From a virus, in the IMG/VR virus record IMGVR_UViG_3300044631_002422, positions 84,314-148,313 of that record: a stretch of DNA of 64,000 nucleotides; one strand, 5' to 3'. This document shows positions 1-64,000 of the stretch, one piece after another. A program made the position numbers and the translations under genes. The notes beneath the pieces are model-generated. The model saw only the letters and a program-made list of their open reading frames with translations. It was not told where the DNA came from and did not search any database. Every line of letters begins with the position of its first letter. Positions within the stretch are counted from its first letter, which is position 1.

Positions 1-116
1 CCGACAATTATTTAACTGGTTTCGATTTCTCTGGTGGAGATACGGAGGGTGGAAATGTAGAAGCTACTCTTAGTTATCAGAATGACAGCAGTGATTTTTA
101 TTTTACAAAGTCATAA
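1..116 (+). CDS. C-terminal end of a virion-like protein (partial)
   Basis: An open frame enters from the left edge (first complete codon at base 3) and stops at 114-116, giving 37 residues with no start in view. The visible part contains SGGDTEGGN followed by a strand-like ATLSYQ segment. This matches the C-terminus of the tail tube candidate at 53081-54082, which has SGGDTGGGNATVTYSY near its end. I infer a paralogous tail or appendage protein. It is read in the opposite direction to the main virion operon, directly upstream of phoH (20 bp gap). The function rests on this short match only. Confidence 0.6.
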   Translation, partial: DNYLTGFDFSGGDTEGGNVEATLSYQNDSSDFYFTKS

Positions 117-135
117 TTCCGTAAAGGAAAAATAA

Positions 136-804
136 ATGGCGAAAAAAAGGCAGGCGCAAAAACAATCAGTAAGACCTTCTCGTAAAACATTAAAACCAAA
201 AACAAAAAATCAAGAAAATTACATTATAGCTATGGCAGAATCAGACATAACATTTTGTTCTGGTCCAGCCGGATCTGGTAAAACTGCGGTTGCAGTTGGT
301 TTAGCTTGTGAATATATTCTTGCAAATAAAGTTGAAAAAATAGTTATAACTCGACCTGTTGTTGAATCTGGTAGAGGTCTTGGGTTTTTACCGGGAACTT
401 TAACCGAAAAAGTACAACCGTATTTAGTTCCAATAATCGAAGAAATGAAACTATATCTTGGTATAGACACATACAATTTAATGCGGGCTTCAAATATAAT
501 AGAGATTTGCCCACTAGAATATATGCGCGGAAGAAATTTTCATAATACATTTATGATTCTAGACGAAGGTCAAAATGCTACATTCGAGCAAATAAAAATG
601 TTTTTAACTAGAATAGGAATAAACTCCAAGGCTATAGTAAATGGCGACCTAGATCAAACTGATTTAAGAGGCGGTGATTACGGCGGGTTACATGAATGCA
701 TGAAACTTTTAGATGACTTAGAGGGTGTAGCTATTTGCAAACTCGATTATTCAGATATTGTTAGAAACGGAATAATATCAAGGGTTTTAAGTAGACTGCG
801 TTAA
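136..804 (+). CDS. phoH: PhoH-like P-loop ATPase
   Basis: A PhoH family protein of 222 residues, which is compact compared with cellular PhoH. The Walker A motif GPAGSGKT is at residues 43-50, and ITRPVVESGRGLGFLPG follows at about 71-87. The Walker B LDEGQN is at 142-147 and the sensor-type NGDLDQTDL lies further on. The basic N-terminus (about 25 residues) is probably disordered. PhoH proteins are ATPases, some with helicase or RNA-linked roles. They are common in phages, where their job is unsettled, and neither phosphate regulation nor a Pho box is visible here. A Shine-Dalgarno-like AAAGGAAAA lies just before the ATG. A terminator hairpin follows, so this gene ends a transcription unit. 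Confidence 0.95.
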   Translation: MAKKRQAQKQSVRPSRKTLKPKTKNQENYIIAMAESDITFCSGPAGSGKTAVAVGLACEYILANKVEKIVITRPVVESGRGLGFLPGTLTEKVQPYLVPIIEEMKLYLGIDTYNLMRASNIIEICPLEYMRGRNFHNTFMILDEGQNATFEQIKMFLTRIGINSKAIVNGDLDQTDLRGGDYGGLHECMKLLDDLEGVAICKLDYSDIVRNGIISRVLSRLR

Positions 805-827
805 CATTAGATTTTTTGTGTTTTATG

Positions 828-868
828 GGCTGCTTTGTATTACTATAAATACAGCAGCCTTTATTTTT
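828..868 (+). terminator. Rho-independent-type terminator after phoH
   Basis: GGCTGC (828-833) pairs with GCAGCC (854-859), and TGTATT (836-841) pairs with AATACA (848-853). The two 6-bp stems are separated by a 2-nt bulge, the loop is six bases, and TTTATTTTT follows. It lies in the 77-bp gap between phoH and the next gene. Confidence 0.75.
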
Positions 869-881
869 GATAGGATGGAAA

Positions 882-1235
882 ATGCCAACTTACGATTTTG
901 AATGCGAGCCGTGCGCCTATATCACGGAAATAAGACAAAGTGCCAGTGAACCAAATATATTGAAATGTCCAATTTGCGAACAGGAAACGCTTAAAAAAGT
1001 TTTTATCTCCGCTCCAACTGTATTCGTTCGCGGAGAACCAACAACGATAGGCCAATTAGCAGAACGAAATACAAGCAAAATTGGCAAATATGAGCTAGAA
1101 ACTAAAAGAGAAAGTGATAAAATTCAAACCGCTGTAAGCGAAGAAGTAAAAAAGAAAAGAAAAGAACATAGAGCAATTCAGTCAATGACGCCAGAACAAC
1201 AAGTTAAATATATAAAAACTGGGGAAATGCCTTGA
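882..1235 (+). CDS. FmdB-type zinc-ribbon protein
   Basis: A 117-residue protein beginning MPTYDFECEPC. An N-terminal zinc ribbon has cysteines at 8, 11, 29 and 32 and matches the FmdB/putative regulatory zinc-ribbon family (PTYxFxCxxC). The rest is a charged, probably helical tail rich in Lys and Glu that ends near MTPEQQVKYIKTGEMP. I chose the ATG at 882 because AGGATGG sits just upstream at the right distance; an in-frame TTG at 867 would lack such a site. Its role in phages is unknown. DNA or RNA binding, or a regulatory function, is possible. It overlaps the next gene by 4 bp. Confidence 0.8.
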   Translation: MPTYDFECEPCAYITEIRQSASEPNILKCPICEQETLKKVFISAPTVFVRGEPTTIGQLAERNTSKIGKYELETKRESDKIQTAVSEEVKKKRKEHRAIQSMTPEQQVKYIKTGEMP

Positions 1236-1531
1236 ATCCATACGAAGCAAAATTTACTGAACTACTGAAAAAACATTACGAGTCAGTAACTCAACAAATA
1301 ACAGAAAAACCTAGAAAAACAAATCCTCATATTGCAGTTTTGACATTCAAAATTGATGTTCGCGAGCTAGATAATCAAGGTATTATGGGAGAATCTATTT
1401 TGAGCAAGTCGGAATTATTGAAATATGGAATGAGTAATAAAGCACAAATTTTGATCAAAGGCGAAACAGAAGCTGATTGTATAAAAAAAGTAAAAGACAT
1501 ATTGGAGAATATAGATGCAAAATCCAGATGA
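1232..1531 (+). CDS. Hypothetical protein, 99 aa
   Basis: Not recognised. The frame starts with TTG overlapping the previous stop codon (TTGA), with GGGGAAA about 8 bases upstream. No in-frame ATG occurs before residue 50, so the TTG start is the best choice. The sequence is mixed alpha/beta: an N-terminal helix (YEAKFTELLKKHY), strand-like IAVLTFKIDV, and a C-terminal amphipathic helix ending KVKDILENI. There are no cysteines suggestive of a metal site and no signal peptide. It belongs to the tightly coupled early gene string ahead of recA. Confidence 0.65.
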   Translation: MNPYEAKFTELLKKHYESVTQQITEKPRKTNPHIAVLTFKIDVRELDNQGIMGESILSKSELLKYGMSNKAQILIKGETEADCIKKVKDILENIDAKSR

Positions 1532-1877
1532 TGAAGTTTTATTTAAAGAAATGGGAATACCAGATCCAATACAAACAAAAGTCACATTCTTTGGCAAGGC
1601 GGCAAAAGAGTGCGAAGAATACTCATCGCTTGCTAAAAAGGTTGAAGTTAAATATAGTGTAACTGATTTGCAATACCACTACTTCGTAAGGGTTGGTCGC
1701 GGAGAGTTAATAGACCCATATGAAGCAAATTCAAATTTAAGCAGAAAGCATGTTTCTGAAATGTTTTCCTATAGAAAAGTTAGTGAAAGAGTTTTCAACT
1801 CTTTTTTGAAATATTTGGAAACTAAAAACAGAATACATTTTACTACGGCACGAAGACTTTTATTATCGGAGAGATGA
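1515..1877 (+). CDS. Hypothetical protein, 120 aa
   Basis: Not recognised. The start ATG is preceded by GGAGAATATAG, a good Shine-Dalgarno at 6 bases, and it overlaps the previous gene by 17 bp. The middle region (LQYHYFVRVGRGELIDPYE) looks like a small beta unit. The C-terminal half is basic and helical (RKHVSEMFSYRKVSERVFNS, then TTARRLLLSER), which would suit nucleic-acid or protein binding, but that is inference. The stop is followed one base later by the next start. Confidence 0.65.
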   Translation: MQNPDDEVLFKEMGIPDPIQTKVTFFGKAAKECEEYSSLAKKVEVKYSVTDLQYHYFVRVGRGELIDPYEANSNLSRKHVSEMFSYRKVSERVFNSFLKYLETKNRIHFTTARRLLLSER

Positions 1878-1878
1878 A

Positions 1879-2196
1879 ATGAAAAAGGGACCATTATCTG
1901 GAGAAGACAAAGAATATATCAAAACAAACTACAAAGGTTTGCAAGTTACTGTAATGGCCGAGAAGCTAAAACGGTCCTTGCCTATTGTTCAAAAATTTGT
2001 AGATGAACTATATTCCCAAGAGCCAAAAACCCCAGAAGCAACAGATGCCCAGAATCTTTACGCGCGCAAGCCAGAACGCGGAGTTGTTGTTTCAACTCAA
2101 GCGGCCTCTATGGCGGCAGATGAATCAAAAGAAAAGAAAGACCCCAGTAAAATTAGTCCAAGATACGATAAATTCATTCATAAGATAAAGAAATGA
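1879..2196 (+). CDS. Small helix-turn-helix-like protein
   Basis: A 105-residue protein. Residues 1-45 read as a homeodomain-like helix-turn-helix: a first helix GEDKEYIKTNY, then LQVTVMAEKLKRSLPIVQKFVDEL. That pattern (start-of-helix acidic segment, then a hydrophobic repeat with a basic turn) is typical of short phage HTH proteins. The remaining 60 residues are polar, Pro/Glu/Lys-rich and probably disordered. The GGAGAGATGAA site just upstream supports the ATG. It could be a transcription regulator or a DNA-binding accessory factor; the DNA-binding role is inferred from the pattern alone. Confidence 0.6.
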   Translation: MKKGPLSGEDKEYIKTNYKGLQVTVMAEKLKRSLPIVQKFVDELYSQEPKTPEATDAQNLYARKPERGVVVSTQAASMAADESKEKKDPSKISPRYDKFIHKIKK

Positions 2197-2714
2197 GAAC
2201 AGAAGTTTGTACAAATTTTGATGATTACATGCATTGTTTATGTCATGTAAAAATAAACATGAGTTGGACAGCCGAAATGCAAAATGGCTTGACAATTTAC
2301 GGTGACTATGAACGCCCAGACTATCTCGACTGCTGGACAAGATTCAAGAACTATTGCGAAGAAAATAAAGTAGTTCCAGTTAGAATAAAACTGTATATGT
2401 TCGGCATGAAAGAGTTTATTTTTTTTGAAGACCCCAATGGACTAGATGGCTTTTCAATATGTAGGGGATGCTCAAGAGATCAATCTTTGAGTGGAGAGTT
2501 TAGAGATTTTCAGTTTTTAACAGTGTCGCTTTTGAGGGATGAGTGTGATTATATCAATGTCAGAAAGTTTGCTTGGCCGGAAACAGCTTTTGAAGAAGCT
2601 GAAAGCGTAAGGTTGATAACACAAAATAACATTGAACACATGATATTTAAACATGACTCAGAAAAAGCAAAACACGAAGAAGTTCAGCAGTATCTCAACA
2701 GGGCAACCATGTAG
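2193..2714 (+). CDS. Hypothetical protein, 173 aa
   Basis: Not recognised. The start overlaps the previous stop as ATGA. The protein is rich in aromatic and acidic residues, with a central segment RIKLYMFGMKEFIFFEDPNG that looks like paired beta strands, then ICRGCSRDQSL. Cysteines at about 5, 15 and 17 in the N-terminal part and the CxxC at about 91-94 do not form a clear zinc site. The 3' end overlaps the following frame by 62 bp, a longer overlap than usual here. It is transcribed with the recA region. Confidence 0.6.
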   Translation: MRTEVCTNFDDYMHCLCHVKINMSWTAEMQNGLTIYGDYERPDYLDCWTRFKNYCEENKVVPVRIKLYMFGMKEFIFFEDPNGLDGFSICRGCSRDQSLSGEFRDFQFLTVSLLRDECDYINVRKFAWPETAFEEAESVRLITQNNIEHMIFKHDSEKAKHEEVQQYLNRATM

Positions 2715-3123
2715 TGCTGCGCAATACATTGCCGAGCTTGTATGTATAAGAAAATCGGAAAAGGATAACAAAGGAAGTTTAGCTTATAAGTTTTGGAATC
2801 AAACAGAAAGCTACGAAATACAAATTCGTGTAGCCAATAAACTAATAAATAAGTACGGAGAAAGAGCCGTGCTTCATTATTTAAATAGCCCTAGCGGATC
2901 GAATGTTTATTCGCTTGGGTTTTTGCATAAAAGTAAGAATTTTGTTTTACCGTTAGATTTTGTGAAAAAGGGTATTGAAAATTCTAAGAAGATAACAGAT
3001 GCCGAAGACGCAAAACCAAAAAAGATAGTAGAACAACCAACAGGCGAATACAAATCAAAACAATCATTACCAGATAAAAAAAGTTTATTTTTCAAATTGA
3101 GGAAAGCAGATGGCAGTAACTAA
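2653..3123 (+). CDS. Hypothetical protein, 156 aa
   Basis: Not recognised. The ATG at 2653 lies inside the previous gene and has no strong Shine-Dalgarno. A later start is possible, but the conserved-looking part begins by about residue 20 (SAAQYIAELVCIRKSEKDN). Residues about 20-105 form a compact helical domain (LINKYGERAVLHYLNSPSG); residues 110-156 are Lys/Pro-rich and probably flexible. It overlaps the recA start by 14 bp. Adjacency to recA suggests a recombination or replication accessory role, but this is only positional. Confidence 0.6.
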   Translation: MTQKKQNTKKFSSISTGQPCSAAQYIAELVCIRKSEKDNKGSLAYKFWNQTESYEIQIRVANKLINKYGERAVLHYLNSPSGSNVYSLGFLHKSKNFVLPLDFVKKGIENSKKITDAEDAKPKKIVEQPTGEYKSKQSLPDKKSLFFKLRKADGSN

Positions 3124-5212
3124 AATACCTGATTATCTTAAAAAGTCAGCAAAAGATTATGGACAGATAATTAAAAGTGGTACAGAAGTATTAAAAGAAA
3201 AAAGCAGTTATGAAATTATTTCTGTGGGTCCAGCAATTGATATTGCTCTTGGAGGAGGAATAAAAGAAGGTAGTTGGGTTACTTTAACCGGCGATCCTAA
3301 GAGCGGAAAAGATCAGCCACTGACATCTACAGTTTATACACCAGATGGTCCTAAAACAATGGGATCATTAAAAATTGGAGATTTGGTTTGTACTCCAGAT
3401 GGCGACTTCGCGAAAATAAACGGTATTTATCCACAGGGATTAAAAGATGTTTATAGAGTTACATTTAATGATGGAACTTTTGCGGAGTGCGGGATAGACC
3501 ACTTATGGAAAGTATGCAAAAATTATCACGGAAGAAATGACGAATGGGTAGTTTTACCATTGAGACAGATAATAGAAGAAGGCTTATTTTACAGCGATAG
3601 AGCAAAGTGGAAAATTCCTATATGTGAACCTGTTTATTTCGGCTGTAAAAATCTTGAAATAGATCCGTATATACTGGGGTGCTTAATTGGCGATGGTGGG
3701 TTGTCACAAGGAACTCCTATTATTACCACATCAGATAATGAAATTTTAGAAGCTTTTAAATATTATGCAAAAAATAATGGCTTAGAAATTCATCATAGAT
3801 CAAGATATGATTATTCTATTGTTGGATATGAAAAAAATGTTAATAATTTAACTAATAAGTTAAGAACATTAAATCTTATGGGTAAAAACTCTCATACAAA
3901 ATTTATACCACAAAACTATCTTTATTCATCTATTAATGATAGATTTGAATTAATTCGTGGGCTGATGGATACTGACGGATATAATGACAATGGTAAGTCT
4001 GCTGAATACAGCACTGTGTCATACTTATTAAGTATTCATGTGGCAGAGTTATTGCGTTCGCTTGGGTATATGGTAAAAACAAAAGAAAGAATGACAAAAT
4101 GCAATGGTCAAGAATTTAAATCTTTTAGACTTTATATATCAGGCAATGATGTAAATAAGCTTTTTAAGCTTAGTCGTAAAATTTTCTATTCAAAAAGAAA
4201 AAAACCAAAATTATTCAAAACTATAAAGAAGGTTGAAGTTGTTAGAAAAGAAGAAACTCAATGTATCTTTATTAACCACCAAGACCATCTTTATTTAACT
4301 GATAGTTTTAATGTTACTCACAATACAACTACAGCAATGCAGATAGCCGCTAATTGCCAAAAGCTTGGAAGAAACATAATTTATATTGACGCAGAAGGAA
4401 GATTCAAGGATATGAATTTTCAAGTGGACGGACTAGATCCTGAAAAGATGCTTATTATGGCTCCAGAAGACAAACCTATTCCAGCTGAGAAGTTTCTTGA
4501 ATGGGCTTATATGATGATGAGTCACTCTGACAATTATGGGGCAGTATTGATTATTGATTCTATATCGTCGCTAATACCAGAAAAAGAACTTGATGGAGAT
4601 TTCACTGCTGGCCGCGCTGGATTACCAAAGGTTCTTTCTGTATTCACGAAGAAGGTTGGTCAGTTACTACCGAGGCAACGCGGTCTTGTTATTGCAATAA
4701 CTCATTACATTGCGAATACATCCGGTTTTGGTAAAGCTAAAATGGCTGATGGTGGAAATAAAATTCAATATCAAGCTGACACAAGAATGGAAATTGCTGG
4801 CGGCGGAGAAAATACCCCGGCAGTTAAATTTTGGGAAGATGATGAAGGTAAACGAGTTGGTCAGGTAGTTAACTGGAAAATTATTTGTTCATCTATGGGA
4901 CCACCGGGAGGACAGGTACAGAGTTATATCAAGTACGGCCACGGGATTGACCGAACGCAGGAAATTTTAATGCTTGCTTTAGATCTCGGTTTAATAGATA
5001 AATCCGGCGCTTGGTTTACTTGTTCTTTTATTCAACTTTATAAAGATTTAGCAAAACAAATTTTTCCAGATATAAATGTTGAAAATCAAGAAGAGTTGTT
5101 TTCAGTAAAAGGTTTTAAGTTTCAGGGGCAAAATAAACTATATGATTTTTTGAAATCTCATCCAGTTCTTGTTGATACCCTAGAAAAGATGATAAAGGAA
5201 AACTTAACATGA
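3110..5212 (+). CDS. recA: RecA/UvsX-like recombinase precursor with intein
   Basis: A 700-residue precursor; removal of the 338-residue intein (68-405) leaves a 362-residue RecA-fold strand-exchange ATPase, close to the normal family size. The N-extein ends LTGDPKSGK and the C-extein begins TTTAMQIAANC, so splicing rebuilds a P-loop GDPKSGKT. Later motifs are the YIDAEGRF segment, the Walker B strand VLIIDSISSLIP, and the loop-2-like region around ITHYIANTSGFGKAKMADGG. The protein should form filaments on single-stranded DNA and drive recombination-dependent replication and repair. GAGGAAAG precedes the ATG. Its 3' end overlaps the next start (ATGA). Without splicing the ATP site is destroyed, so activity depends on the intein. 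Confidence 0.92.
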   Translation: MAVTKIPDYLKKSAKDYGQIIKSGTEVLKEKSSYEIISVGPAIDIALGGGIKEGSWVTLTGDPKSGKDQPLTSTVYTPDGPKTMGSLKIGDLVCTPDGDFAKINGIYPQGLKDVYRVTFNDGTFAECGIDHLWKVCKNYHGRNDEWVVLPLRQIIEEGLFYSDRAKWKIPICEPVYFGCKNLEIDPYILGCLIGDGGLSQGTPIITTSDNEILEAFKYYAKNNGLEIHHRSRYDYSIVGYEKNVNNLTNKLRTLNLMGKNSHTKFIPQNYLYSSINDRFELIRGLMDTDGYNDNGKSAEYSTVSYLLSIHVAELLRSLGYMVKTKERMTKCNGQEFKSFRLYISGNDVNKLFKLSRKIFYSKRKKPKLFKTIKKVEVVRKEETQCIFINHQDHLYLTDSFNVTHNTTTAMQIAANCQKLGRNIIYIDAEGRFKDMNFQVDGLDPEKMLIMAPEDKPIPAEKFLEWAYMMMSHSDNYGAVLIIDSISSLIPEKELDGDFTAGRAGLPKVLSVFTKKVGQLLPRQRGLVIAITHYIANTSGFGKAKMADGGNKIQYQADTRMEIAGGGENTPAVKFWEDDEGKRVGQVVNWKIICSSMGPPGGQVQSYIKYGHGIDRTQEILMLALDLGLIDKSGAWFTCSFIQLYKDLAKQIFPDINVENQEELFSVKGFKFQGQNKLYDFLKSHPVLVDTLEKMIKENLT
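3311..4324 (+). mobile_element. Class 3-type intein with LAGLIDADG endonuclease in the RecA P-loop
   Basis: 338 in-frame codons interrupt the P-loop lysine/threonine junction. Block A reads DQPLTSTVYTPDG with no Cys or Ser at the first position. Block B has GIDHLW, with His131 and Trp133 of the precursor. Two LAGLIDADG motifs are LGCLIGDGG (189-197) and LIRGLMDTDG (281-290). Block F is QCIFI with Cys385, followed by HQDHLYL. Block G is NVTHN with Thr403, His404 and Asn405, then Thr406 as +1. Trp in block B, Cys in block F and Thr in block G are the known class 3 'WCT' signature, where the block F Cys performs the first attack. The N boundary (Asp68 rather than Gln69 or Pro70) is inferred because it restores GKT. 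Confidence 0.9.
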
Positions 5213-6138
5213 ATTTTTGGAGTCTTCAAAAAGAAGGTAAGATTGATGGAAAATTTTTCTGCAATTTATACAAATGTTGCAAGGAAATAAACATACAGGA
5301 TTTAAAAAATGGAACTCGTAAAAACACTTACGAAGCAATGCAGAGTTATATCAATATCGATGAAAATTCTCCTACTTTAGTAACACATGCTGGAGACTGG
5401 GGAATAAAGAAAAATCAATGTAGTATTACATCTAAAAACATATACGCTTATACTATTGAAGATGCAACTCACGGAGGAGTGTATCTTAATCTAGAAATAG
5501 ATTCAGTTCTGCCAAATGTAAAAAGATGGTTCATGTCAAACATGGGTCAGCTTTTGCATGAAAAGATATACCCAGTTCCGTTGAACATCCTTAAAAAGGA
5601 TTGGCAAGGAATAGATATAAATCAATTGAGACATGTCAAAAAAGAAAAACTATGCTACGCAAATTTTACAATCACTTCTCCGTACAGAATACGGGTAGCT
5701 GAGTGGGCTTGGGGTGAAAAGTATATTGATTGCCATTTCCCGAAACGGTATGCAAATCAAGACATAGAACTTAGTATGCCAATCTTAAAAGAGCAAAGAC
5801 TTTCTATGCAACAATTTACAGAAGTTTTATCTTCTTATCATTTTTGTATTGCGCCAACTGGAAACGGACTCGACACGTTTAGAACTTGGGAATGCATTTT
5901 ATGCAATACAGTTCCAATAGTTCAAGACAATTGGATGAATAGAGTTTTCTCAAAAATATGGCCAATGATCATAGTGCAAAGATATGAATTTACCGATGTT
6001 TACAAAAAGATAAATGAATTTCATGAGCAATATGGGAAAGTAAACTACGATTATTCTTTGCTGCTAGAAGAAAATTTTGATTTACTGCTAGATAGGATTG
6101 AATATGAAAGTAATAGGCTTAGACGGGAATACATATAA
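5209..6138 (+). CDS. Exostosin-like glycosyltransferase
   Basis: A 309-residue protein whose C-terminal part matches the exostosin/GT47-type nucleotide-sugar binding region: YHFCIAPTGNGLDTFRTWEC followed by CNTVPIVQDNW. The N-terminal part is less conserved. No signal peptide or membrane segment is visible, so it should act in the cytoplasm. It is transferred into the middle of the recombination/replication genes rather than lying in the glycan island at 18.5-33 kb. The start overlaps the recA stop (ATGA) with AAAGGA upstream. The acceptor could be a virion protein, host glycan or DNA base; the sequence does not say. The family assignment is good, the substrate unknown. Confidence 0.7.
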   Translation: MNFWSLQKEGKIDGKFFCNLYKCCKEINIQDLKNGTRKNTYEAMQSYINIDENSPTLVTHAGDWGIKKNQCSITSKNIYAYTIEDATHGGVYLNLEIDSVLPNVKRWFMSNMGQLLHEKIYPVPLNILKKDWQGIDINQLRHVKKEKLCYANFTITSPYRIRVAEWAWGEKYIDCHFPKRYANQDIELSMPILKEQRLSMQQFTEVLSSYHFCIAPTGNGLDTFRTWECILCNTVPIVQDNWMNRVFSKIWPMIIVQRYEFTDVYKKINEFHEQYGKVNYDYSLLLEENFDLLLDRIEYESNRLRREYI

Positions 6139-6508
6139 GTGGAATCCAAAATCAGGCTCAGATTCAGCCAAAAGGTCAAAACTTCATGAAAAGGCAAAAA
6201 TAATTCTTGACATATGTTTTCCTTATGATAGAATTCTACAAGAGGTTTCTTTACCCGGAACAAAAACACAAGGAAGAAAAGGAACTCTTCGGGCTGATTT
6301 TTTTATTCCGAATAGGAATCTTGTTGTAGAAATACATGGACAACAACACTTTAACTTTAACAAGTTTCATTTTAAAGATAAATTATCATTCTTTCGCGCT
6401 CAGGCTAGAGACAGGGATAAGCGCGAATGGTGTAATATAAACGAAATTAAGATAATAGAATTCAATTACAACGAGAGTGAAGATGACTGGAGAAGAAAAA
6501 TTAGCTGA
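6104..6508 (+). CDS. Vsr-like (EDxHD) small endonuclease
   Basis: 134 residues starting MKVIGLDGNTYKW. The core LRADFFIPNRNLVVEIHGQQHF has the spacing of Vsr-like/PD-(D/E)XK nucleases: Asp in ADFF, Glu in VVEI and His in QQH. It ends with a typical strand IKIIEFNYNES. The start at 6104 is chosen because AGGA lies 6 bases upstream; a TTG at 6098 is less suitable. It overlaps the 3' end of the previous gene by 35 bp. Relatives act as homing, mismatch or Holliday-junction-type nucleases. Its place next to recA and ahead of the helicase fits a recombination nuclease, but a stand-alone homing endonuclease is equally possible. Confidence 0.65.
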   Translation: MKVIGLDGNTYKWNPKSGSDSAKRSKLHEKAKIILDICFPYDRILQEVSLPGTKTQGRKGTLRADFFIPNRNLVVEIHGQQHFNFNKFHFKDKLSFFRAQARDRDKREWCNINEIKIIEFNYNESEDDWRRKIS

Positions 6509-6962
6509 ATTTTTACAAGTCATAGAGGATTGGAAATTCTCTAAACATCTCAAGGAAGTGAAACCGCCAAAAGATGAATCTACATTGAATGCCATTCTAA
6601 ATGGAAATTCCGAATGGTTAAAAATGCTGAACGATAAAGAATGTATGATGTACGCTTATGAACTTTATGTTTATGCTGAATATATTGAAACCATAAAAGC
6701 CAAAGAAAAAACAGTTTTAGAATGGGCGGATTCGTCTATTTGGTTTATAATAGGTGGAGTAATTAACCAGTACGGCAGTCAATACTCAAAGTGGCAAGAA
6801 AAGTATTACGCCGCTGTAAAAGAAAATCCACTCGCGTCAGAGATACTCAAGATTAAAAATCATGCAGAGGCTAGAGTAAGAATGCTTGATGGGAAACATG
6901 ATAGATTGATGAAAATGGCGGACACTTTAAATAATTTAGCGAGGAGAAAGTATGGACAATGA
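6483..6962 (+). CDS. Hypothetical helical protein, recombination-region
   Basis: 159 residues, almost entirely helical by eye. The C-terminal third (EILKIKNHAEARVRMLDGKHDRLMKMADTLNNLARRK) looks like a basic amphipathic or coiled-coil helix. The protein has two hydrophobic aromatic stretches (MYAYELYVYAEYIE and SSIWFIIGGVINQYG) that are too polar at their edges to be clear membrane spans. Size, helix content and position between recA and dnaB recall UvsY-type recombination mediators of T4-like phages, but I see no sequence motif proving that. The ATG at 6483 is preferred over the GTG two codons earlier because of the GAGAG spacing. Confidence 0.6.
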   Translation: MTGEEKLAEFLQVIEDWKFSKHLKEVKPPKDESTLNAILNGNSEWLKMLNDKECMMYAYELYVYAEYIETIKAKEKTVLEWADSSIWFIIGGVINQYGSQYSKWQEKYYAAVKENPLASEILKIKNHAEARVRMLDGKHDRLMKMADTLNNLARRKYGQ

Positions 6963-7356
6963 ACATTTAAAAAGCATAGTAGATTCTTTGTCACCGGAAC
7001 AGGTTGCGGATCTTTTACAACAAATACTTAAACAACAATCGGAAAAAAATGAGAAACCTACCTATAAAAGAAATCCACAAACTAGCGAAAAAAATGACAA
7101 CTCTTTTGTAATGAAGCAAGAACAAAGCAAAGTTAGAAAAACACCAGTCACAGAAGGCAGGCGTTTTAATAAGTTTAAAGACACTGGCGAACATCGTGAC
7201 GAAGTAAACAAAACGCCAGAAGTTAATCTAACTGAAAGACGAAGACCAACTTTCAAACAAGTAGACCAAGTTTGTACACGTTGCAACAAAAAAGTTCAGG
7301 TTCATCCCCAACATGCTCGCGATTTTTATGTGTGTGACTCATGCCTAAGAAAGTAG
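6952..7356 (+). CDS. Zinc-ribbon protein with disordered middle
   Basis: 134 residues in three parts. A short N-terminal helix (LKSIVDSLSPEQVADLLQQILKQQ) is followed by about 70 polar, Lys/Glu/Thr-rich residues likely to be unstructured. A C-terminal zinc ribbon has CTRC (108-111) and CDSC (128-131). GAGGAGA upstream fixes the start. The gene overlaps dnaB by 16 bp and the previous gene by 11 bp, so it is translationally coupled to the helicase. A helicase-loading, DNA-binding or regulatory role is possible, but nothing in the sequence decides between them. Confidence 0.65.
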   Translation: MDNEHLKSIVDSLSPEQVADLLQQILKQQSEKNEKPTYKRNPQTSEKNDNSFVMKQEQSKVRKTPVTEGRRFNKFKDTGEHRDEVNKTPEVNLTERRRPTFKQVDQVCTRCNKKVQVHPQHARDFYVCDSCLRK

Positions 7357-8813
7357 AAAATAAACTAGAAGACTTAGCTTCAGAAAGAGCCGTTCTGGCA
7401 GCACTTTGCCAACACGGTCTTGATGCATATCTAGATATAGATTTTATTGATTCTAGATCATTTACAGACCCCATGAATCAATTGATATTTGATTGTATTT
7501 ATAAGTCAATTTCTGAAAATACTCAAGTCGAACTATCGTCCATTCTTTCGGCAGCGAATAATCTTGGCGTTGCGGATCAAATAAACAACAAAGATGAAAT
7601 AGCATTTATAAGATCTTTGTTTAATTTTCCAATACACAAATCAAATATTGGAACATACGCTACAAAAATAGCCAAGCTCAAATTGGCTAGAGATTTACTG
7701 AAAACCCTTCGAGCTTGTGAAACTGAACTTAATTCAGTGACAGGCGAAGAAGATATTATTGATATTATATCTAAAATAGAAGAGCCTCTACTTGACGCAA
7801 CTAGCGATATATACCAATCATCAAGCAAAAAAACACAAACTCTTGGCGAGGGATTAGATGAATACTTAGAATATCTTTCAAATAACGTATCTGATTTTGT
7901 TGGAATATCTAGCGGTTTTCCAGCTTATGATGCTGCGATTGGCGGAGGTCTTCGTAGAAAATCTGTTGATCTTGTCGCCGCAAGACCAAAAGTAGGCAAA
8001 TCAATGTTTGGTGATGCGGTCGCTTTGCATGTAGCCAGCAAGTTGAATGTACCTGTTTTAGTTCTTGATACAGAAATGTCTAAAGAAGATCATTATAATA
8101 GAATTCTCGCGAACTTGTCTGGTGTTGAAATCAATAGAATTTCTACTGGAAAGTTTACTGAAAATGAAATAGATAAAGAGAAGGTATTTAACGCTGCAAA
8201 AAAACTAAAAGAAATACCATATCATTATATTAGTATTTCTGGAGAGTCTTTCGAGAACATACTCAGTCAAACAAGAAAATGGATTTACCAGCATGTTGGA
8301 TTTGATGAAAACGGAAAAACAAAAGATTGTTTGATAGTTTATGACTATCTCAAACTAATGGGATCGGAAGGCATTAGCGCTGCTATGCAAGAGTATCAAG
8401 TGCTTGGTTTTCAAATTACTAAACTGCATAACTTTACAGTCAAGTATGATGTTCCATGTTTAGCTTTTGTACAATTGAATAGAGATGGTATCACTAAAGA
8501 AAGCACAGACGCTGTTTCTGGTTCGGATCGTTTGATTTGGCTTTGTACTAGTTTTTCAATTTTTAAATTGAAATCAGATGAAGAAAAAGCAACCGATGGT
8601 GTAAACAATGGTGACAGAAAACTTGTACCAGTTGTTTCTAGACATGGCGAAGGGTTGTGTGATGGTGATTATATTAGTATGAAGATGCATGGTCGTTACG
8701 GAAGAATTGAACAGGGTTTAACGAGAAATGAAATTCACGAAAACAATAAAGTCAGACAAGAAGGTTTTGAAACAGACAACATTAACGAAGGAGAAGATCT
8801 CATCGTTATGTGA
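7341..8813 (+). CDS. dnaB: DnaB-like replicative helicase
   Basis: 490 residues with DnaB architecture. The N-terminal helical domain (residues about 10-150, beginning SERAVLAALCQHG) matches the primase-interacting N-domain. A linker follows, then the RecA-like motor: GISSGFPAYDAAIGGGL, Walker A ARPKVGKS (214-221), a TEMSKEDHYNR helix and Walker B LIVYDYLKL (331-339). The FVQLNRD segment and the SGSDRLIWLCTSFSIF region correspond to DnaB motifs 3 and 4. It should be the hexameric 5'-3' helicase of the phage fork, working with the primase that overlaps its 3' end by 86 bp. No intein is present, unlike many phage DnaB genes. Confidence 0.93.
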   Translation: MPKKVENKLEDLASERAVLAALCQHGLDAYLDIDFIDSRSFTDPMNQLIFDCIYKSISENTQVELSSILSAANNLGVADQINNKDEIAFIRSLFNFPIHKSNIGTYATKIAKLKLARDLLKTLRACETELNSVTGEEDIIDIISKIEEPLLDATSDIYQSSSKKTQTLGEGLDEYLEYLSNNVSDFVGISSGFPAYDAAIGGGLRRKSVDLVAARPKVGKSMFGDAVALHVASKLNVPVLVLDTEMSKEDHYNRILANLSGVEINRISTGKFTENEIDKEKVFNAAKKLKEIPYHYISISGESFENILSQTRKWIYQHVGFDENGKTKDCLIVYDYLKLMGSEGISAAMQEYQVLGFQITKLHNFTVKYDVPCLAFVQLNRDGITKESTDAVSGSDRLIWLCTSFSIFKLKSDEEKATDGVNNGDRKLVPVVSRHGEGLCDGDYISMKMHGRYGRIEQGLTRNEIHENNKVRQEGFETDNINEGEDLIVM

Positions 8814-9810
8814 TGAAGTCTTTTTGAAGATTGATGATTTATTAGAAAAGCTTGAAATTGACTATGTTAAATACCCAAATAGACTAGCGTTTCCATGTCC
8901 AGTGCATGGAGGCGATAATCCAGAGGCTTGTTGTATTTTTACTGATGGAATTAGTAATCAGGGTAATTGGGCTTGTTGGACTCATTCCTGCCATGAAGAA
9001 TATGTAAATAATCTTTTTGGTTTTGTTCGGGGTTGTTTATCATACAAACAAAACAAACCAGTTTCCATGATTGAAACATCTAATTTTTTATGCGACTTTA
9101 TATCGAAAGATATCGACGAATTGGAAGTTAAGCAAGTAAGAGAATCTAAGAGTCTTGATATTTTCAATAGAAAAATAACGAGAGCTACATCTAACATTTC
9201 TCGCGAAGAAATAAGAGATAGAATACAAATACCTTCTGAATATTACATTCGCAGAGGATACTCGTCTGAAATTCTTAATTTATTTGACGTTGGAGAATGT
9301 TTGACAGAAAATCAGCCAATGAGTGGTCGTGTAGTCGTTCCAATTTATGACGAGGGCTCTAACTATGTAGGATGCGTTGGAAGATCAATCAAAGAGCATA
9401 TAAATCCAAAATGGCTACATAGTAAAAACTTCACTAAGAATGTTTTGTATGGAATGAATCTTGCAAAAGAATGTATATTGAAAACAAGAACGGTCGCAAT
9501 TGTCGAAGGACAGGGCGATGTATGGAGGGCGTTTGAAGCTGGATTAAACTTTACTGTAGGAATATTTGGATGTAGTTTAAATGACGATCAATTGATATTA
9601 CTAGAGCAAAGTGGAGCTTTAAATGCCATAATACTAACAGATCAAGACGAAGCAGGAAATAAAGCGGCAGAGCAAATAATGCATAAATGCGGTCGTAGAT
9701 TTAACTATATAAGACCAAACTGGTCAACAAAAGATATTGGTGATTTAACAGTCGAACAAATTAAAACAGAAATATATCCTCAGTTGAAAGGACTTGTTGA
9801 TGAAAACTAG
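8728..9810 (+). CDS. dnaG: DnaG-type primase
   Basis: 360 residues. A CHC2-like zinc-binding domain has Cys57, His60, Cys83 and Cys88 in FPCPVHGGDN...ACWTHSC. The TOPRIM domain follows: VAIVEGQGDVW (catalytic Glu260) and ILTDQDEAG (Asp305, Asp307). A C-terminal helicase-binding domain of full size is absent, so this is a short phage primase. The ATG lies deep inside the helicase gene (86 bp overlap). There is no later in-frame ATG before the zinc domain, so this start is retained although a weaker TTG near 8824 cannot be excluded. It makes RNA primers at the fork together with the DnaB-like helicase. Confidence 0.92.
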   Translation: MKFTKTIKSDKKVLKQTTLTKEKISSLCDEVFLKIDDLLEKLEIDYVKYPNRLAFPCPVHGGDNPEACCIFTDGISNQGNWACWTHSCHEEYVNNLFGFVRGCLSYKQNKPVSMIETSNFLCDFISKDIDELEVKQVRESKSLDIFNRKITRATSNISREEIRDRIQIPSEYYIRRGYSSEILNLFDVGECLTENQPMSGRVVVPIYDEGSNYVGCVGRSIKEHINPKWLHSKNFTKNVLYGMNLAKECILKTRTVAIVEGQGDVWRAFEAGLNFTVGIFGCSLNDDQLILLEQSGALNAIILTDQDEAGNKAAEQIMHKCGRRFNYIRPNWSTKDIGDLTVEQIKTEIYPQLKGLVDEN

Positions 9811-10696
9811 AATTTTGGCATTTGCTGGAGCTAAACAAGCTGGCAAATCTACTTTTTCAAATTTTTTACATGGGTATCAGCTTCGCGCACAAGAAGTGGT
9901 ACAAGATTTTGCAATTGCTGAAAATGGCAAACTTGTGGTTAAAACGGAAGTCATTGAAGATGGAAAAACTCAAATTGGCGAAACATTTCTAGATACATCA
10001 AGAAAAGACCCTGATTTCGTAGAGTGGGCAATGTATAATATGTGGCCATTTGTAAAAAAGTATTCGTTTGCCGATACATTAAAAGAAATTGGTATGACGT
10101 TGTTCGATTTGAGTTACGAGCAGGTTTACGGCTCGGAGGCGTACAAAAATCAATTAGTTGAACATCTTCGATGGGAAAATATGCCCGGAGTTCTCACGGA
10201 TGAACTTTGTGATATTTATCAGGATGTGTGTAGTGCAAATGCAAATCCTAAAGATTGGCCCTTGGAATACTCTAAACTAACTTATCACGCCGCAGGCCCA
10301 ATGACAGTGCGTGAATTCCTCCAGTTTTTTGGAACGGAAGTATGTCGTAAGATTTACTCGCCAATATGGGTAAATCGAACCATCAAAGATATACAGCAAG
10401 AAGAGCCTTTGCTTGCAGTTGTGGATGACTGTAGATTTGAAAACGAGATACGGGCCATACAAAAAGCTGGCGGAAAAGTTATCGGTTTAACACGCAAGCC
10501 GTCTAAAGATGATCATGGAAGCGAACGTGTTATTGAGCAACATTCTGATATATTAGATGCTATTATCGATAACCAAAACATGGAAATTCTAGATGTTTGC
10601 AAATCTATCATTACTCAATTGGATGAGTGGGGTTGGCTTGGAGCGCAAACAATTACAAACAATACAAAAGGACTTCACACCATAAAGGGTAAATAA
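9800..10696 (+). CDS. Deoxynucleoside monophosphate kinase
   Basis: 298 residues beginning MKTRILAFAGAKQAGKSTFSNF. The P-loop GAKQAGKS is at residues 10-17. The later strand LLAVVDDCRFENEIRAIQKAGG and the basic VIGLTRKPSKDDHGSE segment match phage dNMP kinases (T4 gp1 type), which phosphorylate dNMPs to dNDPs to feed replication. A middle insertion (residues 30-75) is longer than in most relatives. AAAGGA lies 8 bases before ATG 9800, better placed than the TTG at 9794. It overlaps the next start as TAATG. Substrate preference, including any modified nucleotide, cannot be read from sequence. Confidence 0.85.
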   Translation: MKTRILAFAGAKQAGKSTFSNFLHGYQLRAQEVVQDFAIAENGKLVVKTEVIEDGKTQIGETFLDTSRKDPDFVEWAMYNMWPFVKKYSFADTLKEIGMTLFDLSYEQVYGSEAYKNQLVEHLRWENMPGVLTDELCDIYQDVCSANANPKDWPLEYSKLTYHAAGPMTVREFLQFFGTEVCRKIYSPIWVNRTIKDIQQEEPLLAVVDDCRFENEIRAIQKAGGKVIGLTRKPSKDDHGSERVIEQHSDILDAIIDNQNMEILDVCKSIITQLDEWGWLGAQTITNNTKGLHTIKGK

Positions 10697-11718
10697 TGAT
10701 AGTTACATACATCAGAAGTTCTTCGTATAACAATTACGATTACTGCGAAATGCAGTATTTTATAACTTACGTTCTTGGTCATACATCGACTTCTGGTAAA
10801 AAGGCACAGCTTGGCACTATTGTCCATAAAGTTATGGAGTGCCTTGCTTCCTGCAAAAAACATCTTCAAGATAATCAAGATGAAAAAAGTTTGTTTATCA
10901 ACGACGACGCTTTGGGCAAAATAAACTTTACTCCCAAAACTCTATTTACAAAAGCTTTTGTTTTTAAGTTACTTGATCAAAGCTATGAATACTATACAGC
11001 AAATTGTACTCATAAGTATATTACGGCAGATAAAAAGTTCTGTAAAGAATCAACTGATATTGCTTTGGATTACAACGGGGGTCAATTTGATCCTAGAAAT
11101 AGAAACATAATTCAAGCAGAGCCTCATTTTGATATACCAATCACTCAAGAGTGGGCAAAATTTAAGTACATGATTGACGGAAAAGAAGTTGAAGGGCAAT
11201 TAGCTATAAAAGGAACAATAGACCTTGTAACCAAGGTAGATGATGGTATAATCGAGGTGATAGACTGGAAGACTGGACAAAGAAAGAACTGGGCGACTGG
11301 CGAAGAAAAAACTTACGAAAAACTAATTGATGACCCGCAATTACTTTTGTATAATTATGCAATATCTCAACTTTATCCTGAATATGAACAAGCAATAATG
11401 TCGATATTTTTCATACGAGATGGAGGCCCATTTAGTATGTGCTTCGACAAATCTGATCATGATAGATTTTTAGAGATGCTTGAAAAAAGATTTACAGAAA
11501 TCAAAAATAACACAAGGCCGAATTTATGTTCTCGTAATCGAACAAGTTTTAAATGCACAAGACTTTGTGATTTTTATAAAAAAAATTGGCCCGGAACAAA
11601 TGTTTCGATGTGCGAACATGTTGAAGAACATTTAAAAACTTTTGGACACGATACTACTATAGAGAAATGCACAAGAGAAGGACATAACATTGGATACTAC
11701 CAAGCTCCCGGAGGTTAA
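10696..11718 (+). CDS. PD-(D/E)XK exonuclease, RecB/Cas4-like with possible iron-sulfur site
   Basis: 340 residues with the RecB-type nuclease core: His44 in LGTIVHK, Asp176 in KGTIDLV, the Asp190-x-Lys192 pair in EVIDWKTG and the motif QLLLYNYA at 215-222. One cysteine near the N-terminus (17) and three near the C-terminus (287, 291, 306) enclose the nuclease domain as in Cas4/AddB proteins, where four cysteines bind a 4Fe-4S cluster. The probable job is 5' or 3' resection of DNA ends to create substrate for RecA and the annealing protein, or genome processing. It is coupled to the dNMP kinase by TAATG. Confidence 0.85.
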   Translation: MIVTYIRSSSYNNYDYCEMQYFITYVLGHTSTSGKKAQLGTIVHKVMECLASCKKHLQDNQDEKSLFINDDALGKINFTPKTLFTKAFVFKLLDQSYEYYTANCTHKYITADKKFCKESTDIALDYNGGQFDPRNRNIIQAEPHFDIPITQEWAKFKYMIDGKEVEGQLAIKGTIDLVTKVDDGIIEVIDWKTGQRKNWATGEEKTYEKLIDDPQLLLYNYAISQLYPEYEQAIMSIFFIRDGGPFSMCFDKSDHDRFLEMLEKRFTEIKNNTRPNLCSRNRTSFKCTRLCDFYKKNWPGTNVSMCEHVEEHLKTFGHDTTIEKCTREGHNIGYYQAPGG

Positions 11719-12466
11719 AATAGTTCTTTTAACTGAGTTTTATAAGTCAAAATTCGAAGAAAGAAACAAAGAGTTGCTGGACTCTTTGCAAAGAAATATT
11801 GATTGTGAACATATCAAAAAAATTGTTTTGTTTTATGAAAATAGTCTAGACGAATATCCAGATATAGCATTCAGCCCAAAGATTGAAATTGCTTATACAA
11901 AATCAAGAATGAAGTTTGCAGACTATTTTAATTACTACAATAGTAACCTATCTGGACATATTTGCATAATTGCCAACAGTGATATCTACTTTGATGATTC
12001 AATAAAACATATTCACAACATCAGAGAAAATGAATTTTTATGTATAACCAGATGGAATCGAAATGAGCTTCAGGGACATGACGAATATAGTCAAGATGTG
12101 TGGGTTTTTAGAAAACTAATACCGCAAAAAATGGTTGATTGTTCAGGTTTTTACCTTGGCAAACAGCAATGCGATAATAGAATATCTTTTGTGGCGATGA
12201 AGAATGGATTTGATTTAATTAATCCGTGCCATTTAGTCAAATGTCAACATCTACATAAAGACCCAGATAAAATCACTTACAACAAAAAAGAGAACTTTAA
12301 AAATTTACTATATTTGTCAACGGTTAAACCGTCTGATAAAATTGAATATACCGAGAATAATGTTTGTTCATATTGGGCAGATTCTGGTGGAACTAGGTAT
12401 TGCGGATCATGGTATGTTAACTTTTGCAGGAATGAATTAAATGACTTGGAATCCAATCAATTGTAA
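11690..12466 (+). CDS. GT-A-like glycosyltransferase
   Basis: 258 residues starting with TTG; AGAAGGA sits 7 bases upstream and no better start exists before the first strand (VKIVLLTEFY). The fold reads as GT-A-like: an initial beta strand, a segment KKIVLFYENS, and a DxD-like metal site in IIANSDIYFDD (about residues 94-104). The second half has many Cys, His and aromatic residues (HLVKCQHLHKDPDK). It overlaps the exonuclease by 29 bp and the polymerase start by 26 bp. Like the exostosin-type gene at 5.2 kb, it is a sugar-transfer gene inserted among replication genes. Donor and acceptor are unknown. Confidence 0.6.
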   Translation: MDTTKLPEVKIVLLTEFYKSKFEERNKELLDSLQRNIDCEHIKKIVLFYENSLDEYPDIAFSPKIEIAYTKSRMKFADYFNYYNSNLSGHICIIANSDIYFDDSIKHIHNIRENEFLCITRWNRNELQGHDEYSQDVWVFRKLIPQKMVDCSGFYLGKQQCDNRISFVAMKNGFDLINPCHLVKCQHLHKDPDKITYNKKENFKNLLYLSTVKPSDKIEYTENNVCSYWADSGGTRYCGSWYVNFCRNELNDLESNQL

Positions 12467-14018
12467 AACACATTTTAGCTTGCAGCACGGTTTTTGCAAA
12501 CCTGATAAACTTTCTAAAAAATGCGCTGATTATGGTTACACATCTTGCGGAATCGCAGATTTTGGAACCTTGTCTGGTGCAGTTGACTTTCATCAAAATT
12601 GCACTAAATATGGTATCAAGCCAATAATTGGGTGCGAATTTGATGGATACATTCTTTATGCTAAAAACAAAAACGGATGGTTTGACTTGGTTAAATATGT
12701 ATCAAACCAAACACTGGATGTTTTAAAAGAAATAGCAAAAAATGGAAATGTACTTTGTGTAACACCATCTGTAAACGGTTTTGCTAATCTATTTAAATCA
12801 AACCATATTCAACTAGATTATCCAAGTGAAGCTATCTATTATGTGGAAAAAAATGATGCAGATTGTCATAGAATTATGCTTTGTGGTAAGCTAAAAACAA
12901 CACTAAAGAAAATTAAATTACTGGAAGTAAACGAGTACAGCCAGTTTTTTGATGATAATGACAGATGGTATTTACCATCCAATGATGAAATTCTAGACAG
13001 GTCTAAAAATATCGCTAAAATAGTTGACGCTTGCGAAGCTTACGAGCTTGCTGGACCTCCTATGCTTCCTGCTTTTGAATGTCCAACTGGCTATGATGAA
13101 GACGAGTATTTGACTGAACTTTGTAGAAGTGGCTGGAAAAATAAATTAGTTCCATTCAAAAAAATATCAACAGAAGAACAAAAGAGTATTTACGCAGAAA
13201 GAGTAAAGCATGAACTTAAGGTTATATTCAAGGCTAAACTTTCTGGTTATTTCTTGATTGTTCAAGATATCATTCGATGGGTTAAATCAAAAGGTTGGCT
13301 TGCTGGTCCGGGACGAGGCAGTGCCGCAGGATGCCTTATTTCTTATCTACTTGATATAACTGAAGTAGATCCAATAGAATATGATTTGATCTTCGAAAGG
13401 TTTTATAATGAAGGAAGAAACACCGATGGTAACGTGGCTATTCCAGATATTGATATGGATATACCAGCCGAACACCGCGACGAAGTTATTGATTATATCA
13501 AACAAAAATATGGAGCGTCTAACGTATCTCAAATGATAACATTTGGAAGACTGCAAGGCAGAGCGGCCATAAAAGAAGTTCTTAGAATCAATGAGGCTGT
13601 GTCATTCGCAGAAATGAATGCTATAACAGATAGTATTCCTGACGAAGCTAAAATTTCTGACCAGTTAGAGCTTATGGAAGAAAAGTCAATCATCAAGTGG
13701 GCGTTAGAAAATGAACCAGATAATTTAAGGAATTGGTGCTTCTATAATGACAATGAAAAGCTTGATGGTCCTTTGGCGAATTTGTTTGAACAAGCTATAA
13801 AAATAGAAGGAACAAATAAGTCTCAAGGTAAACACCCTGCTGGTGTTATTATATCGAAACACAAGCTAAATGAAGTTTGTCCAATGACAAGTGATAAGTC
13901 TGGAGATTCTATTGTTGCTTTTGAAATGAATGCTTTGGAATACCAAGGCCATATAAAATTTGATGTTCTGGGAATTGATTTACTTTCTAAGATAATGGAG
14001 ATTTGTGAAAATGACTGA
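12441..14018 (+). CDS. dnaE: DNA polymerase III alpha, N-terminal part (PHP + palm)
   Basis: 525 residues equal to the first half of DnaE. Residues 1-70 are a PHP-like domain whose metal ligands are mostly lost: the usual TDH is ADF here (39-41). The palm has GPGRGSAAG (289-297), the catalytic PDIDMD with Asp338 and Asp340, and the third carboxylate Asp508 in IKFDVLGI. The frame then stops after LLSKIMEICEND, exactly where the palm passes to the fingers in E. coli DnaE. The next DnaE residues are found at 15371, after three other genes. No intein sequence is present at this break. The two products must assemble without covalent joining. Confidence 0.93.
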   Translation: MTWNPINCKTHFSLQHGFCKPDKLSKKCADYGYTSCGIADFGTLSGAVDFHQNCTKYGIKPIIGCEFDGYILYAKNKNGWFDLVKYVSNQTLDVLKEIAKNGNVLCVTPSVNGFANLFKSNHIQLDYPSEAIYYVEKNDADCHRIMLCGKLKTTLKKIKLLEVNEYSQFFDDNDRWYLPSNDEILDRSKNIAKIVDACEAYELAGPPMLPAFECPTGYDEDEYLTELCRSGWKNKLVPFKKISTEEQKSIYAERVKHELKVIFKAKLSGYFLIVQDIIRWVKSKGWLAGPGRGSAAGCLISYLLDITEVDPIEYDLIFERFYNEGRNTDGNVAIPDIDMDIPAEHRDEVIDYIKQKYGASNVSQMITFGRLQGRAAIKEVLRINEAVSFAEMNAITDSIPDEAKISDQLELMEEKSIIKWALENEPDNLRNWCFYNDNEKLDGPLANLFEQAIKIEGTNKSQGKHPAGVIISKHKLNEVCPMTSDKSGDSIVAFEMNALEYQGHIKFDVLGIDLLSKIMEICEND

Positions 14019-14241
14019 CAATCGAGACGTTTATAAGGCTGTAATTTTTGACGGTGCTATCATAGAATCAAACGGAGTGTCTTTGTGCAACCTTGAAGAT
14101 GCTATGCGAGGAAATTCTTTTATACCGCGAGCAAAGTACCAAGTGTGGTCAGATCGGCACAAGTTTCATGAGTTGTTCTTTAGTATTGATGAAGCTGTAG
14201 AAAAATTCTTAGAACTCAAGTCTAGAAAGAATTGGAACTAA
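14011..14241 (+). CDS. Hypothetical protein, 76 aa
   Basis: Not recognised. ATG 14011 overlaps the end of the polymerase N-part by 8 bp and has GGAG 10 bases upstream, so I prefer it to the GTG at 14005. The sequence (VYKAVIFDGAIIESNGVSLCNLEDAM, then a helix IDEAVEKFLELKSRK) is mixed alpha/beta with no metal site. It is the first of three genes that separate the two halves of the polymerase palm/fingers. The C-terminal amphipathic helix could be a protein contact. Confidence 0.6.
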   Translation: MTDNRDVYKAVIFDGAIIESNGVSLCNLEDAMRGNSFIPRAKYQVWSDRHKFHELFFSIDEAVEKFLELKSRKNWN

Positions 14242-14242
14242 T

Positions 14243-14665
14243 ATGGAAATAGAAGTTTCTAATGGTGAAGTAATTGACAAATTAACTATTTTGAATATAA
14301 AGTCTGAGAAAATTAAAGATCAAGAAAAACTTGAGAATATCCATCGCGAATTGCATTTTCTAAGGATGAAGTCTACCGAGTGGTGGAGTTATTGGGAAAA
14401 AGAGATACTTCCTTTATTTGATAGTTTACTATCGGTTAATCGGCAACTTTGGGATATTGAAGATAAAATACGCGAGCTAGATAATGAGGTATTTCTACCA
14501 CGTTTAGATGCTGCTATACAATCTGTATACCGTTTTTCTAAAGTTTGTGAATATATAGAGTGCGCAAGAATGGTTTATACGTTGAATGATAAACGATCTA
14601 AAATCAAACGCGAAATCAATGAAATTACCAAGTCTGGAATAATAGAAGAAAAATCTCATTTTTAG
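14243..14665 (+). CDS. DUF6165 family protein
   Basis: 140 residues matching the DUF6165 pattern. It opens VSNGEVIDKLTILNIKSEKI (family: S-GE-DK-TIL-IK), followed by the LHFLRM helix and LLSVNRQLWDIEDKIRE. It ends with ARMVYTLNDKRSKIKREIN and EEKSH. The fold should be a helical bundle. The family occurs in bacteria and phages, often near glycan or nucleotide-sugar genes, and its function is not established. Here it sits inside the split polymerase region, one base after the previous stop and 10 bases before dnaQ. No catalytic residues can be proposed. Confidence 0.75.
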   Translation: MEIEVSNGEVIDKLTILNIKSEKIKDQEKLENIHRELHFLRMKSTEWWSYWEKEILPLFDSLLSVNRQLWDIEDKIRELDNEVFLPRLDAAIQSVYRFSKVCEYIECARMVYTLNDKRSKIKREINEITKSGIIEEKSHF

Positions 14666-14675
14666 AAAGATTTAT

Positions 14676-15362
14676 ATGAATCATCGGGATATAATCGTGT
14701 TTGATTTTGAAACGACTGGCAGGAATCCATTAAAGTGTCAACCAACACAAATTGCCGCTGTAGCTATACATGCTAGAAAGTTGACAATACAACCCGGAGG
14801 AGTTTTTGAAAGTAATATACGTTGCATAGTAGATGACGAAAAGGCTATAGCGGCTGGTTTTGACCCAGTAGAAGAAGGCGCTCTTGAAGTTACTAGAAAA
14901 ACAAGAGATCAAATATCTAAAGGACCATCGCCAAAAGTAGTATGGCAAAAGTTCACCCAGTTTTGCGAAAAATTTAACTTCAACAAGACCTCATTTTCTG
15001 CCCCAATAGCGGCTGGTTATAATATCAATAGTTATGATATGCCGATTGTACAAAGAATGTGTGAAATGTATGGTCCTGTAGATGAAAAAACTGGCCGTCA
15101 AAAAATATTCAATCCTATCTTTTCAATGGATCTTATGCAGCACATTTACTGCTGGTTTGAAAACAATGCCGATGTTAAAGGTTACAGCATGGACTATCTA
15201 AGAGACTATCTTGGAATGTCAAGCGAAAAATCACACGATGCATTGCAGGACGTTAAAGATACAGCTAATATACTAATAAGGTTTCTGGTTATGCAAAGAA
15301 ACCTTTCGAAGAAAATTAAATTTGAGAAAGCTTTTGCGAATGGCGATCTTCACATAAAATAG
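14676..15362 (+). CDS. dnaQ: DnaQ-like 3'-5' proofreading exonuclease
   Basis: 228 residues of the DEDDh exonuclease superfamily. ExoI is DFETTG at 10-15, ExoII is NINSYD with Asp121, and ExoIII is HDALQDVKD with His187 and Asp192. This is the arrangement of the polymerase III epsilon subunit. An insertion of about 30 residues separates ExoI and ExoII. The gene lies between the first and second pieces of the alpha subunit, which supports a role as its proofreading partner. In Pol III the epsilon subunit docks on the PHP domain, which is degenerate here. The C-terminal 30 residues are basic. Confidence 0.92.
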   Translation: MNHRDIIVFDFETTGRNPLKCQPTQIAAVAIHARKLTIQPGGVFESNIRCIVDDEKAIAAGFDPVEEGALEVTRKTRDQISKGPSPKVVWQKFTQFCEKFNFNKTSFSAPIAAGYNINSYDMPIVQRMCEMYGPVDEKTGRQKIFNPIFSMDLMQHIYCWFENNADVKGYSMDYLRDYLGMSSEKSHDALQDVKDTANILIRFLVMQRNLSKKIKFEKAFANGDLHIK

Positions 15363-15370
15363 GAATCCGA

Positions 15371-16189
15371 ATGTTTGATATTAATAATTTTGACGACTCC
15401 AAAGTTTGGGACTTGATTTGCGAAGGAGATACTAAAGGTATTTTTCAGCTTGAATCAAATCTTGGTAGGTATTGGGCAAAAGAAACTAAGCCGCGCAATA
15501 TAAAAGAATTAGCGGCTTTGATTAGTCTTATTCGTCCCGGAACTCTGCTTGCTAGAGATGCAAATGGTAAAAGCATGACTCAGGTTTATGCTGATCGTAA
15601 GAATGGTAAACCCAATTCGCCGGTAGAATATCTGCACGATTCTTTGGAGCCAATACTCAAAGAAACATACGGCGTTTTGGTTTATCAAGAACAATCTATG
15701 ATGATCGCGCAAAAACTGGCAGGTTTCGATTTGAAAGAAGCTGACGCACTCAGAAAGGCTATTGGAAAAAAGAAAGCCGATCTCATGGAGAAAGTAAAGA
15801 AAGCTTTTCTAGAAGGCGCGGCTAGTCAAGGAATCATTACTAAGGAAATTGCAGAGGAATTGTTTTCTTGGATTGAAAAATCTAACCGTTATGCATTCAA
15901 TAAATGCTTGTCTCCCAAAACTATTGTAATCACAGAAAATGGAGAAAAGTGTTTAGATGAATTAAATATAGGCGATAAAGTTCTTGCTCCTAAAAATTTG
16001 AACGAAGATGAATTTGTTGAAGTTATAGATATAATTGATAATGGAATAAAAGAAGTTGTTGAAATAACTATGGAAGATGGTAAAAAAATTATATGCACAT
16101 TAGACCATAAATTCCTTTGTTCCGATGGAAAAGTTCATAAATTGATAGAAATTTTAGAGCAGAATTTGGAAATAATGTGTATAGATTAG
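15371..16189 (+). CDS. dnaE: DNA polymerase III alpha, middle part fused to an N-terminal split intein
   Basis: 272 residues. Residues 1-178 continue DnaE directly from the first piece: GDTKGIFQLES (19-29), the LIRPGTLL segment, GVLVYQEQSMMIAQ and LRKAIGKKKADLM, ending NRYAFNK. At residue 179 a Cys begins an intein N-fragment of 94 residues that runs to the stop. The rest of the polymerase is supplied by the gene at 17088. Trans-splicing with that gene's intein C-fragment should join YAFNK to SHAISYA and restore the conserved FNKSH motif of the fingers. AGGA upstream supports the ATG. A homing endonuclease gene starts 29 bases after the stop. Confidence 0.93.
   Translation: MFDINNFDDSKVWDLICEGDTKGIFQLESNLGRYWAKETKPRNIKELAALISLIRPGTLLARDANGKSMTQVYADRKNGKPNSPVEYLHDSLEPILKETYGVLVYQEQSMMIAQKLAGFDLKEADALRKAIGKKKADLMEKVKKAFLEGAASQGIITKEIAEELFSWIEKSNRYAFNKCLSPKTIVITENGEKCLDELNIGDKVLAPKNLNEDEFVEVIDIIDNGIKEVVEITMEDGKKIICTLDHKFLCSDGKVHKLIEILEQNLEIMCID
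15905..16186 (+). mobile_element. Split intein N-fragment (IntN) in DnaE
   Basis: 94 codons from Cys1. Block A begins CLSPKTIVITENGEKCLDEL and leads into IGDKV. Block B has ITMEDGKKIICTLDHKF with the TxxH motif (Thr, Asp, His). The fragment ends after ILEQNLEIMCID with a stop. Length and block content match known natural split-intein N-parts. There is no LAGLIDADG domain. It sits after the Lys of the conserved FNK|SH motif. Confidence 0.92.
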
Positions 16190-16218
16190 TATGAGATTTA
16201 TTAACAGGAGTCATACTA

Positions 16219-17124
16219 ATGAGTATAAAAAAAGAAGATTGGCATATATGCAAAATGTGCAATAAAAAAATTAAAGATCTATCTAAAGAGCTTGGCGGCA
16301 GCGGTATATACAGCACAGAAGTATTTGCCAAACATTTAAATCAATTTCATAAAATTACTCCAGAAGATTACTTTGAAAAAATATCGAATAGACCAAAATG
16401 TTCATGTGGAATATGTGACTCAAATGTCGATTTAACTTGGAAAGGCAAAACCAATTTCAACTGGAGACAATATAAATGCGGAAGAAATGAAGGTGTTAAA
16501 AAATGGAGCGAAGAAGCAAAGAAAACTAGATCCGGTAAAAATAATCCAATGTATAATAAAATACCTTGGAATAAAGACAAAACCAAAGATAACTCAGAAT
16601 CTCTAAAAATTGTTTCTCAAAAAATGAGTGGACGAAGCGTGTCTGAAGAGATTAGGCAAAAACAATCAAAATCAGCTAAATCTCGTTTGAGTCATGGTCA
16701 TACAGGCTTTAAACATTCCGAAGAAAGTAAAGATAAAATGCGCCAATCGACTTTATCAATGATAAAGAATGGAAGATTTAAACACACAAAAACCAAACCG
16801 CATTTAGAATTTGCCAAGATATTGTCTGAATTAAATATTGCTTTTCAAGAAGAATATGTTATTAAATATTGGTCATTTGATTTTTTCTTGACTGATTTCC
16901 ATGTATTAATAGAGGTAGATGGAGATTATTTTCATTCAAATCCAAAGTTTTATAACAAACCAAAAACCAAAACTCAAAAAATAAACTCATACAGAGATCA
17001 AAAGAAAAATGATTTTTGCGAGTCTAATGGCTACGCTTTGATTAGAATATGGGAAGACGATGTTATCAACAACAAAGAGAAAATATTATGCAGCCTAAAA
17101 GAATTGTTCATGTTCGGACAATAG
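16219..17124 (+). CDS. Vsr-like homing endonuclease between the split-intein halves
   Basis: 301 residues. An N-terminal C2H2-like finger has Cys11, Cys14, His39 and His44. A CSCGICD segment follows at 61-67, then repeated nuclease-associated DNA-binding motifs of the NUMOD3 type (GKNNPMYNK, SEEIRQKQSKS, HSEESKDKMRQS). The C-terminal nuclease has SFDFFL (Asp221), IEVDGDYFH (Glu232, Asp234, His239) and RIWEDDV, fitting the Vsr-like EDxHD family. CAGGAG lies 8 bases before the ATG, and the gene overlaps the IntC start by 37 bp. In the 'fractured gene' arrangement known from marine metagenomes, such an enzyme cuts uninvaded alleles and spreads the split intein. It is free-standing and not fused to either half. 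Confidence 0.88.
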   Translation: MSIKKEDWHICKMCNKKIKDLSKELGGSGIYSTEVFAKHLNQFHKITPEDYFEKISNRPKCSCGICDSNVDLTWKGKTNFNWRQYKCGRNEGVKKWSEEAKKTRSGKNNPMYNKIPWNKDKTKDNSESLKIVSQKMSGRSVSEEIRQKQSKSAKSRLSHGHTGFKHSEESKDKMRQSTLSMIKNGRFKHTKTKPHLEFAKILSELNIAFQEEYVIKYWSFDFFLTDFHVLIEVDGDYFHSNPKFYNKPKTKTQKINSYRDQKKNDFCESNGYALIRIWEDDVINNKEKILCSLKELFMFGQ

Positions 17125-17201
17125 GAAATATTCCAACAATGGATATTGAAGTCAATAGCGATTCTCATATTTTTTATGGAGATGGTATCGTTACATCAAA
17201 T
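17088..17201 (+). mobile_element. Split intein C-fragment (IntC) in DnaE
   Basis: 38 codons. Block F reads TMDIEVNSDSHIFYGDG and block G reads GIVTSN, followed by Ser as the +1 nucleophile. The penultimate residue is Ser instead of the usual His. The terminal Asn is present for cyclisation. It pairs with the fragment at 15905-16186; the endonuclease gene lies between. Confidence 0.9.
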
Positions 17202-18227
17202 TCACATGCTATTTCATATGCAATCAATGCTTATTGGTCCGCTTATTGTAAAACCTACAAACGTAAGAAGTTTTATGAAAAATATCTCAATAGGTCAGAT
17301 AGAAAGCCTGATCCAGATATAGAGAAGAAACAATTAATAATGGATGCAAAGCGGTGCGAGATAGAAGTTTTACCGCCCAGATTACAACATTTACACAAGG
17401 ACTTTACTAGGCATCCTAGCAAAGATATTATTTACTATGGATTGTCACATGTTAAACATGTTGCTGAAAAGGAGTGTGACAAACTCATTGGTTTATCAGG
17501 TGTTGAAAAGTATAACTGGATGGATTGCTTGATCAATATCGTTCATGGTTTAAATATTAATAAAAGCGCCACCGTAGCGCTTATTTCTGTTGGTGCGTTT
17601 AATGGAATCAACAATACAACAAGTAGACAAAAGATGTTGTACGAGTTTGATAGCTGGAAGCATCTTACTGCCAAAGAACAAGAAGCAATTGCAAATGCCT
17701 ATAATTCAGGTTCGCAAAAACCAAAAGATTTAACGCAGGCAATAGAGTGGCTTATTACAAATACCAAGATTAACTCCAGAAGATTGCAATCGGTAGAAGA
17801 TATAAAAAATTCTCTAAAAAATCCTTTCTATGATATCGACGATAAACCAGAAACAATTGCCGCAGATGAAGAAAAATATATGAGTTGCTCCTTAACATGT
17901 AGTAAAGTTGATGGTTTAGACCTAAATACAGTGATAAATATGTGTCAAGATGTGTCTAGCCATTCTATAATAGGTAAGGTAACTCTTGCTGTAGAAATTG
18001 TGCGCATAAAGATTGTAAAGACTAAAAAGGGTAAAACTCCCGGTCAGGAAATGGCTTTTCTGACTGTCGAGGATGGAAGTGGATCTTTAGACTCAATAAC
18101 CATTTTCCCAGAAGCTTACGATAAATACAAAGACTTACTAGTGGAAAATAATACTGTTCTTTTGATTGGCGAGATATTTAAAAAAGATAAAGAAGCTATC
18201 ATCGTCAATCAAGTATCGCAAATTTGA
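17088..18227 (+). CDS. dnaE: C-terminal split intein fused to DNA polymerase III alpha, C-terminal part
   Basis: 379 residues from ATG 17088, chosen because the intein C-fragment starts at MQPKRIVHV and AAAGAGA lies upstream; an earlier in-frame ATG at 17049 would add unrelated residues. Residues 1-38 are IntC and residue 39 (Ser) is the +1 residue. The polymerase resumes with SHAISYAINAYWSAYCK. Later parts are the YYGLSHVKHVAEKE helix-hairpin-helix-like region and a C-terminal OB domain (residues about 290-379; AFLTVEDGSGSLDSITIFPEAY). The C-terminal tau/beta-binding domain of E. coli DnaE is absent or very short. Trans-splicing should join it to the 15371 product, giving a polypeptide of about 520 residues that pairs with the first piece. 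Confidence 0.92.
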   Translation: MQPKRIVHVRTIGNIPTMDIEVNSDSHIFYGDGIVTSNSHAISYAINAYWSAYCKTYKRKKFYEKYLNRSDRKPDPDIEKKQLIMDAKRCEIEVLPPRLQHLHKDFTRHPSKDIIYYGLSHVKHVAEKECDKLIGLSGVEKYNWMDCLINIVHGLNINKSATVALISVGAFNGINNTTSRQKMLYEFDSWKHLTAKEQEAIANAYNSGSQKPKDLTQAIEWLITNTKINSRRLQSVEDIKNSLKNPFYDIDDKPETIAADEEKYMSCSLTCSKVDGLDLNTVINMCQDVSSHSIIGKVTLAVEIVRIKIVKTKKGKTPGQEMAFLTVEDGSGSLDSITIFPEAYDKYKDLLVENNTVLLIGEIFKKDKEAIIVNQVSQI

Positions 18228-18237
18228 AAGGTAATAT

Positions 18238-18570
18238 GTGAATAAATGTCATTTTTTAGGAAAATTAACACGCGAACCAAATGTTAAAAAAGAAAACAAT
18301 GTTTCGGTAATTGATTTTGAATTAGAAATAGAAGAGTTTAGAAAAGATAACAATAAAGATAAAGTTAGGTCTGTAATATATTTGAATTTTGAAGCTTGGG
18401 ACACGGCGGCTGAAGCTATTGAAAAGTATGCTAAAAAGGGAAGCTTAATGGCAATAGAGTCAGTAGCAAGAAACTATTTTTATGAAGATCCGAATAATCC
18501 AGAAGCTGGCGAAATAATTGAAACGTATTTTCGAGTAACTAATTTTAAAATCCTTGGATTTGGAACATGA
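18238..18570 (+). CDS. ssb: Single-stranded DNA-binding protein
   Basis: 110 residues with an SSB-type OB fold: MNKCHFLGKLTREPNVK at the start, VSVIDFELEIEEF, then VIYLNFEAWDTAAEAIEKYAKKGSLMAIE. That is the usual strand order with conserved Trp/Phe stacking positions. It starts with GTG; GAAAGGT is upstream at a suitable distance and no ATG is in frame. The acidic C-terminal tail typical of bacterial SSB is missing, as in many short phage SSBs. It follows the last polymerase piece by 10 bases and should coat single-stranded DNA at the fork. Confidence 0.88.
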   Translation: MNKCHFLGKLTREPNVKKENNVSVIDFELEIEEFRKDNNKDKVRSVIYLNFEAWDTAAEAIEKYAKKGSLMAIESVARNYFYEDPNNPEAGEIIETYFRVTNFKILGFGT

Positions 18571-20201
18571 GAAAAAAAAGGATACTTTGGGTAAACGATG
18601 CGTCTTGGAAAGGAACTGGTTATGCCGTTTACTCCAATGAGGTATTGTCTAGGCTTAATAAGGTTGAAGATTTTGAAGTTGCTGAAATAGCTTGTTATGC
18701 AGACAAAAATGATCCAAAAATAAAAGAAGTTCCTTGGAAGGTTTACCCGAATAGACCCTTGGAAACGGACCCTTCGTTTGAAAGTTATGTAAAAAATCCA
18801 AGCTCAATTTTTGGCGAAAATTCTTTCAACGAAGTTCTTTTAGACTTCATGCCGGATATAGTTATGGATATACGAGACTGGTGGATGTTTGAATATCAGC
18901 AACGTTCGCCATTTCGTGACTTTTTTCATTGGGCTATAATGCCAGCCGTTGATGCTGCTCCTCAAAATCCTCAATGGTTGAATACCTATGCTTCCGCTGA
19001 TAGCGTTTTTGGGTATTGTGAATTCAGTAAAAAGACGTTGCAAAATCAATCGGACAAGATAAACTTTATAGATATAGCATCCCCAGCAGCCAATGCCGAA
19101 GATTTCAGACCAGTCGAGAATAAACAACTTCACAAAGATGCTATGGGACTAGATTCTGGTTCTATAATAGTAGGAACTGTGATGCGTAATCAACGCAGGA
19201 AACTTTATCCAGACCTATTTAAAGCGTTTAGAATGTTTCTTGACAAAACTAAAAACCCAAATGTCTTTCTTCTCTGCCATAAATATTATCCAGATATTGG
19301 CTGGGAAACTCCTGTACTACTTGATATGTTTGGCTTAAGCAATAGAGTGTTATTTTCATATAAGTGTCAAGAGTGCAAAGATATCAGTGTTGACTTCTTT
19401 AAAGATTCAGTAACTCATTGTACAAAATGTAAAAAATTTAGCAAAAGGCTGGTTGGCGTTGACAACCCTATGAACAATCAAGAGTTGAGCAAAGTATACA
19501 ATCTTTTTGATGTATATGTTCAGTATGCCAACAGCGAAGGATTTGGTATGCCGCAGTTAGAAGCTGCTTATTGCGGAGTTCCAGTAATGACTATTTATTA
19601 CTCTGCAATGAAGTCAGTGGCAGATAATATTGGAGCTATACCAATACATCCAATCCAATATTCAATGGAATGCGAAACTGGATGTTATCGAGCTATACCA
19701 AACAATCAGCAATTTGTAGAAAAGTTAGAAGATATATTGAACGCCGATTTCAGATCGTTTGGTTTAAAAACCGCCGAGTTGGCTAGGAATCATTATAGTT
19801 GGGATAAAACTGCTAAAGTGTGGATAGACTACTTTAAAACAGTTCCAATGAAGAATCATCTTGATACATGGAAGTCTCCGCCTAAAATATTCGAACCAAC
19901 AACAACGATACCAAATGATATTGTTGATTTAAAAGATCAAGTTAATTATATATTTAGATACGTTCTTTATAAACCAGAATGGATTGGTGGGTATTTTTGG
20001 TCAAAAGTATTGAAAGATATTACATTTGGATACCGCGTAAGAAATTCTGAAGATGATTATTACTTCAATGAATCACATATGCCAGCAGTTGATAAGTATG
20101 AAAAGTTTAATTTTGTTATGGCAGTAAACGAGCTAACAAATCTTAGAAACCAATGGAACGAATGGGAAAAATTAAGGAGTGAATACATTGCAAGACTTTA
20201 G
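18567..20201 (+). CDS. GT4-type glycosyltransferase with inserted zinc ribbon
   Basis: 544 residues, GT-B fold. The N-domain starts RILWVNDASWKGTGYAVYS. The C-domain has VGTVMRNQRRKLYPDLFKAF and the donor-binding EGFGMPQLEAAYCG (Glu324 and Glu332, an EX7E-type pair). Between two C-domain strands lies a zinc ribbon with Cys267, Cys270, Cys285 and Cys288 (YKCQEC...HCTKC). About 120 extra residues follow the GT domain. It starts the glycan island, overlapping ssb by ATGA. No signal peptide or membrane helix is present. The substrate is unknown. The zinc ribbon is unusual for GT4 enzymes and may contact another protein or nucleic acid. Confidence 0.82.
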   Translation: MRKKRILWVNDASWKGTGYAVYSNEVLSRLNKVEDFEVAEIACYADKNDPKIKEVPWKVYPNRPLETDPSFESYVKNPSSIFGENSFNEVLLDFMPDIVMDIRDWWMFEYQQRSPFRDFFHWAIMPAVDAAPQNPQWLNTYASADSVFGYCEFSKKTLQNQSDKINFIDIASPAANAEDFRPVENKQLHKDAMGLDSGSIIVGTVMRNQRRKLYPDLFKAFRMFLDKTKNPNVFLLCHKYYPDIGWETPVLLDMFGLSNRVLFSYKCQECKDISVDFFKDSVTHCTKCKKFSKRLVGVDNPMNNQELSKVYNLFDVYVQYANSEGFGMPQLEAAYCGVPVMTIYYSAMKSVADNIGAIPIHPIQYSMECETGCYRAIPNNQQFVEKLEDILNADFRSFGLKTAELARNHYSWDKTAKVWIDYFKTVPMKNHLDTWKSPPKIFEPTTTIPNDIVDLKDQVNYIFRYVLYKPEWIGGYFWSKVLKDITFGYRVRNSEDDYYFNESHMPAVDKYEKFNFVMAVNELTNLRNQWNEWEKLRSEYIARL

Positions 20202-20778
20202 TTGGATAATCGACCAAATAAATAAAGGCAGCATAAACCTAGATACGATTCGTATCGAGAGCAATCTAGCTGTAAGAGATGGTTTGTTTAAAGAAATATT
20301 GGACTCTTTTAATGAACAGCCAATCAAAGTTTTTCAAATTGGAGCAATAGAATCTCTAGAAAATAAATTCAGGATTGGCTCTGGTTGGAGCGACTTATTT
20401 TTTGGTGTTTATATTAAAAAATATGGCGGAACCCTTGTAGTTGTAGATATATGCTTGAACCATATAGCTAATTCAAGTTTTGTATCTAGCCAGATAGGTT
20501 ATGAAACAAATTTTATTTTTGGAGATGCAAATAATTTTATTTCTACTGGATATGACATATACTATCTCGATGGTGCTGACATATCTTATGCGGAAGATGC
20601 TTACGAGCAAACATTGTCACAATTCAAGAAAATTGAAGGTACAAATTCTGTTGTTCTTGTTGATGATGCTCCAAGCAAGGGCAAGGCTTTGCTCGATTAC
20701 CTAAAACAAAAAAACATACCATATACATACCATAATTTTGGTTCTGGAATGATCAAGATTGATATGAGGTCAAAATGA
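20188..20778 (+). CDS. Methyltransferase-fold-like protein
   Basis: 196 residues from TTG 20188 (GGAG 8 bases upstream; the GTG at 20179 overlaps the Shine-Dalgarno itself). The pattern resembles a class I SAM methyltransferase: IKVFQIGAIESL for motif I, TLVVVDICLNHI ending with an acidic residue for motif II, FIFGDANNFI for motif III, then IYYLDGADISY and SVVLVDDAPSKGKALLDYL. The glycine-rich loop is weak, so activity is uncertain. It lies between two GT4 genes and could modify a sugar or be a non-catalytic fold relative. It overlaps both neighbours. Confidence 0.55.
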   Translation: MQDFSWIIDQINKGSINLDTIRIESNLAVRDGLFKEILDSFNEQPIKVFQIGAIESLENKFRIGSGWSDLFFGVYIKKYGGTLVVVDICLNHIANSSFVSSQIGYETNFIFGDANNFISTGYDIYYLDGADISYAEDAYEQTLSQFKKIEGTNSVVLVDDAPSKGKALLDYLKQKNIPYTYHNFGSGMIKIDMRSK

Positions 20779-21854
20779 AAGTTCTTTATATTGGACACTA
20801 TAGAGATGGAACAGGATGGGGAAATGCAGCTATAAACAATATTTTAGCCTTGGATTCTGTTGGGGTTAAAGTTGTTCCGCGAGCCATTACATACGAGGCT
20901 CAAGATAGGTTATATCCAAATAGAATCCGAGAATTGGAAGATAACTCAGAGTCTGGTTGCGATATTGTGATTCAACACACGTTGCCAAATAACTACTGGT
21001 ATAATTCTAGTTATAGAAATATTGGCTGTATGACTGCCGAGTCTTCAAATTTTAAATCAACAGGATGGCAAAACTATTGCAATATAATGGACGATATTTG
21101 GGTTTCGAGTAAAGTGACAAAAGATATATGCAAACGAAGCGGAGTCAAAACACCAATAGATATTGTTCCTTATGCTATAGACTTAAGTAAATATGAAAAC
21201 CCATCTGGCGAACAAATAGAAGAACTAAAAAACAACTTTACTTTTGGTTTTGTTGGCGAGTTTATTGAGCGTAAAAACATAAAAGCTCTTATCCAAGCTT
21301 TTCATATGGAGTTTGATCCAAGAGAACCCGTTAACTTGTTGATCAAAACCTCAAAAAGAGATTTAAATGGAATTCAGGCTTATTTTAATCATATCAAACG
21401 AGGGTTAAAAATAAGACAAAATTACATAGAAGAAATAATCATAACTGGAATCATGCCAGAAAATGACTACATATCTGTTTTATCGCAAGTAGATTGTTTT
21501 GTTATGCCGAGCAGAGGAGAAGCTGGTTGTATTCCATCGCTTGAAGCTATGGCTCTAGGAATACCCGTTATTTGGACTCATGGCATAGGAATGGACCACG
21601 CAATTGGTACAGCGGTAAAATCCGATAACGTCCCTTGTTTTGGGGCAATAGAAACTCTTAATGACTTAGACACTGCGGAAGCTACATGGAAGGATATCGA
21701 TGTAATAGAATTGACAAATGCTATGAGAAAAATGTATGAAAACATAATTGTCAAAAATAACAAAGAAAACATGGCAAAACAATGCAAAAATCAAGCAGCG
21801 AGATATTCTCACAAAGAAATAGGAAAACTTATGCTGGAGGTTTTAAATAAATGA
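20775..21854 (+). CDS. GT4-family glycosyltransferase
   Basis: 359 residues, GT-B fold. The N-domain opens MKVLYIGHYRDGTGWGNAA. The C-domain starts TFGFVGEFIERKNIKALIQAF, a standard GT4 beta strand plus RK helix. SRGEAGCIPSLEAMALG carries the EX7E pair, followed by PVIWTHGIG. Length is typical of the family. There is no membrane segment. The start overlaps the previous stop (ATGA) and the end overlaps the next start the same way, so it is part of a coupled series. Likely role: transfer of a nucleotide-activated sugar in the pathway encoded by this island. Confidence 0.85.
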   Translation: MKVLYIGHYRDGTGWGNAAINNILALDSVGVKVVPRAITYEAQDRLYPNRIRELEDNSESGCDIVIQHTLPNNYWYNSSYRNIGCMTAESSNFKSTGWQNYCNIMDDIWVSSKVTKDICKRSGVKTPIDIVPYAIDLSKYENPSGEQIEELKNNFTFGFVGEFIERKNIKALIQAFHMEFDPREPVNLLIKTSKRDLNGIQAYFNHIKRGLKIRQNYIEEIIITGIMPENDYISVLSQVDCFVMPSRGEAGCIPSLEAMALGIPVIWTHGIGMDHAIGTAVKSDNVPCFGAIETLNDLDTAEATWKDIDVIELTNAMRKMYENIIVKNNKENMAKQCKNQAARYSHKEIGKLMLEVLNK

Positions 21855-22879
21855 CCGCTAGAGCCAATGTCAGAGCAGTTCGTTCATTTATGGGGAAGAA
21901 TAAACCAAAAGACAAGTTGAATATTTTGACTTTTCCAACCCATGAACGCTATGAAGAAAATCTTTGTAGAACCGGGCATAATTTTTACGCATTCAACTAT
22001 GGGAAAACTTGGAATACAACGTATGCTCCAGTTCCTGAAAACTATCATATAATCAATAGTCTTCCTAATTGGCTTGATATTGATTTAGTTTTGAGTCACA
22101 CATCATGCGAACGACTCCAAGTAGCACATGATTTACTTTCCGAAACTTTAGGAATATCGGACGGTGTATCAGTTCCAATACTGAGGCATTGTCACATTCT
22201 TCCGACTGCTGGACTTGAGAATCAAGTAGAAAATTACAAAAACATAAAAGTATTTCGCGACTCATTTATTTCAAAGTATAGCATGAATGCTTGGGGATAT
22301 ACAGACGATGAAGCTTTTGTTGTAAATCATGGAATTGATACAGATTTTTGGAAACCGGACAATTCGATAAAACGCGACAATGTTTTATTGTCAGTAGTAA
22401 ACGATTGGCCAAACCGTGATTGGTGTTGCGGGTTTAACTTGTGGAGACGTACAGTTAAACTAGGAACTGAAAACCAATTACCAGTTAGTGTCTTTGGAGA
22501 TAGTCCGGGATTATCAATTGCAGCAAAAGATAAACAGCATTTACGACAAATATATCAAAATTCAAGTATCTTTTATAACACATCGCTGTTTTCACCAATT
22601 CCAACTGTGTTAATGGAAGCAATGGCTTGTGGCTGTGCAATTATTTCAACAAATAATTGTATGATACCAGAAGTTATAGAGCATGGCTACAATGGTCTTT
22701 TATCAAACGATCCAGACGAGCTAACTTCATATTGCGAATTGTTGTTAAATAAACCAGAGTTCGCAAGAAGGCTTGGAAATAACGCTATGTTGACAATACT
22801 AGAAAAGTATAATATGCAAAATTTTATCGATAATTGGAACACATTACTTTACAATACAGTTGGAGATTTTAGATGTTGA
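21851..22879 (+). CDS. GT4-family glycosyltransferase
   Basis: 342 residues. The C-domain matches GT4: NVLLSVVNDWPNRDWCCGF, then PVSVFGDSPGL and SPIPTVLMEAMACGCAIISTNNC, then a typical CgeB/GT4 ending (RRLGNNAMLTILEKYNMQNFIDNW). The N-domain is short and starts after a basic 20-residue leader; the first clear strand is LNILTFPTHERYEENL. That opening is similar to CgeB-like enzymes. GGAGGT precedes the ATG, which overlaps the previous stop. It is the second of two consecutive GT4 genes, suggesting sequential sugar additions. Confidence 0.8.
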   Translation: MTARANVRAVRSFMGKNKPKDKLNILTFPTHERYEENLCRTGHNFYAFNYGKTWNTTYAPVPENYHIINSLPNWLDIDLVLSHTSCERLQVAHDLLSETLGISDGVSVPILRHCHILPTAGLENQVENYKNIKVFRDSFISKYSMNAWGYTDDEAFVVNHGIDTDFWKPDNSIKRDNVLLSVVNDWPNRDWCCGFNLWRRTVKLGTENQLPVSVFGDSPGLSIAAKDKQHLRQIYQNSSIFYNTSLFSPIPTVLMEAMACGCAIISTNNCMIPEVIEHGYNGLLSNDPDELTSYCELLLNKPEFARRLGNNAMLTILEKYNMQNFIDNWNTLLYNTVGDFRC

Positions 22880-23319
22880 TATACCTAACAGGAAGAGATT
22901 TGGTCTTATCAGTGCCAGAAGCTTACTCAAAGCATAACATATATCGTGACGCTGCTTCGTTATCGCGGAACGTGCTTCAAAATGAAGCTACTGAAATTAT
23001 TTGTCAAGATTTTCTTTGCTGCTTCAACTGGAAAGACCTTCCAAAAATAATCGATTTAATCTTAAGTAAAATGAGAAAAGGTTGCAAGTTGACTATAATA
23101 GAAAAAGACTTGAGATTAATTTCTAGACAAGTTTACAAAGATTTATACAATACAGAACTTTTAAACAAAAAAGTGTTCGAATTTGGCCAAATAGTCAAGT
23201 CTTTGTTTTCTTTAGAAGATATAATTGGACATATAACTGATACCGATCAATATATTGTAACATCTAAGGGCTTCATAGATGCAACAAGTTTTAGCCTAAT
23301 AGTGGAGAGAGTTAGATGA
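22873..23319 (+). CDS. Methyltransferase-like remnant or small partner protein
   Basis: 148 residues. The segment ICQDFLCCFNWKDLPKIIDLILSKMRKGCKLTIIEKDLRLISRQVY resembles the C-terminal half of class I SAM methyltransferases, where a core strand is followed by a helix and a GxxLxI strand. The N-terminal SAM-binding glycine loop is absent. It could be a degenerate enzyme or a partner of a neighbouring one. Both ends overlap neighbours by a few bases. The function is not assigned. Confidence 0.5.
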   Translation: MLIYLTGRDLVLSVPEAYSKHNIYRDAASLSRNVLQNEATEIICQDFLCCFNWKDLPKIIDLILSKMRKGCKLTIIEKDLRLISRQVYKDLYNTELLNKKVFEFGQIVKSLFSLEDIIGHITDTDQYIVTSKGFIDATSFSLIVERVR

Positions 23320-24116
23320 AAATAGTTACGCATTGCGAAGATTGTATATTCGCTAAATTAAATAAAGAAAATAAACAAGAATCGTGTTCACTTGATAGGC
23401 CGAATAAACTTGGTATTGAAAAGTTAGAGGGTGATTATTTCGAGTTGCGGAGGTATTGCAATGCGTTTCGTCCACTGGAGTGGGTTCAACAATTAGAGTT
23501 TGAAGAGTCATTAAATCCAGAAAATGCAGTTCTACAGGAAGTATATCCAAGAATTGGTTTTTTTGTAAAGCTAAATACAAATGAACCAAACGCAATAGAT
23601 GCTTTGGATCTAACTATAAATTCTATCACTAAAATTCATGGTAAACAGGCATCGTATGTCGTTGTAATTAATGATAAAGTTGAATACAATGAAGAAATAT
23701 GGGGACTCTTTATCAAGTACTTTGGCGAACAATCACCGGTAACAAAATACCATATTGTACAAATTGAAGAAAAGCCAAATAAAATAATTCAAATAATTGA
23801 CGAAGCTTTCGGCAAGGCGGAAAATAGTTGGATAATGTGTACATCGAGCGGACTTAGAGTTAAGCCGGAAACGCTTGATAGGCTTCATGAAATTCTTAAC
23901 ATAGAAATGAAGCAAATCACAATGATAGAACCAATTGATGATTTTAACGGACTTATGTTTCCGGCTTATTTATTCAAGTTCTTGAATGGAAATAAAACAA
24001 AAGTTTTCAGTGATGAAATAGCTGACAGTAATGAATTCATTGAAAAAGTAAGAAACGCAGAAGAGCGTGGACAAACAAAAACCATATTTAACTGGAGAGA
24101 GTTTTATGGGAAATAA
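23316..24116 (+). CDS. Cysteine-cluster protein with GT-A-like region
   Basis: 266 residues. The first 50 contain CEDC (7-10), Cys24 and Cys48, which could bind zinc or an iron-sulfur cluster. Residues about 78-210 look GT-A-like: RIGFFVKLNTNEPNAIDALDLTINSI, SYVVVINDK, then ENSWIMCTSSGLRVKPETL. That is the usual place of the DxD motif, which is not conserved here. It may therefore be an inactive or diverged glycosyltransferase relative. It overlaps the next gene by 11 bp. The assignment is tentative. Confidence 0.5.
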   Translation: MKIVTHCEDCIFAKLNKENKQESCSLDRPNKLGIEKLEGDYFELRRYCNAFRPLEWVQQLEFEESLNPENAVLQEVYPRIGFFVKLNTNEPNAIDALDLTINSITKIHGKQASYVVVINDKVEYNEEIWGLFIKYFGEQSPVTKYHIVQIEEKPNKIIQIIDEAFGKAENSWIMCTSSGLRVKPETLDRLHEILNIEMKQITMIEPIDDFNGLMFPAYLFKFLNGNKTKVFSDEIADSNEFIEKVRNAEERGQTKTIFNWREFYGK

Positions 24117-24840
24117 CTTTCCAAATGTTGCTATTGTTTGCGCAAATTACAACTATGGTAAATTTATAGTTGCTGCAATGAAAAGCATTATGAGCCAAAC
24201 ATATAAAGGTAAAATTCGTCTTTATGTTGTAGATGACGGATCTACCGATAACTCATGGGAATTAATATCTGAATATGCCGCGTTATTTTCTGATAAAATT
24301 TTTCCAATCAGAATACAAAATTCTGGCGCTAGTGCTGCTAGAAATTTAGCAATTGAATACGCTATTGAATGGGCTGAAATCATAGGTATACTTGATGCTG
24401 ATGACGCATACATGCCAAATAAAGTCGCGGTCTTAGTTAACAAACTTGTAGAACATGACGAAATAGGCGTTGCTTACGGCGATTATATGAATGTATTTCC
24501 AGAGTATTCTAAACTAGAATTCAAGTCATCTTACAGTAAAATAGGTCTTCTACAAAAGTGTATGGTTCATAGTAATTCTTTGATAAAAAAGAAATACTTA
24601 CAACAAGCAAAACTTCCAAACGGAGACTTCTTTGATAGAAATCTTCATGGACCGGCAAGCAAAGATTTTATTGGATGCACCGAAGATTATGACTTATGGA
24701 TAAGATTGTCTAACTTATGTATCATAACACACGTTCCAGAATGTTTAGCTATTGCCAATCAACATGGAAACAATCAATCAATGAAGATGACTGCTGAAAT
24801 TTTCAATCAAAACACACGAACAATGATGGAAAGAAAATGA
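24106..24840 (+). CDS. GT2-family glycosyltransferase
   Basis: 244 residues beginning MGNNFPNVAIVCANYNYGKF; this ATG has GGAGAG upstream and begins right at the first strand, so it is preferred over an upstream in-frame codon at 24067. GT2 hallmarks are LYVVDDGSTDNSWELI, the NSGASAARNLAIEYA segment and the metal-binding IGILDADDAYMPNK. Further on, CTEDYDLWIRL matches the catalytic ED-x-D-LW-R region. The enzyme should be a soluble inverting glycosyltransferase using an NDP-sugar. Donor and acceptor are unknown. Confidence 0.9.
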   Translation: MGNNFPNVAIVCANYNYGKFIVAAMKSIMSQTYKGKIRLYVVDDGSTDNSWELISEYAALFSDKIFPIRIQNSGASAARNLAIEYAIEWAEIIGILDADDAYMPNKVAVLVNKLVEHDEIGVAYGDYMNVFPEYSKLEFKSSYSKIGLLQKCMVHSNSLIKKKYLQQAKLPNGDFFDRNLHGPASKDFIGCTEDYDLWIRLSNLCIITHVPECLAIANQHGNNQSMKMTAEIFNQNTRTMMERK

Positions 24841-25547
24841 GTAGATTTGTTACCAATATAAGAAAAAAAGTAGTTCAAAATGATCAGTCAGATGGTATAT
24901 CGGTAGCAATACTTTCCGCTGGCTGTGGAAGTAAAATCAAGTCATATGAACCAAGAAGTTTGCTAAAAATAAACAACGAAGAATTTTTGATAGATCATCA
25001 ACTTACAACTATAGCTAATTTTTTTGTAAAACCGGAAATCATTACTGTTGTTGGTTGCTATGCAAACAAGGTAATCAAAAAAATTAAAGGTAAATGCAGA
25101 GTAGTTGAAAATCAGATACATGAAGAAACTAATGCTTCAGAAAGTATGAGACTTGCGTTCAACAATTCAAGCATGTCAAGTTTTATGTTTATACATGGAG
25201 ATATTCTGTTTGATACAAATTGTTTAGATGCAGAATACTCTCATTCGTTTATAATTACAGATTCCAAAAAAATGATAGGTGAAAATGAAATAGGAGTTAC
25301 TATTGTTGATAATAAAGCTTCGATAATGTCATACGGACTTCCTATAAAATGGGCGCAAATAGCGTTTTTTACTGGCAAAGAGTTAAAAATACTAAATAAC
25401 ATCTTTCAAAGATTTGAAGACAAAGATAAAAAGAAACTTTCATTTGAAATAATTAATGATGTTATTTCTAACGGGGGAGTGTTTCATTGTTATGAACCAC
25501 ATAAGATGAGAATCAAGGAAATTGATACAATAAAGGATATAGAATGA
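24837..25547 (+). CDS. Sugar nucleotidyltransferase-like protein
   Basis: 236 residues with a nucleotidyltransferase-type start: SVAILSAGCGSKIKSYEPRSLLKINNEEFLIDHQL corresponds to the AAGxGxR...PKxL signature of NDP-sugar pyrophosphorylases. The usual glycine-rich loop is altered (SAGCGSKIK, with Lys for Arg). Later strands SSFMFIHGDILFD and EIGVTIVDN match the substrate-binding part. It probably activates a sugar-1-phosphate, or a related small molecule, for the surrounding transferases. The first 20 residues are a basic leader. It overlaps neighbours as ATGA at both ends. Confidence 0.7.
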   Translation: MSRFVTNIRKKVVQNDQSDGISVAILSAGCGSKIKSYEPRSLLKINNEEFLIDHQLTTIANFFVKPEIITVVGCYANKVIKKIKGKCRVVENQIHEETNASESMRLAFNNSSMSSFMFIHGDILFDTNCLDAEYSHSFIITDSKKMIGENEIGVTIVDNKASIMSYGLPIKWAQIAFFTGKELKILNNIFQRFEDKDKKKLSFEIINDVISNGGVFHCYEPHKMRIKEIDTIKDIE

Positions 25548-26590
25548 AAGTACTAATAGCAAGCGATGGTTTACACGCTCATTTCTATGAAAGAATGACA
25601 TGGGCAAATGCTTTCATGGCCTGCGGAATAAATGTTGCTATATGGGACATAAAACAACATTCAGCTTTTGATGTTTTTGATACTTTCGAACCAGATTTGT
25701 TTCTTGGTCAATCATACAATCTTGATGAAGCAACGATAAAATGTATATATGAAAGACCTCATTTAAAAGTTGGTCTTCGTGCTGGCGATTGGGGGGATCA
25801 AACAAAAGAAATTGACTTTAATAAGTTCAATATATTGGCATGTTCTATTAAAGAACGAGAAATGCTAAAAAAACTAAAAGATGAAACTGGCCAACCGGAG
25901 TTTGTTCATATCCATTATACTCCAGAAGCTATATCTAAAACTCATAACTATTTTGAAACAATTGGAATCAAACCAGTTTCAATTATGATGTCTGCCGATA
26001 CCGTTTCTTATAGCAATGCAAAGTTTGATCCGTCTTTAGAATGTGACATAGCTTTTGTTGGCGGATTTTGGCCGTATAAAGGTCAAGTAATACGTCCATA
26101 TTTTTTCCCGCTACTTGAGCATATTGGCAAATACAGAGTGAAAATTTTTGGAAATCAACCTTGGCCAGTCAACCAATACTGCGGACTCATCAACGATGAA
26201 GACGTAAAGAATTTATTTGCCTCTGCTAAAATATGTCCAAATTTAAGTGAGCCACATGCTCATGAATTTGGCTTTGATGTTAATGAAAGAATATTCAAGA
26301 TTTTATATGCTGATGGATTCTGCATAAGTGATAATGTAGAAGGATACAAAAACACTTTTTCTGATTCGGTTGTTTATGCAAGTTCTCCAAATGACTTCAG
26401 TGAAAAGGTTGAATATTACCTACAAAACCCAGATGAAAGAAAAATTATATCAAATCTTGGAAAAAAACTTGTTCGGGAAAATCATACAGGGTTTCATCGT
26501 GTATCGCAAATATTACAAGAATCTGGATATACAGAGTTATCAAAAGAACTATTGACTCAATACCGAAAGTATATAAATGAACAAGCCTAA
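25544..26590 (+). CDS. CgeB-like glycosyltransferase (GT-B fold)
   Basis: 348 residues. The N-domain begins MKVLIASDGLHAHFYERMTWANAF and includes DLFLGQSYNLDEATI. The C-domain has CDIAFVGGFWPYKG, VKIFGNQPWPV and a late segment VNERIFKILYADGFCISDNVEG that matches the CgeB/Glyco_trans_1_2 family. The final 60 residues (YYLQNPDERKIISNLGKK) are the usual C-terminal helices. Length is normal. No membrane region is seen. It sits between the nucleotidyltransferase and the epimerase/reductase, as expected in a sugar-assembly operon. Confidence 0.8.
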   Translation: MKVLIASDGLHAHFYERMTWANAFMACGINVAIWDIKQHSAFDVFDTFEPDLFLGQSYNLDEATIKCIYERPHLKVGLRAGDWGDQTKEIDFNKFNILACSIKEREMLKKLKDETGQPEFVHIHYTPEAISKTHNYFETIGIKPVSIMMSADTVSYSNAKFDPSLECDIAFVGGFWPYKGQVIRPYFFPLLEHIGKYRVKIFGNQPWPVNQYCGLINDEDVKNLFASAKICPNLSEPHAHEFGFDVNERIFKILYADGFCISDNVEGYKNTFSDSVVYASSPNDFSEKVEYYLQNPDERKIISNLGKKLVRENHTGFHRVSQILQESGYTELSKELLTQYRKYINEQA

Positions 26591-27542
26591 AATTTTGATT
26601 ACTGGGTCTACTGGATTTCTTGGTAGGGCAGTTATGAGCGCAATCGATGATAAATATATCAAAATTGGGCTTAAGGGAAAATCTCATTGTGATTTAACAA
26701 ATCAAAAATATGTTGATTATACTTTACAAGAATATGAACCGGACTATATTATTCATCTAGCTGCCGCCTGTGGAGGGATAGGAATAAACCAAAAATTACC
26801 GGGACAATTCTTGTATGACAATCTAGCGATGGGAATGAATTTAATCGAAAGCTGCCGCAAATATGGCAGACTGAAAAAATTCATTATGGTTGGCACTGTT
26901 TGTTCTTATCCTAAATACACTCCAGTTCCATTTCAAGAAGAAGATCTTTGGAACGGATATCCTGAAGAAACCAATGCTCCATACGGTATAGCAAAAAAGA
27001 CGTTAATAGAAATGCTTGTTGCTTATAATAAGCAGTATGGATTTAATTCCACAAACTTAATACCAGTAAATATGTATGGCCCAAACGATAATTTCAATCC
27101 TACTAGCAGTCATGTTATACCAGCATTGATATTAAAAATAGATCGCGCTATTCAAAATAATGAAAACAGTATCATACTATGGGGCAGCGGACACGCAAGT
27201 CGTGAATTTTTGTATGTTGAAGATTGCGCGCAGGCAATCGTTTCTTGCCTAAATGTAGATACTGATCCATATCCAATCAATATAGGAACATGTAGCGAAA
27301 TTACTATCAAAGATCTAGTATCAAAGATTGCAAATGTAATGGGCTATAATGGAAACATATTATACAATTTAAATTATCCAGATGGTCAACCAAGGAGATG
27401 TTTAGATATAACCAAAGCTTCAACTATTCTAAATTTTACAGCTAAAACAAATCTTGACGATGGATTGAAACAAACCGTTGACTGGTACTACAAAAACAAA
27501 GATATGGAGAAATTCGTTGATTACTTTAATTATATTCAGTAA
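26577..27542 (+). CDS. fcl: GDP-L-fucose synthase-like epimerase/reductase
   Basis: 321 residues of the extended SDR superfamily. The Rossmann GSTGFLG is at 10-16, HLAAACGGIGINQ is at 60-72, and GTVCSYPK with the YxxxK pair Tyr136/Lys140 follows. The family-specific MYGPNDNFNPTSSHVIPALI, WGSGHASREFLYVEDCA and PDGQPRRCLD match GDP-4-keto-6-deoxy-D-mannose epimerase/reductase (Fcl/WcaG), which forms GDP-L-fucose with NADPH. No GDP-mannose 4,6-dehydratase was recognised in this window, so the substrate must come from the host or from genes outside. Related sugar epimerases are an alternative. Confidence 0.87.
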   Translation: MNKPKILITGSTGFLGRAVMSAIDDKYIKIGLKGKSHCDLTNQKYVDYTLQEYEPDYIIHLAAACGGIGINQKLPGQFLYDNLAMGMNLIESCRKYGRLKKFIMVGTVCSYPKYTPVPFQEEDLWNGYPEETNAPYGIAKKTLIEMLVAYNKQYGFNSTNLIPVNMYGPNDNFNPTSSHVIPALILKIDRAIQNNENSIILWGSGHASREFLYVEDCAQAIVSCLNVDTDPYPINIGTCSEITIKDLVSKIANVMGYNGNILYNLNYPDGQPRRCLDITKASTILNFTAKTNLDDGLKQTVDWYYKNKDMEKFVDYFNYIQ

Positions 27543-28395
27543 AAATAGACCATTACAATTAGATCTTTGCTTGTCTAGCATAAGGCAAAACTTTAATGCA
27601 AACTATACTCCAATAGTTTTGTATGACTGTGACGAACAGTATGAAAATGCATATAAAAATCTCAAAGATGAACATGCTAATGTAATGTTTTGGCGGCAGG
27701 GTAGATCTTTATTTGAAGATGTTTTTGTTGCCATAAACTCTTACGATGATTCGTATGTTTGTTTTATGACCGATGATTGTATTATGTACCAACAATCACC
27801 AAATCTTAGCAACGAAAATATAAACAACATATTTGCAATGGAAAATATTTGTTGTTTTTCTTTACGGCTTGGAGCCAATATAACAAAACGCGGGCATTTA
27901 GGAGAAAAAGAGTTTGAATGGTTTGATAGTCCACTTCTATACTCAGAAGGCTTAACCGTATGGCAAAATAAGCTAGGATTTATTTGTTGGGATAGAACAC
28001 AACATTTTTATGGAAGCTATTGGAATTACCCAATTTCAGTAGATGGCCATATATTCAGAACCAAAGACCTTTCATCTTGGATGGAAGAGTTGGTGTATTT
28101 AGAGCCAATAAAAAAATGGCAACAAACACCAAATGAACTAGAACGATCTTTACAGAGATTTGTAAACGAAATAAAACCACTGGTTGGATGTTTCGAGTTG
28201 AGTTGTGTTGTAAATAGTCCAAACAATAGAGTTCAAAATACAATTCTAAATTACGAAGGTGTTTTTCATCCCGCGACAGCAGAATTACTGCTTCAATATT
28301 TTGAACAAGGAAAACGAATAGATTTACAGAAATTAGATACTGGTAATATCGAATGTCCTCATACTGAAATTGATATACTTAAGGGATTAGAATGA
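27517..28395 (+). CDS. GT2-like glycosyltransferase
   Basis: 292 residues from TTG 27517 (GGAGA 6 bases upstream); the protein then opens MITLIIFSKNRPLQLDLCLSSI, the classic GT2-like first strand and helix. A DDx metal motif is in YVCFMTDDCIMYQQSP. The second half contains aromatic-rich substrate segments (FYGSYWNYPISVDGHIF). An upstream TTG at 27478 would add 13 residues inside the previous gene and is disfavoured. It overlaps the epimerase gene by 26 bp. Donor and acceptor are not known. Confidence 0.75.
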   Translation: MITLIIFSKNRPLQLDLCLSSIRQNFNANYTPIVLYDCDEQYENAYKNLKDEHANVMFWRQGRSLFEDVFVAINSYDDSYVCFMTDDCIMYQQSPNLSNENINNIFAMENICCFSLRLGANITKRGHLGEKEFEWFDSPLLYSEGLTVWQNKLGFICWDRTQHFYGSYWNYPISVDGHIFRTKDLSSWMEELVYLEPIKKWQQTPNELERSLQRFVNEIKPLVGCFELSCVVNSPNNRVQNTILNYEGVFHPATAELLLQYFEQGKRIDLQKLDTGNIECPHTEIDILKGLE

Positions 28396-29138
28396 TTAGT
28401 GTAGTAACTGGCACTTTGAATAGATATGATTATCTTTACGGACTTCTAAAAAATACTATTTGGGCTGACGATAGAATAGAATTAGTTTTAGTTGATGGTG
28501 GAAGTACAGATGGTACAATAGAATTAGGACGAGAGATAGCCTCAAAAGAACCAAGACTTAAATTTATAGAAGTTGGACATAGAAGTTCTTACCCACATTA
28601 TATGAATCTGGGTATAAAAAATGCCTCGCATGAGTTGATTTGCCAATGGAACGACGATGTTTTACTTTGCAACAAATGGTCAGAGGCTTTAGATGAAATT
28701 GATGATCATGATGTTTACATATTTAATTGGAAAACTGGATCTTTAGAAGACACGCACAATCCTGAATGGCTCAAGTGCAACAGCATACGCGACAACGGAT
28801 GGATTGTAATAAACAATGCCGAATACAAATATCCACAATCCATAGGCGAGCAATACAATGAAGTATGCGTAAACTACGGAATTTACAAAAAGGATGTGTT
28901 TAGAAAATATGGTCTTTACAATCCAGAGTATCAATACTACTGTGCAGATGGAGAAATGGCCATGCGATCAAAATATCATGGGGCAAAATTTAAAACTTGT
29001 TTAAACATAAAGGTTTGTGTGCTTCCAGCGGAAAAAAGAGCCATTATGACTAATGAGGATGTTCAAAGATACAATTTGGACTGCTTTCATTTTAACTATA
29101 AAACACCTAGCTATTTCAATGGTGAGTATCTGGAGTAA
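28392..29138 (+). CDS. GT2-family glycosyltransferase
   Basis: 248 residues starting MISVVTGTLNRYDYLYGLLKN. It has the GT2 nucleotide-binding LVLVDGGSTDGTIELG, the HYMNLGIKNASHELICQW helix, and NDDVLLC in place of the DxD metal site. An acceptor-side region YYCADGEMAMRSKYHGAKF follows. Length is typical for a single-domain GT2. It overlaps the previous stop by ATGA and is followed three bases later by the next gene. It probably acts in the same assembly line as its neighbours. Confidence 0.88.
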   Translation: MISVVTGTLNRYDYLYGLLKNTIWADDRIELVLVDGGSTDGTIELGREIASKEPRLKFIEVGHRSSYPHYMNLGIKNASHELICQWNDDVLLCNKWSEALDEIDDHDVYIFNWKTGSLEDTHNPEWLKCNSIRDNGWIVINNAEYKYPQSIGEQYNEVCVNYGIYKKDVFRKYGLYNPEYQYYCADGEMAMRSKYHGAKFKTCLNIKVCVLPAEKRAIMTNEDVQRYNLDCFHFNYKTPSYFNGEYLE

Positions 29139-29141
29139 ATT

Positions 29142-29693
29142 ATGAGTAAAACTGGGTTTTTGCTATTCGGAAGATTTGATTCAGATAATAGCATAGATAG
29201 TGAAATACAACAATGTTTGCAGCATTTTGGGAATCTAGAAATAGACTTGCATTTCTTGGGATTTGGCGCAGCAGGAAAAAATACAACAAAATTAAACGAT
29301 AATTTTTCATTATTTGAAAGTTTGGATATTACATTTTTTCAGAACAAAATCGTCTCAAAATTAGAAAACTTTACAGAGTTGGGTTATAACAAAACAATAA
29401 TATGCAGCTGCTCGTACCAAATAAAGAATCTAAATTTTCTAGACAAAAACTTAATATTTGTTTACTATGATGATTTGGATTTTGAAAAACACAAAAATAT
29501 CAACCATAGATTCATGTATGGTCGCACTTCTTTAATAAAAAGAATATGGGAAAATAGACCGTTTGACGTAACCAAAGACTTAGATAAAAATTTGTTTCTA
29601 AATACATTTAATGTAATAGGTCTTAAAAAAATGAATGAAAACAAAGTATTGATGGATCAAACGATCCAAAGAATCGGATGGTCTTCTCAATGA
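29142..29693 (+). CDS. Hypothetical protein, 183 aa
   Basis: Not recognised. It begins MSKTGFLLFGRFDSDNSID with a strand-glycine pattern like the first strand of a nucleotide-binding fold, and continues with LEIDLHFLGFGAAGKN and LGYNKTIICSCSYQ, then NLIFVYYDDLDFEK. These alternating hydrophobic strands suggest an alpha/beta domain, possibly half of a GT-B enzyme or another Rossmann-like protein. There is no complete catalytic motif. It overlaps the next gene by 4 bp and lies inside the glycan island. Confidence 0.55.
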   Translation: MSKTGFLLFGRFDSDNSIDSEIQQCLQHFGNLEIDLHFLGFGAAGKNTTKLNDNFSLFESLDITFFQNKIVSKLENFTELGYNKTIICSCSYQIKNLNFLDKNLIFVYYDDLDFEKHKNINHRFMYGRTSLIKRIWENRPFDVTKDLDKNLFLNTFNVIGLKKMNENKVLMDQTIQRIGWSSQ

Positions 29694-30400
29694 AACTATT
29701 ATCATTCAGTCTTTACGGTGATGACCCAAAATACACTCGCGGTTTAATAACAAACCTAGATATAAAATTACGAGACAATCTATATCAAGATTGGGATGTT
29801 ATTGTATATCACGATAATAGTGTAAAAGATAATATTTTAAATGAACTTGAATCTAAAGGGGCTATTTTAAGGAATGTAACTAACTCTGGAATATTTCCTT
29901 TAAGTTGGAGATTTTTAGCCAACGATGAATCTAATGTTGAAAGATTTATTTCTAGAGATGCCGACTCAAGAATCAGTAAACGCGAAGAAGAAGCTGTTTT
30001 ACAATGGATTGCTAGTAATAAAACTCTTCATATAATGAGAGATCATCCTCATCATAGCTATAAAATTTTAGCCGGTATGTGGGGAATGAAAACTCAAGAA
30101 TTTAATATGCAACAAGAAATATTAAGATATCAAAAACAAGAATATATAACAAATGTTAGTAATTGGCCAAAACAAACAGATCAGTATTTTTTAGCTGATT
30201 TTGTTTACACTAAATATGGGAACCAAGAAAATTCAATAATACACGTTGCTAGAGACTATGTTAACAGAAGGTGGACGAATGAAAATTGGGCAATTGATTT
30301 TCCGAGCGCAATCGGTAAAGAAAAATATTTTGTTGGAGAGGTTTTCTATTTCGATCATAATGGAATAGAAAGAAGAGACTATCAATGTGGGGAAAGATAA
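29690..30400 (+). CDS. GT-A-like glycosyltransferase, capsular type
   Basis: 236 residues from ATG 29690 (MKLLSFSLYGDDPKYTRGL). An upstream ATG at 29678 would add four residues within the previous gene. The key motif is FISRDADSRISKREE (DxD-type metal site) after the SWRFLANDE segment; HIMRDHPHHSYKILAGMWGMK and QTDQYFLADFVYTKYG follow. That set matches a family of small glycosyltransferase-like proteins found in capsule and phage clusters. GGATGG lies about 9 bases upstream. The next gene starts at its stop codon. Confidence 0.65.
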   Translation: MKLLSFSLYGDDPKYTRGLITNLDIKLRDNLYQDWDVIVYHDNSVKDNILNELESKGAILRNVTNSGIFPLSWRFLANDESNVERFISRDADSRISKREEEAVLQWIASNKTLHIMRDHPHHSYKILAGMWGMKTQEFNMQQEILRYQKQEYITNVSNWPKQTDQYFLADFVYTKYGNQENSIIHVARDYVNRRWTNENWAIDFPSAIGKEKYFVGEVFYFDHNGIERRDYQCGER

Positions 30401-30858
30401 TGTTAAATATATCAGCTTTAATCAACGATTTGTCAGCATCGCAAAATTCATTTTATATGATTAAGGAATTCAATAAGTGTATTGAAAATACTGATTTATC
30501 AGTGAGCGTATTTTGTAATAGGCATTGTGTTCCTGTTATACAACCATTATTTGCTTGTAGGTTGGTTAATTTTCTTGTGTCTTACAATGGAATTGTGATT
30601 GCCACAACTCTGGAAGAAGCCGAGATAATATTAAAACTTCCAAATAAGTCGAGCAGATATCTATATTTATGGGATTTAGATTGGTTAGAAAATCCTGTAT
30701 TTTTCTCAAGTGCCATGAATATTCTCCGCGACAATAAGTTGCAGATTTTAGCCAGAAGTGAATCTCATGCAAAAGCGATAGATAATTTTGCTAATCGTGA
30801 AGTAAAGGGAATTATAGATAATTGGAATATTGATCAGGTTTTAAAACTATGTACTTAA
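30400..30858 (+). CDS. Hypothetical glycan-island protein, 152 aa
   Basis: Not recognised by motif. It starts at ATG 30400 (GGGGAAAG upstream), overlapping the previous stop; an ATG at 30385 is an alternative. The sequence reads ISALINDLSASQNSFYMIKEFNK, then VSVFCNRHCVPVIQ, GIVIATTLEEAEIILKL and RYLYLWDLDWLEN. This strand-helix pattern looks like the N-terminal Rossmann half of a GT-B protein. It is followed at once by a heptosyltransferase-like gene, so the two may form a pair. No catalytic residues can be stated. Confidence 0.55.
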   Translation: MLNISALINDLSASQNSFYMIKEFNKCIENTDLSVSVFCNRHCVPVIQPLFACRLVNFLVSYNGIVIATTLEEAEIILKLPNKSSRYLYLWDLDWLENPVFFSSAMNILRDNKLQILARSESHAKAIDNFANREVKGIIDNWNIDQVLKLCT

Positions 30859-31484
30859 TACATCATCATCTTGGGCTTGGAGATCATATAATTTGCAATG
30901 GGCTAGTTCGTCAACTTGCAAAAGTCAAAGATGTTACTTTAGCAGTAAAACACAAAAATCTAGCAAATGTTTGCAGGATGTTTAATGATATTCCTATTGA
31001 GTATTACTTGATCGATAAAGACGAATCAACTGGTAATATTGGGTGGTGTTTTGGAGGAGATAAAAGAATTAATTTTGATGAGGCTTTTTATAAGCAAGCT
31101 GTAGTAAATTTTGAAGAGCGATGGAACTCTTTTTACATTGAAAGAGACGTAAAGAAAGAACGCCAGTTAATAGAATATATTTGCCCATCAAAAAAATTCT
31201 GTCTTGTCCACAACACAGCGAGTGCTGGAAAAGTAAACATAAACATAGAAACCGACTTACCGATAGTAGAACTACATAAAACACCAATTGAAAAATCTAT
31301 ATTTGACTGGATGGGCATTATTGAATTGGCTTCAGAAATACATTGTATAAATTCTTCATTCATTCATTTGGTTGATTCGATGCAGCCAATCGCTAAACTA
31401 TATTTTCATGACGATAGATCTCATTTACAATTTTCAAAAAAATTAAACTGGAGAACTTTAGGTGTCGGGGCAGATACAAATTGA
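30849..31484 (+). CDS. Heptosyltransferase-like (GT9-type) protein
   Basis: 211 residues beginning MYLIHHHLGLGDHIICNGLVRQL, the pattern of the GT9/ADP-heptose transferase N-terminus (GLGDxI). The middle contains FCLVHNTASAGKVN, and the end has IIELASEIHCINSSFIHLVDSM followed by AKLYFHDDRS, resembling the C-domain donor site. It is shorter than typical GT9 enzymes (about 320-350 residues), so parts of both domains are reduced. It may work with the preceding gene. The end overlaps the methyltransferase-like gene by 23 bp. Confidence 0.6.
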   Translation: MYLIHHHLGLGDHIICNGLVRQLAKVKDVTLAVKHKNLANVCRMFNDIPIEYYLIDKDESTGNIGWCFGGDKRINFDEAFYKQAVVNFEERWNSFYIERDVKKERQLIEYICPSKKFCLVHNTASAGKVNINIETDLPIVELHKTPIEKSIFDWMGIIELASEIHCINSSFIHLVDSMQPIAKLYFHDDRSHLQFSKKLNWRTLGVGADTN

Positions 31485-32082
31485 TAGTAAGTTTGGAAAA
31501 ATTCTCAAGCAGATTTCCGAACGAAGTAATGTAATAAATATCGTTGAAATAGGAACTTGGAATGGTCTTGGTTCAACCTTATGTATACTAGAAGGAATAA
31601 AAAATAAACAACAAACTAATTTCATTAGTATTGAGTTGATAGATGAAATGCACCATGTCGCTAAAATCAATTTAGAAAAATACAAAGACAAAGTAAAGTT
31701 GTTAAACGGAACAATAATAAAAAAACAAGATCTGTATTGGTTTGAACCGTCTGACTATTTATTCAAAGACATAGAAAAACAGCATTTTGATTTGTATTAC
31801 GATAAAGAAGTTGCCGCAATAAAAAACGCAAAAAATGTAATAGAAGAAATACCTGAAATTATTGATTTTTTGATTTTGGATGGCGGAGAATATAGCACAT
31901 ATCCAGAATGGCAAATGCTAAAATTTAAAACAAATACAGTGGCTTTGGATGATACTACTCTTCTTAAAACAAAAAAAATACGAGAAGAATTATTGTTGGA
32001 CAATGAATGGAAAATCACTCATGAAGATTTATCAGATAGAAATGGATATACAGTATTCGAGAGGATAACCTATGTTCGATAA
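31462..32082 (+). CDS. Class I SAM methyltransferase-like protein
   Basis: 206 residues starting with GTG (MSGQIQIDSKFG; GGAGAA about 6 bases upstream, no better ATG). Motif I is NIVEIGTWNGLGST and motif II is NFISIELIDEMHHVAK, ending with Glu. A later acidic strand is IIDFLILDGGEYSTYPEW. The family resembles class I O-methyltransferases that act on sugars or small molecules. Position among transferases suggests methylation of a sugar residue; the substrate is inferred only from context. It overlaps the neighbours by 23 and 11 bp. Confidence 0.72.
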   Translation: MSGQIQIDSKFGKILKQISERSNVINIVEIGTWNGLGSTLCILEGIKNKQQTNFISIELIDEMHHVAKINLEKYKDKVKLLNGTIIKKQDLYWFEPSDYLFKDIEKQHFDLYYDKEVAAIKNAKNVIEEIPEIIDFLILDGGEYSTYPEWQMLKFKTNTVALDDTTLLKTKKIREELLLDNEWKITHEDLSDRNGYTVFERITYVR

Positions 32083-32653
32083 ACCAAATAGTAAACAACT
32101 TATAGATGATAGATGCGGGCTGGTATTTCCTTGGTATGTTCCATTATCTCTAGAGTTTTTTCTCATCAATGACGTAGGCAATTGGGATATATTCGAGTGG
32201 GGAGGAGGATTGTCAAGCGCGTGGTATGCTTACAATGCAAAATACGTCGATATTCTAGAAACAAACGAAAAATGGACAAAAGAAATAGATGATTACATCA
32301 AACATAAACTAAATAAAAACAACTATTCTATCAAATACATAGATGTAAAATCAGAAGAAGCCGAATATGGCTCGCAAAATATTCCTACTCCAAACATGGA
32401 ATTGTACCTATCATATATCAGCACTTTAAACAAAACCTACGATTGTATTATTATTGACGGATCGTATCGCGATGAAGCCATCATTCCGTCTATTCAATAT
32501 GTTAAAAATGGAGGATACATAATATTTGACAACTATGAGCAAGTAACTTCTGGTTATTCTACCCTAAAAAATAAAGATCTCTTGAATAGATACGATTCCA
32601 ATATCTATACCGAGGGCGACTGGAAAACTGGTATATGGAGAATATATAAATGA
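32072..32653 (+). CDS. SAM methyltransferase-like protein
   Basis: 193 residues. SAM-binding features are NWDIFEWGGGLSSAWYAYNA for motif I, YVDILETNEKWTKEI for motif II and YDCIIIDGSYRDEAIIPSIQYVKNGGYIIFDNYEQ for motifs IV-VI. The N-terminal part (DRCGLVFPWYVPLSLEFF) is typical of small phage and bacterial methyltransferases. GAGAGGA precedes the ATG. It is the last glycan-island gene before a nuclease gene and overlaps it by 4 bp. A sugar or protein substrate is likely, but not shown. Confidence 0.78.
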   Translation: MFDKPNSKQLIDDRCGLVFPWYVPLSLEFFLINDVGNWDIFEWGGGLSSAWYAYNAKYVDILETNEKWTKEIDDYIKHKLNKNNYSIKYIDVKSEEAEYGSQNIPTPNMELYLSYISTLNKTYDCIIIDGSYRDEAIIPSIQYVKNGGYIIFDNYEQVTSGYSTLKNKDLLNRYDSNIYTEGDWKTGIWRIYK

Positions 32654-33420
32654 AATTAGATGAAAAATACGTTATTGAACAATATCGATCTGGACTTAGC
32701 TGTCAAGAAATTGCCGAAAAACTGAGTACCTATTCTAAAAAAGTTGAAAGGGTTTTAAAGAAAAACGGAGTTGCAATTAGAGATAGGTCCAGTGCTATGA
32801 AATTAGCTATTGAAAATGGAAGATCCGAGCATCCAACAAAAGGTAAAAAACGCAACGAAGACTCAAAACTTGCGATTAGCAAGGGTGTTGAACAGGCATG
32901 GAAAGATATGACACAAGAAACAAAAGAAGAACTTTCCAGCAACGCAAAAGATAGATGGAAAAATATGGACCCAGTTAAAAAACGCGAAATGCAAGAAAAG
33001 GCTGGCCGAGCTTTGAGGCAGGCTTGTCTTAATGGTTCAAAAGCTGAAAAGTTTTTAAAGTCAAAACTCCAAGAAATGGGCTATGAAGTAACCATGCATA
33101 AGAAGGGTTTGATAGAAGGAAATTTTGAAATAGATTTGCTTTTACCAGAACTAAACACGATAATAGAAGTAGATGGTCCACAGCATTTTTTGCCAGTTTT
33201 TGGCGAAGAAAAGCTGGCAGATATAGTCAAGATGGATAGCATCAAAAATGGTTTATTGATTGGTAAAGGTTTTTGTATAATCAGGATAAAGTACCTTTGC
33301 AAAAATATGAATCTGAGCGTTGAAAGAAAGTTATGGGATGCTGTGTCTAAAGAAATAGAAAAAATTGAGATTAGTTTCCCCGAAAAGACTAAACGATTTA
33401 TTGAATTGGAGATTAAGTAA
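32650..33420 (+). CDS. Vsr-like (EDxHD) endonuclease with N-terminal helix-turn-helix
   Basis: 256 residues. An N-terminal helix-turn-helix (DEKYVIEQYRSGLSCQEIAEKL, then KKVERVLKKNGVAIRDRS) is followed by a basic helical linker of repeated KxxxxxxAW/RWKNM segments (about 60-125). The C-terminal nuclease has FEIDLLLPELNTIIEVDGPQHF with an Asp/Glu/Asp/His set, then KGFCIIRIKYL. It matches the Vsr-like family of the endonuclease at 16219 and probably is a free-standing homing endonuclease, or a phage recombination nuclease. It lies directly upstream of a candidate recombination gene, sharing the bases TAATG with it. Confidence 0.75.
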   Translation: MKLDEKYVIEQYRSGLSCQEIAEKLSTYSKKVERVLKKNGVAIRDRSSAMKLAIENGRSEHPTKGKKRNEDSKLAISKGVEQAWKDMTQETKEELSSNAKDRWKNMDPVKKREMQEKAGRALRQACLNGSKAEKFLKSKLQEMGYEVTMHKKGLIEGNFEIDLLLPELNTIIEVDGPQHFLPVFGEEKLADIVKMDSIKNGLLIGKGFCIIRIKYLCKNMNLSVERKLWDAVSKEIEKIEISFPEKTKRFIELEIK

Positions 33421-34178
33421 TGGGATCACAGGATTTGTTTGATATTGATAATATCAAAGAGGATATAACCAACGAGCAAATGGGTGAACGTGATATGATG
33501 CCAGCTTACGGATCTGAAAAGTGGCATGATTATGTAATGAGTAGATTTTATCCAAGCGAGCTTTATGACGGCAACCCTGTTTGCGCTGGGCTACGTCGTG
33601 TAACCGAAGAACTTCTTGGAACAATTGTTGTAAGTAGACCATCCCAAGTTTGGCCAGCAATGGATACAGATGGTCCCGGACGAGCAACTGTAGTATTTGA
33701 AGTTGTTATTGACTGGATGGATTCTGGTCAATTAAGAACATTTTCTGATGTTGCCGACGTATGGCATGGAAATACAGATGACTTATTCTGCGCGCATCCT
33801 GTTGCTACTGCGTCAACGCGGGCAGAAGGACGAGCGCTTCGCAAAGCGTTAAAGGTTCGATGTTTGGCAGCAGAAGAGCTTGCCAAGAAGGATATTGTTT
33901 CTATCGTTAGACAATCGGTTCAAAACCAATCATCTACGGATGGAAGCTGGAAGGAAGATGAAAGTATTAGTATTCCACAGATTAACTTTATTGATGCTAA
34001 GTGCAAGCAACTTAATATCAATGTCATAAAGTTTATCAACATTGGAGAATCTAAATATGAAACCATCGACAAAGTAAGTAAAAAGACAGCATCTAAAATG
34101 CTAGGAGTCTTGAACGAGTACCAAACTGGTACAAAATCTATTCCAACTGAAGTTGTTGGATATACTAACTGGAGGTAA
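33420..34178 (+). CDS. Conserved phage protein, possible DNA annealing/recombination factor
   Basis: 252 residues. A compact N-terminal domain includes MMPAYGSEKWHDYVMSRFYP, GLRRVTEELLG and the signature AHPVATASTRAEGRALRKALKVR. This last pattern (AxAxTxAEGRALRxAL) recurs in Rad52/RecT-like annealing proteins and their relatives. Residues about 175-250 (SIPQINFIDAKCKQLNINVIKFINIGE) resemble a small C-terminal domain often attached to phage annealing proteins. If correct it would anneal single strands together with RecA and the exonuclease. I cannot prove the fold by eye. A zinc-ribbon gene follows after three bases. Confidence 0.55.
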   Translation: MGSQDLFDIDNIKEDITNEQMGERDMMPAYGSEKWHDYVMSRFYPSELYDGNPVCAGLRRVTEELLGTIVVSRPSQVWPAMDTDGPGRATVVFEVVIDWMDSGQLRTFSDVADVWHGNTDDLFCAHPVATASTRAEGRALRKALKVRCLAAEELAKKDIVSIVRQSVQNQSSTDGSWKEDESISIPQINFIDAKCKQLNINVIKFINIGESKYETIDKVSKKTASKMLGVLNEYQTGTKSIPTEVVGYTNWR

Positions 34179-34181
34179 TAA

Positions 34182-34511
34182 ATGAAAGTAACTTATCAAC
34201 TTGGCAAACTTAATGCGTCTTTTGAATGCGATACGCAGAAAGATTTGTTTATGCAACTATCTTCTTTTCAAGAAGTATTTGGACAGTCTAAATGTGGAAA
34301 GTGCGGGGCAGAAGATTTAGTTTTTATTGTTCGTGAGAATGGTGGAAACGAATATCATGAAATGCGATGCACTTCTTGCAATGCTCGCCTTTCTTTTGGT
34401 GTCAATAAGAAGGGAGGCGGATTGTTTCCGAAACGTAAGGACGCAGAAGGTAACTGGTTGCCAGATGGCGGCTGGGTAAAGTGGAATCAAAAAACTCAAG
34501 CAGTAGAATAA
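34182..34511 (+). CDS. Zinc-ribbon protein, 109 aa
   Basis: A four-cysteine zinc ribbon has CGKC (38-41) and CTSC (63-66). An N-terminal beta strand pair (VTYQLGKLNASFECDTQKD) leads it, and a C-terminal tail rich in Gly, Lys and Trp follows (KGGGLFPKRKDAEGNWLPDGGWVKW). GGAGGTAATAA precedes the ATG. It is coupled to the possible annealing protein, and such pairs recur in phages, but the function is not known. It is the last gene before a terminator hairpin. Confidence 0.7.
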   Translation: MKVTYQLGKLNASFECDTQKDLFMQLSSFQEVFGQSKCGKCGAEDLVFIVRENGGNEYHEMRCTSCNARLSFGVNKKGGGLFPKRKDAEGNWLPDGGWVKWNQKTQAVE

Positions 34512-34542
34512 CATAATCATCTATTGTTTTATTTCAAAAAAT

Positions 34543-34568
34543 AAGGGGTATCTAAGTATACCCCTTTT
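34543..34568 (+). terminator. Terminator-like hairpin
   Basis: AAGGGGTAT (34543-34551) pairs perfectly with ATACCCCTT (34558-34566) across a 6-base loop. An A-run lies upstream and TTTT overlaps the stem end, so the U-tract is short. It separates the recombination genes from the last small rightward gene. Confidence 0.65.
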
Positions 34569-34589
34569 ACTTCAATTAAGGAAAAACAA

Positions 34590-34883
34590 ATGGACAATCA
34601 GCCAGAACCGAAAAAAGCAAAAACCTTACAGTATGATATAGCGAGCCTTACAGACAATGACAAGTACATTATAGTCTTATCTAAACTTAATGGAGAGAGC
34701 ATTGACTCTTGGGTAGCTGCAAATAACTTCAGGGTCAATGATTACCCTATTGTTAGAAATGCTATTTCTCAGATGATTTATGAAATGCATGAAAATGAAT
34801 CAAAGAAGTCAACAACAACTATTCAGGAAGAACAAATTAAGAGCAGTGAAAAAGAAATAAAGAGTTTGCTTGACTCTCAATAA
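34590..34883 (+). CDS. Hypothetical protein, 97 aa
   Basis: Not recognised. TTAAGGAAAAACAA precedes the ATG. The protein is short, acidic at the C-terminus and probably helical (LTDNDKYIIVLSKLNGESIDSWVAANNF, then IVRNAISQMIYEMHENE). The final 25 residues are Glu/Ser/Lys-rich. It is the last rightward gene and stops four bases before a bidirectional terminator, so it may be transcribed separately from its upstream neighbours by read-through. It could be a small regulatory or structural accessory protein. Confidence 0.55.
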   Translation: MDNQPEPKKAKTLQYDIASLTDNDKYIIVLSKLNGESIDSWVAANNFRVNDYPIVRNAISQMIYEMHENESKKSTTTIQEEQIKSSEKEIKSLLDSQ

Positions 34884-34886
34884 AAA

Positions 34887-34923
34887 AATCCAGCGATATT
34901 TGAAAACCAAGTAACGCTGGATT
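34887..34923. terminator. Bidirectional terminator between convergent operons
   Basis: AATCCAGCG (34887-34895) pairs with CGCTGGATT (34915-34923) across a 19-base loop. A-rich sequence before and TTCTTATTTT after give a U-tract in both directions. It stands exactly between the ends of the rightward and leftward gene strings. Confidence 0.8.
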
Positions 34924-34948
34924 CTTATTTTAAAATTTGAACTATTGA

Positions 34949-35923
34949 TTAATAGTATTCTAGCGACACATACAAACCATAAGCTTCTTTTGCGCCAGTT
35001 GAAAGAGGTGTGGCAGAAAGAGCAACTGACCAATTATGATGAGTTGAAACACCAGTTCCTCCATATGTTTTGATTCTATTACCAACAGTAGAACCATCAC
35101 CAAAACTAAAACCAAATACAGTTGATTGATTTGTTGTATCAGTGAGATATTGCGTCCATTTCGGCCAAACCATACCGGTCCCACTAATGGTTTGACTAAC
35201 ATGTAAATTCTTTTGGCCAGATCCGGGACTATCCAAAAGTGGTACAATTATACCAGTTCCGCCAACAGTGTCATAACTACCCGCAACAGCAGCAGCAGAA
35301 AGACGAGAATCGCCATTAACTCTACTGTCTGAGCTAGTTCCGTTACGGAATACAGCACCAACACTATTTGTATAGTAGTTTTTCCCACCGGTAATCAAAG
35401 CTGCTGGCCAAGGTTCTCCCCACCACCATAAGTCACCACTGCCTTGAGCAGCAGAATTAAGACCGTTGTCAGCACCTTGGTTATTGAATGTACTTCCATT
35501 AAAATTGACAATCTCGGCAACCTTGGTATTGACACCACTGGCTGGATAATTGACATTAGCCCGATCATAAATTCTCAATTGACAATTCTGCACTCTAACT
35601 GCCGAGGTATGACCAAACTCAATACCGAGCGTACCATACATACTTCTAACGCCGCTTAAGCCGGTTGTACTTGGCGTTCCCGGAACAGAGTCAAGAACAC
35701 ATCGCCCACTAGGATAAGAATTTGCTACATATTTAATGTTTGAGGTAGCGTCAGCGATCACTGTAGCATCACCATTAGCAACATATGTAGTATCTTGGTA
35801 CGCTCCAATTTGTACCGAAGATCCTTGAGTAGTACCAAAAAACGCAAGGCCAGAACCAGACAATGTTCTGACGCTAGGCGTTCCGTTGTTATTACCAAGT
35901 ATTTGAAATTGTATTTCTGCCAT
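34949..35923 (-). CDS. Virion protein, tail-tip or fibre-associated
   Basis: 324 residues, rich in Gly, Ser, Thr and aromatic residues, with alternating strand patterns throughout (QIGAYQDTTYVANGDATV, IEFGHTSAVRVQNCQLRIYDRA). This composition is typical of tail or fibre proteins with beta-sandwich domains. There is no signal peptide or membrane helix. AGGAG precedes the ATG at the proper distance. It is the last gene of the leftward virion operon and has its own promoter-like motif in the 63-bp gap before it. A specific function (fibre, tip, decoration) cannot be assigned. Confidence 0.65.
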   Translation of the reverse strand: MAEIQFQILGNNNGTPSVRTLSGSGLAFFGTTQGSSVQIGAYQDTTYVANGDATVIADATSNIKYVANSYPSGRCVLDSVPGTPSTTGLSGVRSMYGTLGIEFGHTSAVRVQNCQLRIYDRANVNYPASGVNTKVAEIVNFNGSTFNNQGADNGLNSAAQGSGDLWWWGEPWPAALITGGKNYYTNSVGAVFRNGTSSDSRVNGDSRLSAAAVAGSYDTVGGTGIIVPLLDSPGSGQKNLHVSQTISGTGMVWPKWTQYLTDTTNQSTVFGFSFGDGSTVGNRIKTYGGTGVSTHHNWSVALSATPLSTGAKEAYGLYVSLEYY

Positions 35924-35952
35924 TTTATTTACTCCTGTTGAGGTTATAGTTT

Positions 35953-35962
35953 ATTATACACA
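35953..35962 (-). promoter_or_regulatory. Promoter-like motif TGTGTATAAT
   Basis: On the minus strand TTATGTGTATAATAAAC occurs about 30 bases before the ATG at 35923. It includes a consensus TATAAT and the TGTGTAT string shared by the long gaps of this operon. No good -35 at 17 bases. Confidence 0.55.
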
Positions 35963-35986
35963 TAATATCGAATATCAATTAAAATT

Positions 35987-36901
35987 TTATATAGTTCCAG
36001 TAGATGTTCCACTAGCACATTCAACTGGTGGACAACCTCCTTGTGGGCATTGTTCTGGGCATCCAACCCACACTGGAATCCATTCATAGTTTATTCTTGC
36101 CGCAACTACCCAAATTAAATCCCTTACATATTCTTGATACAAGCTTGGATCTCGATTAGTTATTTGACATTTTTCTAATCTTTGATTAGGCCATTTAACA
36201 TTACCTGTTGATGGAGATGTTTCTCCAGTATCCCTGAAAACTTTAATTGAAAAATGTGTTGGGCTGCATGGTGTTGATGGAGCTACAATTGCTTGTTCTG
36301 CGACACCACAAATCATATGATGACCCATGCTCCATACTTTTCTATCTCGGTCCCATTGTAGTGCGACTGGGCCGCTTTTCCATATTCCACGATTATTAAC
36401 AAACTCAGGATTAATTTCAAAAGGCCGTCCTCCAGAATTAGGAACTGGTCTATCTACTAAGTCTGTTCCCCATCCGCTAACTATCATTGGTCCACGATGA
36501 TGACTTACGGCAACCTGAGTAATGCTAGATCTATCCACATTTCTTTGATTAACGTCGGCTCCTCCAGTTCCAGTACCGTTATTCATAACCATTTGATAGT
36601 CATTTTCCATCATGAATCGCACTGGGCTTAAAGTAGACAATAAAGTTGAAAAATAAGGGTCAAGCTCTGCTCTTGTTGCTCCAAGATGACCACTATTATA
36701 TTTTCCTTTTGATCTTGTATCTCCTTGAGGAACTTCAAAGCTAGACATAAGACCAGAACGATTTTGACCTCCAGCAGCAATAACTATCGGAGAATAAAGC
36801 TGTTCCACTCCAGTAATTGTATAGTTTGATGGAAATAATCCAGCGGCAGCGGCAGCATCTGATACTGTGCCAAATGATCCGCTTATATCTTTTGATCCCA
36901 T
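35987..36901 (-). CDS. Virion protein with C-terminal cysteine cluster
   Basis: 304 residues. The first 250 read as a mixed virion domain (VEQLYSPIVIAAGGQNRSG, SSITQVAVSHHRGPMIVSGWG, VWSMGHHMICGVAE) with no recognisable family. The last 25 residues contain cysteines at 281, 285, 290 and 295 separated by Pro/Gly/Gln, a pattern that may bind metal or form disulfides. AAGGAAAA precedes the ATG. It lies between the 918-residue tail protein and the terminal virion gene, so it probably belongs to the tail tip. Confidence 0.6.
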   Translation of the reverse strand: MGSKDISGSFGTVSDAAAAAGLFPSNYTITGVEQLYSPIVIAAGGQNRSGLMSSFEVPQGDTRSKGKYNSGHLGATRAELDPYFSTLLSTLSPVRFMMENDYQMVMNNGTGTGGADVNQRNVDRSSITQVAVSHHRGPMIVSGWGTDLVDRPVPNSGGRPFEINPEFVNNRGIWKSGPVALQWDRDRKVWSMGHHMICGVAEQAIVAPSTPCSPTHFSIKVFRDTGETSPSTGNVKWPNQRLEKCQITNRDPSLYQEYVRDLIWVVAARINYEWIPVWVGCPEQCPQGGCPPVECASGTSTGTI

Positions 36902-36911
36902 AACATTTTCC

Positions 36912-39668
36912 TTATATATCGTTTTTGATATTTGATTGATTAACTCTTGCTACCGGTCGTACTAAATTGGAGAATGCAGACGAATTAGTATGAGCAGACT
37001 TAGCTTTATCCTGCATATCAAAATTTGTTTTTTCAAATTTTAACTTTGGAAATGGAGGACGTTCTATTTCACTTCTTAATTTTTGTGCGCGCGCCCAAGA
37101 GTTTTTATTTATCTTTGCTATTCTATCTAAATTGTATTTTGCTAATTTTCCAAACTCTGGTGTCCAAGTATTGAATTTATATGTTGTTTTTACTCCACCG
37201 GTGGCGTCTGCTGATATATCCATACCGCTAACATAAGGACCATCACCAACAAATCTTTCGCCTATATTAAATGATGGAGCGCCAGCAAGTTCGATACTGC
37301 CAGTTTCACTTTCATGCATTTTAGCAGTGGAAACTTGAGCATAAATACTTCCAGCTATACGCAAATCCGAATAGCTTCCGTATACTTCTGGTGTGAGTTG
37401 TGATATTTCAGAAGCTTCTGCTTTTCCGTCTGGGCTATAGTTACCTCTAACTAAAATACCGTCGATTACTGTATCTTCCTTTAATGTAATCCAAGGGCCA
37501 TAATTAAATCTTTGGCTTTCTTGGGGGATTCCAAAATATGTTGGATCTAGTACATCTGGAGGAATAGCTATTTGCAAACTTTCTTTACCCGATCCTATAT
37601 ATGTTATCGGTGGAATATTTATTCCAAGCAGCATTTGGGCGACATAAGTTAATCCAAAATCTGGGGTAGTAACATAATCAAATTCTCTTGGTTGACAACC
37701 AGTTTTAAACATCACTCCAAATGTGCCTGTATTTGACCCAAAACCGTATGCATCATTTGTATACCAAAAAGATTCACCATCCGGTTGACCCTTTTTAGAT
37801 ATTACATTACCAGATGCTCTATTTACTCCCAGAGCATAATCAGAACCAAGAGGCGATAAATCTGGAGTACCACCATTTCTTCCCGCTAAAATTGGGTATC
37901 CAACACAAGCCTGCATTTTTCCACTGCCATCAAAAAATGAAGCGTCAACGGAAGGAGCATAAAGCCCATACTGTATAAAAGCAGAACTAGCTACCGACCA
38001 AGACCTCATGTAATAAGTGTCTTCAAAATCTTCTTGGGGTGAATAAATATTGTATCTTGTATTTGCGCTTTCACTCGGAAGAAAAACAAAATACTCTTGT
38101 TTGTAAGAATTGCTTGCTACGGCAGAAACAGCTGAAAAAAGTTTGTCAGACAAGGCGTTTTTCTCTTCATTCCATGCTTTGTTTGCGCGTTGCAAACTTG
38201 TGTTAACTGCGTCGTAACTATTTCCTATTCCTTGTACAAGTAAATTCAAAACATTGGCAGTAACTTCTTGCGAAGCTGTAAATGGGGCAGTGTAAATGTT
38301 CCATATCCCATTTGGCTCTTTTCTAGAAATTATTTCCATTGTTTTCCAGAATTGCCAAGACTCTTTTCCTTCAAGTGCCATTCTAATTTCAAATGGAGTA
38401 CATCTATATATTCCAAATCCAGAAATGTATATTCCTATGCCAGCAGGAGCCAATGGCGATCCATAAACAATACCAGACGAACCAACAATATTTGGATTGT
38501 TTTTCACAACGGCAGAAGTTATATTACGTTGACCCCAAACAGCGTATCCGGCAATAGCTATGTCAACAGGATTATATTCTAAATATCTAGTTCTTCTTCC
38601 GCCCCAAATAATTTTTTGTGTTACAACATCAGCTAACTCTTTACCAACATTGTAAGACATTAATATTTTATCTTTACGATTTCGTACTTCTTCAATAAAC
38701 TGTTTGATTCTATTTGGTTCTGGCGGAACTGATTTATCTACAATTTGCAAATAAATTGTTGGCTTTAGGCTATTTGGAATTTGCGCACCTCCATCTGACA
38801 ATCCATCAATTCCACTTTCTGGCTGAATACTGTAATAATAATCAAATTGATGAAACTCTGCAAGCTCTTGAAATAAACTATTCACACTTTTAACTGGACC
38901 CTGAAGTCTTAAAGCAATTAAATCTCTATCGGTCAAACCAATACCTCTATAAAAGTTCTCTAGATTAGAAATATTTAAAGCGTACTCTGTTGCAGAAGGA
39001 GAAAGTTTAGGGCCAGAATTTTGTCCAGAAAATCTGATTGGACCGCCCCAAGGACTATTATTGTATGGCTCATGTTTTATCAACAATTCAACAGCCGACA
39101 AAATACTAAGAACTGGCATACCAGAAGAATTAAACCCAGAAGACCCAAAATTCCCACCGGATTCATTATAGTTTAAACCATAAATAGGGTTTTCAAAAAA
39201 TGCAAAAAGATTGTACACATTGTAGTAATTTGTGTAAAATGAATGGAAAGTGGCAATATTTGTACTCGACTCATATTGATTATACTGATTAGCAAATAAG
39301 TCAGTGGCTCCATTCCAATTTTCTATTATAAGTTGCACACCATCCATAAGTTTAGATGGAGACTCAAGAATAATATCATATGTTCTGCCAGATGATGGAC
39401 TTTCTTTGTACGACCACCTTTGAAAGATACCACCAAAATAAAATCCGCCATATTTGAAATAACAGGCAGTGCCAGTTGTTGGAGAATTTGGACCTCCGCC
39501 AAAAAACGGATTTCCATTTGCATCTTTTTCTAAAAGAACTCCATTTGTTTCATCTTCAACTAAAGTCATTTGAAGAGTTCCGCCTTGTCCATTCACTGCC
39601 ATATTGACGGTAATATTTGATATGTAAATACCAAACATTTTTGGAACATAGCCTTTATTTATTATCAT
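36912..39668 (-). CDS. Large tail-tip/hub-like protein, 918 aa
   Basis: 918 residues. The N-terminal part (MFGIYISNITVNMAVNGQGG, then LVEDETNGVLLEKDANG and YDIILESPSKLMDGV) resembles the hub domains of tail-tip proteins in long-tailed phages. A middle region with RTRYLEYNPVDIAIAGYAVWG follows, and a long C-terminal helix-rich part (DRIAKINKNSWARAQKLRSE) ends it. Position two genes after the tape measure protein supports a hub or tail-tip role. AGGA upstream supports ATG 39668, although ATG 39638 is a possible alternative. No enzyme motif is visible. Confidence 0.6.
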   Translation of the reverse strand: MIINKGYVPKMFGIYISNITVNMAVNGQGGTLQMTLVEDETNGVLLEKDANGNPFFGGGPNSPTTGTACYFKYGGFYFGGIFQRWSYKESPSSGRTYDIILESPSKLMDGVQLIIENWNGATDLFANQYNQYESSTNIATFHSFYTNYYNVYNLFAFFENPIYGLNYNESGGNFGSSGFNSSGMPVLSILSAVELLIKHEPYNNSPWGGPIRFSGQNSGPKLSPSATEYALNISNLENFYRGIGLTDRDLIALRLQGPVKSVNSLFQELAEFHQFDYYYSIQPESGIDGLSDGGAQIPNSLKPTIYLQIVDKSVPPEPNRIKQFIEEVRNRKDKILMSYNVGKELADVVTQKIIWGGRRTRYLEYNPVDIAIAGYAVWGQRNITSAVVKNNPNIVGSSGIVYGSPLAPAGIGIYISGFGIYRCTPFEIRMALEGKESWQFWKTMEIISRKEPNGIWNIYTAPFTASQEVTANVLNLLVQGIGNSYDAVNTSLQRANKAWNEEKNALSDKLFSAVSAVASNSYKQEYFVFLPSESANTRYNIYSPQEDFEDTYYMRSWSVASSAFIQYGLYAPSVDASFFDGSGKMQACVGYPILAGRNGGTPDLSPLGSDYALGVNRASGNVISKKGQPDGESFWYTNDAYGFGSNTGTFGVMFKTGCQPREFDYVTTPDFGLTYVAQMLLGINIPPITYIGSGKESLQIAIPPDVLDPTYFGIPQESQRFNYGPWITLKEDTVIDGILVRGNYSPDGKAEASEISQLTPEVYGSYSDLRIAGSIYAQVSTAKMHESETGSIELAGAPSFNIGERFVGDGPYVSGMDISADATGGVKTTYKFNTWTPEFGKLAKYNLDRIAKINKNSWARAQKLRSEIERPPFPKLKFEKTNFDMQDKAKSAHTNSSAFSNLVRPVARVNQSNIKNDI

Positions 39669-39678
39669 GTCCTAAATC

Positions 39679-41085
39679 CTAATTTGATGGTTGATTATCT
39701 GTCCATACATAGTCAAGATTGAGTGTATAACTACCGCTAATTGGATTCCAAGTTTCAGTCATATTTTCTCTGTATCTTGGCTTGACCGATGGTAGGTATG
39801 TATCAATATAAGCAAGCGCACTAGCGGTTGGTTTTGAAACTCTATTATTTTGGTCCATAGTTACGTCCAAACCTATGCTACGCTTTCTTTCGCCAGTAGT
39901 TTGCATGTCTTGAATAACCGGACCATTTGTTTTTGCAATAATTGGCAAAATTGCAACAATGTTGTTTCCGCCGTCTTCATTGTTGTAGGTAATGTTTAAA
40001 CTAACACTCGCAGCACCCGGAAATGGAACAACTCTATCGTTAAAAGTTTGTCCGATAGTTATAACACCATCTGTTCGATTGTCACTTCTTGATAAAGAAG
40101 ATGAATTGATATTGAATGTTTTTGTTCCGCCAGCAGTTACATAAAAAGTACTTGCCCATGTCGATATATTAGGTTTTATGTAAGTATTGTAAAACGCTAA
40201 AGCATTCGTGTATTTATCAACTGTTCCACCATTTAAATTCAAAGAAGACAAACCACTAACAGTAATATTTACTTCTACATTTTGCGCATCGGCAGTTTGA
40301 TCACCAGTAAAACTAAATTCTATTGTTGAAGTTGCTGGATACAAACTTGTTTGCCAAGTTGTTGTAGCGCTATAAGTGCCTTCAAGAATATCTTGACTAA
40401 TTTGAATTGTGCGATTGTATGTAGAATAACCAACTGGAATTTCAAGAGCTATTAATTGTGGCGACTTTGAAAAATCTTGAGGCACAGTAGTAATTGGGTT
40501 GGTAGATATTCTGCCTTGCACCCAAGCTTTAGCAGCAATATAACCAGAGGAACCGGCAGGAACAGTACCTCCAGAAAGACCGCGAGGTCTTCCTGTGGCA
40601 GAAAGAGTTTGTGTTATTGTAAAAATAGTTTGCGGAAGACCAGTTCCAATATCTGTATATGTTGTTTCGTCTACGCTACTTTCCCAGCTTTCAGATATAT
40701 CAAGCAAATTTGTTTTGCTTAATGTGGCTCCGGTAAAGTCATAAGCCTCAAAATTAAGTGTATAGTCTTGATTTTGAATACCACGACTTGTTTCATCTTG
40801 CTGGGCCGCTTCGGTGCTTAAAAGAAAACAATCTGTAAAAACAAGAGGAACAACACCGTTGATTGTAAGGGTTCCTATTTCCCCAATTGTTTTTGCTATA
40901 GTTTTTACTTGAGCCTGAAGGTCGCTATTTAAAATCAAAGTTCCAATTACAGTAATGCTATACTTAACGCCAAGATCAACACTGTCTTTTTTTACAGGCT
41001 CTGAATTTACACTGTATGTTGGAGATGGATTGTTTACATTTCCAATGTCTATTTGACCGCCACTATATGTAAATGTTATTGACAT
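39679..41085 (-). CDS. Tail structural protein, 468 aa
   Basis: 468 residues, almost wholly beta by appearance, with Thr/Ser/Gly-rich strands. It opens SITFTYSGGQIDIGNVNNP, contains YTLNFEAYDFTGATL and later repeats of similar strand units (SVSLNITYNNEDGGNN, then SYTLNLDYVWTDN). The pattern fits stacked beta-sandwich domains of a tail or tail-tip protein. It is the second gene after the tape measure protein, the usual place of distal tail proteins. I cannot distinguish distal tail, hub or fibre-anchor functions from sequence alone. Confidence 0.6.
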   Translation of the reverse strand: MSITFTYSGGQIDIGNVNNPSPTYSVNSEPVKKDSVDLGVKYSITVIGTLILNSDLQAQVKTIAKTIGEIGTLTINGVVPLVFTDCFLLSTEAAQQDETSRGIQNQDYTLNFEAYDFTGATLSKTNLLDISESWESSVDETTYTDIGTGLPQTIFTITQTLSATGRPRGLSGGTVPAGSSGYIAAKAWVQGRISTNPITTVPQDFSKSPQLIALEIPVGYSTYNRTIQISQDILEGTYSATTTWQTSLYPATSTIEFSFTGDQTADAQNVEVNITVSGLSSLNLNGGTVDKYTNALAFYNTYIKPNISTWASTFYVTAGGTKTFNINSSSLSRSDNRTDGVITIGQTFNDRVVPFPGAASVSLNITYNNEDGGNNIVAILPIIAKTNGPVIQDMQTTGERKRSIGLDVTMDQNNRVSKPTASALAYIDTYLPSVKPRYRENMTETWNPISGSYTLNLDYVWTDNQPSN

Positions 41086-41801
41086 TATTCGTAGCCTATT
41101 TCAAAAAGGGTTGTGGTTTTATTGGTAGGAGTTTTGATAAATAAAGTCGCTGTATTTGTGGTTAATGACCGCCCAGAAGCAAACATTGAAATCGCGGCAA
41201 TTGGATTTGTTTGTTTGATAAACAACGGAATATCTTTTCCTTTATTGAAATCTGTTTCAATATACAAAGTAGTATTTGTTGTATTCGATTGGTCGCCGCG
41301 AATGTACATCGAAATATTTTTGTTTGCAGCTGCGTACCCGCTTATATTTATCACACCCAAAAGCGACAGAGCGCCAATGTCCAAAGGGCTTGTACTACCA
41401 CCTTGAGGAATTTCTGGCGGAACAGGGCGTGTTATGAACAAAGTAGTAAGAGTATTTTTCTCGATGTAATCTGGTCCACGCATCGTCAGTGTTGCGTTTG
41501 TTGCAAACACAGTATTTGGAATGCCATTCATTCTTAAGGTCAACGGATTAGCAATTGACGTTCCTCCATAATTTGGGTCGCCATTCATATAAATTGGCAT
41601 ACTACTAGCGGAAATGCCATCCGATAATGGCAACCCAATAAATAAAGGAATTTCTGCTGACTTTGGGCCAGTAATAAAAAGGTTTGCAGTGTTAACAGTT
41701 TGATAAACAGGCCCAATAAACAAACTTATATCGCCAGAAGCATCTGGGCCTCCGCGTATTGTTAAACTTGCCGTGTTTACAGTTTCTAATCCAAATACCA
41801 T
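41085..41801 (-). CDS. Repetitive virion protein next to the tape measure
   Basis: 238 residues from ATG 41801 (GGTGGG upstream; a GTG at 41810 is an alternative). A degenerate motif recurs about every 25 residues: NTASLTIRG, ISLFIGP, NTANLFITGP, IPLFIGL, TLRMNGI, TLFITRP, ISMYIRGD, TTLYIET, IPLFIKQ and TATLFIKTP. Each copy is a hydrophobic strand followed by a Gly/Pro/Asn turn, suggesting a beta-solenoid or stacked hairpins. It overlaps the next gene start by one base. Position directly after the tape measure suggests a tail-tip or distal-tail element. Confidence 0.6.
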   Translation of the reverse strand: MVFGLETVNTASLTIRGGPDASGDISLFIGPVYQTVNTANLFITGPKSAEIPLFIGLPLSDGISASSMPIYMNGDPNYGGTSIANPLTLRMNGIPNTVFATNATLTMRGPDYIEKNTLTTLFITRPVPPEIPQGGSTSPLDIGALSLLGVINISGYAAANKNISMYIRGDQSNTTNTTLYIETDFNKGKDIPLFIKQTNPIAAISMFASGRSLTTNTATLFIKTPTNKTTTLFEIGYE

Positions 41802-41802
41802 T

Positions 41803-44800
41803 TTACCCACCAGCCTTGAAGTTGTTTAATCTTGAATCTAATTCTTGGGTTATTATTTCTTTTAGTTTGGGCGTAATAGCTTCGGCTATTTGGTTTTTAA
41901 GAACGTCTCCATTCTGAATATTAAATGCCAAAGTCATATCACCGCTAAATTGATGAGTCACAGTCATTCCGGCAGAAAGAGCAGCAACCAAACTATTTAT
42001 TGACCCACCAATTGTACTAAATGCTGTTATAATGTTATCAATGTTATTTTGAAAATTATCACTAAACGTATCAAAAATAGCTTGCAAAGCTCCAAAATTG
42101 AAAGAAACACCGCCGCCAGTGGCCTGACCGCCATTTTGTAAATAATTCACGCCGCCTACTAAACCTCCTCTTTTAAATCCGGGAACTTTACCTTTGTTTA
42201 AAGAATCCATATAATTTATACCGTATTTTTGTACAGCGTTTTTATTTACTACAAATTCTCCCGCGTTTAACATCGCTGGAATAGTATCTTCTTGACCAGC
42301 AACTCCACCAGAAGAATAATACGAAGGATAAAACCCTCTTGCTTCATATCTAGCGTTTTGAGCAGATGCCCTAGAATTGTATCTTGCTTGCTTAGCTTGC
42401 ATTCTAAGCATATATCTTTGCTCTCTGGTCATCCCTGCCGGATTTTCTCTTGAATCTTGAAGATTTTGTTGTTGCTGAATAGCCATATCTTGAAAATTCT
42501 TTTTTTGCAAGACCATCTGTTCAGCTTTTTGTTTAGCCATCAATTTTATTTGCTCAAATTCGAAATAACTTGGTTCTCTTTCAGATTGAGCAACAAAATT
42601 AGAGTATAATTCTTGACCAGCCTGAGCTTCAATCATAGGATCTATTTCAGTTTCGCTAGTATTAGAACTATCAACTGTAACAGCGTTATTAATATTCAAA
42701 AAGCTATTTTGTTTTTTTAACTGTTTAAATTTATCTCTTTTAGCTTTTCTATCTAAAGCAAGCTGTTTTCTTTTTTCTGATATTCTTACCTCTGCGGCTT
42801 TTTTTTCTGTTAATTTTTTCTGAGTAGACGAATAAGATGAAGATACAGAACTAGCTACTGAGGCTACACCTCCGCCAATATCATTAATAGCACCTCCAAC
42901 AGTATCTACTGCTGACGATATATTTGCGCCAATAGACTGAAACTTTTCTTTACTTGAGTCTAAAGATTGTTGTTTCATTGCCTGTATTCTTTTTTCAGAT
43001 TCAAGAGTTGCTTTTATGAAATAATCTTCAGGTATAGCTTCTTGTTTTTGAGATTTTGCTTGCTGTATTATGTTTAATAATCGGGCGTTTTCTAAATTTT
43101 CTGGAGTGGCAAGTATTTCAGTTCTTTCATTATTAGCAAAAATTTCGCCATTAATACCACGCCTTCCGGCAACAAGCTCATTGGTTGTTCGATATCCGCT
43201 AATAGTTCCTAATTTCTCCTTTTCTTTTTGAAAAGGCGTTTTGTATGTCATATCTTCAAAACTTTTCGCGACATCTTTAAATGGATTTTCTTCTGATTGT
43301 TGGTTTTTGAAATCTTTTATAGCTTGTATTCTATTAGCTAACCCAACTTGATCATAATCTGGATTTAAAAACCCAAAAGAGCCACGACGAGCATAATCTT
43401 CAGATCTTTTAAAAGCTTCTTCAAATTTCATTTTTCCAGCAACAACCTCTTCTGCCAATCCTTGATAAACTTCACCTGAAGATCTGGTGTATTGTTTAGG
43501 CGCAGTTGGACCAAGAGATGCTATTTTAGCAGCTTCAATTTCTAGATTTTTAGGATCTGGATTTCTATTTTCCATTCCCATAAAAATGGGCTGACTTTTT
43601 ACTGAAGAAATAGCATTTTTAGCCAAAGACCTAGATGTACCAAGAGCATTTTCGCCCTTTTTCATAAGATCAAAAAATCCGGGATATTTTTTTTCGCTGT
43701 CTCCTAAAATTTTAGGAAATATTGATCCAGTCTCATCGTATCTTCTAGAAAGAGCAGCTAAACCCGGAAACACTGGTTTTTTTGAACCATCTTTAAGATA
43801 ACGTATTTTCCCACCTTTACTAGCATATTGTGTTGCGCCTAAACTTTCACCGCTGTTTATGGCTTGCAACAATCCTAAATTTTTGTCAGTGGCTTTTGCA
43901 TTAACAACAAATTCTCCCGGAGTTAGCATTGCTGGAATTGTATCTGTTCCGCGCGGTTTAAATATAGAACCTCCGTTAGCCCGATAAACTGCACCACCTT
44001 CAGAAAATTTAGTGACGGGTTTGGTCTCAGACATTAGCTGAGCGTTTGCCATAAGTTTAGTCTGAAGTTCTAATTGTTGTAATATTTTTTCTTCTGTAGT
44101 TGTTTGTGTTGCCAATTCAATTGCTGTTTTTTTATCAACCCCAAAAAAGTTCACTAAATCACGCACAACAAGCTCGGTAGATAATTGCTTTCCTGTAAGT
44201 CCAGTTCCGGCAATTTGAACATCTGATAATTTATCCAATAAGCCAAAAACAGAAGCTCTTATTTCTTCTGGAAGATTTTGAGTTGTCCCGGTTTGTATAG
44301 CTGATAAAATTCCCTGTCTAGCCAAAAGAAAATCTTGTCTTGATTGTTGCCCTCCAGCAACCAAATCTTTTAATACTCCAAACGCCTGCTCTCGCGCGTT
44401 TCGTTCTTTATCTAAAGATTCTGTTAACTTATCTATTTCAGCACTGGAGTTAGCTATTTCCTGCAATGCGTCCGAAGCATCTTTGCTGGTATTTATAAGT
44501 TCCTGTTGAACTCTCAATAAATCAGAAAGTCGTTGTTGAGATGTTTGATCTAATGTAGATCTATTTTTCAAATCACTAATTTCTTTTGTAACCTGAACTA
44601 TTCTTTCGTCTGTTAATTTTTTTACTTGACCTAATTGCTGTATATTTGTAGCATCAAGAGCAATTCCGCCGCGACTAACTTGTCCAGCATTTAATTTTCT
44701 TTGACGGGACTCTTGCTCGACTCTTAATCTTGCAGCAGCCACGCTTTTATTGTTTGCTCTTGCTAAAATTTCCGCTCCAGATGCAACAACATTATTGTAT

Positions 44801-47800
44801 TTATCTATATCAGAAAGTTGGCGTTCTCTAAGAGACTGCTCTGCTTGTAACTGTTGTTGACGTAAATTTAGCTCTTGTTGCTGTGTTGATTGAAGTTTAT
44901 TTATAACGTCAGCGGCATCTTTTGATTGTTGACTTAACGGAGATAATATATTTTGCAATAAATCTTCTGTTATTACTGGATTTTCTCCGGCTGCTTTTGT
45001 TAACTCAGCCGCAATATCATCTAAAACTTTTTTACCAGCATCTCCGCCACCAAAAGTTTCTGATGTTAAACCTATATTTTTTAATATTTGCTCAGCATTA
45101 ATAGATTCGCCCAAATCAAGAGTTTTATTAAGAAGTGTTTCATTAGCTTTAGCAAATATATCGGCGGCATTGGTAAGTTGATTTGCAAATTTTATAGCCT
45201 CTGGATCTTTAGATGTGCGTGCAACTGTTTGAATATCCGATGCAAACCTTGATCTATCTGTCACTTTACTTGGATCTTCAATATTTATAATTGGTTTTAT
45301 GGCATTAGAAAGATCAGCGGCATTGCCGGAAAGAGCATCAGTAAAATCTTTTAATGCGTCAGACTGCGCTTTTATACTATTTTCTTGATCAGCTAAACTA
45401 TTCAAAAATACAGCAGTTTTTCTAGCAGATTCAGCCATTACTAATTGAGCCGCAGCTGCTCTTTTAACGGCTTCTATTTCAGATATTTTTGCTTTTTCAG
45501 ATGCGGCTATTCCGGCATCAAATGCCTTTAATCTACTGTTTGTTTGTTGAGTTATTAAATTTCTTTGTTCGTCGGTTGTAGCCCCAGATAATTTTACAGA
45601 TTGCTCTTCTTCAATGGCTTTTCTTGCGGCATCTGTTGCTTGTTTAAATAACAACACCGACTCTCGCGCAGCGGTGGTGTCTGCAAAACTTAATGATTGT
45701 GATGCGTCTTGTAATGTTTTTCCAGTTTCCTGAACTCTAGTAGCAGCAATATCACTAGCTATTTTTAAAGTTTCAAACGAAGCTTGCGCCCTTAAAGCTA
45801 TTCCCTCGGTTGTAGTCTCGCTAAGACCTCTATCCGATGCTTTTGCTCGTATTTCATCGGGAGTAAGTGCTTTTAACTCAGATTCTTTTAACCCTAAAGC
45901 AGCTGCATCTTCTGAAATTTTGGGCCTAATTTTTTGTGCTGTTTGTATTGCTAAACCAGCCCCAATTTCTTGAGCTTCTAATCTTCTTTTAATTTTTTCC
46001 GGTCCTTGTAAACCCTGCGCCGATTCAATAGAGCTTAAAGCAGAATTTAATTGAAAAGAAGCTTCTGATAGCTTGATGTTTGCTTCATAAACTTCCAATA
46101 TAGATTGGACCTCTTTTTGTCTAGCTGTATTTGCATTTTCAACAGCCGCGTCTGCGGATAACATAGCTAAACCAAACCCGCCAATTGCGCCAATAACTGC
46201 TCCTATCGCAGTTCCAAAAACAGGTACAGAACTTCCTATACTAGCTCCTAAAAGAGCGCCGCCAGCGGTTATGCTAAGAGCAGCAGCAACAGTACTGGTT
46301 TTAAATATTTCAGCAGTATATTCTCTCGCCGCCAATTCACTATCGATACTTTTCTGCAATTCTCCAGCAGCAAAATCAGACTTTCCGGTTTCGGCAACAG
46401 CTGCTAATCTTGCTTTTCTTTCTTTCTCTATTGTATCTGCTTGAGCTTTTGATCTAGCAGAAAGAAATTTCAACGCGCTAATCACGGCTATAACTGCGAA
46501 AGAAACTACTCCAAAAGCTGCCGCCGCCCGAGAACCGGCACTAGCGTTTTGAACTTTGGCCACTGTTTCCGCTTCAGTAGCTCCGGTATTTGCAACTGTG
46601 GCTACAGTATTTGTCAAAAACGACGTAACCATTTGAGTAGTGGTTCCTACTATACCAACTAAAGCAGTAGTAAATCCAGCGGTTTCTGTTATAGCCTGAG
46701 TAGTAACTGCGTCAAGTCCACTAAATTGAGCGGCTAACGCAGCGGCACTAGCACCGAGAAAAACAAAATTCTGCATAGCGCCGCCGATTTGACTTGTTCT
46801 GTTTGCGAAATCTTCTCTATTTTGCTTACCGCCAGTTGCTGCGTCTAAACCGCCTTTAGCTCTAGATGCTAAAGAAGCTTGTTTTTTAACTTCAACAGTA
46901 GTATTTTGAATTACTTGATTTAAAGCGTCTTGAGAAGTCCATCCCAAATTAACAAATTTTTTATATCTTGCAAAAGAATCTTGAAGTTGCTGTCCCTGCA
47001 TACCAACAGCTTTCAACATTCCAGCAGCATATAAAGAGTCTTTTTCAACTTGATTTAAACCAGCAGCATAAACTCCTGTATTTACACTTCCAGCGACTCT
47101 AGTTTCTTTAACTCCCAAATCTTTTCTTTGTTGGTTAGCTGCTTGTTGTTCAGCCCTTCTAGCGGCTTGGTCATTCATAGCGGCAGTAGCATTACCCATA
47201 CCCTTATCTATTTGACGAGCAGCGGCTTGCAAAGAACGGTCAATAAGTTCAGAGCCGTCGCTAATTTTATCAATATTTCTAGTAAAAGCCTTCAAAGCCG
47301 CTTCTACTATTTTTGGATCATCGGTAATATTGTCAAGTTCTGTTGCTAGTCTATCAAAGACTTGCGCATTCTTTTTTACCGCAGCCTCCAAAAGAACATA
47401 GTCTTTAGATGATAATTGCTCTATGGTTGACTGAACTGTTCCGCCAGTAGCAAACTTTTGTACACCAACCACACCTCCACTAGCATAACCAGTAACACCA
47501 TGTTTGTTCATGCGGTTTAGATTTGTGTATCCAATACTTTGAGCAGCCGACTTACTAACAACAAATTCACCGGGAGTAAGCATAGCGGGAACAGTATCTG
47601 AACCAGATATACCCCCACCAGAAGCTCGTTTAACAACTCTTTGCGCCCTTGAGCCTTTTGTGTTAAAAGCATCCAGCGCGGGCTGCTTGCTGCCGCCTTG
47701 AGTAAATATCATATTGGCAAGCGGAATACCAAATAACTGATTTAAATACTCTCCGACACCATCAACGCGGCGAGACTTGGTTATAATCTTTAGATTATTT

Positions 47801-50562
47801 GGATTGATTTGACCGCTTTGAATGGCCGATTGCAATGTTTTTCCAAATTGTGTTAGTGGAGAAGATTTAATATCTTGTAGTCTGCCCGCACCAACAAAAT
47901 ACTTTTTCAATACTTCTTCTTTTGCTTTTTCGGTTTTAGCTTGGGCGTAAGCTTTATCGCCAATTGTTCTAATTAATGTACGGTCTACGTCAAGAGCGCC
48001 GCCGCCAGCTTTGATAATATCTTCAATATTTTTTGGATTTGGAAGAATCGCCCCTTTGGCATTTTCTAATATATCGTCAACCAAAGGATAGTTACTTGGT
48101 TTTACACCAGTGCCAGAACTACCTTTATTAAATTTTTGTACACCTTCAAGATTTCCGGCATTAATATCATTAATGGTTTTATTAATAACTCCGTCAGCGC
48201 CAGTAAATTGACCTCTACTCCTTTTTGCCTCGGCTTTAACTAAATTTTGAATAGCTTTATTTTCAAAGAGAGTTTCTAATTTAGTTTTATTTGCCCCAAT
48301 ACTAGAACTAGGAAAATCAAAACCGGACCTACCGCCAGCGGGTATTGCTCCAGATAAAGCCCCTATCATTCCTTCAAATAAATAACCAGACATAGTTGAT
48401 ATAATTTGCTGATCTTTCAACAAGTTGCCAGATACTTTTTTCATCAAACTTTCGTCTGTATCGATAGCCGGATTAACATCTAATAATTTGGCGCTTTTGA
48501 CTAAACTAACGGTATTTTCAATACCTGCCTTTATACCTAGTTTAGATCCCGCATCTAGAATTCTGCTGTAAGCAGCAGCTTTAAGCGTTTTTCCATTTGC
48601 AATACCTCTTCCGCCGGGATAAAATGTTGGAAATCCAGCACTTGTATCCAAAGTCGCAGTTGTCCCATCTTTGTACTGGAAAGTTGGGTTACTTTTTGGT
48701 CTATAAATATCATCCTGACCTTGAGATGGTTGGAGTATAAAACCGCCAATTTGTCCCGGCAAGACTTTAAATCTCGGACCCTTTTTTGTAGAACCTTCCC
48801 CTTTTGCTTCTTCTGTCTTTTTTATTTCTTGAGAAGCTTGCTGAGTAGTATATTTCTTTTTGATAATACCATCTGCTAAATTTGGATTATTGGCAATTTT
48901 TTGAGCATCTCTATCTGATAAATTTATATTTTGTTCACGATATACAGATTGCACACTTTGCCAATTTCCTTTATCGCCATATAAAGCCCTTTTTCCAGTA
49001 ACAATACCCCCGGCCATATACCCATTAGCATTCATTTGTGCCAATGTACCAGCGCCAATTTTGTTTACACTACTTTTACGAATAACAAATTCGCCCGGCA
49101 TAAGCATCGCCGGAACAGTGTCACGATTTCCAGTACCGGGAACCATACCGCCACTAGCAAACTTGCTCGCGCGAATACCGCTTGGCGCACCAGCAAATCC
49201 ACGCAAAATACCAATACCACTAGCCAATCCCTGACCAGCTTTTAGGGCAAATAAAGTTGTAAGAAGTGGAAGAACTGGTTCCAAAGCTTTACCAATGCTG
49301 ATCATAGCATCAGCAAGTTTAAGCGCTCCAGATATAATACTTCTAAACGAACCACTATCAACTAAACTAGCAATAAACTCATTGAATTTTTCTTTGGTTT
49401 TGTTTATTTGTACTGCTAAAGCTTGTTGCGATGTTTGAGCATCAGCAGCAATTGAACCACTTGCATTTTGAGCAACATTTAACGCCTGTTGCGCCACTGA
49501 AAATTGATTGATAAGAGGAATAACCTTACCAATTTGACGATAACCACCAAGCTCTTCCACAATAGCAGAAAATCTAAAATCACGCGGATCTAAAGATGAT
49601 AATCCTTCAGACAATCTTTTGACAGCTTCAAAAGCTCCAACAAATTGTCCTTCTGAATTTCTAAGCTCGACACCCAATTCCTTCAAAGCATCAACGGTAT
49701 CGCCTCGCTGGATACGAGTAAAAATAGTTCGCAAACCAGTACCAATCGTTTCGGCACTTTCGCGCGTAGTGGCACGAACACTCGTAAACAAAGCAATAAG
49801 CTCGTTTACGCTTCCGCCAGCATTTGAAAATACACCACCAACTTTACTAATAACATCCACAAGGTCGGCAGATTCAACAGCAAAAGCTTTAGAAACAGCA
49901 TTGATGGAATCAAGACTTTGTTCTAAAAATTTAACATCTCCACCAGCCCTTGCGGCTTCGCCACGAAATTGGTTTATAAGTGAAATAGCACCTTCCGTAG
50001 TTGACTGAAGATCATCGAACGATGCCGCTAAAGTTGTTTTCGCAAGAATATCAAGTGACTTTTTAGTTTTATCAGCACTCAAACCAGCTTGTAACAATAT
50101 ACGGGCAGTGCCAGCAAGTTGGGCAGAAGAAACACCTAAAGAAGATGATAGTTTGCGAATTTCATCGGACGTACCGGAAACTTCACGCATTGTTTGTCCG
50201 GTGGTCTGAGATATTTTGACCATTTCATATTCAAAGTCAATCGCGGCACTCGTTGACTTCTTGAATGCGTTAACGAGCGATAATAAACTACCAGTAGCAA
50301 CAGTAATGACACTGAACCTTCTAGCGGATTCAGCCAAAGTTCGATTTAATTCACCAACAGATTTTGTTGAACTTTGCGCGTATTTATTGAATTGACCCAT
50401 TTGCTGATTAGCTTGAGCCAAAGAGCGTCCATCTATTATGGCCTTGAGTTTTATATTACCAAGCGGAGCAAGTTGTTTTTGTACTTGCGAAACCACTTGA
50501 TTGATATTACTTTGATTGGCCTGTAACTGTAATTGTGCCGTTAAATTAAACTTCTGTGCCAT
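41803..50562 (-). CDS. Tail tape measure protein, 2919 aa
   Basis: One of the longest genes in the window. The N-terminus (SNINQVVSQVQKQL) and residues 105-205 (EYEMVKISQTTGQTMREVSG, RKLSSSLGVSSAQLAGTARI, SFDDLQSTTEGAISLINQF) match the TP901-type tape measure family. Coiled-coil and Ala-rich helices fill most of the length, and hydrophobic spans lie at about 1262-1370 and 1410-1455, as expected for a protein that inserts in the host membrane. Four modules DT(V/I)PAML..GEFV begin at residues 481, 989, 2207 and 2759. A HAD-like segment is at 851-970. Tape measure length sets tail length; at about 0.15 nm per residue this predicts a tail near 440 nm. AAGAAGGTAAA precedes the ATG. Confidence 0.93.
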   Translation of the reverse strand: MAQKFNLTAQLQLQANQSNINQVVSQVQKQLAPLGNIKLKAIIDGRSLAQANQQMGQFNKYAQSSTKSVGELNRTLAESARRFSVITVATGSLLSLVNAFKKSTSAAIDFEYEMVKISQTTGQTMREVSGTSDEIRKLSSSLGVSSAQLAGTARILLQAGLSADKTKKSLDILAKTTLAASFDDLQSTTEGAISLINQFRGEAARAGGDVKFLEQSLDSINAVSKAFAVESADLVDVISKVGGVFSNAGGSVNELIALFTSVRATTRESAETIGTGLRTIFTRIQRGDTVDALKELGVELRNSEGQFVGAFEAVKRLSEGLSSLDPRDFRFSAIVEELGGYRQIGKVIPLINQFSVAQQALNVAQNASGSIAADAQTSQQALAVQINKTKEKFNEFIASLVDSGSFRSIISGALKLADAMISIGKALEPVLPLLTTLFALKAGQGLASGIGILRGFAGAPSGIRASKFASGGMVPGTGNRDTVPAMLMPGEFVIRKSSVNKIGAGTLAQMNANGYMAGGIVTGKRALYGDKGNWQSVQSVYREQNINLSDRDAQKIANNPNLADGIIKKKYTTQQASQEIKKTEEAKGEGSTKKGPRFKVLPGQIGGFILQPSQGQDDIYRPKSNPTFQYKDGTTATLDTSAGFPTFYPGGRGIANGKTLKAAAYSRILDAGSKLGIKAGIENTVSLVKSAKLLDVNPAIDTDESLMKKVSGNLLKDQQIISTMSGYLFEGMIGALSGAIPAGGRSGFDFPSSSIGANKTKLETLFENKAIQNLVKAEAKRSRGQFTGADGVINKTINDINAGNLEGVQKFNKGSSGTGVKPSNYPLVDDILENAKGAILPNPKNIEDIIKAGGGALDVDRTLIRTIGDKAYAQAKTEKAKEEVLKKYFVGAGRLQDIKSSPLTQFGKTLQSAIQSGQINPNNLKIITKSRRVDGVGEYLNQLFGIPLANMIFTQGGSKQPALDAFNTKGSRAQRVVKRASGGGISGSDTVPAMLTPGEFVVSKSAAQSIGYTNLNRMNKHGVTGYASGGVVGVQKFATGGTVQSTIEQLSSKDYVLLEAAVKKNAQVFDRLATELDNITDDPKIVEAALKAFTRNIDKISDGSELIDRSLQAAARQIDKGMGNATAAMNDQAARRAEQQAANQQRKDLGVKETRVAGSVNTGVYAAGLNQVEKDSLYAAGMLKAVGMQGQQLQDSFARYKKFVNLGWTSQDALNQVIQNTTVEVKKQASLASRAKGGLDAATGGKQNREDFANRTSQIGGAMQNFVFLGASAAALAAQFSGLDAVTTQAITETAGFTTALVGIVGTTTQMVTSFLTNTVATVANTGATEAETVAKVQNASAGSRAAAAFGVVSFAVIAVISALKFLSARSKAQADTIEKERKARLAAVAETGKSDFAAGELQKSIDSELAAREYTAEIFKTSTVAAALSITAGGALLGASIGSSVPVFGTAIGAVIGAIGGFGLAMLSADAAVENANTARQKEVQSILEVYEANIKLSEASFQLNSALSSIESAQGLQGPEKIKRRLEAQEIGAGLAIQTAQKIRPKISEDAAALGLKESELKALTPDEIRAKASDRGLSETTTEGIALRAQASFETLKIASDIAATRVQETGKTLQDASQSLSFADTTAARESVLLFKQATDAARKAIEEEQSVKLSGATTDEQRNLITQQTNSRLKAFDAGIAASEKAKISEIEAVKRAAAAQLVMAESARKTAVFLNSLADQENSIKAQSDALKDFTDALSGNAADLSNAIKPIINIEDPSKVTDRSRFASDIQTVARTSKDPEAIKFANQLTNAADIFAKANETLLNKTLDLGESINAEQILKNIGLTSETFGGGDAGKKVLDDIAAELTKAAGENPVITEDLLQNILSPLSQQSKDAADVINKLQSTQQQELNLRQQQLQAEQSLRERQLSDIDKYNNVVASGAEILARANNKSVAAARLRVEQESRQRKLNAGQVSRGGIALDATNIQQLGQVKKLTDERIVQVTKEISDLKNRSTLDQTSQQRLSDLLRVQQELINTSKDASDALQEIANSSAEIDKLTESLDKERNAREQAFGVLKDLVAGGQQSRQDFLLARQGILSAIQTGTTQNLPEEIRASVFGLLDKLSDVQIAGTGLTGKQLSTELVVRDLVNFFGVDKKTAIELATQTTTEEKILQQLELQTKLMANAQLMSETKPVTKFSEGGAVYRANGGSIFKPRGTDTIPAMLTPGEFVVNAKATDKNLGLLQAINSGESLGATQYASKGGKIRYLKDGSKKPVFPGLAALSRRYDETGSIFPKILGDSEKKYPGFFDLMKKGENALGTSRSLAKNAISSVKSQPIFMGMENRNPDPKNLEIEAAKIASLGPTAPKQYTRSSGEVYQGLAEEVVAGKMKFEEAFKRSEDYARRGSFGFLNPDYDQVGLANRIQAIKDFKNQQSEENPFKDVAKSFEDMTYKTPFQKEKEKLGTISGYRTTNELVAGRRGINGEIFANNERTEILATPENLENARLLNIIQQAKSQKQEAIPEDYFIKATLESEKRIQAMKQQSLDSSKEKFQSIGANISSAVDTVGGAINDIGGGVASVASSVSSSYSSTQKKLTEKKAAEVRISEKRKQLALDRKAKRDKFKQLKKQNSFLNINNAVTVDSSNTSETEIDPMIEAQAGQELYSNFVAQSEREPSYFEFEQIKLMAKQKAEQMVLQKKNFQDMAIQQQQNLQDSRENPAGMTREQRYMLRMQAKQARYNSRASAQNARYEARGFYPSYYSSGGVAGQEDTIPAMLNAGEFVVNKNAVQKYGINYMDSLNKGKVPGFKRGGLVGGVNYLQNGGQATGGGVSFNFGALQAIFDTFSDNFQNNIDNIITAFSTIGGSINSLVAALSAGMTVTHQFSGDMTLAFNIQNGDVLKNQIAEAITPKLKEIITQELDSRLNNFKAGG
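42240..49122 (-). repeat. Four DT(V/I)PAML-x-x-GEF modules in the tape measure
   Basis: Copies start at about 49122, 47598, 43944 and 42288 (minus strand). Each reads SGG or NGG, then DT(V/I)PAML, MPGEFV/TPGEFV/NAGEFV, then a helix and GG. They are dispersed, not tandem; similar modules are known in other phage tape measures. Confidence 0.85.
47653..48012 (-). other. HAD-phosphatase-like segment inside the tape measure
   Basis: Residues 851-970 read GALDVDRTLI (DxDxT, HAD motif I, Asp858/Asp860), a helical insert, LKIITKSR (motif II, Thr928) and TQGGSKQPALDAF (motif III Lys959). The final acidic motif is not evident, so the domain may be inactive or incomplete. Confidence 0.5.
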
Positions 50563-50579
50563 CGTTTTACCTTCTTAGT

Positions 50580-50629
50580 ATTAAAATACGTGGGGCCGAA
50601 GCCCCACTACTTTCCATACATTAAAATAC
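50580..50629 (-). other. UUCG-loop hairpin flanked by 10-bp direct repeats upstream of the tape measure
   Basis: GTGGGGC (50590-50596) pairs with GCCCCAC (50601-50607); on the minus strand the loop is TTCG, a very stable tetraloop. GTATTTTAAT occurs on both sides, with plus-strand copies at 50580-50589 and 50620-50629. No U-tract follows directly, so it may be an RNA processing, stability or weak terminator element rather than a classical terminator. Confidence 0.7.
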
Positions 50630-50632
50630 ACA
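50626..50632 (-). promoter_or_regulatory. Promoter-like motif TGTGTAT upstream of the tape measure
   Basis: The minus strand reads ATTGTGTATTTTAATG about 64 bases before the ATG at 50562. It is one of five shared motifs in the long gaps of this operon. A stable hairpin lies between it and the gene. Confidence 0.5.
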
Positions 50633-50633
50633 A

Positions 50634-51617
50634 TTATTCGCCCGCAGAGTCGTTTTCAGCCAAAACCTTTTTCTTTGTTTTTTTGGTTTTTTCCTCGGAA
50701 ACATTACCTTCGGCTACAAGATTTTCTTCTTTTTCTAAATCTTCTTTTTTGGCAGTAACAATAGGGTCGCCATTATCATCCAAAAACGGCTTGCGAACAG
50801 CTTTGTCTTTTGAAACCCAACTTTCTTCGCCGTCTTCGTCAACCACTTTGACAACTTCCTGACCGTCTCTGTTTACATAGTAACGATCATTTGGATCTTT
50901 ATTTGCTTCGCCTTCTGGAGTGCGATATGCAATAAAACGCCCATCGTCGTCAATTAATCGGCCATCGATATCAACAGTATGACCCTTATCATTGATGAGT
51001 GACAATTCTTCATTGACAAATTCAAACTCACGCAAAAACTTGTTTTCCGTAAGCTTGTTATCATAATCAGGATCAAGCCCATAAATAATGCTTGCCAACT
51101 CAGAAGAAGCTTTTACAACCCAAGGTTGATCACCACTAGAATCAAAATCTTTTTGAGTTTGAAAATAAGGCCCATTGGTATTTGGGTTGATCATGCACAA
51201 TCTAACCAGTTCGGTAAATCGCGCGTTGTCAGCTTGACCTTCAACAGTGTTTTGATCAAGTATATTTCTTTCTGCAATAAACTCACGAAACTCAAATCGA
51301 AGACGACGCAAGTCCAAGGCAATTTGCTTGGCTTCAGATAACTTGATGCCGCCGCTTTTCAAAATTTGCTCTTTGGCTTGAATTTCATTGATATAATTAT
51401 CATTCTTTTGCTGTTTTTCTTTGTTCCAAATTCCCTGATCGGTCATGTAGTCCGAAAGTTTTTGCCGCAACAAAGCCCCAGAGTCAAGGGCTTTTCTAAA
51501 AGCCTTGTTGTACTCAATTTGAGAATCTCGGTACTCTTGAGGTCCGGGAGTTTTCAGCTTGATCTTTACAGTGTTTCCGTTTTTGTCCAACGACTCGATA
51601 ATGTTTTCTTTATCCAT
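50634..51617 (-). CDS. Tail assembly chaperone-position protein, 327 aa
   Basis: 327 residues from ATG 51617 (GGAGAGACACAAG upstream). The N-terminal 200 residues contain EYRDSQIEYNKAFRKALDSGALLRQ and a helix-rich region with RFEFREFIAERNILDQ, then DYDNKLTENKFLREFEF. The C-terminal 100 residues are very acidic and low-complexity (DDDGRFIAYRTPEG, KKEDLEKEENLVAEGN), ending KKTKKKVLAENDSAGE. It lies directly upstream of the tape measure gene, where tail assembly chaperones are found. No frameshift signal is clear. A virion-associated scaffold is an alternative. Confidence 0.6.
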   Translation of the reverse strand: MDKENIIESLDKNGNTVKIKLKTPGPQEYRDSQIEYNKAFRKALDSGALLRQKLSDYMTDQGIWNKEKQQKNDNYINEIQAKEQILKSGGIKLSEAKQIALDLRRLRFEFREFIAERNILDQNTVEGQADNARFTELVRLCMINPNTNGPYFQTQKDFDSSGDQPWVVKASSELASIIYGLDPDYDNKLTENKFLREFEFVNEELSLINDKGHTVDIDGRLIDDDGRFIAYRTPEGEANKDPNDRYYVNRDGQEVVKVVDEDGEESWVSKDKAVRKPFLDDNGDPIVTAKKEDLEKEENLVAEGNVSEEKTKKTKKKVLAENDSAGE

Positions 51618-52002
51618 CTTGTGTCTCTCCTGATTGATTAAAATCATTTTTTACTGGTAAATTAATCTGATATCTTTTTCTTTGAATTTCATATCCTGAA
51701 AATTCAGCTTCTAAACTTCTGATTTGGGTATTGCCCCTATCTAAGATTATTGCACGAACTTCATCGTATATGTCCTTCATTTGTTTTTGCTCTTGAGTTA
51801 TTTCTTCTTCACTTTCAAAGCTCCAAAGAAATCCTAATTTTTTTTCAATTGTGTCTAGCGCCCCAATCATCGTTGTTTGTATTTTCTTTTTGCAAGATTT
51901 AAACAGCGAATCTTTTGATACTTCTTTGCTCCTTTCCTCACGAATGTTTTTCAAGTTGATTGATTTTTTAAGAAAGTTGTTGTAATCTTTATCATCCGAC
52001 AT
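51610..52002 (-). CDS. Small tail-region protein, 130 aa
   Basis: 130 residues with a basic N-terminus (LKKSINLKNIREERSKEVSKD) and an amphipathic middle (MIGALDTIEKKLGFLWSFESEEE). The tail-assembly chaperone position between tube and tape measure fits, but no family is recognised. GGAAGATAAT precedes the ATG. Its end overlaps the next start by 8 bp, a short overlap of the kind that could allow coupled translation. There is no slippery heptamer that I can identify with confidence. Confidence 0.55.
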   Translation of the reverse strand: MSDDKDYNNFLKKSINLKNIREERSKEVSKDSLFKSCKKKIQTTMIGALDTIEKKLGFLWSFESEEEITQEQKQMKDIYDEVRAIILDRGNTQIRSLEAEFSGYEIQRKRYQINLPVKNDFNQSGETQDG

Positions 52003-52003
52003 A

Positions 52004-53056
52004 TTATCTTCCTTTTGACTTTATTGCACTTCTTGCAGAATTAACTGCATTCATCATTCTTTCCTGCTTGACATCCGATAAATCTTTGTGATGTATATTT
52101 TCAGATGAAGCTCTAATTTCCCGTTGTCGTTCTTGTATTATAGCTCGCATATGGTCATTATTTAACGAATAAATATCTTGAGCTTCTTCTTGAGAATTAG
52201 CAACAACAAAAATCTCTTGAGAATTTTTGATTTTAGGGTTGCTGATCAAATCATCAGTTTGTTGTTTTATTTTATCTTTTTCGTGCTTTCTTCGTTGTTC
52301 AATAAACCACCCATCAAGACAGTCATCATCTTCAATAACTTCTTCTTTGGGCGATTCTGGGTTTTCAAAAACACCATCATACATTTGTGAATATGAAATA
52401 AGTGCAAGTTGGTTTTGGTCAAGATATACAGATGGTTTTCCAAAAACATCGCCGCGTTTTTTAGAGCCATTCCACATTTGACGCCACGGTGAACTTCTCG
52501 CAATTTTACGAAACTCAGAAGCATCAATTGCAGCAGACGAATATTCTTCCAAAATATTTTGGATATTTATATCTCTAAAATCATAGTTTTTACCATCAAT
52601 ATTTTTGGTGGTTTGTTGCAAAATCCAACATCTACGCATAAAATTAGCAACACCAGAACATGTTGTATGATCAAATTGTTTTTTCTTGTGGGCTGTTGTT
52701 GCCCTGTCAATTTCTGCCACTCTTATCATTCGTTTAGCGTTTGCTAGTTCCTTTTTTCTAAAAAATGCTTTGTATGCATTAACCTTTAGATCTTCTATCT
52801 TTTTGTCCAACTCTAGTACATATTTGTCATCGAGCGGAGTCCATAAATCATATTCGATCAACATCGCCAAAACTTCTTGTTCTGTATAACATCCAGAAAA
52901 ATAAGCTTTTTTATATGCTTGATCATAAATCTCAAACGATTCTTCCATTATATCAGAAGAAGGTTCGTGTATAAACAAAACAAGATCGCCCACCCGAATG
53001 CGTAGGCGACCTTGAATTATTCTATTTAAAATCTTTTCACAGTAAATTTCATCCAA
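52004..53056 (-). CDS. Tail-region protein, 350 aa (possible assembly chaperone)
   Basis: 350 residues starting with TTG 53056; AAGGATTAGGAC lies upstream (AAGGA 7 bases away). The sequence starts MDEIYCEKILNRIIQG and is helix-rich and highly charged (YVLELDKKIEDLKVNAYKA, KRMIRVAEIDRATT, KHEKDKIKQQTDDLI). It sits directly after the tail tube candidate and before the tape measure. In many phages this position holds the tail assembly chaperones. I recognise no conserved domain. It could alternatively be a tail protein of unknown role. Confidence 0.55.
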   Translation of the reverse strand: MDEIYCEKILNRIIQGRLRIRVGDLVLFIHEPSSDIMEESFEIYDQAYKKAYFSGCYTEQEVLAMLIEYDLWTPLDDKYVLELDKKIEDLKVNAYKAFFRKKELANAKRMIRVAEIDRATTAHKKKQFDHTTCSGVANFMRRCWILQQTTKNIDGKNYDFRDINIQNILEEYSSAAIDASEFRKIARSSPWRQMWNGSKKRGDVFGKPSVYLDQNQLALISYSQMYDGVFENPESPKEEVIEDDDCLDGWFIEQRRKHEKDKIKQQTDDLISNPKIKNSQEIFVVANSQEEAQDIYSLNNDHMRAIIQERQREIRASSENIHHKDLSDVKQERMMNAVNSARSAIKSKGR

Positions 53057-53080
53057 GTCCTAATCCTTAATGACTAAATT

Positions 53081-54082
53081 TTAGCCACCACCATCTACAA
53101 CAAGCAGAGAGTTATAGTTACTGTAAGAGTAAGTAACAGTAGCATTTCCGCCACCGGTATCGCCACCCGAGTAAGAAATCGAAGTCAGCTTGTTCTTGGT
53201 TCCGAGACTGAGAACAGTTCCTGCGGTATCTCTGATTGTGATAGTATCACCAACTCCGGGCTGATTCTTACCAGCACCCGAAACGCTCTTGAGATCGCCC
53301 GAAGTTGCAATGACTTCAAACTCGCAAGTAACTTCAATTGGGAAACTAGTAAACTTAGCATAAGGCCCAAAACGTCCCAATTCAAGAATATTTTCTTGAC
53401 CAAAGTCAGCACTAACACTGATACTTTGAATATGGAAATTATTATTGCCCGCGAGGTCGCCTCTTTGTTCTCGAACCAAGGCTGGAAGAGTTGAAGCGCC
53501 CAAGTCAACATTCACGCGACGAACAACACCCGAAGCTGGCGTATCGGTATTGAAACCGGTCGCCGGATTTCCGTAACGTCCAAATGCAGTTTGTGCGGTT
53601 TGGTTAACATCGGCATTCCAAAACTTGTCGTTACCAACAAGCGTAACCGATTCGGTAGCATTTCCATCAACACTGTAACTGTATGCTACATTACTGATAT
53701 ACATACCCGAATTCCAGCATACGTTTTGTGGTACGCCAGTAGCGTTTGAAGTGCTATCGCTATAAATACCCACATAAACATCGCATCGCGATTTTGCGGC
53801 AGCAACGAGATCAGTTTTGCAAGCACCATTACTTGCAAGGTTATAAATAAGTTTTTCGCCGTCGATAACCTTTTCTAGGCTAACGTCAACGTCGGTAATA
53901 TCTTCTACGTTTTCATAAAGTTCAAGCTGGCCAAGTTCAAAAACCTGATCAAGCGTGAAAGTAGAATTCATACCAACGCTTTGCAAACCGCGCACAGTAT
54001 TCGCAGCACTAACAGCAGTTCCTGTTGGTGCTTGAATAATTACCGCTTGGCAAGCGTAAAAAATTCTGTCATTTCTTGGCAT
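53081..54082 (-). CDS. Major tail protein (tail tube) candidate
   Basis: 333 residues of strand-rich sequence: MPRNDRIFYACQAVIIQAPTG, NTVRGLQSVGMNSTFTLDQV, NVAYSYSVDGNATESVTLVG and FTSFPIEVTCEFEVIATSG. A C-terminal Ig-like stretch has LTSISYSGGDTGGGN. Strong spacing AGGAGAATTTTAA and its own promoter-like motif precede it, as expected for a highly expressed protein. Upstream genes look like neck or connector proteins, and the tape measure lies downstream, which is the classical tube position. No sheath-like gene is next to it, so a non-contractile tail is favoured. The left-edge protein (1-116) resembles its C-terminus. Confidence 0.7.
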   Translation of the reverse strand: MPRNDRIFYACQAVIIQAPTGTAVSAANTVRGLQSVGMNSTFTLDQVFELGQLELYENVEDITDVDVSLEKVIDGEKLIYNLASNGACKTDLVAAAKSRCDVYVGIYSDSTSNATGVPQNVCWNSGMYISNVAYSYSVDGNATESVTLVGNDKFWNADVNQTAQTAFGRYGNPATGFNTDTPASGVVRRVNVDLGASTLPALVREQRGDLAGNNNFHIQSISVSADFGQENILELGRFGPYAKFTSFPIEVTCEFEVIATSGDLKSVSGAGKNQPGVGDTITIRDTAGTVLSLGTKNKLTSISYSGGDTGGGNATVTYSYSNYNSLLVVDGGG

Positions 54083-54121
54083 TTAAAATTCTCCTATAGA
54101 ATTTAGTCCTCTGGTAAGGCA

Positions 54122-54138
54122 CTATTATATACACAAAA
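54122..54138 (-). promoter_or_regulatory. Promoter-like motif TTTTGTGTATATAATAG
   Basis: The minus strand reads TTTTGTGTATATAATAG about 40 bases before the ATG at 54082 of the tail tube candidate. It contains TGTGTAT and TATAAT, shared with other long gaps in this operon. Confidence 0.6.
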
Positions 54139-54143
54139 ATATG

Positions 54144-55130
54144 TTAAACTGGCCCAACTTCTGTTTTGCAGCGGGCAACACCCATATAAAGATCAACAGA
54201 AAGCTGCGTAATATTTTCGGCTCTGGATTCATAAACCCAGCATTTACGATAAGGATAATTATCTACTAAATGAGGATAAAGTCCACTAGCGCGAGCATGA
54301 CCCCTCAATTCACGCTCTTTTCCATTTTCAAAAGTAAATGGAGAAACGCCACTTTGGGCAACTTTGGTGCTATCGAAAAGCGTTAAAGTTCGATCATTTT
54401 GGGCAACAATAGTATCAATTAAGTTAACAGCTTCCCAGTGGTTTTCGGCCATTACATAAAACAAAATATCGCTGTTTATCCACTGACCGCCGCCAAGTTG
54501 ATACCCTTTGGTTTCACGGGCTGGAACAACTTCCACGGCAATAGCCGGTAATTGAACGCGAGTTTCGCCCAAGCGAACCCATCCGCCAGAACCTTGAAAT
54601 TGAAAATTTGCTTCATTTCTGAAAGAATTTTGTTGAAGTTGGCGAAACCATGAAACACCTTCGGCGGGAAGTGTTTGCACACGTTTGTGGCTATATTCTA
54701 CCTGAACATTGCTATTGGTTGATTGGGCAGTGTCAAATACAATGCGGCCAAGTGGGTAATCGATATAAAATGGTTTTGTGACATTGCCTGTGGCATAAAA
54801 CGTGCCATTAACATAAACACCAGAAATATTGACTGGTTGCTGAGCGACACCATCAACGTTGCCGCTACCTTCCCACACCCAGTTTTGGCGATAACCTTCC
54901 CAAACACGACCAGCCGTATAATTTGGAGTATCTACAAGTCTCAGCTTGTGACGGTCGCCGCCATAAATGCCACTTTGTGGAATAGATATAGTGTAAAAAC
55001 CGCCCTTGTCAAGCAAACCCCAATCGTAAAAATTTACAAAATTATCAAGCAATATTTCTGACAAAGTTGCGTCTGTGGCCTTTTCTATTCCCGCCGTTAA
55101 GTTTAATTTTGTGTGCGATCCTCCGGGCAT
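54144..55130 (-). CDS. Virion protein, neck/tail connector candidate, 328 aa
   Basis: 328 residues. The N-terminal part (LDKGGFYTISIPQSGIYGGDR, RVWEGYRQNWVWEGSGNV) and middle part (VQVEYSHKRVQTLPAEGVSWFRQ) look like tail or neck beta domains. Later segments are VQLPAIAVEVVPARETKGYQ and INSDILFYVMAENHWEAVNLID. It lies just upstream of the tail tube. I cannot name the family; a tail terminator/connector is suggested by position. GGAACACTATA precedes the ATG, and the upstream gene ends at the same base. Confidence 0.55.
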   Translation of the reverse strand: MPGGSHTKLNLTAGIEKATDATLSEILLDNFVNFYDWGLLDKGGFYTISIPQSGIYGGDRHKLRLVDTPNYTAGRVWEGYRQNWVWEGSGNVDGVAQQPVNISGVYVNGTFYATGNVTKPFYIDYPLGRIVFDTAQSTNSNVQVEYSHKRVQTLPAEGVSWFRQLQQNSFRNEANFQFQGSGGWVRLGETRVQLPAIAVEVVPARETKGYQLGGGQWINSDILFYVMAENHWEAVNLIDTIVAQNDRTLTLFDSTKVAQSGVSPFTFENGKERELRGHARASGLYPHLVDNYPYRKCWVYESRAENITQLSVDLYMGVARCKTEVGPV

Positions 55131-55732
55131 TATAGTGTTCCTATTATTATACTTTGAATTTGTGGATAAACTCTATTTATTGCTCGCGTTATAAAGTTGT
55201 CATTTAAAGTTCCAGAAAATGCACTATTTACTTTATAGGGTGCTGCTTTACTGGACATTTTAGCTTCGCCGGTGCGTGATGTTTTAAATGACCCAAATTC
55301 TACGCCAAAATCAGTTATAATAACTGTATCGCCCAAGGTTAAAAGCCAACTTAACCACGGCAAACTTCCGCCGTCTATTGGTTGCTGCGCAAAAGACTGC
55401 CCAAGAATATTTGAATAGTCCGATGGCTGCATTGTGATTTCAATACCACCGCCACGATTTTTTTGAGCATAAAGTGGTCGAATTGAAATTGTTGATAAAA
55501 TTGCCGCAATAAGCTCGTCGGTTGGATCAGAAGTCAAACCAAATTCAGCGCGTAAAATACCATTTTGTAGCGAATTAATTTCTGGACTCGACAACAAAAC
55601 AGCTTGAATAATTGGCATAATTTTTTGTTGCAACACAGGAATTGCTTGCTTGATTGCAATATTGAGTTCTTTTGCCAAACTAGAATTTATGCGCGATACA
55701 ATTTCAGCGTTGGATTCTCTAAACTTAATCAC
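55130..55732 (-). CDS. Neck/tail completion-like protein, 200 aa
   Basis: 200 residues from GTG 55732 (GGAGGA 5-6 bases upstream); an in-frame TTG at 55759 lies inside the upstream gene and is disfavoured. The sequence opens MIKFRESNAEIVSRINSSLAKELN with a long amphipathic helix, then LQQKIMPIIQAVLLSS, then strands ITMQPSDYSNILG and LGDTVIITDFGVEFGSF. This resembles tail-completion and virion-morphogenesis proteins of long-tailed phages. It is followed by the 328-residue protein and preceded by a cysteine-containing neck candidate. Confidence 0.6.
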   Translation of the reverse strand: MIKFRESNAEIVSRINSSLAKELNIAIKQAIPVLQQKIMPIIQAVLLSSPEINSLQNGILRAEFGLTSDPTDELIAAILSTISIRPLYAQKNRGGGIEITMQPSDYSNILGQSFAQQPIDGGSLPWLSWLLTLGDTVIITDFGVEFGSFKTSRTGEAKMSSKAAPYKVNSAFSGTLNDNFITRAINRVYPQIQSIIIGTL

Positions 55733-55734
55733 AA

Positions 55735-56253
55735 TTATCCTCCGGGAGCGCGAGTCCAAAAAGTGACTATGTATTTGGTATTGTTTTGTTTGAATCCTTG
55801 CGGAAAAGATATTCCGGTTTTTTCATATTTGGCATTTGGGTCATACTTTTCAATACCATCATATTTTGGTATCATATACTTACACTTTTCTATTTTGTCC
55901 AAATCGGCCATATAGGCTATGGTTTGAATTGATCCATCGGGAATATTGATTGGCACACCAATACTAACCCAAGATTTTCTATCCCAGTAAATTCTAAGCG
56001 TTATTTCATCGGTTGCTTCAACTGACTTGTATCCTTCTCCATTGCAGTAAGGGCATGGCATACCTCGTTCGAATGGATATGGTCCTCCAGTTTTATAAAT
56101 ACTGATAGAACGTCCAGTACTGCCCATCATATTCATCAAGCAATTTGGACAATCTTCTTTTTTTTCTGGATATACCAATGTAGCGCTACGAGTAAACAAC
56201 AAAATAGCTTCGTTGTAAACATCAAAAACACCGCCGGGAATATTGATAGCCAT
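55735..56253 (-). CDS. Neck-region protein with two CxxC motifs
   Basis: 172 residues. The first half contains CPNC (35-38) and CPYC (67-70), forming a possible zinc site, and RGMPCPYCNGEGY resembles DnaJ-like zinc segments. Around it are strands NEAILLFTRSATLVY and GRSISIYKTGGPYP. The second half has ITLRIYWDRKSWVSIGVPIN. This pattern is common in phage head-tail joining proteins. GGAAATATAAATG defines the start. Zinc binding is inferred from cysteine spacing. Confidence 0.6.
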   Translation of the reverse strand: MAINIPGGVFDVYNEAILLFTRSATLVYPEKKEDCPNCLMNMMGSTGRSISIYKTGGPYPFERGMPCPYCNGEGYKSVEATDEITLRIYWDRKSWVSIGVPINIPDGSIQTIAYMADLDKIEKCKYMIPKYDGIEKYDPNAKYEKTGISFPQGFKQNNTKYIVTFWTRAPGG

Positions 56254-56262
56254 TTATATTTC

Positions 56263-56499
56263 CTAACTAGCAGAATCGCCAGCATAGTAACGTGGATCAT
56301 CGTATCTGGTATCAAGCGAAGCATCAATCGCAGCTATAGATTTATCGACATTTAACGGCGAAACACCGGCTGGATTTAATGTATGTTTACTATCTAAAAA
56401 AGAAGCTGGATCAAGACCACGCGCACCAGCAACGCCAACAACGGCACAGCCGCCATTTGGTTGTGGATTGCCGCTAATTATTTTTTGAGATACAGCCAT
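56263..56499 (-). CDS. Small hypothetical virion-region protein, 78 aa
   Basis: 78 residues (MAVSQKIISGNPQPNGGCAVVG... to the end DDPRYYAGDSAS). Composition is Ala/Ser/Asp/Gly-rich, typical of a small virion or assembly protein; no domain is recognisable. GAGAAATATAA precedes the ATG. It is coupled to neighbours in the neck region with gaps of 9 and 25 bases. A minor structural or scaffold role is possible. Confidence 0.5.
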   Translation of the reverse strand: MAVSQKIISGNPQPNGGCAVVGVAGARGLDPASFLDSKHTLNPAGVSPLNVDKSIAAIDASLDTRYDDPRYYAGDSAS

Positions 56500-56524
56500 T
56501 TATATTTCTCCATTTATTATTAGA

Positions 56525-57034
56525 TTAAAAATATCCACCGCCATCGTAACGATTTTGACTAACATTCCAACTTCCGGGACTGTATGGACCAAGTATTGCC
56601 GTGCCAACTGGAGTACCATCTCCGTTACCGGATTCGTAACGGTAACTATTTAATAAATCTTCATACTTTGCGCACAAGTCTTTGTAAAGAGCAATTAAAC
56701 TTCCGCTAACTCCGCGAAGGTCAATTGCCGAAGGACCGTCTTTGATTGAAATAGCGTTGGCCGATTCGGTTTTGACTTCGCTGCCAACTAAAATACAAGC
56801 ACTTTTATAAATAGTCAAAACAGTAAAATTTGTGTCGTTTAAATCAACTGGATCTGGAGTAATAGAAACGCCGCCTACATTTGCTGTGTATGTATTTGGA
56901 AATGTCGCATCATTTTGCACATTGTATGCACCAACCACCAAAACTTGCTTGAGGCGTTCATCGGTATATTTTGTAGAATCAAGGTCGCCAATAACCGACC
57001 TTAACATCAAAACCATATCTGTTTTCCAAGGCAT
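56525..57034 (-). CDS. Head-tail connector/adaptor-like protein, 169 aa
   Basis: 169 residues. The start MPWKTDMVLMLRSVIGDLDSTKYTDERLKQVLVVGAYNVQND is typical of phage head-completion/adaptor proteins, which have an N-terminal helix followed by a four-helix bundle. Later TVLTIYKSACILVGSEVKTES and IALYKDLCAKYEDLLNSYRY continue it. The C-terminal 30 residues are Gly-rich. It precedes the neck proteins in the leftward reading order. Good candidate for the connector between portal and tail. Confidence 0.6.
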   Translation of the reverse strand: MPWKTDMVLMLRSVIGDLDSTKYTDERLKQVLVVGAYNVQNDATFPNTYTANVGGVSITPDPVDLNDTNFTVLTIYKSACILVGSEVKTESANAISIKDGPSAIDLRGVSGSLIALYKDLCAKYEDLLNSYRYESGNGDGTPVGTAILGPYSPGSWNVSQNRYDGGGYF

Positions 57035-57042
57035 ACTTTCAC

Positions 57043-57369
57043 CTATAGATTTTCGTAAACTTTGAATGTTCCAATATCAGATCTGAATGTTCCAGTTGGT
57101 ATTGTTATTTTTGCCTGAATACTCCAAGTTCCTACTTCATTTAAATCGTTGTTAATTGTAACATACACAATTTTTCCATCGGTTCCGTTGGTATAAAAAG
57201 AAGCTGTTTTTGTGTAAGATACTCCAGAAGGAGATTTAAGTATAACTTGTAAAGATGAAGCAGTAGATAAATCTAACGCGACTGACGTTCCAGAAACACA
57301 ATCATTAACAGTAATTAAAAATACTGTTCCTATATCATTGTAGTGAACTTCTCGTTCTGAACAGGTCAT
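57043..57369 (-). CDS. Small Ig-like/BppU-N-type virion protein, 108 aa
   Basis: 108 residues. The sequence reads REVHYNDIGTVFLITVNDCV, LSTASSLQVILKSPSGVSYTK, TDGKIVYVTINNDLNEVGTWSIQAKITIPTGTFRS. This is a beta-sandwich of about 100 residues resembling the N-terminal domain of baseplate upper (BppU-like) proteins. GAGAAATAACA precedes the ATG. It lies between the repeat-rich protein and the connector-like gene. A fibre-linker role is possible. Confidence 0.55.
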   Translation of the reverse strand: MTCSEREVHYNDIGTVFLITVNDCVSGTSVALDLSTASSLQVILKSPSGVSYTKTASFYTNGTDGKIVYVTINNDLNEVGTWSIQAKITIPTGTFRSDIGTFKVYENL

Positions 57370-57387
57370 TGTTATTTCTCTATAAAA

Positions 57388-58686
57388 TTAAACTTGGGTA
57401 TTTACTTCTAGTGCTATGTCAACCTGTTTATTTATACTCAAAATGTCCTCAAATCTTGATTTAATTTGCAAACTAAATTCTGGTAATGTAGTTATATGAG
57501 AATCAAAGTTTAAAGACGAATTGGTATTTAAGGCAAAAATAACTAAATCTCTTTCGCCAATAAAATCATCACCGAATCTAAAACCGTCCGAAATTAAGTT
57601 TGCAGCTTCTAGGGCTTTGTTTATTTGTGCGGTTAAACCCGGAGCAAGTGAAGCCTCCGAAACTAAAGAAGAGCCATCAAGGTTTTTATTTAAATTTCCT
57701 TTTAACCCTTCGGCCAATGTTGCCGAAGAAGCAAGGGCCGCAGAACCTAAAGTTAGGTTTAAATTGCCCTTAGCTCCATCAATAATAGTAGCAAAACTGT
57801 TTAGAGATGCCGAACTTAATGTTTTTACAAGATCGCCACTTGCTCCATCGGCCAAAGTCGAAGAAGACGAAAATGAAACAGAGTCAAGCGTTTTTATCAA
57901 ACTACCACTTAGACCAGCCGCAAGCGTACCAGAACTAGATAGCGAAGCATCTGCGAGTGTTCTTGAAACCGTTCCACTCAGGCCAGCCGCAAGCGTACCA
58001 GTTGACGATAGCGTAGCATCTGCAAGTGTTCTTGAAACCGTTCCACTTGCGCCAGCAGCGACAGTACCAGTTGACGATAGCGTAGCGTTTGCAAGTGTTC
58101 TTGAAACCGTTCCACTTGCGCCAGCAGCGACAGTACCAGTTGACGATAGCGTAGCGTTTGCGAGTGTAGTATTGGTGCTACCAGTTAAGTTAGCCGCAAG
58201 CGTACCAGAACTAGACAGCGAAGCATCTGCGAGTGTTCTTGAAACCGTACCACTCAGGCCAGCCGCTAGTGTAGCAGAAGAAGATAAAACGGCATTGTTT
58301 AATGTTTTATTTAACTGCCCAGAAGCAGCAAGAGACGCAGCGCTAGTCAATACTGCCGAGCCAAGATTTTTAACAAGCGATCCTGTCAGTACAGCAGTTA
58401 AACTTGCAGAACTTGAAAGCGTTGCGTTTGCAAGGCTAGAAACAACCGATGCATTTAACCCAGAAGAACTTACAAGAGTCGCGTTGGCCAGAGCGGAGTT
58501 AACCGAAGCTGTTAAACCACCAGCCGCAAGAGTTCCATTGCTAACTAAAGTTACATTATCAAGAGTTTTATTGAGATTTGCGGATAAACCCGCCGCAAGA
58601 CTTCCCGAAGCAAGTAAATTTGCTGCATCAAGTGTTTTACTAAGCGAATTACCAGCCGCTTGTGAACTGAGCAGCGTTAAAAGCAC
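57388..58686 (-). CDS. Virion protein made of 23-residue repeats
   Basis: 432 residues, starting with GTG 58686 two bases after the previous stop. Residues about 13-368 consist of about 15 copies of a 23-residue repeat built on the pattern NATLSSTGTVAAGASGTVSRT. Each repeat is Ala/Ser/Gly/Leu-rich, which suggests a beta-solenoid or coiled fibre. The C-terminal 64 residues are unique (FGDDFIGERDLVIFALNTNS). Such proteins occur as tail fibre or decoration elements in environmental phages. The neighbouring repeats are almost identical in DNA, which can promote copy-number change. Confidence 0.7.
   Translation of the reverse strand: MLLTLLSSQAAGNSLSKTLDAANLLASGSLAAGLSANLNKTLDNVTLVSNGTLAAGGLTASVNSALANATLVSSSGLNASVVSSLANATLSSSASLTAVLTGSLVKNLGSAVLTSAASLAASGQLNKTLNNAVLSSSATLAAGLSGTVSRTLADASLSSSGTLAANLTGSTNTTLANATLSSTGTVAAGASGTVSRTLANATLSSTGTVAAGASGTVSRTLADATLSSTGTLAAGLSGTVSRTLADASLSSSGTLAAGLSGSLIKTLDSVSFSSSSTLADGASGDLVKTLSSASLNSFATIIDGAKGNLNLTLGSAALASSATLAEGLKGNLNKNLDGSSLVSEASLAPGLTAQINKALEAANLISDGFRFGDDFIGERDLVIFALNTNSSLNFDSHITTLPEFSLQIKSRFEDILSINKQVDIALEVNTQV
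57583..58650 (-). repeat. Tandem 69-bp (23-codon) repeats
   Basis: About 15 units within the gene at 57388-58686. The two best copies lie at about 58028-58096 and 58097-58165 and are nearly identical in nucleotide sequence. The unit varies at its edges near both ends of the array. Confidence 0.85.
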
Positions 58687-58688
58687 GG

Positions 58689-58850
58689 TTATAGACTCCG
58701 AAGTGCGTTAAGCGTTAGTTCCGTTTCAATAATTTTATGATCGATAGTCATAACCATTTCTAAGTCTCCTCTGGCTTCGGCTAAGATACGATCTTCTTGC
58801 AGTCTAACCAAGCAATTAGTCGCCATATGAATCAAAAATTCGATTGTCAT
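58689..58850 (-). CDS. Small hypothetical protein, 53 aa
   Basis: Short frame below the usual length limit, starting at ATG 58850 (GGTGAAAA upstream). The sequence begins MTIEFLIHMATNCLVRLQED and has a C-terminal helical part (MTIDHKIIETELTLNALRSL). It fills the gap between two virion genes exactly, with 10 and 2 bases spare, and the stop is followed by the next GTG. That packing supports it as a real gene. It is probably a helical assembly or scaffold peptide; no family recognised. Confidence 0.6.
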   Translation of the reverse strand: MTIEFLIHMATNCLVRLQEDRILAEARGDLEMVMTIDHKIIETELTLNALRSL

Positions 58851-58860
58851 TTTTCACCTA

Positions 58861-61500
58861 TTACCAGAATAAAAGACATCGGAAACATTCTGAAAATGAC
58901 GCTCGGTTAAGCCATAAATATTTCAGTCCATCTTTTGTTTCAAATATTTCCATACGATTACCAAGAATTGCGGTTGGAACCACGTATGGATACATACTTG
59001 CACCGTTCACGTTGGCAGTAACCACATTCAGCGAAAAAATACGTTGAGTAGCATCTTTATGAAAATAAATACGATCTTTACCATCGTAAGCAGTCATAGT
59101 TCCAGTTGTTAACGTTTCAGTTATTGGCGAAGTGGCAAGCAAATTAAATCTATCGGTGGTAATATCCCATCGGTCAAATCCAGCAACAGCGCCGCCGCGA
59201 GTACAATACACATATTTTCCGCGTATATCTTCGATACTAGTTCCAAACGCCCAGTTAACACTTGTACCCAAGCCTTTTGCAGTTTGTTCTAAGATTGCAT
59301 AGCCAGTTACAGCAGATGTTGGTGCGGTAATTGTTGCTGTGGTCAATGTATTAGATGTATTACTCGTAATGGCTACTTCCGCTGGACCACTGCTTGTCAA
59401 AATACGAAGACGTTTACCGGCCCATATATTGACTGCCCAACTCTTGCTTGTGTCTTGAAGTGTAGTGGTAGAGTGAGTTCCAGTTGCGACACCAAAGTCG
59501 GCGGCTCCGACAGCTCTAGAAGTGCAAATTGCATATCTACTAACTCCGTTCGTTGGGGCTGTAGCCGCCACAGAAAAAGTAAGAGTTGTTGCTGTATTGG
59601 AAACAATACGCATAATTTGACCAGTTACCGAACCCGAAGCAGCAGTTACTGCCGAAGCATACATATAAACTGTAAAACCAGCCCATTGATTGGTTGTCCA
59701 GTTTTTAGTTGAATCAGTTAGCGTAAGTGTACTTTGTGAACCAACAATAGTAGTGGATGCTGGGGTTCCGGCCATTGTATAAGTAAATGTAGTAGCACTT
59801 GGAACCGTTGCAATAGCTACGTTAGTTACGTTAAAATTTGCATCAGTTGCGCCACGCACTGTCACAAGTTCGCCAACACGAAATTGATGTGTATGCGCTG
59901 TAGTTACAGTTGCCGTTGTGCCAGCATTCGCTAAAGAAGCAATTGCCACTGGTTGATAGCCACCAACAGCGGCAGAAGCATTGCGAGCAATGCCAAAATC
60001 TTGTTGCCGTCCATATGATTGAATCTGAGCTTCAAAATTAACAATAGGAACACCAGCAATACCACCACCAAAAATATATGCTTTGTCTGGATCGCCCTGA
60101 ATTGAATAAACACTTGTATTGTCTGGGTTGGTTGCCCATGTTCCAACTACGGTAAGAGCAGTTGCTGTATTTGATGCAATTGGACGAACTTGACCAGCAC
60201 CAGTGCCATACAAAATTCGAACAGCGTAATTTGACCACCGATTTGTTGCCCAGTTTTTGCTGCTATCGGTTAATGTTGATGCTGCACCAGAAGTTGCTGT
60301 ACCTGCGTCAAAACCAAGAATCATATAACGACTGGTATCTGTTGGGGCAGTACCAACATCTGTCCATGTAAGTGTATTGCTGGTATTGCTAACAATTTGG
60401 CGAATTTGACCCTCGCCAGTTCCCGACGTAATATACAACCAATAACCAGCCCAGTCATTGGTACGCCAAGCTGCACGATCTACCCCAATAGAAGTATCAA
60501 TAAGTGTTGTAGTTGAACCGCCTGTAGCTTCTCCATTTGCCCAAATAGAAGCATTTTCGCTCATTCGCTCCAAGCTGATATCTGTTACAGCAGCGGTAAG
60601 AATATTGGTCATTGTTGGAAGTACATACCATGTATCCGTTAAAATATCATAAAACTGTGTTGTGATAAACGGAGCGGTTGCTGTTGCGGCGTTTGGACTA
60701 ACAAGCATAATTGCGCCAGACTGAATACGAAATACCGAAGTACTATCGGGAGTAGTAGCCCAAGCAGAATCCAATGTTAAAACCTGTGATTCAATAGCAT
60801 AAGCACTTTGCGAACCAGCAGGTGTTGAAGCAATAGCCGGAGCAAAAATGGCTGGATTGTTCATACGCATATTTGTTTGGGCGCTATCGCCAATAGTAAG
60901 TACTGTCGCGGTATTCGATAAAATACGGCGATATTGACCAACGCCCAAATTGCCAGTTACACGAACTGTATAACCAGCATATTGATTACCACCCCAACTT
61001 TTGAGAGTATCAGTCATAGTAATACCGCCAAGAGCATTGGCTACCGCTGTAACAACACCGCTATCGTGAACCACAGCCTCGGAAGCGTCAATAATTCTTC
61101 GCCGCTGACCAGCGCCAGTACCAGAAATAATTACAATATCATAACCCTTCATTGCCTCCATTGCAGCAACAGCTGGAACTGTCAATGTAGTAGACGTAGC
61201 TGAAATTACTTTACCTTCTGGTCCATATGCTCCAGCAAATTTCATAGACGAAACGTTGAATGGAGAAGCGGCTGGTGATGCTAGTTGTTGAAACATGTCG
61301 GTCCATGTATCGTAACGACTAAAGTTTGTGGCAGAAATCAAATAATAAATATACCGACCATGTTCGGTTTGCAAAAAATCAGGATTATCAGCCGAACAAG
61401 TCGAAGAAACGGCGCTAGACACTGCTGGAGCAAAACGTGTCCATTCCCAAGTTGGAAGATCAACCTGATTTGTTAAAGTATTTTTATTGAGTGCTGGCAT
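58861..61500 (-). CDS. Large repetitive virion protein, 879 aa
   Basis: 879 residues with at least six copies of a degenerate module of the form GTGxGQxRxIxSNTxTxLT (for example at YGTGAGQVRPIASNTATALT and SGTGEGQIRQIVSNTSNTLT), followed by a W..NPD/PT segment. The repeats look like beta-propeller or stacked beta-sheet modules. The rest is Ser/Thr/Ala-rich. It is probably a fibre, tip or decoration protein; no enzyme motif is visible. The start has GGGTACAGT upstream. Confidence 0.7.
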   Translation of the reverse strand: MPALNKNTLTNQVDLPTWEWTRFAPAVSSAVSSTCSADNPDFLQTEHGRYIYYLISATNFSRYDTWTDMFQQLASPAASPFNVSSMKFAGAYGPEGKVISATSTTLTVPAVAAMEAMKGYDIVIISGTGAGQRRRIIDASEAVVHDSGVVTAVANALGGITMTDTLKSWGGNQYAGYTVRVTGNLGVGQYRRILSNTATVLTIGDSAQTNMRMNNPAIFAPAIASTPAGSQSAYAIESQVLTLDSAWATTPDSTSVFRIQSGAIMLVSPNAATATAPFITTQFYDILTDTWYVLPTMTNILTAAVTDISLERMSENASIWANGEATGGSTTTLIDTSIGVDRAAWRTNDWAGYWLYITSGTGEGQIRQIVSNTSNTLTWTDVGTAPTDTSRYMILGFDAGTATSGAASTLTDSSKNWATNRWSNYAVRILYGTGAGQVRPIASNTATALTVVGTWATNPDNTSVYSIQGDPDKAYIFGGGIAGVPIVNFEAQIQSYGRQQDFGIARNASAAVGGYQPVAIASLANAGTTATVTTAHTHQFRVGELVTVRGATDANFNVTNVAIATVPSATTFTYTMAGTPASTTIVGSQSTLTLTDSTKNWTTNQWAGFTVYMYASAVTAASGSVTGQIMRIVSNTATTLTFSVAATAPTNGVSRYAICTSRAVGAADFGVATGTHSTTTLQDTSKSWAVNIWAGKRLRILTSSGPAEVAITSNTSNTLTTATITAPTSAVTGYAILEQTAKGLGTSVNWAFGTSIEDIRGKYVYCTRGGAVAGFDRWDITTDRFNLLATSPITETLTTGTMTAYDGKDRIYFHKDATQRIFSLNVVTANVNGASMYPYVVPTAILGNRMEIFETKDGLKYLWLNRASFSECFRCLLFW

Positions 61501-61510
61501 ACTGTACCCT

Positions 61511-61951
61511 TTATGTGAATTCCAAACGATTACGAATCGATTGGGTGTAGGTTTGTTTTGCTATATTAATATATTGTTCGCGATCCATACCCGCATTATT
61601 GGTTATATTAGACACGGTAGTAATCGTGCCGCCAGTAATTGTAGAAACCGTTCCAACTGTTGTAACGGTTGCCAAAGTTAAAGCTCCTGTAATTGCGTCG
61701 AGCGTAATACGTTGACGTTGCGCCGAATCAACAGTCGCATTACTTTCAAGAATTTTCACAAGCCGGGCCATCATTTCCAACAAATTATCGGTGCGGTCAA
61801 CGCGCGAAGGCATTGGATTGTCTACGCTAACATCAACCGCCACACCATCGTCACCAATTGTTGGTTTAACTCGTTGGTACAATACGTTATTAATTTCATC
61901 GGCAGCAATCGTTACTCCCGATCCGGGAGTATAACCTACATTATCTGGCAT
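61511..61951 (-). CDS. Virion protein, 146 aa
   Basis: 146 residues. The first half contains GVTIAADEINNVLYQRVKPTIG and MPSRVDRTDNLLEMMARLVKILES, a helical oligomerisation part. The second half has a short repetitive strand region (LATVTTVGTVSTITGG, then TVSNITNN) of the type found in fibre and collar proteins. The start overlaps the previous stop as TAATG. Small fibre or trimerisation proteins show this pattern. The end AKQTYTQSIRNRLEFT may be a docking segment. Confidence 0.6.
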   Translation of the reverse strand: MPDNVGYTPGSGVTIAADEINNVLYQRVKPTIGDDGVAVDVSVDNPMPSRVDRTDNLLEMMARLVKILESNATVDSAQRQRITLDAITGALTLATVTTVGTVSTITGGTITTVSNITNNAGMDREQYINIAKQTYTQSIRNRLEFT

Positions 61952-62370
61952 TAGGCGTTCCCATCAGTTAAAGTAAATGTATCAACAGTAAATGATTGAC
62001 CAGCAGTAAAACTCACACTACTAACTTCCATATCGCCACCTCCGCCAGTTCCAGTTACGGTTCCTTGCATAAAGCAAGTTGTATTATCTTTGGTGGCTTG
62101 GCTATTATAAATACAAAAATGCCCAGCTGTCCCAGTATTGTCTGCCGACAAATCTTGCCAAGTTCCACTCTTAGATTTACTACCAGAGCTTGCGGCAGTC
62201 ATCCAATCAGATGGTAAGTTGATTGTTGCTAAAATAGTTCCAGTTCTGGTTGCCGCGCAGTTTGCTGGAGGTGTTCCGGTACGAATTTCCAATGAACAGC
62301 TATTTCCATTAGTTGATTCAATAGTGTCAAGACGAGCATTTCTCGTTGCTGCATTAAATTGAATTGCCAT
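61951..62370 (-). CDS. Virion protein, 139 aa
   Basis: 139 residues. The opening MAIQFNAATRNARLDTIEST is a common start for a family of small phage virion proteins, followed by CSLEIRTGTPPANCAA, LATINLPSDWMTAASSG, a Gly/Ser-rich strand region and VSSVSFTAGQSFTVDTFTLTDG at the end. The fold should be a beta-sandwich. It is the first gene after an 81-bp gap with a promoter-like motif. A decoration or collar role is possible. Confidence 0.65.
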   Translation of the reverse strand: MAIQFNAATRNARLDTIESTNGNSCSLEIRTGTPPANCAATRTGTILATINLPSDWMTAASSGSKSKSGTWQDLSADNTGTAGHFCIYNSQATKDNTTCFMQGTVTGTGGGGDMEVSSVSFTAGQSFTVDTFTLTDGNA

Positions 62371-62421
62371 ATTTTAACTCACATAGTAAAAGTAAAATTT
62401 TAAGAAAAATGTCATCTTTGT

Positions 62422-62428
62422 ATACACA
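62422..62428 (-). promoter_or_regulatory. Promoter-like motif TGTGTAT in an 81-bp gap
   Basis: The minus strand reads AAATTGTGTATACAAAGATG about 52 bases before the ATG at 62370. The TGTGTAT core matches those of the other four long gaps. Confidence 0.5.
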
Positions 62429-62451
62429 ATTTACGCGGCTAATTTTAAAAA

Positions 62452-63231
62452 TTACTGAACTCCAACCACAAAAGTTGCTGTTGAATCTGGAGTTAAAGTT
62501 TTAACCAAGTGAGTTGTGATTCCATCGCTACGTTTAATCGTCCAAGTTGTGCCTGAAATACTATATTCGAGCGCCGCTAAAACCAAAGTACATAAAGAAT
62601 GCTCTGGAGCTATACTTTCAACACTAAACATATCACGCGTAAGAATACCGTCACCAATTTTATAAGCAGCACTTGTTGCTAGTGAACTAGAATTGATGGC
62701 ATCAACAGCAAAAGCAGCACTTGTTATTGCTCCGGTAGTAAATCCTAAAACAGTAACACCAGTTGCTCCCATATCGTTAAGATATTTACCGGCAGTACCA
62801 GCACCATTATGAGGAGCAAGAACTTCATCCCAAACCGCATCGGCTATTTCAGCAACTGCCGAAGCAGACAATTCAAGACTACCAATCGCATCGGTTGCAA
62901 TTGCAGCCGCAGTAATCGCGCCATCGGTAAACGACAAAGGGGCGATTGCTTTGTTTAGCAACACCCCCGATGATTGTCCAAATTGAAAAGTTGTATTTGT
63001 ATCTTCTGCATAACCCCACCAAATAGCCACTGCGGTAGCGCCAACAGTAGCAACGAGTTGATAAGTTCCAGCCGAAACATTGCCAAAGGTAGCTATATAA
63101 AAACCTTTACGATTTGTTTGTTCAACACACGACGACGCGTTGTATGCGACTGAATCTGATCCAATCGCATACAACTTTACCGTTAGTGTCATTCCGCTTG
63201 GAGCTTCAAACTCGATTTGTTGAGTTGGCAT
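62452..63231 (-). CDS. Virion protein with DAI/AA repeats, 259 aa
   Basis: 259 residues. The N-terminal domain has LTVKLYAIGSDSVAYNASSC and ITLVATVG-like strands. The middle shows a repeat of the type AIATDAIGSLELSASAVAEIADAVWDE and GAITSAAFAVDAINSSSLATSA, known from phage tail fibre and collar proteins. The C-terminal domain is strand-rich. It overlaps the next gene start as TAATG. Likely part of the collar, neck or tail-fibre base; the exact role is not visible. Confidence 0.65.
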   Translation of the reverse strand: MPTQQIEFEAPSGMTLTVKLYAIGSDSVAYNASSCVEQTNRKGFYIATFGNVSAGTYQLVATVGATAVAIWWGYAEDTNTTFQFGQSSGVLLNKAIAPLSFTDGAITAAAIATDAIGSLELSASAVAEIADAVWDEVLAPHNGAGTAGKYLNDMGATGVTVLGFTTGAITSAAFAVDAINSSSLATSAAYKIGDGILTRDMFSVESIAPEHSLCTLVLAALEYSISGTTWTIKRSDGITTHLVKTLTPDSTATFVVGVQ

Positions 63232-63602
63232 TATTGAGGCTCGGGTTCGGGTTCTGGATCAGGTTCTGGCTCAGGAACCGGAGGACTCATTTGATCGGAA
63301 ATCCATTGCTTAAGCGGATTAACAGCCAAAAGAATTGCGCCCATTGCCTGTGCAACTTCTGGAACTTCAGCAACTGCCTGCATCAACTTATCGGAAGAAA
63401 TAGTCTGAACCTGTGGTAAGGTTTCAAAAGTTTCACTTGACATGGGCAGATATTCAATCACCACTAACCCACCGCCACTTTGATCGGTTGGCGATAAAGT
63501 GCGAATTACAATCTGACTAATCCACAGAGAATCAAACGATTTTTCTGTGGCAGCAGGAATAGTAACTGGCGTTTCTAGCGGAATAATTATAGATTCGGGC
63601 AT
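63231..63602 (-). CDS. Virion protein with C-terminal Pro/Glu/Asp repeat
   Basis: 123 residues. The first 75 form a strand-rich domain (ESIIIPLETPVTIPAATEKSF, LWISQIVIRTLSP, GLVVIEYLPM), then a helix DKLMQAVAEVPEVAQAMGA. The last 18 residues are a PEP/PDP repeat (PVPEPEPDPEPEPEPQ), a rigid acidic tail. Position in the operon of fibre-type genes suggests a small virion or linker protein. The stop overlaps the next ATG. Confidence 0.6.
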   Translation of the reverse strand: MPESIIIPLETPVTIPAATEKSFDSLWISQIVIRTLSPTDQSGGGLVVIEYLPMSSETFETLPQVQTISSDKLMQAVAEVPEVAQAMGAILLAVNPLKQWISDQMSPPVPEPEPDPEPEPEPQ

Positions 63603-63605
63603 TAC

Positions 63606-63743
63606 TTAGCTTCCCCCGGTTGAAGACGCAAGAGCTTTTGAGATTGTTTGTAAAGCCTGTTGTATAGTTTCATGGTCCTTGCGGGTTCCAGCAACATTTT
63701 GAGTAACTTGATCGAGAATTTGAAGAGCTTGTTCTGGAGTCAT
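63606..63743 (-). CDS. Small helical protein, 45 aa
   Basis: A short frame below the usual length limit. The start is ATG 63743 with AAGAAGGATATAA upstream, a clear Shine-Dalgarno. The sequence is MTPEQALQILDQVTQNVAGTR followed by a helix of the same type (HETIQQALQTISKALASS). Small proteins of this composition often occur near phage virion genes, where they may act as scaffold or assembly helpers. The stop is 3 bases before the next ATG. Probably real because coding packing and the RBS are good. Confidence 0.7.
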   Translation of the reverse strand: MTPEQALQILDQVTQNVAGTRKDHETIQQALQTISKALASSTGGS

Positions 63744-63786
63744 ATTTATATCCTTCTTAAAAACATTGAAAAAACACTACTAATGA

Positions 63787-63796
63787 ATTATACCCA
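63787..63796 (-). promoter_or_regulatory. Promoter-like motif TGGGTATAAT
   Basis: The minus strand reads TTATGGGTATAATTC with a perfect TATAAT (63787-63792) about 45 bases before the ATG at 63743. The -35 region is weak. It lies directly after a terminator-like hairpin. Confidence 0.6.
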
Positions 63797-63805
63797 TAAA
63801 TCAAG

Positions 63806-63822
63806 AAAAAACCACTTGGTTT
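63806..63822 (-). terminator. Weak terminator-like hairpin
   Basis: On the minus strand AAACC and GGTTT form a 5-bp stem with loop AAGT, followed by six T residues in all (63806-63811). It follows the partial gene at 63842-64000. Confidence 0.45.
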
Positions 63823-63841
63823 GAGATATTTTCAAAAAAAT

Positions 63842-64000
63842 TTATCGTTTGAATGGAATTATCCCACGACCAATCATATCTTTAACTACAGTTAAATTAC
63901 CGGACACATCCTTTATGGCAAGATGAACAGCAGTGCGTTCAGAAGAATCTCCAACGAATCCAATGTTTCTAGGTCCAGTTCCAGTGGCTGTTTCGGTAAC
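63842..64000 (-). CDS. C-terminal part of a virion-like protein (partial)
   Basis: A minus-strand frame enters from the right edge and stops at 63842-63844, giving 52 residues. The visible sequence (TGTGPRNIGFVGDSSERTAVHL, then DVSGNLTVVKDMIGRGIIPF) is strand-like and Gly/Thr-rich, as in virion proteins. No start is in view, so the type is unknown. It is followed by a terminator-like hairpin and a promoter-like motif. Confidence 0.5.
   Translation of the reverse strand, partial: VTETATGTGPRNIGFVGDSSERTAVHLAIKDVSGNLTVVKDMIGRGIIPFKR

Follow-up and report, generated by a model that had tools for sequence, protein, structure and literature searches.

The window analysed here, a stretch of 64,000 nucleotides, is the final 64 kb of a 148,313-base, possibly incomplete IMG/VR record from an uncultured virus. 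The locus belongs to a replication cluster with genes for DnaB helicase, primase, dNMP kinase, an exonuclease, several pieces of the polymerase III α subunit (DnaE), a DnaQ-like exonuclease, and SSB. The polymerase gene is broken twice, upstream between palm and fingers and again at the motif FNK/SH, with the following features:

12441..14018, + strand: DnaE N-terminal piece, PHP domain and palm (PF07733, 1.6e-72; PF02811)
14005..14241, + strand: 78-residue ORF with no assigned function, present in the first break of most relatives (tblastn)
14243..14665, + strand: DUF6165-like protein in the first break (PF19662, 31.6 bits, cut-off 27)
14676..15362, + strand: DnaQ-like 3'-5' exonuclease, between the palm and fingers genes (PF00929, 3.9e-15; phrog_192)
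15371..15904, + strand: DnaE fingers piece (N-extein), ending in RYAFNK (PF17657, 1.9e-45; Pol III α fold)
15905..16189, + strand: intein N fragment, 94 residues, with Cys1 and a TLDH block, stop codon TAG (TIGR01445)
arms 16185-16194 and 16211-16220, + strand: predicted RNA hairpin (-9.5 kcal/mol, z -3.35)
16219..17124, + strand: putative free-standing EDxHD/Vsr-like homing endonuclease, 301 residues (TIGR00632; 3R3P by sequence and fold; 10 homologues)
17088..17201, + strand: intein C fragment, 38 residues, ending in GIVTSN (TIGR01443; conserved in relatives)
17202..18227, + strand: DnaE C-terminal piece (C-extein), starting with SHAISYA, HhH and OB domains (PF14579, PF01336; NCBIfam Pol III α models)

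Residues 133-517 of the N-terminal piece align with residues 203-564 of E. coli α, and all three expected catalytic aspartates are present in the motifs PDIDMD and KFD (located by eye). The fingers domain occupies the first part of a 272-residue ORF (15371-16189) and aligns with E. coli α from residue 591 onward, FNK corresponding by alignment to E. coli residues 756-758, and the last piece, beyond the intein C fragment, matches Pol III α, HHH_6 and the OB fold. The 148-kb record, possibly incomplete, holds one Pol III α palm and one finger domain; within it neither a second DnaE, nor an uninterrupted polymerase gene elsewhere, nor a family A or family B polymerase was detected. The split DnaE is the only DNA polymerase detected in this virus, and another polymerase is possible given that the record may lack part of the genome. 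Promoter and terminator patterns did not rise above the expectation from shuffled sequence. The same virus carries, besides the split intein in dnaE, a contiguous LAGLIDADG intein in the Walker A motif of its RecA-type recombinase gene (3110-5212 of the window), with the junctions GDPKSGK / DQPLTSTVY...VTHN / TTTAMQ, of which the exact N-terminal residue is uncertain.

The original prediction had placed a 94-residue intein N-fragment directly after FNK on the middle polymerase piece and a 38-residue C-fragment before SHAISYA on the last one, and both assignments are borne out. The N fragment opens at Cys179 of the 272-residue ORF (coding 15905-16186), scores 32.4 bits against TIGR01445 (NCBIfam cut-off 24.5), finds DnaE and gp41-1 inteins in the PDB, and is conserved across 11 loci, while the structure model of the whole 272-residue piece matches both Pol III α fingers and the Npu DnaE split intein. 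The C fragment lies just above its threshold (TIGR01443, 16.2 bits, cut-off 15.6); its start is the ATG at 17088, overlapping the 3'-terminal part of the endonuclease ORF (an arrangement shared by most relatives), in contrast to the mechanical ORF, which opens at 17049. Since profile (TIGR01445, TIGR01443), PDB and structure matches agree, the two halves count as members of the intein family. The splicing residues are present, namely Cys1, the TxxH block, the terminal Asn and Ser at position +1, and among split homologues belonging to the window's group Cys1, TLDH and the SN/S junction are kept, apart from one TLNH. In the window, as in its close relatives, the terminal Asn is preceded by Ser and not by His, a residue that is common at this position among inteins, not universal.

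The 301-residue product between the halves had been described from the letters as an EDxHD-type endonuclease, an assignment that later searches strengthened. Its match to the Vsr family (TIGR00632, 7e-7) falls under that family's cut-off; the sole sequence match in the PDB is 3R3P, the catalytic domain of I-Bth0305I. Fold comparison of the nuclease domain with Foldseek again gave 3R3P as the best match (E 2.3e-5), followed by Vsr, from a full-length model with a pTM of only 0.39. The protein combines pairs of conserved cysteines with a basic central region and a nuclease domain at its C-terminus, and residues E212, E232, D234, H239, D260 and K263 are invariant in 10 homologues (assigned to the active-site motif by eye). 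These observations support a putative homing endonuclease of the EDxHD/Vsr-like type, related to I-Bth0305I. The latter, a group I intron endonuclease, shares the nuclease domain by sequence and fold, whereas the enzyme of the window sits inside a split intein and has a different N-terminal part. The predicted RNA hairpin spans the boundary of the intein N fragment and the endonuclease gene, its 5' arm holding the intein-N stop, its loop a Shine-Dalgarno-like AGGAG, and its 3' arm the first two bases of the endonuclease ATG. It is strong also in two relatives (L007 and L118) and weak or absent at other loci, and covariation was not significant, being no better than in shuffles; as a lead only, the hairpin may couple translation of the endonuclease to that of intein-N.

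The anatomy of the locus is that of a fractured gene, with the FNK and SH halves in separate ORFs, a split-intein part on each, and an endonuclease gene between them; sequence, profile, structure and comparative evidence agree on this layout in dnaE. The comparative part draws on two scans with the polymerase pieces, which yielded about 80 orthologous viral loci (some overlapping) that share this gene cluster. In nearly all of these, the fingers and the C-terminal piece form a single ORF with FNK-SH intact, i.e., an empty site, and dozens of relatives have exact in-frame empty sites, one of them 86% identical in these exteins. The closest relative, L003, has an empty site, with 93% and 82% identity in the two exteins. 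A complete unit of intein-N, endonuclease and intein-C was found at FNK/SH in L002, L007 (identical to L008), L017, L087, L116, L118, L119, L122, and L123. Together with the window, these nine make ten distinct viral lineages with the three-part arrangement at an identical codon junction, a recurrence that, on the sequences compared, is beyond chance. L124 retains an endonuclease remnant (the first 229 residues missing, plus an internal stop) between two intein halves that are both open. In a collection of 50,697 phage records the best matches to intein-N and to the endonuclease reached about 44% and 34% identity, respectively, so that the lineage is considered absent from described phages. 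One genome scan for a bacterial-chromosome home of this intein gave a single partial match only.

The upstream break, between palm and fingers, is common to nearly all relatives; in most cases the exonuclease gene and a short conserved ORF lie in between, and no intein sequence was found there in the relatives examined. It is the older of the two breaks, and intein-free. The 78-residue ORF that adjoins the palm gene in the window (14005-14241) gave no Pfam, NCBIfam or PHROGs match, and the DUF6165-like protein is full-length only in the nearest relative, L003. Palm and fingers were seen joined in one relative only, L007 (6126-8810), in an 894-residue ORF that also includes intein-N, the exonuclease gene lying upstream and not between; a tree with very distant outgroups does not decide whether this fusion was kept or regained. 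In L118 (251-3141), on the other hand, the palm gene is itself broken at GPGRG/S by a second split intein, which comes with a separate putative endonuclease ORF (1518-2351). Its polymerase is encoded by four genes, separated by the GPGRG/S break, the palm/fingers break, and the FNK/SH element, with two predicted splicing events.

The history of the element differs from that of the gene in which it resides. Phages with and without the intein do not separate in the extein tree, which requires at least seven changes of state and pairs the window with the empty-site L003; in the intein tree the window groups with L002 and L116. Between the latter two, nucleotide identity is 88% for intein-N, 92% for the endonuclease and 87% for intein-C, compared with 75, 79 and 72% for the three polymerase pieces. 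The elements are far more alike than the polymerases (87-92% against 72-79%), and their synonymous divergence is far lower; the discordance is therefore read as horizontal transfer of the whole unit between phages with diverged polymerases. A search in 60-nt blocks around the junction gave no clear co-conversion tract. In this pair, the sole one where dN/dS was measurable, values of 0.07 for intein-N and 0.14 for the endonuclease show constraint by purifying selection on both, which were therefore functional in the recent past.

More distant viral DnaEs present further states at the same junction. Contiguous mini-inteins sit exactly at FNK/SH in L132 and L134, and larger contiguous inteins in L125, L130, L133, L142, and L150/L160, the inserts of the last containing what by eye is an HNH-like motif. 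Split inteins occur here with a LAGLIDADG (L129) or an HNH (L089) endonuclease according to Pfam, or with other free-standing ORFs that by eye resemble the EDxHD type (L128, L131, L135, L138, L145), and L139 has a split intein without an intact endonuclease, together with an apparent remnant. The split L129 and the contiguous L132 are nearest neighbours (100/100), with inteins 47% and exteins 52% identical. An AU test rejects a single clade of FNK/SH split inteins, with at least three changes by parsimony; other known split inteins were here grouped with the remaining rows, and it is because of this that the L129/L132 pair provides the clean evidence. As a separate observation, the inteins of L125 and L128 begin after FNK with Thr, and others with Ser, rather than with Cys; either is unusual as a first intein residue. 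L137 (3597-5954) has a contiguous intein at the palm site GPGRG/S and an intein-like start inside the catalytic motif YPDID/C, which suggests several intein sites in viral DnaE. For the junction as a whole, slightly better than even odds are given to the view that it records permanent gene breakage. Endonuclease genes from unrelated families, namely EDxHD-like, HNH and LAGLIDADG, would repeatedly have inserted within a contiguous intein and split one gene into two, the break outliving the endonuclease in L124 and L139; with the older intein-free break and the palm split intein of L118, this would have moved a replicative polymerase towards being encoded by as many as four genes.

The element in the window is best explained, with a probability of about 0.9, as a mobile split intein in dnaE at FNK/SH, whose predicted trans-splicing yields a fingers-C-terminal chain that pairs with the palm, while the endonuclease spreads the unit. 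By its sequence, the gene is read in three parts: the fingers piece ending in the intein N half, the endonuclease on its own, and the intein C half leading into the C-terminal piece. As for established inteins, the halves would meet after translation and fold into one Hint domain, whereupon Cys1 and Ser+1 would ligate FNK to SH into an unbroken fingers-C-terminal chain. Gene order and conservation are the basis for supposing that this chain pairs non-covalently with the separate palm piece to give a working polymerase. In the manner of homing endonucleases, the enzyme would cut intein-free dnaE at FNK/SH, and repair by recombination would copy the whole unit into the cut gene. The original reading of the locus is largely supported; its statement that splicing must restore FNK/SH for DNA replication went too far in that splicing would rebuild the fingers-C-terminal chain only and not the whole polymerase, because the catalytic palm is encoded separately (12441-14018).

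It can be argued that the three polypeptides assemble without splicing, the intein halves being inactive leftovers that perhaps aid docking, as the intein-free palm/fingers break indicates a lineage that tolerates a split polymerase, and the terminal Asn lacks a preceding His. This appears improbable in view of the splicing residues kept throughout the window's group, the low dN/dS of intein-N (0.07), and the position of a 94-residue insertion inside the conserved FNKSH motif, which is unlikely to be harmless unless removed. Marginally less probable still is an independent endonuclease gene that simply landed at this site and does not mobilize the intein. Related nucleases do exist elsewhere without detectable inteins, and in L124 and L139 split inteins outlast the decay of the endonuclease; against this, across the whole of the window's group a single endonuclease lineage goes with the intein at FNK/SH, and in L002/L116 intein and endonuclease show equal excess similarity. 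The element of the window is known from a single metagenome-derived record, which would leave room for an artifact of sequencing or assembly, or for a contiguous intein broken by a frameshift, yet stop, separate endonuclease frame and restart are repeated in nine further independent lineages; the chance of either is negligible, and assembly error was rejected.

Known systems place the mobile split intein of the window in perspective. Fractured genes, reportedly described by Dassa et al. in 2009, are said to be enzyme genes, of phage-type DNA enzymes, interrupted by a split intein between whose halves lies a free-standing endonuclease gene, frequently of Vsr-like type. The arrangement in the window is the same, the host gene being dnaE at FNK/SH, already broken once without an intein. 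The cyanobacterial DnaE split intein (Ssp, Npu) is inserted before CFNK and has Ser or Ala before the terminal Asn. It resembles that of the window in being split, in residing in the same region of DnaE, and in having no His before the terminal Asn, and differs in its site, four residues away (directly before CFNK instead of after FNK), in its distant gene halves, and in having no endonuclease. A single clade of all FNK/SH inteins apart from those of Npu and Ssp is not rejected (AU p 0.51) in a tree that has a weak backbone and in which the reference split-intein sequences were entered by hand. A cyanobacterial DnaE intein as the source found no support, given the four-residue offset and this tree. 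In Pseudomonas phage MIJ3, a split PolB is found with a split intein and an HNH endonuclease (PMC6892783). Here too a replicative-type phage polymerase is interrupted by a split intein whose halves flank an endonuclease gene, but the polymerase is of family B, the endonuclease of HNH type, and the site unrelated to that of the window. The group 2.2 jumbo phages have a split minimal Pol III α, made as two proteins from genes far apart, alongside PolB (PMC7824862). They share with the window a Pol III α in separate proteins, whereas in the window the pieces lie close together, PHP and OB domains are kept, and no PolB was found. The fractured-gene arrangement is already known, and the lineage found in the window is absent from the described phages; what makes its element of interest is the range of states that surround it.

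For the conversion of one gene into two that are joined only as proteins, cyanobacterial dnaE being an example, arguments usually start from end points. In the present case a single codon junction of one gene exhibits empty, contiguous, fractured, and endonuclease-less states, that is, almost every stage of the life cycle. With the close contiguous/split pair L132/L129 and the transfer pair L002/L116, it becomes possible to test in which order the steps took place and how split elements home. The new split inteins may serve as ligation tools, and a polymerase lineage that is stably split between palm and fingers offers a natural test of the divisibility of Pol III α.
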